Shown here in pieces: positions 1 through 33,912 of a stretch of DNA of 33,912 nucleotides. The stretch is from assembly GCA_903910795.1 (NCBI GenBank), contig CAIWAX010000206.1:1-33912 (forward strand). Direction: 5' to 3'. The first letter of the stretch is position 1. Each line of letters begins with the position of its first letter. Both the position numbers and the translations under genes were made by a program. The notes beneath the pieces were generated by a model. It did no database searches and was not told the origin of the DNA. It worked only from the letters and a program-made list of their open reading frames with translations. This stretch comes from an uncultured Anaerolineae bacterium. GTDB lineage: Bacteria > Chloroflexota > Anaerolineae > Anaerolineales > Villigracilaceae.

Positions 1-1
1 A

Positions 2-68
2 AACGTCTCGCAGTCGTAAAAAAGGCTAAAACTTGAGTTTTCGGCGGTTGTCGAGCCTGTGAGACGTT
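2..68. repeat. Imperfect inverted repeat at the left contig end
   Basis: Bases 2-13 (AACGTCTCGCAG) pair with 57-68 (CTGTGAGACGTT) over 12 positions, with a single G-T wobble, enclosing a further small palindrome (AAAACT-TG-AGTTTT). No gene covers it. It may be an intergenic structured repeat at which the assembly broke. No second copy was seen in the window. Confidence 0.45.
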
Positions 69-176
69 CGTTTATGAAGTTGTAAATGTGCTTTCTTGAG
101 CTTCCGAAGCGCAAGGTATTTTCTCGTTGTCAAAAGTCCAATTTTTTGGCCAATTCAAGCAACTCAGCACCATAAA

Positions 177-217
177 CCGCGCTGGACAGGTTTTCTCCTG
201 TCCAGCGCGGAAATTTT
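177..217. terminator. Strong GC-rich hairpin, terminator-like
   Basis: CCGCGCTGGACAGG (177-190) and CCTGTCCAGCGCGG (197-210) form a perfect 14-bp stem with a 6-nt loop (TTTTCT). The plus-strand flank AAATTTT gives only a weak T tract; the minus-strand flank is TTTATG. It probably ends transcription of a gene lying left of the window, since no gene inside the window reads into it. The rest of 1-473 shows no convincing coding sequence. Confidence 0.5.
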
Positions 218-312
218 GAAGATCAACCCTGATATGCAAAAAGATGCACAAGGATCCATCCAGCATATTTTTTACATACGCCATTATCCAAAATACCCGT
301 TTCACGGATTCG

Positions 313-318
313 TATAAT
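313..318 (+). promoter_or_regulatory. Possible -10 element upstream of the GH44 gene
   Basis: A consensus TATAAT lies about 155 nt upstream of the GH44 start codon. No good -35 hexamer is found 16-18 nt further upstream, so this is only a candidate. Confidence 0.25.
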
Positions 319-473
319 ACTTTAGAGATACCCCTTTGGTACTATTATCTTTTATGAAAGGTTTTTGTAGTGAAATTCACATACAATCATAGAAATTATC
401 GTAATCATCAGAAAATAATCTATACATCCCCACTCGCAATTTCTTCCTATCTTCATAAACAATCAGGTGACAA

Positions 474-3400
474 ATGTCCAGACAAAACCACAAAACTCCA
501 TTGAAATTGATTTCTTGCTGTTTTGTTATTTTCTTCGTGCTTCTTTCAGTCTCATGGTTTATATCAAATCCCAACATAGCACATGCCGCGCCAGTTGAAA
601 CAACCACTGCTGGCCCATCCATTACAATTGATGCCGCGACCAACCAGCATGCCATTAGCCCATACATTTACGGGTTGAATTTTGCAAAGGAAGCCTTTGC
701 GACTGAGATCAACCTACCCTTGAGGCGTTGGGGCGGAAATGCCACATCGCGCTATAACTGGCAAAGCGGGAACACCAATGCTGCCATGGATTGGTATTTT
801 GAAAACATGAGCCAAACTAATGATTATACCGGAGCAACAGAAACCCATACTCAATGGGTAGATCAAAATGTGCGGACTGGCACACAGTCACTGATCACGA
901 TACCTTTGGTTGGATATGTCGCCAAAGACAGCACAAGCTGCGGTTTCAGCATCACTAAATATGGTGCCCAGCAAGATAAAGATGTCTGGCGCACCGATTG
1001 CGGGAATGGGGTCAAAACCAACAACAGTAACCTGACCGGTGTTAATCCCACCGATACAAGTGTGGCCAGCAATCCCGCCTTTATGCAAAGCTGGGTTGCC
1101 AGCCTGGTAACAAAATACGGTGCAGCCTCCTCAAGCGGCGTCAAGTTTTATGCCATGGATAATGAGCCCGACCTCTGGGGCGAAACCCATCGAGACATCC
1201 ACCCGGCCATGCAATCTTACGATGAACTTTATTCAAAAATGGTAGCGTATGCCACAGCCGTAAAAACTGCCGATCCAACTGCCAAGGTGCTGGGTTACAG
1301 TTCCTTTGGATGGACCGGTTATTGGTATTCCGAACTTGATTCAGATACGGCTGCCAAAAATGGCTACACGCAGTTTCCAGATTACCAGACTCATGGAAAT
1401 CTGTATCAGGTGCCCTGGCTGTTGACCCAGATGAATTCCCACGATACTTCCACCGGTACCCGCTTGCTGGACTACCTGGACCTGCATTATTACCCTTCGG
1501 GAGGGAACGCTCTGACCACCGCTGGAGATGCCAATATGCAGGCTCTGCGACTTCGCTCCACGCGTTCATTGTGGGATCCAACTTATGTCGACGAGAGCTG
1601 GATTGGCGGCAGCGACCAACCCGTCGATTGGCGAACCGTGCGGCTGATCCCTCGCATGCATGCCTGGGTAGACACTTATTATCCAGGCACAAAGCTGGCA
1701 GTCACTGAATACAACTTTGGCGGTTTGGAGAGCATTAACGGCGCCCTGACCCAGGCAGACGTATTGGGGATTTTCGGCCGTGAAGACTTGGATATGGCCA
1801 ACTTGTGGAATTATCCCAATACTAGCGACGGTTTGGGTTACGATCACTTTGAAACCGAACCCGGAGCGTATGCCTTCCGTATGTTCCGAAATTACGATGG
1901 CAGTGGCGGCAAATATGGCGACATCAGCTTGAGCGCCTCCAGCGCCGATCAAGCTAAAATGGCTGTGTATGCAGCCAGGCGCACCTCTGATGGCGCGCTT
2001 ACCTTGATGTTTGTCAACAAGACCGCCAGCACCCTGACCAGTTCGGTTGCTCTCACAAATTTTCAACCCGCTTCTGCCGCACAAGTTTACAACTACAGTT
2101 CAGCTAATTTAACCGCTATTATCCGCAAAGCTGATCAGGCAGTAACAGCCAGCGGTTTCACAGCCGATTTTCCCGCTAATTCAATCACACTGGTGGTAAT
2201 TCCGCTGGCCAGTGTGCCAAATCTGGGTGGTTGCGCCATTTTTCCCGCAGACAACATCTGGAATACAGCTATCAACAGCCTACCTGTCAATTCACGCAGC
2301 GATCAGTGGTTGACCAGCATTGGAAAGACAACTGGTTTTCACATGGATTTCGGCTCCGGCCTCTGGGACGGCGGTCCAATTGGCATCCCTTACAATATCG
2401 TGCCTGCGGGAGTACCAAAATATACTGTCTCGTTTTATTACCCTGATGAATCGGATCCAGGGCCATACCCGATCGGCTCTAATCCCAATATCGAGTACGG
2501 AAGCGATCATCACCTGCTAACTGTGGACAGCAGCAACTGCAACCTGTATGAAATTTACGATGCCAGCACTTCAGGGAGCGCCTGGTCAGGTGGGTCCGGA
2601 GCCATCTGGAATCTGGCATCCAACGCACTGCGTCCGGATGGTTGGACTTCCGCTGACGCGGCTGGCTTGCCCATCCTCCCCGGCCTGGTGCGGTATGATG
2701 AGATTATCAGCGGTCATATTAACCATGCTATCCGCTTCACAGCCTCTTCCACCAACGGTTACATCTGGCCAGCCCGCCACCTTACATCTAATAATTCCAG
2801 CACTCCCCAAATCCCACCCATGGGCGCGCGGTTCCGGCTGAAGTCAACTTATGACATATCCTCCTTTTCGGCTGTAAACCAAGTCATCTTGCAGGCCATG
2901 AAAACCTACGGCATCATCCTGGCAGATAATGGCTCAAACTGGTATATATCAGGTGCGCCCGATGAACGCTGGAACAACGATGATCTGCATCTGTTGAGCG
3001 CTTTGAAAGGCAGCGATTTTGAGGCAGTCGATTCGACCAGCCTGATCATGGATCCAAATTCTGGGGCGGTCTGGAAACCTGCTTACACCATTTCCGGCAG
3101 CGCAGGCGTGGCAGGGGCAACGCTAAGCTATACTGACGGCCAAAGCCGCACAGCCACCGCTGATTCAAGCGGCAGCTACTCACTCGGGGTCTCCAACAAC
3201 TGGTCGGGTACGGTCACCCCTTCGAAGACCGGCTACTCCTTTTCGCCCATCAGCAAAACGTATTCGAATGTGGCCGCCAACCAGACAGCTCAAAATTATA
3301 TCTCTTCGGGGGGCACCATTCCGCCAACCGTTTTATCCATCGTGCGCGCAAATACCAACCCCAGCGCAGCCTCAAAAGTTGACTTTACGGTTACCTTTTC

Positions 3401-4871
3401 GAAAGCAGTCACCGGCGTGGATTCAACCGACTTCAACCCCACTTTGACCGGCCTTTCGGGGGCCTCCGTTACCAATGTGAGCGGATCAGGCTCTGTTTAC
3501 ACAGTCACAACCAGCATCGGCCCTGGTGCGGGCACGCTGCGGCTCGACCTGATCGACAATGACACTATCCAGGATCTGAGCGGAACCCCCTTGGGAGGAA
3601 CTGGCACGGGAAATGGAAATTTCAGTTCAGGCGAAATCTATACTATTTACACACCAACCGGAGATATCACGATCGGGGGAGTTGACCAGGGTACATTCAG
3701 TTTGTTACGTTATATCCTAATTACGAAAAATACCGCAGGCCTGGTGAATGGGCCAGTAAAAGTAACTTCATCCGATGGCTCACCTTTCTTTACCAGCCAG
3801 CGCGCCACATCCGGTGAAAGCTACAACGAAGTTATGGGTTTACCCACCAGCCAGCTTACCACCGATTACTGGTTCCCAGCTTATGATCACTCCTTTATTT
3901 CAGGCACAAACGCCGATCCAATGCGTATGTGGGTGCTGGTCGGCAACGCCAGCGCCACCCAGGCTGCCACAGTAAATATTTATATTGCAGGCGTCTTGCA
4001 AACTGGAAGCCCGTTCAGCATTCCGGCCGGCGGAAGAATTACCCCGCGCTGGATTGGCGTCAAAGGCGGCCCAGTAGAGGTAGTATCCACAAATGGCGTC
4101 AAAATCTTTACCAGTGAACGTGCCTTTACTTACCCAACCAATTCTTTCAACGAAATTCTCGGTTACCCAGCCAATCAGCTCACCACCGAATACTGGTTTC
4201 CGTATTATGACAGCACCAGCATGAGCAACTCCATCCAGGTAGGCAACACCAGTCTTACCCAGGCCGCTACGGTGGATATCTATATCGGCGCTGACAAGAA
4301 AGGCAGTTACAGCATTCCTGTCCATGGTTATATCACCCAGAATTATCCCAACGTGGTGGATGGCCCAGTACGCGTGGTTTCAACCAATGGCGTTTCAGTG
4401 GTGGCCAGCCAAATAACACTCTCTGGGTTGAATAATTCGTTTAATGAAGTAATGGGTTTCCCATACAATCAGTTCACAACTGAATATTGGTTTCCGTCTT
4501 ACGACCACAGTTACAACCCAGGTATCAACACAAACCTGATGCGCATGTGGGTGCTGGTCGGCAACCCAAGCACCACCCAGTCTGCAATCGTAAATATTTA
4601 CATTGGCGGGGTCTTGCAAACGGGCAGTCCCTTCCCTATCCCGGCTGGCGGACGTGTAACACCGCGTTGGGTTGGCGTAACAAATGGCCCAGTTCGCGTG
4701 GTTTCGACCAATGGAGTCAATATTTTTACCAGCGAACGGGTATTAACCTATCCGAATAGCGTCTTCAACGAAATAATGGGCTTTCCCCTTAACCAAATGG
4801 CAAGCGAATATTGGTTCCCCTATTACGACAGTGTAAGTATGAGCAACGATGTGTTGGTGGGTAGGCCATAG
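474..4871 (+). CDS. Secreted GH44-type glycoside hydrolase chimera with C-terminal repeat module
   Basis: Predicted exported endo-beta-glucanase/xyloglucanase-like enzyme. A signal peptide (residues 1-39, ending AHA) precedes a GH44 catalytic region (about 45-580). It carries the acid/base motif DNEPDLW (Glu231) and the nucleophile motif TEYNFGG (Glu412), both at the expected GH44 places. Residues about 584-860 are a conserved extracellular domain I cannot name (NIWN start, SDHHLL, APDERWNNDDLH). A carboxypeptidase-regulatory-like segment (870-945) and an Ig-like domain (950-1058) follow. Four roughly 100-residue repeats (1090-1465), marked by EYWFPYYD, complete the protein. A weak SD (AGGTGA) ends 3 nt before the ATG. 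At 1465 aa it is far longer than a plain GH44 enzyme because of the added modules. Substrate specificity is inferred from family only. The C-terminal half is paralogous to the next plus-strand gene. Confidence 0.88.
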   Translation: MSRQNHKTPLKLISCCFVIFFVLLSVSWFISNPNIAHAAPVETTTAGPSITIDAATNQHAISPYIYGLNFAKEAFATEINLPLRRWGGNATSRYNWQSGNTNAAMDWYFENMSQTNDYTGATETHTQWVDQNVRTGTQSLITIPLVGYVAKDSTSCGFSITKYGAQQDKDVWRTDCGNGVKTNNSNLTGVNPTDTSVASNPAFMQSWVASLVTKYGAASSSGVKFYAMDNEPDLWGETHRDIHPAMQSYDELYSKMVAYATAVKTADPTAKVLGYSSFGWTGYWYSELDSDTAAKNGYTQFPDYQTHGNLYQVPWLLTQMNSHDTSTGTRLLDYLDLHYYPSGGNALTTAGDANMQALRLRSTRSLWDPTYVDESWIGGSDQPVDWRTVRLIPRMHAWVDTYYPGTKLAVTEYNFGGLESINGALTQADVLGIFGREDLDMANLWNYPNTSDGLGYDHFETEPGAYAFRMFRNYDGSGGKYGDISLSASSADQAKMAVYAARRTSDGALTLMFVNKTASTLTSSVALTNFQPASAAQVYNYSSANLTAIIRKADQAVTASGFTADFPANSITLVVIPLASVPNLGGCAIFPADNIWNTAINSLPVNSRSDQWLTSIGKTTGFHMDFGSGLWDGGPIGIPYNIVPAGVPKYTVSFYYPDESDPGPYPIGSNPNIEYGSDHHLLTVDSSNCNLYEIYDASTSGSAWSGGSGAIWNLASNALRPDGWTSADAAGLPILPGLVRYDEIISGHINHAIRFTASSTNGYIWPARHLTSNNSSTPQIPPMGARFRLKSTYDISSFSAVNQVILQAMKTYGIILADNGSNWYISGAPDERWNNDDLHLLSALKGSDFEAVDSTSLIMDPNSGAVWKPAYTISGSAGVAGATLSYTDGQSRTATADSSGSYSLGVSNNWSGTVTPSKTGYSFSPISKTYSNVAANQTAQNYISSGGTIPPTVLSIVRANTNPSAASKVDFTVTFSKAVTGVDSTDFNPTLTGLSGASVTNVSGSGSVYTVTTSIGPGAGTLRLDLIDNDTIQDLSGTPLGGTGTGNGNFSSGEIYTIYTPTGDITIGGVDQGTFSLLRYILITKNTAGLVNGPVKVTSSDGSPFFTSQRATSGESYNEVMGLPTSQLTTDYWFPAYDHSFISGTNADPMRMWVLVGNASATQAATVNIYIAGVLQTGSPFSIPAGGRITPRWIGVKGGPVEVVSTNGVKIFTSERAFTYPTNSFNEILGYPANQLTTEYWFPYYDSTSMSNSIQVGNTSLTQAATVDIYIGADKKGSYSIPVHGYITQNYPNVVDGPVRVVSTNGVSVVASQITLSGLNNSFNEVMGFPYNQFTTEYWFPSYDHSYNPGINTNLMRMWVLVGNPSTTQSAIVNIYIGGVLQTGSPFPIPAGGRVTPRWVGVTNGPVRVVSTNGVNIFTSERVLTYPNSVFNEIMGFPLNQMASEYWFPYYDSVSMSNDVLVGRP
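3331..4868 (+). repeat. Ig-like plus A-B-A-B repeat module, copy 1 (coding)
   Basis: This coding segment (Ig-like domain plus four repeats) is paralogous to 6919-8469. Repeats start near 3750, 4069, 4363 and 4687, each opening with GPV(R/E/K)V(V/T)S. Repeats 1 and 3 carry YDHS followed by MRMWVLVGN; repeats 2 and 4 carry YYDS followed by SMSN. The unit is therefore a two-repeat supermodule used twice, with the last repeat cut short at VGRP-stop. Confidence 0.8.
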
Positions 4872-4890
4872 CTTCAACTGAAATACCGGG

Positions 4891-4907
4891 TCAGGATTCA
4901 ATCCTGA
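4891..4907. other. Short hairpin downstream of the GH44 gene
   Basis: TCAGGAT (4891-4897) and ATCCTGA (4901-4907) form a perfect 7-bp stem with a 3-nt loop, 20 nt after the stop codon. There is no T tract, so terminator function is uncertain. Confidence 0.3.
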
Positions 4908-4921
4908 ATAACGGCGCAACC

Positions 4922-5273
4922 CAGGGCTTTCTTAAAGCCCAAACAATTGTCATCGCGATATCATCCCGAATGCTCTTATCAGGAGGAGCGTGTTCTCCGC
5001 GACGTGGCGAACTCCCCCACTACTTGGAGATACCCAAAAGCGGGTACGATATTGCCACACCGCCAACATCGTACCGACACGATTTGCTTGGCAAATCGCT
5101 TGCCCTTCGGGAAATACAAAAGCGGCGGCTCGCACACCGTACCTTGGTTTCACCCCTTGTTTCACCCCGGTGCGCTGCTGGGGCTGCTCTGCTGGGGGCG
5201 CCCTTCGGGAAAGACAACAATTTTACAGATTTGTGTAAATCCCTCTCACAAACGCGACTTTAAGAAAGCCCTG
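4922..5273. mobile_element. MITE-like non-autonomous element, 352 bp
   Basis: Perfect 16-bp terminal inverted repeats bound the element: CAGGGCTTTCTTAAAG at 4922-4937 and its reverse complement at 5258-5273. Immediately outside them are direct repeats CGGCGCAACC (4912-4921) and CGGCGTAACC (5274-5283), 9 of 10 identical, read as a target-site duplication. No transposase is encoded; the ORFs inside lack homology or composition of a real gene. The CAGGG terminus and 10-bp duplication resemble ISAs1-type ends, but that assignment is a guess. The interior contains small palindromes (for example GATTTGC-TTG-GCAAATC) and a CCCTTCGGGAAA sequence present twice. Confidence 0.7.
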
Positions 5274-5283
5274 CGGCGTAACC

Positions 5284-5592
5284 ACCCATTGATAAAACGC
5301 GTGGATTGTTCAATTAGGTTTCCAACTAACATCTTCAAAAGATGACAAAAGGGTGATAGCTTTTGCCAGTATATCCCTTATAATTTAAGCATACGATTAT
5401 TGAGATTAGTCTGTTTCGCTAATGCTTGGCAAACACAAAAAGGCCAAATGAAAAACCCAAATTGGGGGGGAATGCACGGACTAGCTTTTATTCGAAAGTT
5501 TACCTATACACCATGTTTTTCTCATTAGCGAGAAATGTTAATGAGTTAGCTCAAATACCAGGTCCGAAAAAAATAATTGTCGGAGAATTTGT
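5284..5592 (+). promoter_or_regulatory. Upstream region of the RCC1-repeat gene
   Basis: This 309-bp gap holds a consensus TATAAT at 5379-5384 without a good -35 box. It also holds a leader hairpin, CTCATTA (5521-5527) with TAATGAG (5539-5545), and a GGAGA ribosome binding site at 5582-5586, 6 nt before the ATG. If TATAAT is used, the 5' UTR is about 200 nt. No open frame of note. Confidence 0.35.
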
Positions 5593-8472
5593 ATGAATTC
5601 TAATAAAACAATCCATTGCGGGTATAAAACCCTCATCCTGCTAGTGATCTTATCCATAGTCTTAATCGCGCTTGAACCTTTTACGCTAAAAAATGCTCAG
5701 GCTAAGTCTCCAAATTTCAGCGCACTACCCACTCCTCCGGCACCTTCGCATCCGAGTGCGCCTGATATCATTCCAACTCACTTGCCAAAATCACCATCAA
5801 AGCTGCCCATCGATTGGCAATCATTGATTAACTCTGGAGTTAGTTATGTATCTTATACCGCCATAACTTCTGGCGGTGAACAGGCTTGCGGACTGACCAG
5901 TACTGGCGGCGTTAAGTGCTGGGGAGGTAATTTTTCGGGACAACTTGGCAACGGAACAAACTTCGACAGTTACATCCCTTTGGATGTAACTGGGCTGACC
6001 AGCGGGGTAAGCGCGATCACAGCGGGTTACACCCACACCTGTGCTTTGGTTAGTGGCGGCATAAAATGCTGGGGATCTAATTCTTCCGGCCAGCTCGGAG
6101 ACGGAACGAACACGGATAACAACTTACCTGTGGATGTCAGTGGTTTGACCAGCGGGGTTAGCGCCATTACGGCAGGTAAAAGTCACACATGTGCACTGAC
6201 CACCTCCGGCGGTGTGAAATGTTGGGGTTCTAATTCTTTCGGCCAGCTCGGAAACGCAACAAATATAGATAGCAGCATACCTATGGATGTCAGCGGCCTG
6301 ACCAGCGGAGTGAGCGCCATTTCGGCCGGTGGCTACCACACTTGCGCCCTGACAACCACCAACGGGGTTAAATGCTGGGGCGGTAATTCGCTGGGACAGT
6401 TGGGACAGGGAAATGACTCTTTTACTGATAGCAATATCCCGGTAGATGTAAAAGGTTTGCCCGGGATCAGTGCCATCTCAGCCGGGTATAACCATACCTG
6501 TGCCAAAACATCCACAGGCGGTGCGATGTGTTGGGGTGATGATGGTGTGGGACAGCTCGGTGATGGCGGGAACACCATTAGTGCCATACCAGTAAATGTC
6601 AGCGGTCTGACCAGCGGTGTTTTGAGCATTTCGGCTGGAACGTTATTTTCATGCGCTCTCACTTCTTCACATGGCGTCAAATGTTGGGGCAGTAATGCCA
6701 GCGGGAAATTGGGAATTGGGAGCACTACCAATAGCAATATTCCGGTGGATGTAACCGGTTTGACCAGTGGAGCCACCGCTGTGTCCGCTGGGTCGTGGTT
6801 TGCATGTGCGCTTACCAACTCTGGCTCCATCAAATGTTGGGGATATAACGGCAGTGGCGATTTGGGAGATGGCACAACGATCGATTGTTACGTACCTTTG
6901 ATTGTGATTGACTCGACATCCACGCCCACAGTAAACCGAATTTTGCGGGCCAGCACCAATCCTTCCAATGCAGCCAGCGTAGACTTTAAAGTGACATTTT
7001 CGGAACTTGTCACGGGTGTGGTTAAGACCGATTTCAGCCTCACGCAGACCGGTCTAACGGGCGTCTCCGTCACGAATGTGAGCGGAGCGGGCGCTGTTTA
7101 TACTGTCAGCGCCAGTACCGGTGCCGGTTTAGGAACTTTACGGTTAGATCTGATTGATGACGATACTATTCTGGATTCTGGAGGGAATCCGTTAGGCGGT
7201 CCGGGGTTGGGTAATGGAAGTTTCACAACCGGCGAAGTTTACTCAATAAAAACACCGGGCGCCGATGTCAAAATTGCAGGTGTTGACGAAGGCGTAGTTT
7301 ATTTACCGCTGAATACATTCGGCGCCAAAAGCGTTGCCAGCCTGGTCACCGGGCCAGTACAGGTTACATCCAACCTTGGGTTGCCGATCTTCACCAGCCA
7401 GCGCGCCACTTCCGGTGAGAGCTACAACGAGACCATGGGCGTGCCCACCAGCCAGCTTTCCACCGATTACTGGTTCCCGGTTTACGACCACAGCTACATT
7501 AAGAACGTCAACACCAACCCCATGCGCATGTGGGTGCTGATTGGCAACGCCAGCACTACCCAGAACGCCATTGTCAATGTTTTGATTGGCGGCGTCAAAA
7601 CGACCGACAGCCCCTTCACCATCCTGCCCGGCGGGCAAATTACTCCGCGCTGGATGGGCACCAGGGGCGGCCCGCTGGAAGTGGTTTCCACCAACGGTGT
7701 GAAGATCTTCACCAGCGAGCGCGTCTTTACCTATCCAACCAGTTCCTTCAACGAAATTCTCGGTTTCCCCGCCAGCCAGATCACGAGCGAATACTGGTTC
7801 CCGTATTATGACAGCCTCAGCATGACCAACTCCATCCAGGTGGCCAACACCAGTTCCAGCCAGGCTGCCACAGTCGATATCTACGTGGGTACCGTCAAAG
7901 AAGGCAGCTACAGCATTCCGGCCAACTCTTTCGTGACCAAAAGTTATTCCGGTGTGGTGGATGGGCCGGTGCGCGTGGTTTCCACCAATGGCGCGCCGGT
8001 GGTGGCCAGCCAGATCACCCTTTCAGGGCCAAATAACTCGTTCAATGAAGTCATGGGCTATCCCTACAACCAGTTCACCACTGAATACTGGTACCCGGCA
8101 TATGATCACGCCTTCATCAAGAATGTCAACACTGATTTGATGCGCATGTGGGTGCTGGTCGGCAACCCGAGCACCACCCAGACCGCCACTGTCGATATTT
8201 ACATCGCCGGGGTCAAGACCGCGGACAGCCCCTTCAGCATCCCGGCTGGCGGACGTGTGACCCCGCGCTGGATGGGCGTGACGAATGGGCCGGTGCGAGT
8301 GGTCTCCACCAACAGCGTGCCGATCTTCACCAGCGAGCGCGTATTTACCTATCCCAATAATGTCTTCAACGAGATGATGGGATTCCCGCTCAACCAGATG
8401 GCCAGCGAATACTGGTTCCCGTATTACGACAGCATCAGCATGAACAACGACATTCTGATCAGCAGGCCATAA
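5593..8472 (+). CDS. Secreted RCC1-repeat (beta-propeller) protein with shared C-terminal module
   Basis: Function unknown; predicted surface or secreted protein. Residues 1-37 are a signal peptide with a strong hydrophobic core, followed by a Pro-rich linker (about 40-75). Seven RCC1-type repeats (about 80-440) each contain a CWGxNxxGxLGxGT-like core and a TCAL segment. RCC1 repeats fold as a seven-bladed propeller, so the set looks complete. An Ig-like domain (445-555) and four roughly 100-residue repeats (585-959) follow, paralogous to the C-terminus of the upstream GH44 protein. The start is supported by GGAGA at 6 nt. Conserved Cys residues in each propeller blade suggest disulfides or metal contacts, which is inference. 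By eye, the third codon positions of the C-terminal half are more GC-rich than in the GH44 copy. Confidence 0.85.
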   Translation: MNSNKTIHCGYKTLILLVILSIVLIALEPFTLKNAQAKSPNFSALPTPPAPSHPSAPDIIPTHLPKSPSKLPIDWQSLINSGVSYVSYTAITSGGEQACGLTSTGGVKCWGGNFSGQLGNGTNFDSYIPLDVTGLTSGVSAITAGYTHTCALVSGGIKCWGSNSSGQLGDGTNTDNNLPVDVSGLTSGVSAITAGKSHTCALTTSGGVKCWGSNSFGQLGNATNIDSSIPMDVSGLTSGVSAISAGGYHTCALTTTNGVKCWGGNSLGQLGQGNDSFTDSNIPVDVKGLPGISAISAGYNHTCAKTSTGGAMCWGDDGVGQLGDGGNTISAIPVNVSGLTSGVLSISAGTLFSCALTSSHGVKCWGSNASGKLGIGSTTNSNIPVDVTGLTSGATAVSAGSWFACALTNSGSIKCWGYNGSGDLGDGTTIDCYVPLIVIDSTSTPTVNRILRASTNPSNAASVDFKVTFSELVTGVVKTDFSLTQTGLTGVSVTNVSGAGAVYTVSASTGAGLGTLRLDLIDDDTILDSGGNPLGGPGLGNGSFTTGEVYSIKTPGADVKIAGVDEGVVYLPLNTFGAKSVASLVTGPVQVTSNLGLPIFTSQRATSGESYNETMGVPTSQLSTDYWFPVYDHSYIKNVNTNPMRMWVLIGNASTTQNAIVNVLIGGVKTTDSPFTILPGGQITPRWMGTRGGPLEVVSTNGVKIFTSERVFTYPTSSFNEILGFPASQITSEYWFPYYDSLSMTNSIQVANTSSSQAATVDIYVGTVKEGSYSIPANSFVTKSYSGVVDGPVRVVSTNGAPVVASQITLSGPNNSFNEVMGYPYNQFTTEYWYPAYDHAFIKNVNTDLMRMWVLVGNPSTTQTATVDIYIAGVKTADSPFSIPAGGRVTPRWMGVTNGPVRVVSTNSVPIFTSERVFTYPNNVFNEMMGFPLNQMASEYWFPYYDSISMNNDILISRP
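6919..8469 (+). repeat. Ig-like plus A-B-A-B repeat module, copy 2 (coding)
   Basis: Paralogue of 3331-4868, with repeats starting near 7345, 7666, 7957 and 8284. Order, spacing and the truncated final repeat (ISRP-stop) match copy 1, and many stretches are identical at protein level. Long tracts such as the MRMWVLVGNPSTTQ region are also nearly identical in DNA. Confidence 0.8.
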
Positions 8473-8578
8473 AATCAAAGGAACATCTTGGTTCGACATT
8501 CCAACTAGACTAAGGACCAGGATGCCCTAAACGAAAAAGAATTGTACAGATGAGGATTGATAGCACTTCAATTCACAA

Positions 8579-9730
8579 TCACAACTTTTCGAGCAATTCG
8601 CGATAGCGCAAAACTGTGCCAGTCAGGTCCGTTGATTCACGATGTAGGTTACTGCTCATCAGATAGGCTACATTGCGACCATAGACATCCAACATATCGC
8701 CAAAAACCTCCGGGCTGATTCCGCCTCCTGGGGCAGTAAAAATCGGGGCAATCCCTCCCATTGGCATATTGCAACCCCGCGCAATATCAATACACTCTTG
8801 GCGGCTGTAGGAGGCAAACCGACCAATGTGGTTGGGGAAGACACTCAGATCGGCGCCCGCAAGGCGCAAAAGCTGGCCGTGCAGGACAAGGTGGCTGACG
8901 CCCATTTCGGGACTCAGGACAAAACTGCCGGTAAAAGCCGGGTGACTCATCACTGGAAGGTTAATCGAATCGTCATCCGCAACCCTACGCATGAAATCCA
9001 GACCAGTGTGACCAGGGATCAGCATTAAACCGTCCACCCCAGCCTCTTTAGCAAAATAGATGCGCTCCAACATACTTTCAAATGGGCCGGTAACATTGGC
9101 CAAATAAAGCGTTTTTTGACCGGTACGGGCGTTGGCTTTCGCTACCGCTTCCACCGTTCTGCTGATGCGCTCATAGAACGGCGCAAAAGATTGGTTGCCA
9201 AGGCCGTGATCATCCTTGATAATATCCATCCCGCCCAGGGCGAGTTTGTATGCCATTTCCGCCAATTGGATAGCAGAGAGACCTAGCGGCTTTGTGGCAG
9301 TCGCGAGCAGTGGACGGTTGTTCACATTGAGAAGCTGGCGCAAACCACTGATGCCAAAGCGTGGGCCTTTGAAACTCGCGAGCAATGAGCTTGAGAGATC
9401 AAGTTCCAGCAAACGAATGCCAGGTTTCATGCTGATATTGCCAAAAAGGACATTGTTAAGCTGGGGCAGTTCAAAGCCGGTAATCTCATCGGCAAACGAA
9501 ATCACCGCACGGTAACCCGCTTCACCAAACGTTTCAAATGTTTCAATTTTGCCAAAAACATGCTCTCGGATGCCACCTTCCGGCACAAGCTCAGCCGGGT
9601 ATTCGATGGTTTCTTCAATACAAATATCCTCGGCCCGCGCACGGGCCGTTTTCTCATTCCCCTGAAGCCGATAAATCGCCCGAAAACGGGAGCCAGTTAC
9701 ATCGAGAGGCAGAGATGGGATAATACTCAC
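8579..9730 (-). CDS. RuBisCO-like protein (form IV), non-carboxylating
   Basis: A 383-aa RuBisCO large-subunit superfamily protein. Lys147 lies in TKPLGLS (equivalent to RuBisCO Lys175), but the following Lys177 equivalent is missing. The carbamylated-lysine motif is IKDDHGLGNQ (Lys172, Asp173, Asp174, His175), where RuBisCO has KDDE, so one metal-binding Glu is replaced by His. SHPAFTGS supplies His263. The loss of key residues argues against CO2 fixation. Family members act in methionine salvage or as sugar-acid decarboxylases/transcarboxylases (for example the 3-oxo-isoapionate enzymes), and I cannot choose between them. The start is GTG, overlapping the transketolase stop as GTGA, with GGAGG 5 nt upstream. 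It is the last gene of the minus-strand operon, so translational coupling to transketolase is likely. Confidence 0.85.
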   Translation of the reverse strand: MSIIPSLPLDVTGSRFRAIYRLQGNEKTARARAEDICIEETIEYPAELVPEGGIREHVFGKIETFETFGEAGYRAVISFADEITGFELPQLNNVLFGNISMKPGIRLLELDLSSSLLASFKGPRFGISGLRQLLNVNNRPLLATATKPLGLSAIQLAEMAYKLALGGMDIIKDDHGLGNQSFAPFYERISRTVEAVAKANARTGQKTLYLANVTGPFESMLERIYFAKEAGVDGLMLIPGHTGLDFMRRVADDDSINLPVMSHPAFTGSFVLSPEMGVSHLVLHGQLLRLAGADLSVFPNHIGRFASYSRQECIDIARGCNMPMGGIAPIFTAPGGGISPEVFGDMLDVYGRNVAYLMSSNLHRESTDLTGTVLRYRELLEKL

Positions 9731-11679
9731 AGCGCCTCCACCTTCGCGGCACTGTGGACAGCTTCAATTCTTACTACCTGCAAATCTTCTTCCGAGATTT
9801 TCAACGGGCGGCCAAGCAAGGATTGTACGGCCTGTACAAGAGCCAGGGCGTCCAGACCATATTTGCGCATCAGGAATGAACGGCTGGCGCCGTGAGCATA
9901 GGTATCCTGCAAACCGAGGCGCACCAATCGTTTAGATATACCGTGCTCGACCATCATTTCGGCTACAGCTGTTCCCAATCCGCCTACGATCGTGTGATTT
10001 TCCATGGTGATCACACCGTTGCGACTACGGCGCAAAGCATCCAACACCAGTTGGTCATTGAATGGTTTGTGCGTACTGATATGCAAATGCTGTACTTCTA
10101 CTCCTCGACCGCGCAATGCGCCAGCCGCGCGCAGGGCTTCTTCGGTGCAAATCCCGGATGAAAGCAGGGTTACATCGGAGCCGGTGCCAAGTACCCGCGC
10201 CTGACCCAACTTCATAGGCTCGGATTGTGGGAATAGGCGGGGAATTTCTCCTCGCAACATTCGCACATACACCGGGCCTGTCACGGATTGGGCCACATCC
10301 AACACGCTCTCGACATCCGTTGCATCACCACATTCAAGAATAGTCATGTTGGGTAAAGTGCGCAGAATGGCAATGTCATCAGTAGCCTGGTGAGTCGCGC
10401 CACCCGGTGTGGTGATACCTGGCAGGAAACCGATCAAACGCACAGGTAAATTGGGGTAGCAAACCGACATGGCAAGCTGATCGAGAGGTCGACGATATAG
10501 GAAAACAGCAAAAGTGTGCAAAAAAGGGGTGAACCCTTCACGCGCCAGCCCTCCAGCAAAACTAAGCATGTTCTGCTCGGCAATGCCCATTGAGAGGAAT
10601 CTATCGGGATAGGCATCTTTGAAAAGGTTGGCTTCCACCGAACTGGTCAAGTCACCCGAGAGTACTAACACTTCGGGCTTATCTTTGGCCCAGCGCACCA
10701 GGTTTTTGGCATGCACTTGTGTCAGAATTTCCACTTTATTGGGCGTTTCGTGAGTTTGCATTTGATTCAAGAGGGTCTGGTACTGAGTCTTCTCAGAATT
10801 ATCATTGAATCGGATGTAATGCAATTTTGGCCGCCGAGCTTCCAGGATCGGAAAGCCTTGACAAGGATTGCTGTAAGCCAAAACCACCAGCGGGCGGCCG
10901 TCCGGAACCAGATCAGCCGGTGCGGCCAACGCATCTACATCATGAGCATCAACTCGCACAACACGCGCGCCAAAGGCCTCCAGTTTTTGCTGAAGCGGCT
11001 CAATATTCATAACCGTATCCATTTTGCCATCACACTGTTGGCCGTTTACATCCACATAGACACCAATATTGTCGAGATGATGGAAAGCCAGAGTCTGGAA
11101 TGCTTCCCAAACCTGACCAATCTGAAACTCACCATCTGACATAAAAACCCATACCCGCCCACTTTCATGGCGTTTTTTCCTTGCGAATGCGATACCGGCT
11201 GCCTGGCTGATTGCCTGGCCCAGGGAGCCAGCCGTCACTTCGTGACCGGGTGAGTGTTCCGCGCCAATCATTTCTACACTGCTACCGTCTTGGTTAAATT
11301 GAGCCAGACCTTCCGGTGCCATACGACCGGTTTCAACCAGGGCGGTATAAATCACCACCGCGTAATGAACAGCACTGACAATAAAGCGGTCATAATCTGC
11401 GCCTTTAGGACCGTTATAACCCGCGCCTGTGGTATAGCGGGTATTTCCTATGGCTGGCACACCCAGGAAAGGCTCAGGAATTTGCGGACTTATACTGGGT
11501 CCAAGTTTCATGACGTGGGTATAAAGCGTGGCCAGTATCTCAGCAGAAGAGGCTGCCTGACTCAGGTAACCACCGTTATTCTTGATTGTATGCTCAAGTG
11601 CACGAGTACGGATGGCATTAGCGACACGTCGTGCTTCATCCTGCCATGATTTATCTTGAGGGCTAGTTTGCATAAACAT
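9727..11679 (-). CDS. Transketolase, full-length (both domains in one chain)
   Basis: TPP-dependent ketol transfer enzyme. The N-terminal half has His142 in GAEHSPGHE and the cofactor motif SDGE(181-184)...N212. The C-terminal pyrimidine-binding half has the catalytic Glu368 in MGIAEQNM. Length (650 aa) fits a single-chain transketolase, slightly short compared with E. coli TktA (about 663). AGGAAGGA directly abuts the first ATG (11679) but lies 6 nt before a second in-frame ATG at 11673, so translation probably begins at 11673 (648 aa). It sits 28 nt after uspA and overlaps the RuBisCO-like gene by 4 nt. Pairing with the RuBisCO-like protein suggests a dedicated sugar-phosphate or sugar-acid route rather than only the pentose phosphate pathway, which is inference. 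Confidence 0.88.
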   Translation of the reverse strand: MFMQTSPQDKSWQDEARRVANAIRTRALEHTIKNNGGYLSQAASSAEILATLYTHVMKLGPSISPQIPEPFLGVPAIGNTRYTTGAGYNGPKGADYDRFIVSAVHYAVVIYTALVETGRMAPEGLAQFNQDGSSVEMIGAEHSPGHEVTAGSLGQAISQAAGIAFARKKRHESGRVWVFMSDGEFQIGQVWEAFQTLAFHHLDNIGVYVDVNGQQCDGKMDTVMNIEPLQQKLEAFGARVVRVDAHDVDALAAPADLVPDGRPLVVLAYSNPCQGFPILEARRPKLHYIRFNDNSEKTQYQTLLNQMQTHETPNKVEILTQVHAKNLVRWAKDKPEVLVLSGDLTSSVEANLFKDAYPDRFLSMGIAEQNMLSFAGGLAREGFTPFLHTFAVFLYRRPLDQLAMSVCYPNLPVRLIGFLPGITTPGGATHQATDDIAILRTLPNMTILECGDATDVESVLDVAQSVTGPVYVRMLRGEIPRLFPQSEPMKLGQARVLGTGSDVTLLSSGICTEEALRAAGALRGRGVEVQHLHISTHKPFNDQLVLDALRRSRNGVITMENHTIVGGLGTAVAEMMVEHGISKRLVRLGLQDTYAHGASRSFLMRKYGLDALALVQAVQSLLGRPLKISEEDLQVVRIEAVHSAAKVEAL

Positions 11680-11706
11680 TCCTTCCTGTTATTATTAGCA
11701 TTATTA

Positions 11707-12156
11707 TTATGCGCCCGCTTCGGGCTTGGCACGAATCAGGAGAACCGGTACTTTGGAGTTTTGAACCACACGCTCAGCTACACTGCCAAGCAACCATCGC
11801 GCCGGTCCAGTGCGGCCGTGGGTGGACATGGCTATAATGTCCACCTGCATTTCTTCAGCCACTCCCAAGATAACATCCACCACCGCACCCACCCTGAGCA
11901 ACGTGCACGTTCGGAAGCCACCTGCTTTGAGCTGGCTCTCAATTTCAGAAATATATTTTTTACTGCGTTGTTCCTGTTCATCAATAGCCCGCTGGGCAAT
12001 GCCCGGGTCTGAAAAGGCATAATCCATGACCGGGTTAGCGCCAACCGTTAGCAAGATTAACTCAGCCCCCTCAGAATAAGCGAGGGCGCGTGCATGCGGT
12101 AACACACCTTCAGCTACTTTTGAGCCATCTAGTGGCACAAGGATTTTTCGATACAT
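11707..12156 (-). CDS. Universal stress protein (UspA family)
   Basis: A 149-aa single-domain Usp protein, the usual size. It opens with ILVPLDGS and ends with the nucleotide-binding region STHGRTGPARWLLGS. The spacing G-x9-GS of ATP-binding Usp proteins is kept, while the first Gly of G-x2-G is Ser. It probably binds ATP and acts in the cytoplasm as a stress or energy-state regulator; no target can be named. GGAGG lies about 7 nt before the ATG. It lies 18 nt downstream of the phosphoesterase gene and 27 nt upstream of transketolase, within one apparent operon. Confidence 0.9.
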   Translation of the reverse strand: MYRKILVPLDGSKVAEGVLPHARALAYSEGAELILLTVGANPVMDYAFSDPGIAQRAIDEQEQRSKKYISEIESQLKAGGFRTCTLLRVGAVVDVILGVAEEMQVDIIAMSTHGRTGPARWLLGSVAERVVQNSKVPVLLIRAKPEAGA

Positions 12157-12174
12157 ACGCTATCCTCCATTGGC

Positions 12175-12912
12175 TTATTGTCCAAAACGCAAACGTCGTA
12201 TTAGCCGGGTTGGCAATTTGGCAAGTTTCATTATTGCCTGGGTAGCCTCAACGTTATACTGAACTCGATGGTGGGTCAGCGTCATCTGGTCCAGATCAAT
12301 CAACGCATAGGCCGCGCGCGGATCCTCGTCGCGAGGTTGGCCGACACTCCCCGGGTTTATAAACATTCTATCCAGTGTCAGTCGAATTGGTGTCTTTACA
12401 CGCAGGGGTTCTTCCAGAATTTTTAATCCATCCCAGGGTTTTCGATATATAACGGGAATGTGGGTGTGACCGTTTAAGCAAACCGGTGTATTGACATACT
12501 CCAAATTGAATTTAGCTACTTCTCTTTCGACGATATACTCCCAGAGCGGATCGCGTGGACTGGCGTGCACCAGAGTAACGCCATGCCCAACTTCGAGTGT
12601 ATTCTCATGAAGGGATTGCAACCAATCGTAATTCGCTGAGGTGAGATTATGCCGAGTAAAAAAAATTAATTCGCGGGCATCCTGGGTAAAATCCCACAGG
12701 CCCAATTTTCCGGTCACACCAAGATCGTGATTGCCAGCCATACAAATTATATCGAATTGCCGCAAGCGGTCAATACATTCATTCGGCTGCGGACCATAAC
12801 CAACCACATCTCCCAGACACCAGATTTGTTGAAAACTTCCAGCATCGGTGATTACTGTATCCAGCGCAATAAAATTGGAATGAATATCGGACACAACCAG
12901 GATGCGATTCAT
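12175..12912 (-). CDS. Calcineurin-like metallophosphoesterase (YfcE/MJ0936-like)
   Basis: A 245-aa two-metal phosphoesterase. All ligand motifs are present in order: SDIHSN (Asp9, His11), GDVVGYGP (Asp35), GNHD (Asn61, His62), LVHASP (His116) and GHTH (148-151). The family hydrolyses phosphodiesters or phosphoproteins; the substrate here is unknown. Family members of this short class often sit beside Ser/Thr kinases as possible phosphatases, and a kinase gene is divergent only 95 bp away. There is no SD sequence. TATAAT on the minus strand (12926-12921) lies 8 nt before the ATG, so the transcript is likely leaderless. First gene of the four-gene minus operon. Confidence 0.88.
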   Translation of the reverse strand: MNRILVVSDIHSNFIALDTVITDAGSFQQIWCLGDVVGYGPQPNECIDRLRQFDIICMAGNHDLGVTGKLGLWDFTQDARELIFFTRHNLTSANYDWLQSLHENTLEVGHGVTLVHASPRDPLWEYIVEREVAKFNLEYVNTPVCLNGHTHIPVIYRKPWDGLKILEEPLRVKTPIRLTLDRMFINPGSVGQPRDEDPRAAYALIDLDQMTLTHHRVQYNVEATQAIMKLAKLPTRLIRRLRFGQ

Positions 12913-12920
12913 ATTAAAAT

Positions 12921-12926
12921 ATTATA
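12921..12926 (-). promoter_or_regulatory. -10 box for the phosphoesterase operon (leaderless)
   Basis: TATAAT on the minus strand, 8 nt upstream of the ATG at 12912. Only a poor -35 (TGTTTT at 17 nt) is present. The spacing implies transcription starts at or next to the start codon. Confidence 0.5.
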
Positions 12927-12971
12927 GCGTATTCTGGATGATGAAAACACATTCCCGCAAGAACTTTCTTC

Positions 12972-13000
12972 TTTGCACAACAGGAGAGCGGGCATATAAT
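12972..13000 (+). promoter_or_regulatory. Promoter of the kinase gene (leaderless)
   Basis: TTTGCA (12972-12977), a 17-nt spacer and TATAAT (12995-13000), followed by 7 nt to the ATG at 13008. The only SD-like sequence (CAGGAGAG) is about 20 nt from the ATG and overlaps the spacer, so it would not be in the transcript. Confidence 0.55.
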
Positions 13001-13007
13001 CAAGTAT

Positions 13008-14441
13008 ATGGCACCTAATTTTCTGGAAAGAATTTTGCGGGTTTTACAGGGGAGCAAAGCTGGATCAACCGATTCAGCAGTTTCTGGTGTGCATACGCAT
13101 GAAAAGCGCAAAAAAACGATTAAGGTTGGGGATGTGATCAACAAGCGCTTCCAGCTTGAAACTGAACTAGGGAAAGGCGGAATGGGAATTGTTTACCTTG
13201 CCCGTGATCTTCAACACGATCGTCTGGCAGCGGTCAAGGTAATCAACCTGGAGCAGGCGAATGCCCTATCATATGGGCAGTTTTCGTACGAAGCGCAAAT
13301 CACTGCCCGCCTAAGCCATCCGCATATCGTTTCAGTGTATGAGGTTGGTAACCTGGACAGCAGTGGCGACGAAACCATGCCGTATATCGCAATGGAATAT
13401 GTTCAAGGCACCAGTTTGGATAATCTCCACAACCTGACCTATCCAAGGATCATCGACCTGGGGAAACAAATTTGCGAGGCGCTTGGTTTTGCTCACAGTA
13501 AAGGATTCATTCACCGCGATCTGAAACCTGGAAATGTGCTGATCGAAAAACACGGCTTTAAATTCTTTGCCAAACTGGTTGACTTTGGATTGGCTATTCC
13601 GCGTGGGATAACCGACCTACCACCCGGCAACGGCCTGGCGGGTACTGTGTTTTACATGGCTCCAGAAGTGATTGCGGGACAACCTGCGGATGTCGCCTCT
13701 GACCTTTACGCCTTCGGCGCATTGCTATATGAAATGGTAACTGGCCGGGTACCGTTTTCGGATTTTCTTGATGACCAGGCTATCCAGAACCAGCACCTCG
13801 AAGAAAAAGTCAGCCCACCCAGCCAATCCAGGGCTGACATGCCCCCTGCACTGGAATCCATCATTCTTCGATTACTGGAAAAAGATCCGAAGCAACGCTA
13901 CGAGTCCGCTAGTGAGGTTTCCCAGGCCCTTAATAATGTGCTTAGTGCCATTCTCGAGAAGCAGACAATCTCATATTTACCGCCGCTTCCATACAATTCT
14001 GTCTTTAATAAAGATCAGGTTGCAAAGTGTATCCGCCTTCTTGAAGAGAATCCCCTACTAACCATTAAAGGAAGTGAAGAAAATTTCATCCTGGCGCTTG
14101 GAGCCGAAATGATGAATGAATTTACACACGGTGTTTGCCTGGTTGAGTTAGATTCTATTGACGAACCTGCCCGAGTACTTAGTGCAGTTTCAAAAATTTT
14201 AGGTGTTGAAGAAGCAACCGAGCGAGGTTTGACGGTTCAGCTAGTCGAATACCTACGCGAAAAAAATTTATTCCTGATTCTCAACCATTGCGATAAACTC
14301 AGGAATGCTTGCGCTCAACTAGCAAGTACGATTCTAGATACATGTCCAGATGTACGGATACTGGCAACCTGTTCTTCGCCCTTAAACGTTCAAGGGGAAA
14401 TGGTTTATGAGGTCCCCTCAGAATCTTACCTTTCTGCCTGA
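13008..14441 (+). CDS. Ser/Thr protein kinase fused to a degenerate AfsR/NB-ARC-type ATPase fragment
   Basis: A Hanks-type kinase spans residues about 46-315: Gly loop GKGGMG (55-60), Lys77 in VKV, HRDLKPGN (catalytic Asp171), DFG (192-194), APE (218-220). All catalytic residues are intact. Residues about 335-477 match the start of the STAND ATPase module found in AfsR/LuxR-type Chloroflexota regulators (LVEYLREKNLFLILNHCDKL, then CPDVRILATCSSPL). The P-loop, however, reads KGSEENF where GPGGVGKT is usual, and Walker B has Asn in place of Asp. The module stops right after VPSES, lacking the rest of the ATPase and any TPR region. Nucleotide binding by this part is unlikely; it may be a dead sensor or docking domain. 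There is no transmembrane segment. Divergent from the phosphoesterase operon. Confidence 0.85.
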   Translation: MAPNFLERILRVLQGSKAGSTDSAVSGVHTHEKRKKTIKVGDVINKRFQLETELGKGGMGIVYLARDLQHDRLAAVKVINLEQANALSYGQFSYEAQITARLSHPHIVSVYEVGNLDSSGDETMPYIAMEYVQGTSLDNLHNLTYPRIIDLGKQICEALGFAHSKGFIHRDLKPGNVLIEKHGFKFFAKLVDFGLAIPRGITDLPPGNGLAGTVFYMAPEVIAGQPADVASDLYAFGALLYEMVTGRVPFSDFLDDQAIQNQHLEEKVSPPSQSRADMPPALESIILRLLEKDPKQRYESASEVSQALNNVLSAILEKQTISYLPPLPYNSVFNKDQVAKCIRLLEENPLLTIKGSEENFILALGAEMMNEFTHGVCLVELDSIDEPARVLSAVSKILGVEEATERGLTVQLVEYLREKNLFLILNHCDKLRNACAQLASTILDTCPDVRILATCSSPLNVQGEMVYEVPSESYLSA

Positions 14442-14632
14442 TATTTATCCAGTCTATGGCTCTACCAAATTGTTGGGAAGAACCCAAACACTAAGAACAC
14501 CAGGTACACCATGGATATGAAATCTCTAATTTTGATCCTGCTTTTGCTTTGCAGGCTCAATCGCGTTTAAAGGATAAAGGGTTTCCCATTTAAAACGGTA
14601 GAGCCACTTTTATACATCTAGATTAAATAGAA

Positions 14633-14665
14633 CGAGAGCACCCAGGTTTGGATGCTCTCGTTTTT
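14633..14665. terminator. Bidirectional intrinsic terminator between kinase and LysM genes
   Basis: CGAGAGCA (14633-14640) and TGCTCTCG (14653-14660) form an 8-bp stem, 12-nt loop, followed by TTTTT on the plus strand. On the minus strand the stem is followed by TTCTATTT. It sits between two convergent genes. The rest of 14442-14632 holds nothing recognisable. Confidence 0.7.
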
Positions 14666-14673
14666 ATGTTCAA

Positions 14674-15312
14674 TTAGTTTACCCGGATAACCATGCCAAC
14701 GTAAATGATGTTCGGGTTCCAGATGTTTGGATTCAGGGACTGGAGATGCCAGATGGTTGTGCCATAGCGCTCGGCAATAGTACGCAGTGTGTCACCGCGT
14801 TGAACGGTATAGTAACCAGAATTGTAACCGCCACCGTCATGATGACCGCCGCCACCATCTTGATGCCAGCCACCAGCCCCACCAGGAACCTGTAGGCATT
14901 GACCAACATAGATTAGATTATAGTTATAAATGTTGTTCATGCGAGCCAGCGCATCCCAAGTGGTGCCATATCTCCAGGCAATGGTCTTGAGAGTATCACC
15001 CGGCTGTACAATGTAGCAAGAACCGTCGCCAGGATGTCCACCGGGTTGTCCGCCAGGATGTCCATCGGGTTGTCCATAACCAGGCATGCGCAATGCCTGC
15101 CCGGCATATACCCAGTTATACAAACCAGGGTTTGCTTCGCGGATCGCATCCATGGTTGTGCCACACCTGTTCGCAATGTTGAACAGCGTATCACCCCACT
15201 GGACGTAGTAGGTTGAACCACAGCCCGACCAGGCTGAAGCTGTTCCTACACCCGCAAAAGAAGCCACGACCAAGGCTACCAGTACAAGGATTTGAAATAC
15301 TTTTTTTGACAT
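14674..15312 (-). CDS. Secreted triple-LysM protein
   Basis: A 212-aa exported peptidoglycan- or glycan-binding protein. The signal peptide covers residues 1-27 (ending ASA). Three LysM domains follow at about 35-77, 99-143 and 167-211, each with the YxVQxGDTLxxIAxRxGTT pattern. No catalytic domain is attached. Linkers are rich in Gly, His and Pro ([12 protein letters not shown] near 84-95; [14 protein letters not shown] near 149-162), which could bind metal; that is speculation. A near-perfect SD (AAAGGAGG) lies 7 nt before the ATG, suggesting high expression. Monocistronic on the minus strand, ending at the shared terminator. Confidence 0.9.
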
Positions 15313-15490
15313 GACGAACCTCCTTTGATGAAAAATGGTTATTACAACTATATTAATACAAATTCGAGTCTCGTTCCATTATTATTTCATAATAAAATTT
15401 ATTTTTGAACATTTCCTCACAATAACACCAAGTAATAATTTTACACAAAAATTAGAGCCTCACGAAGATGCAGCCCTGATCTTGTGTATT

Positions 15491-15793
15491 CTAACGCCGG
15501 TTGGCGCGAGCCCGCAAGGAAAGATCATTCAAAAGTGGCAGCAACCCGTTCGGAATCGAGCCATCGCTAACCCGCAAAATGCGCTCCTCATTTTCCCACA
15601 TTATCGTGATCGTATACTGAAAACCATCTCGCGCTGCCGGCTGTGTGTCGGGAACAGGCATATTAAAAAGATCGGCATCCTTGATCAGCTTTTGCAGAGC
15701 CGAAGAATCCTCCACTGACAGGCTGTCCAAATCAAGGCTGACAGCCTGTTTTATCCCGGCAAAACCACCTGTCCTCTCAAAATTGATCTTCAT
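15491..15793 (-). CDS. Emfourin-like inhibitor of the adjacent M4 protease
   Basis: A 100-aa protein with the emfourin pattern: FERTGGFAG near the N-terminus, an acidic helix-forming middle, FQYTITI (58-64) and a C-terminal LLPLLNDL helix. Emfourin is the small protein inhibitor of protealysin and is encoded beside it in many bacteria. Here the ATG overlaps the stop of the protease gene as ATGA, with GAAGG 7 nt upstream, implying translational coupling and balanced dosage. No signal peptide, so it should hold the protease inactive in the cytoplasm. Assignment rests on pattern memory plus the diagnostic neighbour. Confidence 0.8.
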   Translation of the reverse strand: MKINFERTGGFAGIKQAVSLDLDSLSVEDSSALQKLIKDADLFNMPVPDTQPAARDGFQYTITIMWENEERILRVSDGSIPNGLLPLLNDLSLRARANRR

Positions 15794-17055
15794 TTGTTAA
15801 CCTTCTTTTTCATCAGGCTAGATAACCCCCCATTCCCTAAAACTTGCGGCAAGCAGCCGCTGCCCTGGGCCGGTACCGGCGTGGGTGATGGCGGGATCGG
15901 TGAAGGTGACGGTGGAATTGGAGAGGGGGAAGGCGAGGTCGGGATAGGAGTGGGCGGGATGGGAGCCGAAGGCACCCCGGTCACAGTGATTCCAACTTGC
16001 GACCAACCATGCCAGACCGCGATCTGTTCCCGGCTGCCTTTTCCAAACAGATCACCTGCCGAGGCAAAGGTCAAATCAGCAGCATCCTGAAAATTGGAGC
16101 GATCCGTCAATTTTTCGGTCAAGGTTTTATACCATATCAGACCGGCTTTTTCCCAAGCATGACCGCCAATTTCAGTTGCAATAAAGTAAAACGCATGATT
16201 GGGAATGCCAGAATTAATATGAACCCCGCCATTATCCTGGGTTGTGGTGACAAAGTCCTTCATGTGGCCCGGTTGCGGATCTTTGCCAAGCACCGGATCT
16301 TCATAAGCAGTGCCGGGAGCTTTCATTGAACGAATCGCGACGCCGTGGATCTGAGAGGTAAGCAATCCCTGGCCGATCAACCAGTCTGCTTGATCAGCAG
16401 TTTGTTTGAGATGATATTGCTTGACTAGCGAGCCAAAAACATCGGAAATAGATTCGTTCAAAGCCCCAGATTGATCCCAATATGCCAGATTGGCTTCGCT
16501 CTGAGTCACGCCATGGGTCAATTCATGCCCAATTACATCCACAGCTATGGAAAAGCGGTTAAAAATCTGCTGACCTGCCGGGAGATCTTCATCGCCATCA
16601 CCGTACACCATCTGCCGCCCATCCCAAAAGGCATTATCGTAGTTTTTCTGATAATGAACACTGGAATCGAGCTTTAACCCTTTTCCATCGATGGAATTCC
16701 GTTTAAATATTTCCCAATATAGGTCATATGTCAATCCAGACCCATCATAGGCTTCATTAACAGCCGCATCCGCCACCGGCGGATCGCCTTCCTTCCGAAC
16801 CTGGACGCCAGGCAAATTCTGACCGTTTTGGGCATCATAAATCGTTCGATCCTTGCCAGGCAGATTGATGCCTAGAAAAGCCGGATTCGTGAGGGAATTC
16901 ATGCTGGCAATGCCATATCGCCGACCGCGCAATTGTTCAGTTGTCACAATTGTGTGCATGGCCTTGTCAGATTGTTCAACCTGACCATTTTTTGCAATAC
17001 TTTGAAGAATGTGTGGTGGAACAATACAGTAAATCGAATGACGATGAGTATGCAT
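15790..17055 (-). CDS. Protealysin-like M4 (thermolysin family) metalloprotease
   Basis: A zinc endopeptidase of 421 aa. The HELTH motif (His177, Glu178, His181) and third ligand Glu201 in NESISDVFG are intact, and the GGVHINSGIPNHAF segment of the C-terminal lobe is present. There is no signal peptide. A short N-terminal propeptide with IVPPHILQSIAKNG (11-24) is the protealysin signature. After the catalytic domain (to about residue 360) comes an unusual tail: Pro/Ser/Thr-rich repeats (IPPSPSP) and a small basic end (SLMKKKVNK), absent from classical protealysin. GGAG lies 8 nt before the ATG. First gene of a two-gene operon with the emfourin-like inhibitor. The role may be intracellular processing or release on lysis or during invasion; the substrate is unknown. 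Confidence 0.92.
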   Translation of the reverse strand: MHTHRHSIYCIVPPHILQSIAKNGQVEQSDKAMHTIVTTEQLRGRRYGIASMNSLTNPAFLGINLPGKDRTIYDAQNGQNLPGVQVRKEGDPPVADAAVNEAYDGSGLTYDLYWEIFKRNSIDGKGLKLDSSVHYQKNYDNAFWDGRQMVYGDGDEDLPAGQQIFNRFSIAVDVIGHELTHGVTQSEANLAYWDQSGALNESISDVFGSLVKQYHLKQTADQADWLIGQGLLTSQIHGVAIRSMKAPGTAYEDPVLGKDPQPGHMKDFVTTTQDNGGVHINSGIPNHAFYFIATEIGGHAWEKAGLIWYKTLTEKLTDRSNFQDAADLTFASAGDLFGKGSREQIAVWHGWSQVGITVTGVPSAPIPPTPIPTSPSPSPIPPSPSPIPPSPTPVPAQGSGCLPQVLGNGGLSSLMKKKVNK

Positions 17056-17142
17056 GCAGTTATCTCCTGAATAAGTAAAACCAGTTTGAGTATACGCTTA
17101 TCATTCGTAGTTTTCAACGACCATTTTCAGCCAACACTTCAT

Positions 17143-17589
17143 TCACGAGGTTTCATCCAGAATGATCTCAACCATTGCTTCTGGCCAACCGAACTTGTAC
17201 CCATTGGAGACAAGCCGCGCGATGGATTGGGGGAACAAATTGATTTGATCAACCTGTTTGAGTGGAAACCAGACAGGTGTAAAAGTACCGCGATCTGGCG
17301 GGTATTTCCCAGTCATTTCCGGTCCATGTCCGGTTCCGAAATGTCCTCCGGTGACTTTTGCAAAAAAGAAAAACTGTTCCCGCCCATGATATATGACTTT
17401 GGCCAGCAAACGATCGATACATACTTTCAAGCCGAGTTCTTCATAACTTTCGCGAATGGCGGTTTGCTCGGGTGTTTCATCCGCTTCCCGTCCACCACCA
17501 GGAATTACATAATATATATGCCCATCGCGCTGGCGTTTAATCAATGCGATATGACTATTGCGAACAATAATGGCACGCGAACGGAACAT
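17143..17589 (-). CDS. NUDIX hydrolase
   Basis: A 148-aa single-domain pyrophosphohydrolase. The Nudix box G-x5-E-x7-RE-x2-EE-x-GL is complete (Gly32 to Leu54; Glu47, Glu50 and Glu51 bind metal). It cleaves nucleoside diphosphates linked to another moiety; the substrate cannot be told from sequence. There is no SD. TATAAT on the minus strand (17601-17596) is 6 nt before the ATG, so it is probably leaderless and separately transcribed. It ends about 90 bp upstream of the protease start and begins about 75 bp after the end of the ATPase gene. Confidence 0.9.
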   Translation of the reverse strand: MFRSRAIIVRNSHIALIKRQRDGHIYYVIPGGGREADETPEQTAIRESYEELGLKVCIDRLLAKVIYHGREQFFFFAKVTGGHFGTGHGPEMTGKYPPDRGTFTPVWFPLKQVDQINLFPQSIARLVSNGYKFGWPEAMVEIILDETS

Positions 17590-17595
17590 ACTTCA

Positions 17596-17601
17596 ATTAT
17601 A
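17596..17601 (-). promoter_or_regulatory. -10 box of the NUDIX gene (leaderless)
   Basis: TATAAT on the minus strand with 6 nt (TGAAGT) to the ATG. No convincing -35 at 16-18 nt. Confidence 0.45.
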
Positions 17602-17664
17602 CAGGATGCCATCCAGGTCATGCGCTTTCTTGATGGAAGATATTAACGAAGATATTTACAATTT

Positions 17665-20250
17665 TTATTCAGGGCCAAAGGCGGGCAGTTCCCAACCACC
17701 TACCACACTTTGCAAAATGTAAAATGGCTGCCAGGCCACACCAAAAACCTGAACATAGACTGCGCCTTTTTTAGGAAGGATAGGAACTTCGCTAACCTGG
17801 CTGGCAATCTGTCCCCAGCGTTCATGGATCGATTGAGTAACTTGCTGGCGATTCTGCTGCAGCGCAGCAATTTGCTCTTCAAGTTGAGCGATGGAATTGT
17901 TGGCCACATCTACTGCAGCCTTGGCCTCTTGCGACATGCGGCTCTTTGTAAGCTGGCTGGTCAGGGTTTTCTTACGGCCCAGGCCCAGGATGCCCGCGCC
18001 AAATTCGAGCATATTCCCGGTCTCTTCGCGCTTGCGGTTCTCGTATTCCACCTGCTTCTGATCCAAATCCCTTTCGGCGCGACTTAATTTATCCTTTAAT
18101 ACGGCAATCTGTCGATCAACCACCGTAATTTGTTTGGCGGTTTCCGCCTCCTCCATTCGCCGTGCAGCCTCGGAACAGGTGATGCGAAATTGCGCTGTGG
18201 AAACATTCGGCCCGGCAAAAATCTTAAGCGCTTGATTGGCATGCCCGATCACCTGGGTGGTTCGGATCACCCAATCACTGAAATCCTTTTTCAGAGCAGG
18301 GATTAATTTCAGATCGGTAAAGGCCGCATCGGGCGTCACAAACCTGGCTTGCGGGGCAGGCTGTTCATCCATCTTTTCCATAGCGGGTCCATCATAAGGG
18401 AAATCGTCCCATTTCAAGTTACCACGCCTGTCAAGCTGGTTGACCAGGGCATCCCTTACAACTTCGGTATTCACGTTAAAGCGCTGATCGATAAAACGGA
18501 CGCTGGCTCCAGCCAGTAACACAGGACGATAGAGAATTGATTCAAGGTGGGCATCGGCGGCAATTGGTCGTTTTGAAATTCGAATTGCCTCAGAAATGCT
18601 GTAATTGAGTGGCAGGAAATATTCGAAAATACCTGCTGGAATGACCGGTTTGGTATGGCTACCTTCCAGACTATCCAACGGCCGGTTTGAATAGTTTGTC
18701 TGGCTTGTCGCTTGATCCGGAATTACAGTTTGAGAGGGCACGCGGGGGGCAGACGCCGCAGTTGTCGGGGTACCTATGGCCTGGAAGCGATCCAGATCGG
18801 GTACCGCCTGGGACAGGTTGACCCCAGAATCGTTTTGATTCGCGGTGGGCTTCTGTAAGGCGCCCACGAGTAGGTTCAAAACCGGAATTTGAGGCCTGGT
18901 CAGCGGACCAGCCAGGAAATTCATCGTCCAACGCGATTGGAACAAAACCGGCTCGTTTGAGTGAATGTTGTGCAGCAGGAAAACCCGTTTTCCCAGTGCA
19001 GATATGATATCACTATACGCATTCCGATCCAGATCGGCGCTGGCCGATTGCAGCCCGTCCAGCAGACGATTTTTGTCACGCTCAGTTTGGAGTTTGCCAA
19101 TAAACCAGGAACCGGTGTTAGAGAGCGCCTTATAGTCGATATCGACCGGATTCTGGGTCGCCAGCACCATGCCAACCCCAAATGCGCGCGCCTGTTTGAG
19201 CATGCGCAGCAATGGTGTCTTGCTGGGTGGCATGGCGGTAGGAGGCAGATAACCATACAGTTCATCAAAATATACCAGTGCGCGCAGTGAGATCGATCCA
19301 GATTGGGTACGCATCCAAGTTTCGATAGCTGAGAGCAGCAAGGTAACAAAGAACATGCGCTCCCCATCGCTCAGGTGAGCGATGTAAAAAACACTGTGGC
19401 ATGGTTTGCCGTCGGCAGCGAACAAAAGATCATGCACATCCATCGGCGCGCCTTCACGCCAGGCCTGGAAAGAAGGTGAAGCCAGGATGTTATTCAAGGT
19501 CATGGCCAGCAGAGTACGATCTTTTGCCGGGAAAAAATTCTCCACAGGGAAAGCCCCCAACTTTGGGAAGGGCGGCTCCTGAACCTGAAGAACCAATTCG
19601 GTCAGATCCATATCTTTACCCATACTCCAGGAAGCCTCAAACAGATTAGAAAGTAGAATGTGTTCTCGCGAACGCAACGGATCAATATCATCGTATCCTA
19701 CCAAACCAAGTAGTGCGGTGACGGTGCTGGAGATGCGTTCACGCAGGATTTCTCTATTGCCTTCCCAGGGTAGATTGGGTGCCTGAAGAGAAGAAAGTAC
19801 GCTGATCTGCAGCCCGGCATCCGATCCTGGGGTATAGATTGCAAAATGTGCCGCTTCGCTTAACTGTTTGATGCGCTCGCCATTCAATCCCCAATCGGCC
19901 AGGCCCTGCTTCCAGGTAGCAGCGGTTTCGCTGGCGACCGTTTCGAGGGACTTGCCCTGCCGGCGAATAGTGTCAGCATCCAGCCAGGGCTGGAAATTCT
20001 CGGGAGCCAGGGTAGGAAAATGCAGAAGCAGGTTGGTCAGATCGCCCTTTGGATCGATCAAGATGGCAGGGATTCCTTGCAAGGCAGCTTCTTCCATTAA
20101 ACCAATGCACAAACCGGTTTTACCCGAACCCGTCATGCCAGTAATAACAGCATGGGTAGTTAAATCGACCGGATCATATTTTAAAGGCTGATCGGATGGT
20201 TTTGAATTTTTCAAATCATAATTGCGGCCCAAATAAAACTGCTCGTTCAT
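17665..20250 (-). CDS. HerA/DUF87-type ATPase with C-terminal coiled coil
   Basis: An 861-aa P-loop ATPase of the HerA-FtsK superfamily. Walker A is GMTGSGKT (38-45) and is followed by the typical IPAILIDPKGDL strand. Walker B is LVYFDELYGYLPP, followed by a sensor region (GMVLATQNPVDIDYK). The middle part (about 450-700) has no clear family. Residues about 700-810 are a charged coiled coil (KDKLSRAERDLDQKQVEYENRK), and a small globular end is rich in aromatics. Relatives pump or remodel DNA as hexamers; HerA works with nuclease NurA, which is not seen here. Only 75 bp separates it from the NUDIX gene. AGGGAG lies 5 nt before the ATG. The exact role is unknown; it is a widespread standalone ATPase type. 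Confidence 0.8.
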   Translation of the reverse strand: MNEQFYLGRNYDLKNSKPSDQPLKYDPVDLTTHAVITGMTGSGKTGLCIGLMEEAALQGIPAILIDPKGDLTNLLLHFPTLAPENFQPWLDADTIRRQGKSLETVASETAATWKQGLADWGLNGERIKQLSEAAHFAIYTPGSDAGLQISVLSSLQAPNLPWEGNREILRERISSTVTALLGLVGYDDIDPLRSREHILLSNLFEASWSMGKDMDLTELVLQVQEPPFPKLGAFPVENFFPAKDRTLLAMTLNNILASPSFQAWREGAPMDVHDLLFAADGKPCHSVFYIAHLSDGERMFFVTLLLSAIETWMRTQSGSISLRALVYFDELYGYLPPTAMPPSKTPLLRMLKQARAFGVGMVLATQNPVDIDYKALSNTGSWFIGKLQTERDKNRLLDGLQSASADLDRNAYSDIISALGKRVFLLHNIHSNEPVLFQSRWTMNFLAGPLTRPQIPVLNLLVGALQKPTANQNDSGVNLSQAVPDLDRFQAIGTPTTAASAPRVPSQTVIPDQATSQTNYSNRPLDSLEGSHTKPVIPAGIFEYFLPLNYSISEAIRISKRPIAADAHLESILYRPVLLAGASVRFIDQRFNVNTEVVRDALVNQLDRRGNLKWDDFPYDGPAMEKMDEQPAPQARFVTPDAAFTDLKLIPALKKDFSDWVIRTTQVIGHANQALKIFAGPNVSTAQFRITCSEAARRMEEAETAKQITVVDRQIAVLKDKLSRAERDLDQKQVEYENRKREETGNMLEFGAGILGLGRKKTLTSQLTKSRMSQEAKAAVDVANNSIAQLEEQIAALQQNRQQVTQSIHERWGQIASQVSEVPILPKKGAVYVQVFGVAWQPFYILQSVVGGWELPAFGPE

Positions 20251-20340
20251 ACTGGCTCCCTGGGAATTGAAAAACGGATGGTAGATAAAATTTACACTGG
20301 TTTTACCAAAAACGCAAGCAAATTAGAACAAATAGACAAT

Positions 20341-20378
20341 AAACAAAACCGCGCATCCTATATTAATCAGATGCGCGG
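20341..20378 (-). terminator. Terminator of the M42/S51 peptidase operon
   Basis: On the minus strand, CCGCGCATC (20378-20370) and GATGCGCGG (20357-20349) form a 9-bp stem with a 12-nt loop, followed by TTTTGTTT. It lies 27 nt past the stop of the last peptidase gene. Nothing else is recognised between 20251 and 20340. Confidence 0.7.
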
Positions 20379-20404
20379 CGGTAGACAGACAATACGGAAA
20401 GGTT

Positions 20405-21406
20405 TTATATCTCGACTGGGCCACTAAGCATGACATCAATCAGCTTGACCGCATTCTGCACATCGCGGTAATCAACCATCTCGGATGGGCTGTGAACATA
20501 TCGGCAGGGGATTGAGATACAGCCGACCGGCACTCCGGCGCGCACCAGTTGCATGGCGCGCGCATCCGTGGTGCCACCCAACAGCACTTCGCGCTGGTAG
20601 GGCAATTTGGCTTTATCTGCGCTACTGATCATCCAATTAACGATCCGCGGATCGGATAACATGCCGCCATCCTTAATCTTGATAGCCGGACCTTTACCCA
20701 AATGAACATCCAGCCCGCGCTGATTGGGTGAATCACCCCACATGGTAACGTCAATCGAGAAGCCCAAATCGGGATCAATACCGTAGGCCGAGGTTTCCGC
20801 CCCACGCGTCCCAACCTCTTCCTGGGTAGTGAAGACAAAAAAAACATTATGCGGGGTGGATTTGAGCGCCTTAAGCGCTTCAATCGCCACTGCACAGCCG
20901 ATGCGATCATCCATAGCCTTGGCAACCAACTTATCACCCATATCAATGAAACTGCGATCAAAACCCGCTACATCACCGATCTTTATGGGGTGGTTTTTAT
21001 TGCTGCTGGCGCCAACATCAATATAGCACTTTTCAAGAGGCGGGGTCTCAGTTGGTTTATCGAGCGGTTCGACTCCGATCACTCCCGGTGTACCATTGAA
21101 AAAACGCACCCGCCCACCCGGCAAATTGCGCGGAAAAACGCCGCCAATTGCTGCAAACCGGACAAAACCTTTATCGTCAATATGGGAGGCGATAATCCCA
21201 ATCTCATCCATGTGCGCAGCGATCATGATCTTGCGGGCATTTTCAACGTTACCATCCGGGCCTTTGCGGACAATCAGATTGCCAAGCGCATCCACGCGGA
21301 TTTCATCGGCATAGGGCGCCACCTCAGCACGAATCACATCGCGAACAGCAGATTCAAAGCCCGAAGGACTGAAAGTTTCGGTCAGTTTCTGAATGAGATT
21401 TTTCAT
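20405..21406 (-). CDS. M42 family aminopeptidase (paralogue 1)
   Basis: A 333-aa dizinc aminopeptidase of the M42 (glutamyl aminopeptidase/TET/FrvX) family. Ligand and catalytic residues are all seen: HMDE (His65, Asp67), AMDDRIG (Asp166, Asp167), TTQEEVG (Glu196, Glu197), SIDV (Asp219) and RYVHSP (His305). M42 enzymes form large dodecameric shells that trim short peptides in the cytoplasm. No signal peptide. AAGGA lies 7 nt before the ATG. Last gene in a minus-strand operon with one S51 and two more M42 genes. Some family members were once annotated as endoglucanases, so such a label would be a misannotation. Confidence 0.92.
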   Translation of the reverse strand: MKNLIQKLTETFSPSGFESAVRDVIRAEVAPYADEIRVDALGNLIVRKGPDGNVENARKIMIAAHMDEIGIIASHIDDKGFVRFAAIGGVFPRNLPGGRVRFFNGTPGVIGVEPLDKPTETPPLEKCYIDVGASSNKNHPIKIGDVAGFDRSFIDMGDKLVAKAMDDRIGCAVAIEALKALKSTPHNVFFVFTTQEEVGTRGAETSAYGIDPDLGFSIDVTMWGDSPNQRGLDVHLGKGPAIKIKDGGMLSDPRIVNWMISSADKAKLPYQREVLLGGTTDARAMQLVRAGVPVGCISIPCRYVHSPSEMVDYRDVQNAVKLIDVMLSGPVEI

Positions 21407-21442
21407 TTCATTGTCCTTATCAACATTTATTAACGCACTTTA

Positions 21443-22168
21443 TCAAGCCGGCAAGCCAATCTGGTCTCCGGCAGAATAGGATTTAATTTCATTTTTAGTG
21501 ATGACATAAACCTTCTGGCGGCCCATTACCTGCCAACCTGTGGCCAGTTTGCCCACCAGTGCGGTGTCTTCATCCAGACCGAGAGCGTACTCGCCATCCG
21601 GGATGAAGCTTTGCAAGATCGGCATGGTAATCCCTCGCCAGGCCACCATGCGGTCAAAGTGCGGGAAGATGTGAGAGTTAGGCAACAGGGCAAACACCTT
21701 CTTTTGCCTGAGTTTAAAACCACGCAGATCTGGCAAATATTCGCCAACAAACATCGCGCCTGCCGAACAACCAGCGAAAGCCGCACCGTGCTGCGTGGCG
21801 GTCTGCACCGCCAGCCACGTCCGGCTGCCTTCCATGGTTTCATATAAATAAGAGGGGTTGCCCCCTGAAAAATAAATCAAGTCGGCCTGTTCGATCAGTT
21901 CCGCGAACAGAGGATCATCTGCTTCAGCTTTATTTGTGATATGCAAAGGGTGCACATCTGCGCCCAGGGCCTGGAAGTGCTCCTGACCCATTCGCAGCCA
22001 GCGGGTGACTGAAGCATCACCTTCCAGACCAGCAGCCGTAGGGATGCAAACCACATGTGGCTGGCGTTCATCCGTCACAGTTTGTTTTAATATATAGGCG
22101 TCAACATCATTCATCACCGGTAAATATTCCCCGGAACCCAGCAAAGCGATTAACCCATTCATTTTCAT
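21443..22168 (-). CDS. S51 family serine peptidase (dipeptidase E/cyanophycinase-like)
   Basis: A 241-aa class I glutamine-amidotransferase-like peptidase. The nucleophile elbow is FAGCSAGAMF (Ser135), preceded by FSGGNPSYL, with SHIFPHFDR supplying the His. Length fits S51 (about 230-270). Members cleave Asp-X dipeptides or cyanophycin; without close comparison the substrate is open, but placement among three M42 peptidases points to peptide turnover. No signal peptide. The start could be either ATG of ATGAAAATG; GGAAGAG lies just upstream and slightly favours the second. About 37 bp separates it from the downstream M42 gene and 75 bp from the upstream one. Confidence 0.88.
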   Translation of the reverse strand: MKMNGLIALLGSGEYLPVMNDVDAYILKQTVTDERQPHVVCIPTAAGLEGDASVTRWLRMGQEHFQALGADVHPLHITNKAEADDPLFAELIEQADLIYFSGGNPSYLYETMEGSRTWLAVQTATQHGAAFAGCSAGAMFVGEYLPDLRGFKLRQKKVFALLPNSHIFPHFDRMVAWRGITMPILQSFIPDGEYALGLDEDTALVGKLATGWQVMGRQKVYVITKNEIKSYSAGDQIGLPA

Positions 22169-22243
22169 ATCTCTTCCAATAAAATGTTGATTAATTTTCC
22201 AGGCCTGACTCAGAAAAGCAAGTCTGGATATTTTTCATTGAAC

Positions 22244-23317
22244 TCACGGCCGCTCAAAACTTAATAAGGCGGGAGTGATGCGTTTCAATGCGGAATGCAG
22301 CAGTAACAAGGTATTTTTCCAATCCTCGACACGCGAAAGCGAGATTGCAGTGTGAGTATAGCGGTGAGGCACTGAAATACTGACTGAGGGGACGCCGGTT
22401 TGGGCGAGATGGATTTCGCCCGCGTTTGTTTTGCCGCCGCCAGGCTGGCGGTATTGGAAGGGAATTTTTGCTTCGACGGCTGTCTGCGCCAGAAAATTGA
22501 TCAGGCGCGGATCATTAAGGGTTCCGCCATCAAAGGTATAGATAGCCGGGCCTGCCCCGAGCCGGGTATTGTAAAAGGTATTCTCTGAACCATCAAAAAC
22601 CGGCAGGTCGTTGGCGGGGGTGGCATCCACCGCAATAGCCATCTCAGGTTTTAGCTGAAAAGCAGCCACTCGGGCACCGCGAAGCCCATTTTCTTCCTGT
22701 ACCGTAAATGACAGGCACAAATCCAAGTTTTCGGGGGCCGCTTTCAAGAGCTCGATTAGGGTTGCCACCCCAATCCGGTCATCGATGGCCTTGGAAAAGA
22801 GGCTGCCGCCTGCGCGCCGGAAGCGAGTGGCAAAGACAGCGCGCTCGCCAACTTTAACTTTGCCCGAACCACCCGGGCCAAGATCAATCCGCAAGGCATC
22901 CACGGGAATCTTCCGCTGACGGTCTTCCCGTGAGGTCAGATGAATGGGACGCGCACCGATAACGCCAGGCAACTTGTTCTTCCCAACCAGCACCTGTTTT
23001 CCCGGCAGAGAGCGCGGGTCAATTCCGCCAATTACTTCAAAACTAAAAAGTCCATCACCGTCATCATTGACCAGCATGAAGCCCACCTCATCCATATGAG
23101 CATCCAGCATCAGTCGAACACGTTCCGCAGTTTTTCCGTTTTTTGTGACAAGCACGCTGCCAAGAGAATCGACTTTAACGGTGTCCGCGTAAGGCTTAAC
23201 TTCTTCCAGCACAATCTTACGCACTTCGCCTTCGTCGCCGGAGACTCCGCTGGCATTGCATAACTTTTCCAGGAGTTGAACCTGGTGTGCACCAAAAACA
23301 GGAGTTTTATCCGCCAT
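22244..23317 (-). CDS. M42 family aminopeptidase (paralogue 2)
   Basis: M42 peptidase of about 357 aa from the preferred start at 23317 (ATGGCGGAT), one base after the stop of the upstream gene. The frame stays open further upstream to 23353, which would overlap that gene by 35 nt. Motifs: DAHMDEVG (His74, Asp76), AIDDRIG, TVQEENG, VDATPAND and RYTHT. All metal ligands are kept. It is clearly diverged from the two neighbours, so it is an old paralogue rather than a recent copy. Tight coupling to the upstream gene suggests one mRNA and possibly hetero-oligomers, which is inference. Confidence 0.9.
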   Translation of the reverse strand: MADKTPVFGAHQVQLLEKLCNASGVSGDEGEVRKIVLEEVKPYADTVKVDSLGSVLVTKNGKTAERVRLMLDAHMDEVGFMLVNDDGDGLFSFEVIGGIDPRSLPGKQVLVGKNKLPGVIGARPIHLTSREDRQRKIPVDALRIDLGPGGSGKVKVGERAVFATRFRRAGGSLFSKAIDDRIGVATLIELLKAAPENLDLCLSFTVQEENGLRGARVAAFQLKPEMAIAVDATPANDLPVFDGSENTFYNTRLGAGPAIYTFDGGTLNDPRLINFLAQTAVEAKIPFQYRQPGGGKTNAGEIHLAQTGVPSVSISVPHRYTHTAISLSRVEDWKNTLLLLHSALKRITPALLSFERP

Positions 23318-23318
23318 A

Positions 23319-24398
23319 TTAATCATCCCAGGTAATGTTTTCGATGAAATCAACTTCCAAGGCGCTGATGAATTCAGCCATCAGGCGGCCGGTGCGCTGG
23401 ATATCTTTGACTGCAACCATTTCGACCGGTGTGTGCATATAACGCAACGGAATTCCCAGGACAGCGGTGGGAATGCCTTCCGCGCTGACCTGCATCGCAA
23501 AGGTATCCGTGCCGCTGTGTCGCGGAACAAGTTCCATAGCATGTGGAATTTCCAAACGATCCGCCAAATCATTAATGCGTTTATAAAGGTAAGGGTGGAT
23601 GTTGGGACCATAAGCAATGGTCGGCCCCTTGCCAAGCGGGAAGGTGCCCCAATCCGCAGCGCCAGGGCCCTTTGCAAATGTGACATCGATCGTTACCGCC
23701 AGATCGGGGCGTAGCTCAAAAGCCGAGGTATAACCGCCGCCCAGGATGGTTTCTTCCTGGGCTGTAGCGACTGCCCAAACATCCCAGAGATGTTTTTTGG
23801 CCTGCAACTCTTCCAGTGCCACCGTAAGAGCCGCTACCGAGGCACGGTTATCGAGCGTGTGACCGGAGATAACCTCTCCAGACAAATCAACGGGCAGAGT
23901 GGCAAAGGAAACAACATCGCCAATGTTCACTTTCGAAGCCGCTTCTTTAGCACTCAAACCTGTATCGATCAACAATTCATGCAACGGCACCGGGCCATCG
24001 CTGATCTCTGGCGGCAGGGCGCGCATGAGAGGCTGGGCAACAACCCCATACAACTCTTCGGTTTTTCCCGTGCGGGTGGCATGCACTGTCACTGGGCTGC
24101 CCGGCAAGATTCGCGCATCGATCCCGCCAATTTGGGTGACATGCAGAAATTCACCTACAATCGAAGTTACCATCATGCCGATTGCATCCATGTGGGTAGC
24201 GATCATGATCGAAGGACGCTTGCCATCAAAGCTGCCTTTTTTGAAAGCAGTCAGAGACCCAATCCGCGAGAGCTTGATTTCATCGACCAGTGGCCGCCAC
24301 TTTTCCTCGATTAATTTTGCAACAGGGGCTTCATACCCCGAAACGCCGGCAGTTGATAGAAGGGATTTTAAGAACGGTGTGATATCAGGCATGAGCAT
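23319..24398 (-). CDS. M42 family aminopeptidase (paralogue 3)
   Basis: A 359-aa M42 peptidase and first gene of the operon. Motifs: ATHMDAIG (His69, Asp71), TLDNRAS (the first Asp is kept, while the other two paralogues have DDR), TAQEET, TIDVTF and RYMHTP. The catalytic set therefore looks complete but HMDA and LDNR differ from HMDE and DDR in the paralogues, suggesting a different specificity. AAGGG lies 3 nt before the first ATG and 9 nt before the next in-frame ATG (24392), so the second start is equally likely. Confidence 0.9.
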   Translation of the reverse strand: MLMPDITPFLKSLLSTAGVSGYEAPVAKLIEEKWRPLVDEIKLSRIGSLTAFKKGSFDGKRPSIMIATHMDAIGMMVTSIVGEFLHVTQIGGIDARILPGSPVTVHATRTGKTEELYGVVAQPLMRALPPEISDGPVPLHELLIDTGLSAKEAASKVNIGDVVSFATLPVDLSGEVISGHTLDNRASVAALTVALEELQAKKHLWDVWAVATAQEETILGGGYTSAFELRPDLAVTIDVTFAKGPGAADWGTFPLGKGPTIAYGPNIHPYLYKRINDLADRLEIPHAMELVPRHSGTDTFAMQVSAEGIPTAVLGIPLRYMHTPVEMVAVKDIQRTGRLMAEFISALEVDFIENITWDD

Positions 24399-24432
24399 TG
24401 GCCCTTAACTTTAGAGTTGGCTTATTCCCAAT

Positions 24433-24960
24433 TTATCCGGGTGTATTAGTGATAGTTGGGGTACTGGAAGACGGGACAGGCGTATTGGAAGGCTCGGTTG
24501 TAGGTGTTTCAGTGAAAGTAGGTGGAATAGGTGAAGCAGTGTTTGTTGAAGTCGGAGGAACTGGCGATTGTGTATAAGTCTGCGTGGGAAGGGGCGTAAA
24601 TGTTGGAATCGGCGTCAGCGTGGAGGTTGGTGTGGCGGTTCTGGGCAGGAAAGGTGTCCAGGTAGGGCCAACCGTGCGACTGGGGGTGAGAGTCTGGGTT
24701 TCAGTGGCAGTGCTTGTTACGGTATTGGTAACGGTCAGCAGACTTGGAGTGGGCGATGAAACGACGGTCTGGGTGAGTGCCAGAGTCGCTGTGGCAGTGG
24801 CCGGTGAGGTAAGGGTGTAAATGGAAGTGACCGTGGGGATAGGTTTTTCAGGTGTCAGTGTCCACGCCAGCCAACCGATGCAATAACACGGTATTGTCGT
24901 CAGGATAATTGCGATCAATGTTGTCCGACGGCGGCTTGAGGCGGCATCTAAGGTAAACAC
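24433..24960 (-). CDS. Membrane-anchored Thr/Pro/Ser-rich (mucin-like) protein
   Basis: 175 aa, function unknown. A basic N-terminus (RRRTT) and one hydrophobic segment (about 13-33) act as a signal anchor. The remaining roughly 140 residues are almost entirely Thr, Pro and Ser (TPTSTLTPIPTFTPLPTQ type), likely a disordered extracellular stalk that could be O-glycosylated. Such tails are common in Anaerolineae surface proteins, but here no folded domain is attached. The start is GTG. A TATGAT box 6 nt upstream suggests leaderless expression. Divergent from sbcC. Low-complexity sequence makes the reading frame less certain, though signal anchor plus composition support it. Confidence 0.65.
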   Translation of the reverse strand: MFTLDAASSRRRTTLIAIILTTIPCYCIGWLAWTLTPEKPIPTVTSIYTLTSPATATATLALTQTVVSSPTPSLLTVTNTVTSTATETQTLTPSRTVGPTWTPFLPRTATPTSTLTPIPTFTPLPTQTYTQSPVPPTSTNTASPIPPTFTETPTTEPSNTPVPSSSTPTITNTPG

Positions 24961-24966
24961 AATGTA

Positions 24967-24972
24967 ATCATA
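24967..24972 (-). promoter_or_regulatory. -10 box of the Thr/Pro-rich gene
   Basis: TATGAT on the minus strand with 6 nt to the GTG start at 24960; no SD present. Confidence 0.4.
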
Positions 24973-25025
24973 ACATGCCTGTAGTAAGCGGGCAAGTCAA
25001 AACACATAGGAACGCAGTCGTAGGT

Positions 25026-25031
25026 TAAAAT
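25026..25031 (+). promoter_or_regulatory. -10-like box of sbcC
   Basis: TAAAAT with 6 nt to the ATG at 25038, no SD sequence and no good -35. Together with the divergent box it fits a leaderless divergent promoter pair in 77 bp. Confidence 0.35.
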
Positions 25032-25037
25032 AAAAAC

Positions 25038-27947
25038 ATGATACCCGTCCGGTTAAAAATTTCAGGCTTTCTATCCTACCACGACCCGGTTGAGGTCGAT
25101 TTCACCACATTCGAGCTGGCTTGTATATCTGGGCAAAATGGAGCCGGGAAATCATCCCTGCTGGATGCCATCACCTGGGCATTGTTTGGGCAGGCACGCA
25201 AAAAGGATGACTCCCTGATCAACAGCGCGAGCGACAGTGCCGAAGTAGTCTTTGTTTTTGAGTATGAGCAAAATGTTTACCGAATCCAGCGCATCATGCC
25301 GCGCGGTAAAACCGGCATCCTGGAATTCCAAATCCAAAATGCGCATGGATACAAACCGCTGACAGAGGCGACTTCACGTGCGACTCAGGCACGGATTGAA
25401 TCGACACTTCACCTTGACTACGAAACCTTCGTAAACGCTTCCTTTTTCTTGCAGGGTAAGGCGGACCAGTTCACACAGCAACGCCCGACAGATCGAAAAC
25501 GAATCCTGGCCAGCATCCTGGGGCTGGAAATCTGGGAAACCTACCGCGAGCGCACTGCCGAGATGCGCAAAGTCATCGAAGGCGATCTAAGTTCCACCAC
25601 CGGCCGGATCGCTGAAATCAACCTGGAACTGGCCGAGGAGCCCTCACGTAAAACCCGTCTGAAAGAACTGGGAACTGACCTGGCTCGTTTGGCAGAAACC
25701 CGAAAAACTCAGGAACTGATCCTGAATTCCAGTAAACAAGCCCAGGAGAACTTGAAGCGCCAGCAAGTAACAGTGGAGCAACTCTCCGCGCAAATCGCGC
25801 GCGGAACAAGTGTTCTAAACGCTGAGTTTGCCCGCCGGGCAGGCCGGATTAAGGAGCGTGATCAACACCAGAGCGTTGTTTCCAGCGCAGTAGCAGTTGA
25901 AGCGGCTTACCATGACTGGCAGGCCGCCAGGCTGAAACTTGAAAAATGGGACATACTGGCAGAGACTTTCCGAGAACAGGAACGCGAACGCCATGAACCG
26001 CTGGCAAAAATCGGATCCGAACAAGCCCGCCTGGAGCAGGAAAGAGCTGGCCTGACGCGCGGCAGCCGGGAGAATTCCGAACGGATGGAACAATTGCAAC
26101 GATTAGAAACCGAGGAAGCTCAAACCCAAAAAGAACTCGCCGAATTGGATGAGAGACTTAAGCGGCGCACCCAGTTGGAGCAGTCTCAAGCGATCATTTC
26201 CAGGTTTCGCGAACAGGCCAGGCTGCGCCAGGGTCCACTAACAGAAATTAGTACCGAGCAAGCCAGACTGGAACAGGAACGAAAAACACTCGAAAAGCAG
26301 GCTGAATCAATCGAAATGCAGCGCAGCGCGATAGGCAAGCTGCGCTTGGAACTGGATGAAGCCCAGCTAAAATTAACCCAGACTGAAAGCCAGTTGAATG
26401 AATTGAAAGAATTGGAAGGACAGGTTCAAACCAAAAGAGAGCTTACTTCGGTTTTAAAGAACAGCAATGATCGTCTGAAACTTGAAATGGACACTTTAAA
26501 AGACCGCATTAAAAAGCTGGAGGGAACGGAGGGCGCCACATGCCCGCTTTGCGGCCAGCCGCTCAACCCTGCCGACCGCCAAAATTTAATCGCAAATCTA
26601 AAAGGTGAGGGTCAGGAAAAGGGTGATGAATACCGCCAAAACAAGGCCGATCTCGAAAAACTGACTTCCGAAATCGCGGCACTGAATTCCAGAACCACTG
26701 GTATTGCGCAGATTGAGAGGAATCGGCTTTTCCACACCAGCAACCTGTCTCTAATCCAGGAACGCATTCAGACGAACCAGCAAGCCGTTACCGGCTGGGA
26801 GGAAAAGGATGCCAGGCGACTGGCACAGGTGGCAGATATCCTAAAAATGGGCGATTATTGCGGGCCAGCCCGCCAGAACCTGGCCCGCATTGATCGCGAA
26901 CTTGAAGCAATCGGGAAAGCGCTGGGGCTCAAAGGCTCCGCTGAGCGATCAATATTCGAAAGCGTTGAGAAGAAAGTTCAGGAGATTGAGGCTGAGCTGC
27001 AGGAACTCAAGAGTCTTGAAGAAGAACGCTTACAACACAGTTCCCGCGCCGCAAGGCTTGGCGAACAGATCAATAATCTGCGCAGCACCATCCAGGATTG
27101 GCATGCGAAAGGCCAACCACGGCTGGATGAGATTTCCAACATCCTGACTGCGGGCAGCTTTTCGATGGAAGAACGCGAAAAACTGGCAAGAATTGATGAA
27201 AAATTAAAAATACTCGGATACGATACCGGTGCACATGAAATCGCCCGGCGCATCGAACTGAGTGGGCGTTCCAGCGAGGAAGGGGTACGCGCCCTGGGAG
27301 CCGCGCGTGCGGCGCTAACACCGATCGAGCGCGAGCTTGAAGATATCCAATCACAAATCGATCGGATGCGCGCTGATCTCAATACCCTCCAAACTGGCTT
27401 TGAAACTGAGAATAACAACCTTAATGACATGAAGGCTAACCTTCCGGATGTGCTGGCAGCCGAAAAAGCACTACTGGAGGCCCGCGAACGTGAAAATATT
27501 TTGACCCGCGAAGTTGGCGCGGCCCAACAAAAAGTAAACGTGCTGGCTGACCTGCTGAAAAGAAAAACCAGCCTGGAAATCCAACGCGAAGAACTGGCGC
27601 TGCAAATCAAGAACCATAAAGCACTTGAACGGGCTTTTGGAAAGGACGGCGTCCCAGCGCTGTTGATCGAGCAGGCTCTGCCGCAAATTGAGGAAAAAGC
27701 CAATGAACTGCTTGACCGGCTTTCCAACGGCAGCATGAATGTGCGCTTTGTGACTCAAACAAGCTATAGGGATAAAAAACGCGAGGATTTGAAGGAAACG
27801 CTCGAAATCCAATCAGTGACGGCTCTGGAACACGCGATTACGAAATGTTCTCGGGCGGCGAAGCTTTCAGGGTCAACTTTTCCATCCGGCTGGCGCTTTC
27901 TGAAATCCTGGCGCGGCGTACCGGTGCCCGCCTGCAAACCCTGGTAA
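25038..27947 (+). CDS. sbcC: SbcC-like SMC-family nuclease ATPase, interrupted by a frameshift near 27811
   Basis: The ATPase subunit of the SbcCD (Mre11-Rad50-like) DNA-end processing complex. The N-terminal lobe carries Walker A GQNGAGKSS and the Q-loop region FFLQGKADQF. Two long coiled-coil arms flank a zinc hook CPLCGQPL (Cys502, Cys505). At about 27811 the frame changes: after TLEIQ the expected ISDGSGTRDYEMFSGGE continues in another frame. Adding one base to the AA in CCAATC restores a 1031-aa protein ending at 28132, a normal SbcC size (E. coli about 1048). As read, residues after about 925 are nonsense and the protein lacks the ABC signature and Walker B. No sbcD lies beside it. There is no slippery heptamer, so an error or recent mutation is likelier than programmed shifting. 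Confidence 0.85.
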   Translation: MIPVRLKISGFLSYHDPVEVDFTTFELACISGQNGAGKSSLLDAITWALFGQARKKDDSLINSASDSAEVVFVFEYEQNVYRIQRIMPRGKTGILEFQIQNAHGYKPLTEATSRATQARIESTLHLDYETFVNASFFLQGKADQFTQQRPTDRKRILASILGLEIWETYRERTAEMRKVIEGDLSSTTGRIAEINLELAEEPSRKTRLKELGTDLARLAETRKTQELILNSSKQAQENLKRQQVTVEQLSAQIARGTSVLNAEFARRAGRIKERDQHQSVVSSAVAVEAAYHDWQAARLKLEKWDILAETFREQERERHEPLAKIGSEQARLEQERAGLTRGSRENSERMEQLQRLETEEAQTQKELAELDERLKRRTQLEQSQAIISRFREQARLRQGPLTEISTEQARLEQERKTLEKQAESIEMQRSAIGKLRLELDEAQLKLTQTESQLNELKELEGQVQTKRELTSVLKNSNDRLKLEMDTLKDRIKKLEGTEGATCPLCGQPLNPADRQNLIANLKGEGQEKGDEYRQNKADLEKLTSEIAALNSRTTGIAQIERNRLFHTSNLSLIQERIQTNQQAVTGWEEKDARRLAQVADILKMGDYCGPARQNLARIDRELEAIGKALGLKGSAERSIFESVEKKVQEIEAELQELKSLEEERLQHSSRAARLGEQINNLRSTIQDWHAKGQPRLDEISNILTAGSFSMEEREKLARIDEKLKILGYDTGAHEIARRIELSGRSSEEGVRALGAARAALTPIERELEDIQSQIDRMRADLNTLQTGFETENNNLNDMKANLPDVLAAEKALLEARERENILTREVGAAQQKVNVLADLLKRKTSLEIQREELALQIKNHKALERAFGKDGVPALLIEQALPQIEEKANELLDRLSNGSMNVRFVTQTSYRDKKREDLKETLEIQSVTALEHAITKCSRAAKLSGSTFPSGWRFLKSWRGVPVPACKPW

Positions 27948-28132
27948 TTGATGAAGGCTTCGGCTCACAGGATACCCAGGGCCGCCAGCGTCTGATTGAA
28001 GCTATTAATCAAGTCAAGCTCGATTTCTCTAAAATATTAATCATTACCCATCTGGATGAATTAAAAGAGGCCTTCCCCAATCGGATCGAAGTGGAAAAAA
28101 CCCCTTCAGGTTCTACAGTGAGGGTAATGTGA
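27845..28132 (+). CDS. sbcC: C-terminal ATPase lobe of SbcC (frameshifted remainder)
   Basis: The continuation of the preceding gene in another frame. It has the ABC signature FSGGEAFRVNF, Walker B plus D-loop LVIDEGFGSQD and the H-loop ITHLDEL, and ends 19 bp before the glycosyltransferase gene. The correct-frame homology begins near 27813, before any start codon, so 27845 is only the first in-frame ATG and not a real start. It should be read as part of one gene spanning 25038-28132. Confidence 0.85.
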   Translation: MFSGGEAFRVNFSIRLALSEILARRTGARLQTLVIDEGFGSQDTQGRQRLIEAINQVKLDFSKILIITHLDELKEAFPNRIEVEKTPSGSTVRVM

Positions 28133-28151
28133 ATCACAGAGAGAACAATTA

Positions 28152-29324
28152 ATGATGTATTTGTTGTTATCGAGCAGTTTATTTTTTTTCGCCCTGATTA
28201 TAGTTTTTTGGCTGCACAACCAGGCCTGGCTGGAAATCCTCACACCGCCAGTCCTACCGCCAACCAGCGGGCCATTTGTGTCGATCATCGTGCCTGCCCG
28301 CAACGAAGAATCGAACATCCGCCGTTGCGTAGAAGCCCTGCTGGATCAGGATTATCCAAATTTTGAAATCATCATTCTGGATGACCGATCCACAGATGGC
28401 ACCTCAGCGATTTTGAAAGAACTCTCCAATCGTAATCAGCGCCTGATTGTCCTACCCGGCTTAGAACTACCGGCAGGCTGGGCCGGCAAACCCCACGCTC
28501 TTTACCAGTCGGCGGAAGTAGCCAGGGGCGATTGGCTTTTGTTTATTGATGCGGACACTTTCCTGACTGAAAACGCCCTATCAGCCTCGCTGGCCAGTGC
28601 CAAAAAGACCGGAGCCGATTTATACACGGTCATGACCGAACAGATCACCGGCTCTTTCTGGGAAAAAACGGTCATGCCACTGGTGATGACGGCCCTATCA
28701 GTTGGCTTTTCGCCCAAACGGGTAAATGACCCAACCACTAAGGATGCGATTGCAAACGGGCAGTTTATCCTGATCAAGCGCAGTGTTTACGATGCCATCG
28801 GAGGACATAAAAAGCTCCATAACCTGATTGTTGAGGATAAAGCCATTTCCGAACAGGTCAAATGGAGCGGCTACCGATTGATCGTAGCAGATGGGCGCGG
28901 AGTGGCCCGCACACGCATGTACACAACCTTTCCTCAAATGTGGGAAGGTTGGACCAAGAACATTTACCTGGGATTATCCGACCGGCCAGGGCTGATGCTG
29001 CTGGGTGTTTTCGGCGCTTTTCTGGCTCTGATGGCCGCTGTGGCACTACCCCTCTGGCCGCTGTTAGGATTGGCCTGGCTGCTAAACGGCGGCGGACAGG
29101 CTTCTCTGGCAGTGGTTGTTCAGGCATTATTGATCTGGGGCACCATTCTTTTCTTCAGAGCCAGGGTAGCTCGCCAGATGGGCATCTCGATCTGGTATGC
29201 GCTGACTACACCGCTTGGAGCAGGCGTCTTTGCCGCGATGATGGCCACTTCTGCCTGGAAGGTGCTCTCCGGCAAGGGTGTCACCTGGAAGGGACGCCGT
29301 TACGATCCGAAGGTGATCCGATAA
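28152..29324 (+). CDS. Membrane glycosyltransferase, GT2 family
   Basis: A 390-aa GT-A fold transferase with an N-terminal hydrophobic segment (about 3-22) and three or four C-terminal membrane segments (about 280-375). Motifs: VPARNEE (48-53), LDDRSTDG (Asp77, Asp78), the metal-binding DAD (133-135), an EDKAISEQ acceptor/catalytic region and QMWEGWTKN. The layout (GNDS-like donor pocket with PAGWAGKPHAL) recalls hopanoid- or carotenoid-associated GT2 enzymes. Neighbours do not confirm this, so the acceptor is left open as a lipid-linked substrate. It lies 19 bp after the sbcC reading frame and 19 bp before a methyltransferase gene, apparently co-transcribed with it. The SD is weak (AGAGAG). 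Confidence 0.85.
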   Translation: MMYLLLSSSLFFFALIIVFWLHNQAWLEILTPPVLPPTSGPFVSIIVPARNEESNIRRCVEALLDQDYPNFEIIILDDRSTDGTSAILKELSNRNQRLIVLPGLELPAGWAGKPHALYQSAEVARGDWLLFIDADTFLTENALSASLASAKKTGADLYTVMTEQITGSFWEKTVMPLVMTALSVGFSPKRVNDPTTKDAIANGQFILIKRSVYDAIGGHKKLHNLIVEDKAISEQVKWSGYRLIVADGRGVARTRMYTTFPQMWEGWTKNIYLGLSDRPGLMLLGVFGAFLALMAAVALPLWPLLGLAWLLNGGGQASLAVVVQALLIWGTILFFRARVARQMGISIWYALTTPLGAGVFAAMMATSAWKVLSGKGVTWKGRRYDPKVIR

Positions 29325-29343
29325 TACGAATTCTGGAGCAGGT

Positions 29344-30048
29344 ATGAAATCAAGTGTCGAACAAATCCGCGCACGTTTTGACAAGGATGTGGATCGTTTT
29401 TCCAATCTGGAAAACGGTCACTCTGCCACCATCGATTCACCATTGGTGCTAGAGTTGATGACGCGCGCGGCAGCGGCGATCAACCCGGGCGCAACCAACC
29501 TCTTGGACATCGGTTGCGGAGCTGGAAATTACTCGCTAAAATTACTGCAACGCATCCCCAATTTGAATGTCACCTTGCTCGATCTGAGCTACCCCATGCT
29601 GGAACGCGCTACCCAGCGCATCCGGCCACATACAACCGGTGATATCCAGGCCATCCAGGCCGATATCCGCGAGGTGGAACTTGATTCCGCCCATTATGAC
29701 ATCATCCTGGCCGGGGCAGTTTTTCATCATCTACGCGGCGAAGATGAATGGCAATCCGTCTTTGAGAAATGTTACCATTCGCTCAAGCCCGGCGGCTCGA
29801 TTTGGATATCCGATCTGATCGAACACTCCAATCCACTGGTGCAGGTGCTAATGTGGGAACGTTATGGAAATTACTTACAAGAGCTTGGCGGCCAAACCTA
29901 CTGCGAGAAGGTTTTTGACTATATTGAACAGGAAGACACACCTCGGCCCTTAATATTCCAACTCGATATGCTGCGCAAGGCTGGTTTTCCCAATGTTGAG
30001 ATTTTGCACAAAAACAGCGTTTTCGCCGCCTATGGGGCGATCAAGTAG
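29344..30048 (+). CDS. Class I SAM-dependent methyltransferase
   Basis: A 234-aa Rossmann methyltransferase. Motif I is LLDIGCGAGNYS (53-64); an acidic residue ends the second strand (LLDLS), and motif IV/post-motif lies around DIILAGAVFHHL. The substrate is unknown. GGAG lies 6 nt before the ATG. It follows the GT2 gene closely, so the two could modify the same lipid or polysaccharide, which is inference. It is of a generic UbiE/small-molecule type by appearance and has no signal peptide. Confidence 0.87.
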   Translation: MKSSVEQIRARFDKDVDRFSNLENGHSATIDSPLVLELMTRAAAAINPGATNLLDIGCGAGNYSLKLLQRIPNLNVTLLDLSYPMLERATQRIRPHTTGDIQAIQADIREVELDSAHYDIILAGAVFHHLRGEDEWQSVFEKCYHSLKPGGSIWISDLIEHSNPLVQVLMWERYGNYLQELGGQTYCEKVFDYIEQEDTPRPLIFQLDMLRKAGFPNVEILHKNSVFAAYGAIK

Positions 30049-30093
30049 ATTGATAAACCTTATCCACCAAAAATCAACGCAGATCAGAAAAAA

Positions 30094-30110
30094 TGAGCTT
30101 ATAAAGCTCA
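30094..30110. terminator. Hairpin after the methyltransferase gene
   Basis: TGAGCTT (30094-30100) and AAGCTCA (30104-30110) form a 7-bp stem with a 3-nt loop. The T-rich stretch (CTTTTGTAATTT) begins only 6 nt later, so it is at best a weak terminator. Confidence 0.35.
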
Positions 30111-30170
30111 GGCAGCTTTTGTAATTTCGTCAATGGCGCCTGTCAAAACGTGCAAACGCGAAATTATTGC

Positions 30171-30199
30171 TTGACAATCCCTATCCGAAATGATATATT
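30171..30199 (+). promoter_or_regulatory. Strong sigma70-type promoter of the lysC-asd operon
   Basis: TTGACA (30171-30176), an exact 17-nt spacer and TATATT (30194-30199). The predicted start near 30206 is only about 4 nt before the leader-peptide ATG. It is the best promoter by consensus in the window. Confidence 0.85.
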
Positions 30200-30209
30200 T
30201 GCGCCCATT

Positions 30210-30287
30210 ATGCGCTTGACCGGTATGACAATGACTACCACTACTACTACCTTGCGGGAAACCCGTGGGGTTTTGGTGTTTGGGTAA
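30210..30287 (+). CDS. Threonine-rich leader peptide controlling lysC-asd
   Basis: A 25-codon ORF starting MRLTGMTMTTTTTT and ending VLVFG-stop. It contains six consecutive Thr codons (30234-30251) and nine Thr in all, with no Ile or Lys codons. It begins a few nucleotides after the predicted transcription start, without an SD, so it would be translated as a leaderless message. Internal ATGs at 30225 and 30231 are alternative starts. Its place between a strong promoter and a Rho-independent terminator, ahead of aspartate kinase, is that of thrL in enterobacteria. The run of Thr codons is the sensor: scarcity of charged tRNA-Thr stalls the ribosome here. Confidence 0.85.
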   Translation: MRLTGMTMTTTTTTLRETRGVLVFG

Positions 30288-30343
30288 AGTCAGTCTGCAA
30301 CGGCTAAACCGACCATCAGCACTCCACGGCTAACGTGGGGTGC
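30249..30343 (+). promoter_or_regulatory. Ribosome-mediated threonine attenuator (alternative hairpins)
   Basis: Segment 1 (30249-30258, overlapping the last Thr codon) pairs with segment 2 (30262-30271) in a 10-bp hairpin with AAA loop and three G-T wobbles. Segment 2 (CGTGGGGT, 30264-30271) can instead pair with segment 3 (ACTCCACG, 30321-30328). Segment 3 otherwise pairs with segment 4 (30334-30343), whose CGTGGGGT repeats segment 2 exactly. Stalling at the Thr codons covers segment 1, frees segment 2 and prevents the terminator. Fast translation, or no translation, allows it. TGGT (30274-30277) with ACCA (30312-30315) may extend the antiterminator. Confidence 0.8.
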
Positions 30344-30350
30344 TTTTTTT
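30319..30350 (+). terminator. Attenuator terminator upstream of lysC
   Basis: GCACTCCACG (30319-30328), loop GCTAA, then CGTGGGGTGC (30334-30343) form a 10-bp stem with one G-T pair, followed by seven T (30344-30350). It lies 16 bp before the lysC start codon, so when formed it stops expression of the operon. Confidence 0.9.
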
Positions 30351-30365
30351 ATCACAGGAGACATT

Positions 30366-31799
30366 ATGACTGAAAGATCGACTCAAACCCTCGTTATGAA
30401 ATTTGGCGGCACTTCGGTCGGTACTTCCGAAGCCATGGCACAGGCCGCGGAAATTGTAAAACAGGCCCGCACTGAATGGGGCAACGTGGTGGTTGTGACT
30501 TCCGCCATTTCGGGAGCCACGAATGCCATGCTTGACAGCGCCACACACGCCGCACGCGGCGACTTGCAGGTGCTACTCGAAACAGAACGCAGCCTGTTTG
30601 CTCGTCACCAAGAAATCAGTGCCGCGCAAATTTCTGACCCAGCGTTACGAGCCAGGGTCACTCAGGAAATCTCCGGATTATTCGCCAGCTTCGGGGACCT
30701 GTGCCGCGCCATTTCGGTATTAGGCGAAGCCAGCCCACGCGCCCTGGATGCAGTAGCATCGCTCGGTGAGCGCCTCAGTGTGCGACTGCTCGCCGCAGTC
30801 TGCCAATCTCACGGGGTGGCAAGCCAATTCGTTGAATCAACTGCATGTGTGGTCACCAACAATAGTTTTCAGAATGCTCATCCCGATTTTGACGCCACAA
30901 CCCTGGCGACCCGAGCTACGCTCAAACCACTGTTGAATGCCGGGATCGTTCCAGTGGTGACCGGCTTTATTGGGGCAACGCCTGAAGGAGTGGTGACCAC
31001 GCTCGGCCGCGGTGGCAGCGATTACTCCGCAGCCATCCTGGGGGCGGTCCTGCCTGCGGACGATGTCTGGATCTGGACAGATGTGGATGGTGTCATGACC
31101 GCTGACCCGCGAATGGTTCCAAATGCCCGCACGTTGCCTGAAATCACTTACGCCGAAATCGCCGAACTGGCCTACTATGGCGCCAAGGTGCTGCACCCCA
31201 AGACCGTTCGACCGGTGGTGGAAGCCGGTATCGGTCTGCGCATCTGCAACACCTTCAACCCAACGCATCCCGGCACGCGCCTGGTGACAAACAACAAAAA
31301 CGGCGGGGCACCCAACGGTGATAAGGTCATTAAAGCCGTGACGGCTATCCGCAAACAGCGCCTGATCACCATTGAAGGGCGCGGTATGTTGGGCGTTCCT
31401 GGCGTGGCTGCTCGCACCTTCGCGGCGGTGGCCTCCACTGGCACCAGCGTGCCGCTTATCACCCAGGCTTCTTCTGAACAATCGATTTGCTTCGCAATCC
31501 CTGGCGATTCCGCAGACCTGGTGCTGGCTGCTCTGGCGAAGGTGTTTGCTATCGAACTGGCTGACCATGATATCGACCAGGTGTGGGCCACTGAAGACGT
31601 ATCTATCATTACGGTGGTCGGCTCAGGCACGCGCAACACACCAGTTGTGCCCGGACAGATTTTCACCAGGTTAGGCGAGATTGGTGTCAATGTCCTGGCC
31701 ATCGCCCACGGATCATCAGATGTCTCGATCAGCATGGTGGTGGAAAGCGTCCATGACGCGGATTCTGTGCGCGCGCTGCATGATTTAATCGTGAAGTAA
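30366..31799 (+). CDS. lysC: Aspartate kinase
   Basis: Phosphorylates aspartate, the first step to lysine, threonine, methionine and isoleucine. The N-terminal amino-acid kinase domain opens with MKFGGTSVG (11-19) and includes a GRGGSDYSA nucleotide segment and TDVDGVMTADPR. Two ACT domains (about 325-477; GRGMLGVPGVAARTF and IFTRLGEIGVNVLAI) provide feedback binding of an end product. At 477 aa it resembles the monofunctional ThrA/LysC-III type; no homoserine dehydrogenase is fused. AGGAG lies 6 nt before the ATG. It is preceded by a threonine attenuator, so expression is expected to rise when Thr-tRNA is short, and the ACT domains add a second, enzyme-level control. Co-transcribed with asd, 44 bp downstream. 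Confidence 0.95.
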   Translation: MTERSTQTLVMKFGGTSVGTSEAMAQAAEIVKQARTEWGNVVVVTSAISGATNAMLDSATHAARGDLQVLLETERSLFARHQEISAAQISDPALRARVTQEISGLFASFGDLCRAISVLGEASPRALDAVASLGERLSVRLLAAVCQSHGVASQFVESTACVVTNNSFQNAHPDFDATTLATRATLKPLLNAGIVPVVTGFIGATPEGVVTTLGRGGSDYSAAILGAVLPADDVWIWTDVDGVMTADPRMVPNARTLPEITYAEIAELAYYGAKVLHPKTVRPVVEAGIGLRICNTFNPTHPGTRLVTNNKNGGAPNGDKVIKAVTAIRKQRLITIEGRGMLGVPGVAARTFAAVASTGTSVPLITQASSEQSICFAIPGDSADLVLAALAKVFAIELADHDIDQVWATEDVSIITVVGSGTRNTPVVPGQIFTRLGEIGVNVLAIAHGSSDVSISMVVESVHDADSVRALHDLIVK

Positions 31800-31843
31800 A
31801 TCTTTAAATCATTTTTTTACACGAAGTTAGAAGGAGTATTCTG

Positions 31844-32899
31844 ATGAATCAACCTATCCCTGTTGCAGTAATCGGTGCCACTGGCTCTGTTGGACAGCGT
31901 TTTGTTTCGCTGCTCGATCAACACCCCTGGTTCAAAGTCGTCGCACTGGCAGCCTCCGATCGTTCCGAAGGCAAGTCCTACGCCAACGCCTGCCGATGGG
32001 TCCTTTCTGACCCTATGCCGGAATGGGCGCGCAATATGGTGCTCGTTCCATCCACACCCGAAGCCATCAAAGGTGCCAGGATCGTATTCTCGGCTCTGCC
32101 CGCTGACCAGGCAAAAGACCTGGAACCTGAATTTGCAAAAACCGGTTTCGCAGTTTGCTCCAACGCTTCCTCCTATCGGCGTGACAGCGATGTGCCGCTC
32201 TTGCTACCCGAGGTTAACGCTGACCATATTCAACTTGTCCGACAACAACGCCAAAATCGTGGCTGGAGCGGCTGCATTCTGACCAATCCAAACTGCACGA
32301 GCACTGGGTTAACTGTTGCACTCAAGGCCCTGGATGACCAGTTTCAACTCAAAAAGGTTTTTGTAGTTTCCCTGCAGGCGCTTTCCGGTGCAGGATACCC
32401 GGGCGTTCCTTCCCTGGACATCATCGACAACGTCATCCCCAACATTGGCGGCGAGGAAGAAAAAGTGGAATGGGAGCCACGCAAAATGCTTGGAAAGCTG
32501 GGTGATAAGGGTGTTGAGTTGGCTGAAGCGCGTTTCTCGGCGCATACCAACCGCGTGGCAGTGGTAGACGGTCACATTGTGTGCGCCAGCATGGAATTTG
32601 CAGCACCGGTTTCTCCCGAGGCTGCTCGGCAGGCGCTTGTTACTTACCAGGCCCCGGAGATCGTCCGGGGGCTGCCATCTACACCACGACCCATCATTGT
32701 TTACCGGGAAGAATCCGACCGTCCGCAGCCACGCCTGGATCGTATGACGGGCAAAGGCATGACCACCGTGGTTGGGCGTGTACGCTCCGACCCACTGTTT
32801 CACATCAAATTCGTGGTGCTTTCACATAACACCATCCGCGGCGCAGCAGGCGGCTCTATCTACAATGCTGAACTCCTCGTTCAGGAAGAACTGCTTTAA
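31844..32899 (+). CDS. asd: Aspartate-semialdehyde dehydrogenase
   Basis: Reduces aspartyl phosphate to aspartate semialdehyde with NADPH, the second step after LysC. The N-terminal dinucleotide motif is GATGSVGQRF (11-20), the active-site Cys151 lies in TNPNCTSTGL, and the C-terminal NTIRGAAGGS segment is characteristic. Length (351 aa) and motifs fit the archaeal/fungal-like class of the enzyme rather than the E. coli type. AAGGAG lies 7 nt before the ATG. Second gene of the threonine-attenuated operon; it ends at a terminator shared with the convergent regulator gene. Confidence 0.95.
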   Translation: MNQPIPVAVIGATGSVGQRFVSLLDQHPWFKVVALAASDRSEGKSYANACRWVLSDPMPEWARNMVLVPSTPEAIKGARIVFSALPADQAKDLEPEFAKTGFAVCSNASSYRRDSDVPLLLPEVNADHIQLVRQQRQNRGWSGCILTNPNCTSTGLTVALKALDDQFQLKKVFVVSLQALSGAGYPGVPSLDIIDNVIPNIGGEEEKVEWEPRKMLGKLGDKGVELAEARFSAHTNRVAVVDGHIVCASMEFAAPVSPEAARQALVTYQAPEIVRGLPSTPRPIIVYREESDRPQPRLDRMTGKGMTTVVGRVRSDPLFHIKFVVLSHNTIRGAAGGSIYNAELLVQEELL

Positions 32900-32910
32900 A
32901 ATAGAATCAA

Positions 32911-32947
32911 AAACCTGGCGAGTGTCGATTTGACATCCGCCAGGTTT
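32911..32947. terminator. Bidirectional terminator between asd and the XRE-cupin gene
   Basis: AAACCTGGCG (32911-32920) and CGCCAGGTTT (32938-32947) form a perfect 10-bp stem, with an inner TGTC/GACA extension. On the minus strand the stem runs into TTTTT, making a good terminator for the regulator gene. On the plus strand only GTTTAAT follows. Confidence 0.8.
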
Positions 32948-32962
32948 AATCGATCGTATTGA

Positions 32963-33574
32963 TTAGCGTTCCAGCTTTTCCACATGGGCAAGCGGCTGAT
33001 CAGCATCCGTGTATTCCGAAATGATGATCAGCACATTGGCCACCGTGCTGCCAGGGTTGCGCCAACTGTGCTTCAAATGTGCCGCGAACAATAAACTGTC
33101 ACCCGATTCAAGGGTAAAAGCCTGTCCTTCCACTTCATATTCGAGCGATCCGCGCAGGCAGTATACAAACTCATGCCCGCTGTGCGACATGTGACTCTGA
33201 CCGCTATTCGCACCATTTTCAAGAGTCAGCATAAAAGGCATGGCTTTACCCGTAAACTGATCACCACCAAGACCTTCCCACAAACCGCGTTCGAAAGGCA
33301 GGCGCGGCCGTTCATCGGCCCGGATGAAAACAATTTTATTCCGAGCTTCCTGGGGACTGAAGAAATCTGTAACAGGAACAGTCAGCGCCCCTGCAATGCG
33401 GTATAGAGTTGAAACAGAGGGCGATGTGCGTCCCCGCTCGATCATGCTCAATGCATTCGCAGACAAACCACTCATGGAGGCCAGCGTACGCATTGAGATG
33501 TTATGGGCCTCACGCAATTGCCGCAGGCGGTTGCCAACATCGATCGAAACAGCTTGTCTGTTCAGCGTATTCAT
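32963..33574 (-). CDS. XRE-family transcriptional regulator with C-terminal cupin domain
   Basis: A 203-aa regulator. A helix-turn-helix domain (about 14-68, LRQLREAHNISMRTLASMSG) is followed by a cupin sensor (about 105-190). The cupin metal-binding residues are visible as SHMSHSGHE and later HLKHSW. Relatives (PuuR/SutR-like) control amino-acid, polyamine or sulfur metabolism in response to a small ligand. The target here is not known; lysC-asd is convergent rather than divergent, so control of it is not implied. GGAGG lies 9 nt before the ATG. Ends at the shared terminator. Confidence 0.9.
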   Translation of the reverse strand: MNTLNRQAVSIDVGNRLRQLREAHNISMRTLASMSGLSANALSMIERGRTSPSVSTLYRIAGALTVPVTDFFSPQEARNKIVFIRADERPRLPFERGLWEGLGGDQFTGKAMPFMLTLENGANSGQSHMSHSGHEFVYCLRGSLEYEVEGQAFTLESGDSLLFAAHLKHSWRNPGSTVANVLIIISEYTDADQPLAHVEKLER

Positions 33575-33709
33575 AGACTATTTCCTCCAGAATAAATTTT
33601 TATTATTATATCATAATTCGGATAATATTTAGCGGAATATATATCGATATAATTACAGGATGTACAAATTATTAGACAAGATCCTCTATAACAGAAGTAC
33701 AATGTTTCT
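33575..33709 (-). promoter_or_regulatory. AT-rich upstream region of the XRE-cupin gene
   Basis: It holds a minus-strand TATAAT (33610-33605) about 31 nt upstream of the start codon, without a clear -35, and a palindrome ATATCGATAT (33641-33650) that could be an operator. No coding sequence is seen. Confidence 0.35.
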
Positions 33710-33912
33710 GAAGTTCAAATATTTTCATTTTTTGGTCATTCGGCAAAATTTAGATAACTAAAAAAACCTATATCCCTAATAAATACACACATCAATGTTT
33801 TACCGCCACAGGGTGGTGGTAAAACATTGATGTGTGTATTTATTAGGGATATAGGTTTTTTTAGTTATCTAAATTTTGCCGAATGACCAAAAAATGAAAA
33901 TATTTGAACTTC
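33710..33912. repeat. 203-bp near-perfect palindrome at the right contig end
   Basis: Arms of 100 bp (33710-33809 and 33813-33912) are reverse complements with one mismatch (G33805 opposite T33817) and a 3-nt centre (AGG). The palindrome runs to the last base. It contains no gene. Either a real long inverted repeat stopped the assembly, or this is a fold-back artefact. Confidence 0.9.

Follow-up and report, generated by a model that had tools for sequence, protein, structure and literature searches.

The region upstream of lysC-asd in an uncultured member of the Anaerolineales (Chloroflexota) is, to judge from its sequence, very likely a ribosome-mediated transcription attenuator. A Thr-rich leader peptide and a set of mutually exclusive RNA folds very probably turn lysC-asd on when threonine is scarce, with the leader itself as the likely sensor of threonine. 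The element lies within a 33,912-nucleotide stretch of DNA (contig CAIWAX010000206.1), the whole of which is called the window below.

Organization of the probable attenuator

All features are on the forward strand. The promoter (30171-30199) was read directly and consists of a -35 box TTGACA (30171-30176), a 17 nt spacer and a -10 box TATATT (30194-30199), matching the consensus in 11 of 12 bases; the spacing and the distance to the leader ATG are similar in relatives. The -10-to-ATG distance would place the 5' end of the transcript at the A of CCCA, giving a 5' untranslated region of at most 3 nt (30207-30209). The leader open reading frame (30210-30287), evident by direct reading and from relatives, starts with the ATG at 30210, ends with the TAA at 30285-30287 and has 25 codons, nine of them Thr, encoding the peptide MRLTGMTMTTTTTTLRETRGVLVFG. 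Six consecutive Thr codons, the putative sensor, occupy 30234-30251. Immediately 5' of this run are two internal Met codons, at 30225 and 30231, which form a Met-Thr-Met stretch (30225-30233); with Met enriched in the leaders of relatives, methionine is a possible second sensed amino acid.

Four segments follow. Segment 1 (30249-30258), the anti-antiterminator arm as placed by folding and alignment, overlaps the last Thr codon. Segment 2 (30262-30271) contains CGTGGGGT at 30264-30271 and can pair with segment 1, forming a 10-pair stem, or with segment 3 (30318-30328), which is also the 5' arm of the terminator. Segment 4 (30334-30344) is the terminator 3' arm, in which CGTGGGGT occurs a second time (30334-30341), and is followed by a T run (30345-30350; T7 if the last stem base, 30344, is counted). 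The terminator (30318-30344, with the T run to 30350) has a folding energy of -20.3 kcal/mol, well below the mean of -5.8 for shuffled sequences (z -7.8). Downstream are AGGAGA (30356-30361), by eye the likely Shine-Dalgarno sequence of lysC, and the two genes presumably controlled, lysC (aspartate kinase, 30366-31799) and asd (aspartate-semialdehyde dehydrogenase, 31844-32899).

Direct reading and folding agree with the first-pass annotation of this DNA, which had described the same promoter, 25-codon leader, six-Thr run, segments and T7 terminator, the identity of the antiterminator arm at 30264 with the terminator arm at 30334, and the overlap of segment 1 (30249-30258) with the Thr run (30234-30251).

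A strict detector, requiring at least five Thr in seven codons, a terminator and at least seven antiterminator pairs, was positive in the real 216-nt stretch and in none of 1000 dinucleotide shuffles, and gave no second match in the rest of the window on either strand. The lysC gene of the window is the single match in its own genome, where the leader model R1 matched strongly only at the window itself and weakly, at E 0.2, in two other places. At the two homoserine dehydrogenase loci of this genome and at the fetched weak R1 matches the strict detector, which is too strict to prove absence, found no Thr leader. A loose detector (at least three Thr in eight codons before a terminator) found one chance-looking open reading frame among these loci, at L198, and none at L199.

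Conservation within the family

The Chloroflexota origin proposed earlier is borne out by 54 of 55 lysC relatives in named genomes, whose titles carry names that we take to belong to this phylum; the remaining one comes from a Gammaproteobacteria MAG. L084, in a MAG named Gammaproteobacteria, carries a lysC fragment with 65% identity to the lysC of the window, through mis-binning or transfer. Of the 66 distinct upstream regions compared, a terminator is accompanied in 56 by an upstream arm making at least six pairs to its 5' arm (one of these, L080, was judged to be a chance match); it stands alone in two, and eight regions have neither. Where at least 700 nt could be inspected downstream of lysC (54 relatives), asd follows in 49.

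In the family of the window 152 genomes were searched, 102 of which gave a lysC match of any strength, and 98 lysC upstream places were examined after exclusion of partial or weak lysC matches. The filter passed 84 of the 98 regions; one (G034) was dropped as spurious, leaving 83 Thr leaders, and two relaxed leaders (G087 and G008) were added by hand, giving 85. The 13 regions outside this tally comprise four of 148-361 nt that are cut by contig ends (G133, G106, G037, G149), two of the G008 type (G014, G021), and seven of the 98 in which no leader was found (G034, G036, two in G038, G041, G051 and G063). Absence of the Thr run and the paired segments from relatives had been named beforehand as grounds for abandoning the proposal; Thr leaders are instead common in the family, and both the antiterminator and the terminator covary.

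A frame shift alters the peptide tail in 11 of 95 leaders and leaves the RNA arms in place, showing that it is the RNA, not the peptide tail, that is conserved.

The genome G131 carries lysC twice, and a separate Thr leader precedes each copy (L159 and L170). In L063 and L151 there is no leader within the available stretch of at most 361 nt upstream of lysC; this stretch, by eye, resembles what we take to be the end of a transposon-type gene, and an attenuator may have been cut off by insertion or misassembly.

Covariation and alternative folds

The alignment A1 contains 54 of the 66 distinct upstream regions. Ten regions without a detected terminator and antiterminator were left out, although two of these (L007 and L018) do have a leader and terminator, as were L080 and L082. 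In the terminator (3:4) 99.3% of the cells are paired and 27 cells are changed on both sides, against 4.9 in shuffles; since the 54 rows are related, this and the following comparisons with shuffles somewhat overstate covariation. In the antiterminator (2:3) 93.3% of the cells in the 54 rows are paired, a percentage that leans upward, a detectable 2:3 match having been a condition for inclusion, and double-change cells again number 27, against 7.5 in shuffles. The covariation score for 2:3, 0.275, exceeds both the shuffled value of 0.179 and the highest value in slid registers (0.126), and single pairs are altered on both sides in 9 and 14 rows. Three of five measures for 2:3 beat every shuffle; the number of pairs with double changes was reached by 61 of 500 shuffles and the number of pair types by 52 of 500.

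The 1:2 stem is paired in 82.8% of the cells. Its double-change cells (12) outnumber those in shuffles (5.2) and its score (0.144) is above the shuffled 0.113, but slid registers reach 22 cells and 0.155, and its pair types fall short in the same test. The parts of the attenuator, their conservation, their exclusive pairing and the covariation of 2:3 and 3:4 are plain in the sequences and folds; the evidence for 1:2, for which slid registers score as high, appears weaker than that for 2:3 and 3:4.

The 54 relatives were also folded. When segment 1 was hidden and the RNA ended before segment 4, at least five of the eight 2:3 pairs formed in 52 of them. At full length with segment 1 free, 1:2 (at least five pairs) forms in 44 and 3:4 (at least eight pairs) in 45. 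Upon hiding segment 1 at full length, the equilibrium structure has the terminator in 38 of 54 and 2:3 in 15, so that antitermination has to be kinetic, which is a feature of classical attenuators. When segment 4 is unmade and segment 1 is free, 2:3 still folds in 51 of 54, so 1:2 has to come into play early, or else segment 2 has to be covered by the translating ribosome. In the window the stop codon ends 16 nt beyond segment 2, and in 55 leaders it ends 15-28 nt beyond it, so that a ribosome finishing the leader passes over segment 2. This passage is likely to be a second route by which translation favours the terminator.

An additional antiterminator helix outside the terminator arms, UUGUG:CACAA, was considered and rejected: each leader's own pairing (at least four pairs) was found in 48 of 54, against a mean of 44.8 and a highest value of 50 when partners were swapped, and no covariation is claimed for it.

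The 5' end of the leader mRNA

The -10 box and the leader ATG are separated by 10 nt in the window. A promoter scan of the 98 family regions gave 61 promoters scoring at least 9 of 12; the other 37 scored below this, some of them because the scan required the final T of the -10 box. The distance is 8-14 nt in 57 of the 61 (10 nt in 31, 11 nt in 20, 8 nt in four, and 13 and 14 nt in one each) and 23-24 nt in the remaining four, all from genus g22. With a 5' end 7-8 nt past the -10 box, most leaders would have at most a few bases before the ATG. The spacing therefore suggests that the leader mRNA is probably leaderless or nearly so. Comparable cases are trpL of Sinorhizobium meliloti, whose open reading frame begins at the 5' end of the transcript (PMC7298713), and the ilvBNC attenuator leader of Corynebacterium glutamicum, discussed as an instance of leaderless initiation (PMC11857589); they share with the present element a leader that is, here probably, leaderless, and differ from it in amino acids, phyla and sequences.

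Proposed mechanism

From the anatomy and the covariation we infer ribosome stalling, termination and a response to amino acids, as follows. RNA polymerase would produce a short leader RNA whose open reading frame starts right at its 5' end or a few bases from it. When charged tRNA-Thr is plentiful, the ribosome would cross the Thr codons and segment 2 to the stop codon, or 1:2 would stay paired; in either case the 3:4 terminator could fold and transcription would stop after about 144 nt. When Thr (possibly also Met) is scarce, the ribosome would stall at the Thr/Met codons and mask segment 1. Segment 2, left free, would then pair with segment 3 ahead of the synthesis of segment 4, pre-empting the terminator and allowing transcription of lysC-asd.

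Distribution and history in the Chloroflexota

Upon searching 400 Chloroflexota genomes with R1, 31 passed E 0.01, and all matches with E <1e-10 were in the family of the window. The best match outside the family (G443, 3.7e-6) has a leader that the strict detector missed and the loose one caught; the sole other outside match examined (G445) has no leader by either detector. Sixty upstream regions from outside the family, one to five per family, were inspected, and 11 of them have a Thr leader with a terminator. These belong to families f105 (all four regions taken), f4, f132, f139, f138, f3 and f141 (two of five); three (G708, G781, G762) were judged by eye, and a twelfth (G744, f133) is doubtful.

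A different sequence built on the same logic, type II (terminator arm CGCGGAGC), accounts for eight of the 11, from other Anaerolineae families, and for four g22 members of the window's own family. In the stalled fold of this type an arm is paired, by just 4-6 contiguous pairs in G716, G452 and G697. A third type was found in G443, which has only the phylum in common with the window. Here an open reading frame encoding MLFNARHNMTTTTTTTTLMVDTIGAGDFGRV, with eight consecutive Thr, begins at 952 of L193 (+) and is followed by a terminator and then by genes for threonine synthase (TIGR00260, above cut-off) and aspartate kinase. In this one genome an upstream arm pairs with the terminator 5' arm in the stalled fold (-22.3 kcal/mol).

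SAM riboswitches are present upstream of lysC on the same strand in five of the 60 outside regions (L204, L215, L220, L221, L239). The SAM riboswitch of G670 is some 345 nt from lysC and may serve another target.

Leader type follows the lysC tree (55 rows, with leader labels assigned by us and a midpoint root). All 15 type I rows group together (94/78). Those of type II, 12 in number, fall within a 15-row clade (100/97) together with two rows labelled as having no leader and one with another Thr leader, and the five SAM rows lie within a clade of 13 (96/91), the other eight of which are labelled none. The lysC genes of the four g22 genomes sit in the type II clade even though these genomes belong to the family of the window, suggesting that gene and leader probably moved together. 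As the tree is rooted at its midpoint, it is compatible with a single origin followed by losses as well as with several origins. The presence of a leader type, a SAM riboswitch or neither across one gene tree allows the replacement of RNA switches to be studied.

Threonine alone, or methionine too

The first-pass annotation held that only Thr is sensed. This is not established, Met codons being strongly enriched in the leaders, and the alternative that the same attenuator senses Thr and Met jointly, as the products sharing homoserine, is a serious contender that we nevertheless slightly disfavour. Among 23 leaders, one per genus or family, Met accounts for 20 of the 50 non-Thr codons inside the Thr stretch where about one would be expected from the 2.0% Met of the window, although a binomial figure for this disregards shared ancestry. 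Across the control regions of 16 genus representatives from f1, enrichment over background is 7.2-fold for Met, 5.6-fold for Thr and 3.6-fold for Cys, with Lys at 0.7 and Ile at 0.16; the Thr value is built in by the selection of leaders, and the 30 Met counted include what is probably the start codon of G054. Relaxed leaders with few Thr retain Met (CCMTMAMFTS in G008, MSMSMTAT in G087), and SAM riboswitches stand upstream of lysC in five regions of another lysC clade.

Several observations weaken this reading. The leaders share ancestry, and ATG is one step from ACG. Internal Met is lacking from the control region in six of the 85 f1 leaders, Met is flanked by Thr on both sides in only 11 of the 23 representatives, and the eight-Thr run of G443 has no Met within it. 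In f105 the Met codons lie in a predicted stem, with a mean pairing of 0.84 against 0.71 for Thr and 0.50 for other codons, and may have a structural reason there. Met codons are also slightly more paired in the 23 representatives (0.61 against 0.57); in all f1 leaders taken together they are not (0.52 against 0.56 and 0.59). Ile is absent from the Thr stretch of the 23 representatives; across the 85 f1 leaders it occurs once among 149 such codons.

If methionine is read too, the leader would respond to both of the end products that have homoserine in common. The full picture is offered more tentatively still: a dual attenuator for Thr and Met, its leader peptide leaderless, would occur in two sequence types, each following its own lysC clade of Anaerolineae, with a third type, Thr-only-looking, ahead of thrC-lysC in a more remote Chloroflexota family, and would stand where other lineages use a SAM riboswitch. 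Feeding of the homoserine branch would then be managed by a peptide-reading switch in certain lineages and by a metabolite-binding one in others.

Separately from Met, the 3.6-fold enrichment of Cys codons in the control regions of f1 leaders is recorded here.

Other explanations

An attenuator that is constitutive or non-specific, its Thr run being a remnant and its hairpin merely damping lysC, is improbable. The seven family regions without a leader, the weakness of 1:2 and the three leaders of one genus (G008, G014, G021) with only two Thr would be in line with it; against it, Thr codons persist through large divergence and in unrelated sequence types, and 2:3 covaries. Still less probable is a metabolite riboswitch whose aptamer contains a Thr-coding stretch by chance. 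The RNA is indeed conserved and has a terminator, and SAM riboswitches occupy this place in some other Anaerolineae, but there is no Rfam riboswitch match, no compact conserved core is apparent by eye beyond the arms, the loop between segments 2 and 3 varies in length and sequence, and the open reading frame with its Thr codons is retained. An arrest peptide, in which the conserved REAFVLGQK-like tail, similar in many leaders, would stall the ribosome in response to a ligand, is hardly credible and was dropped, because single-base shifts give SVRNLCLG-like tails in the 11 frame-shifted leaders while the nucleotides of segment 2 are unchanged and the RNA is preserved.

Relation to known systems

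Enterobacterial thrL is the Thr-rich leader of the aspartate-kinase operon thrABC and also uses Ile codons. The leader of the window resembles it (Rfam Thr_leader, RF00506) in having a Thr-rich peptide, a competing antiterminator and terminator and an aspartate-kinase operon downstream. It differs in controlling lysC-asd rather than thrABC, in being probably leaderless, and in having Met, not Ile, in the Thr stretch of the 23 representatives. The Rfam scan proposed in the first-pass annotation gave no Thr_leader match in the window, nor in its leader at E up to 10, so that the element is not a member of that RNA family. None of 101 Chloroflexota genomes scored above the gathering score of 55 bits; the leader region of one relative (L018) reached 29.3 bits (E 0.07). 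SAM riboswitches, T-boxes and other Rfam cis-regulators likewise gave no match above gathering score in the window. The SAM (S-box) riboswitch RF00162 of other Anaerolineae acts at the same gene and in the same place, as RNA-level control of the aspartate pathway; it binds SAM directly and sits in a different lysC clade.

One paper on his regulation (PMC9413887) reportedly names Chloroflexi. Our literature search found no threonine attenuator in Chloroflexi and no attenuator leader peptide in Anaerolineae; an earlier mention is possible in Lopatovskaya et al. 2010, a comparative study of attenuation that is cited in PMC4833913. Among the titles of the attenuation papers found by our searches (including PMC4833913, PMC3766115 and PMC1262725), none concerns a threonine attenuator in Chloroflexota. 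The element is a conserved attenuator in a distant phylum, with an RNA absent from Rfam. Its occurrence there in at least three sequence types implies that the mechanism is older in this phylum or has arisen more than once.

Additional elements

Four further loci, L188, L189 and L191 (-) and L195 (+), from G136, G142, G013 and G151, carry look-alike Asn/Thr-rich leaders with LSGE in the tail, a promoter-like stretch near the ATG and a terminator. The gene 3' of the L189 leader is a class I/II aminotransferase, and a look-alike gene is present in L188, L191 and L195; these leaders are possibly a second attenuator family.

Upstream of lysC in L229 and L232, GGGTGGAACC is followed by a terminator; this sequence resembles what we take to be a T-box core, and the Rfam T-box was not called there at threshold. 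L213 has a TPP riboswitch match at 265-370 (+), with 56.3 bits (cut-off 54.3), near lysC and on the opposite strand.
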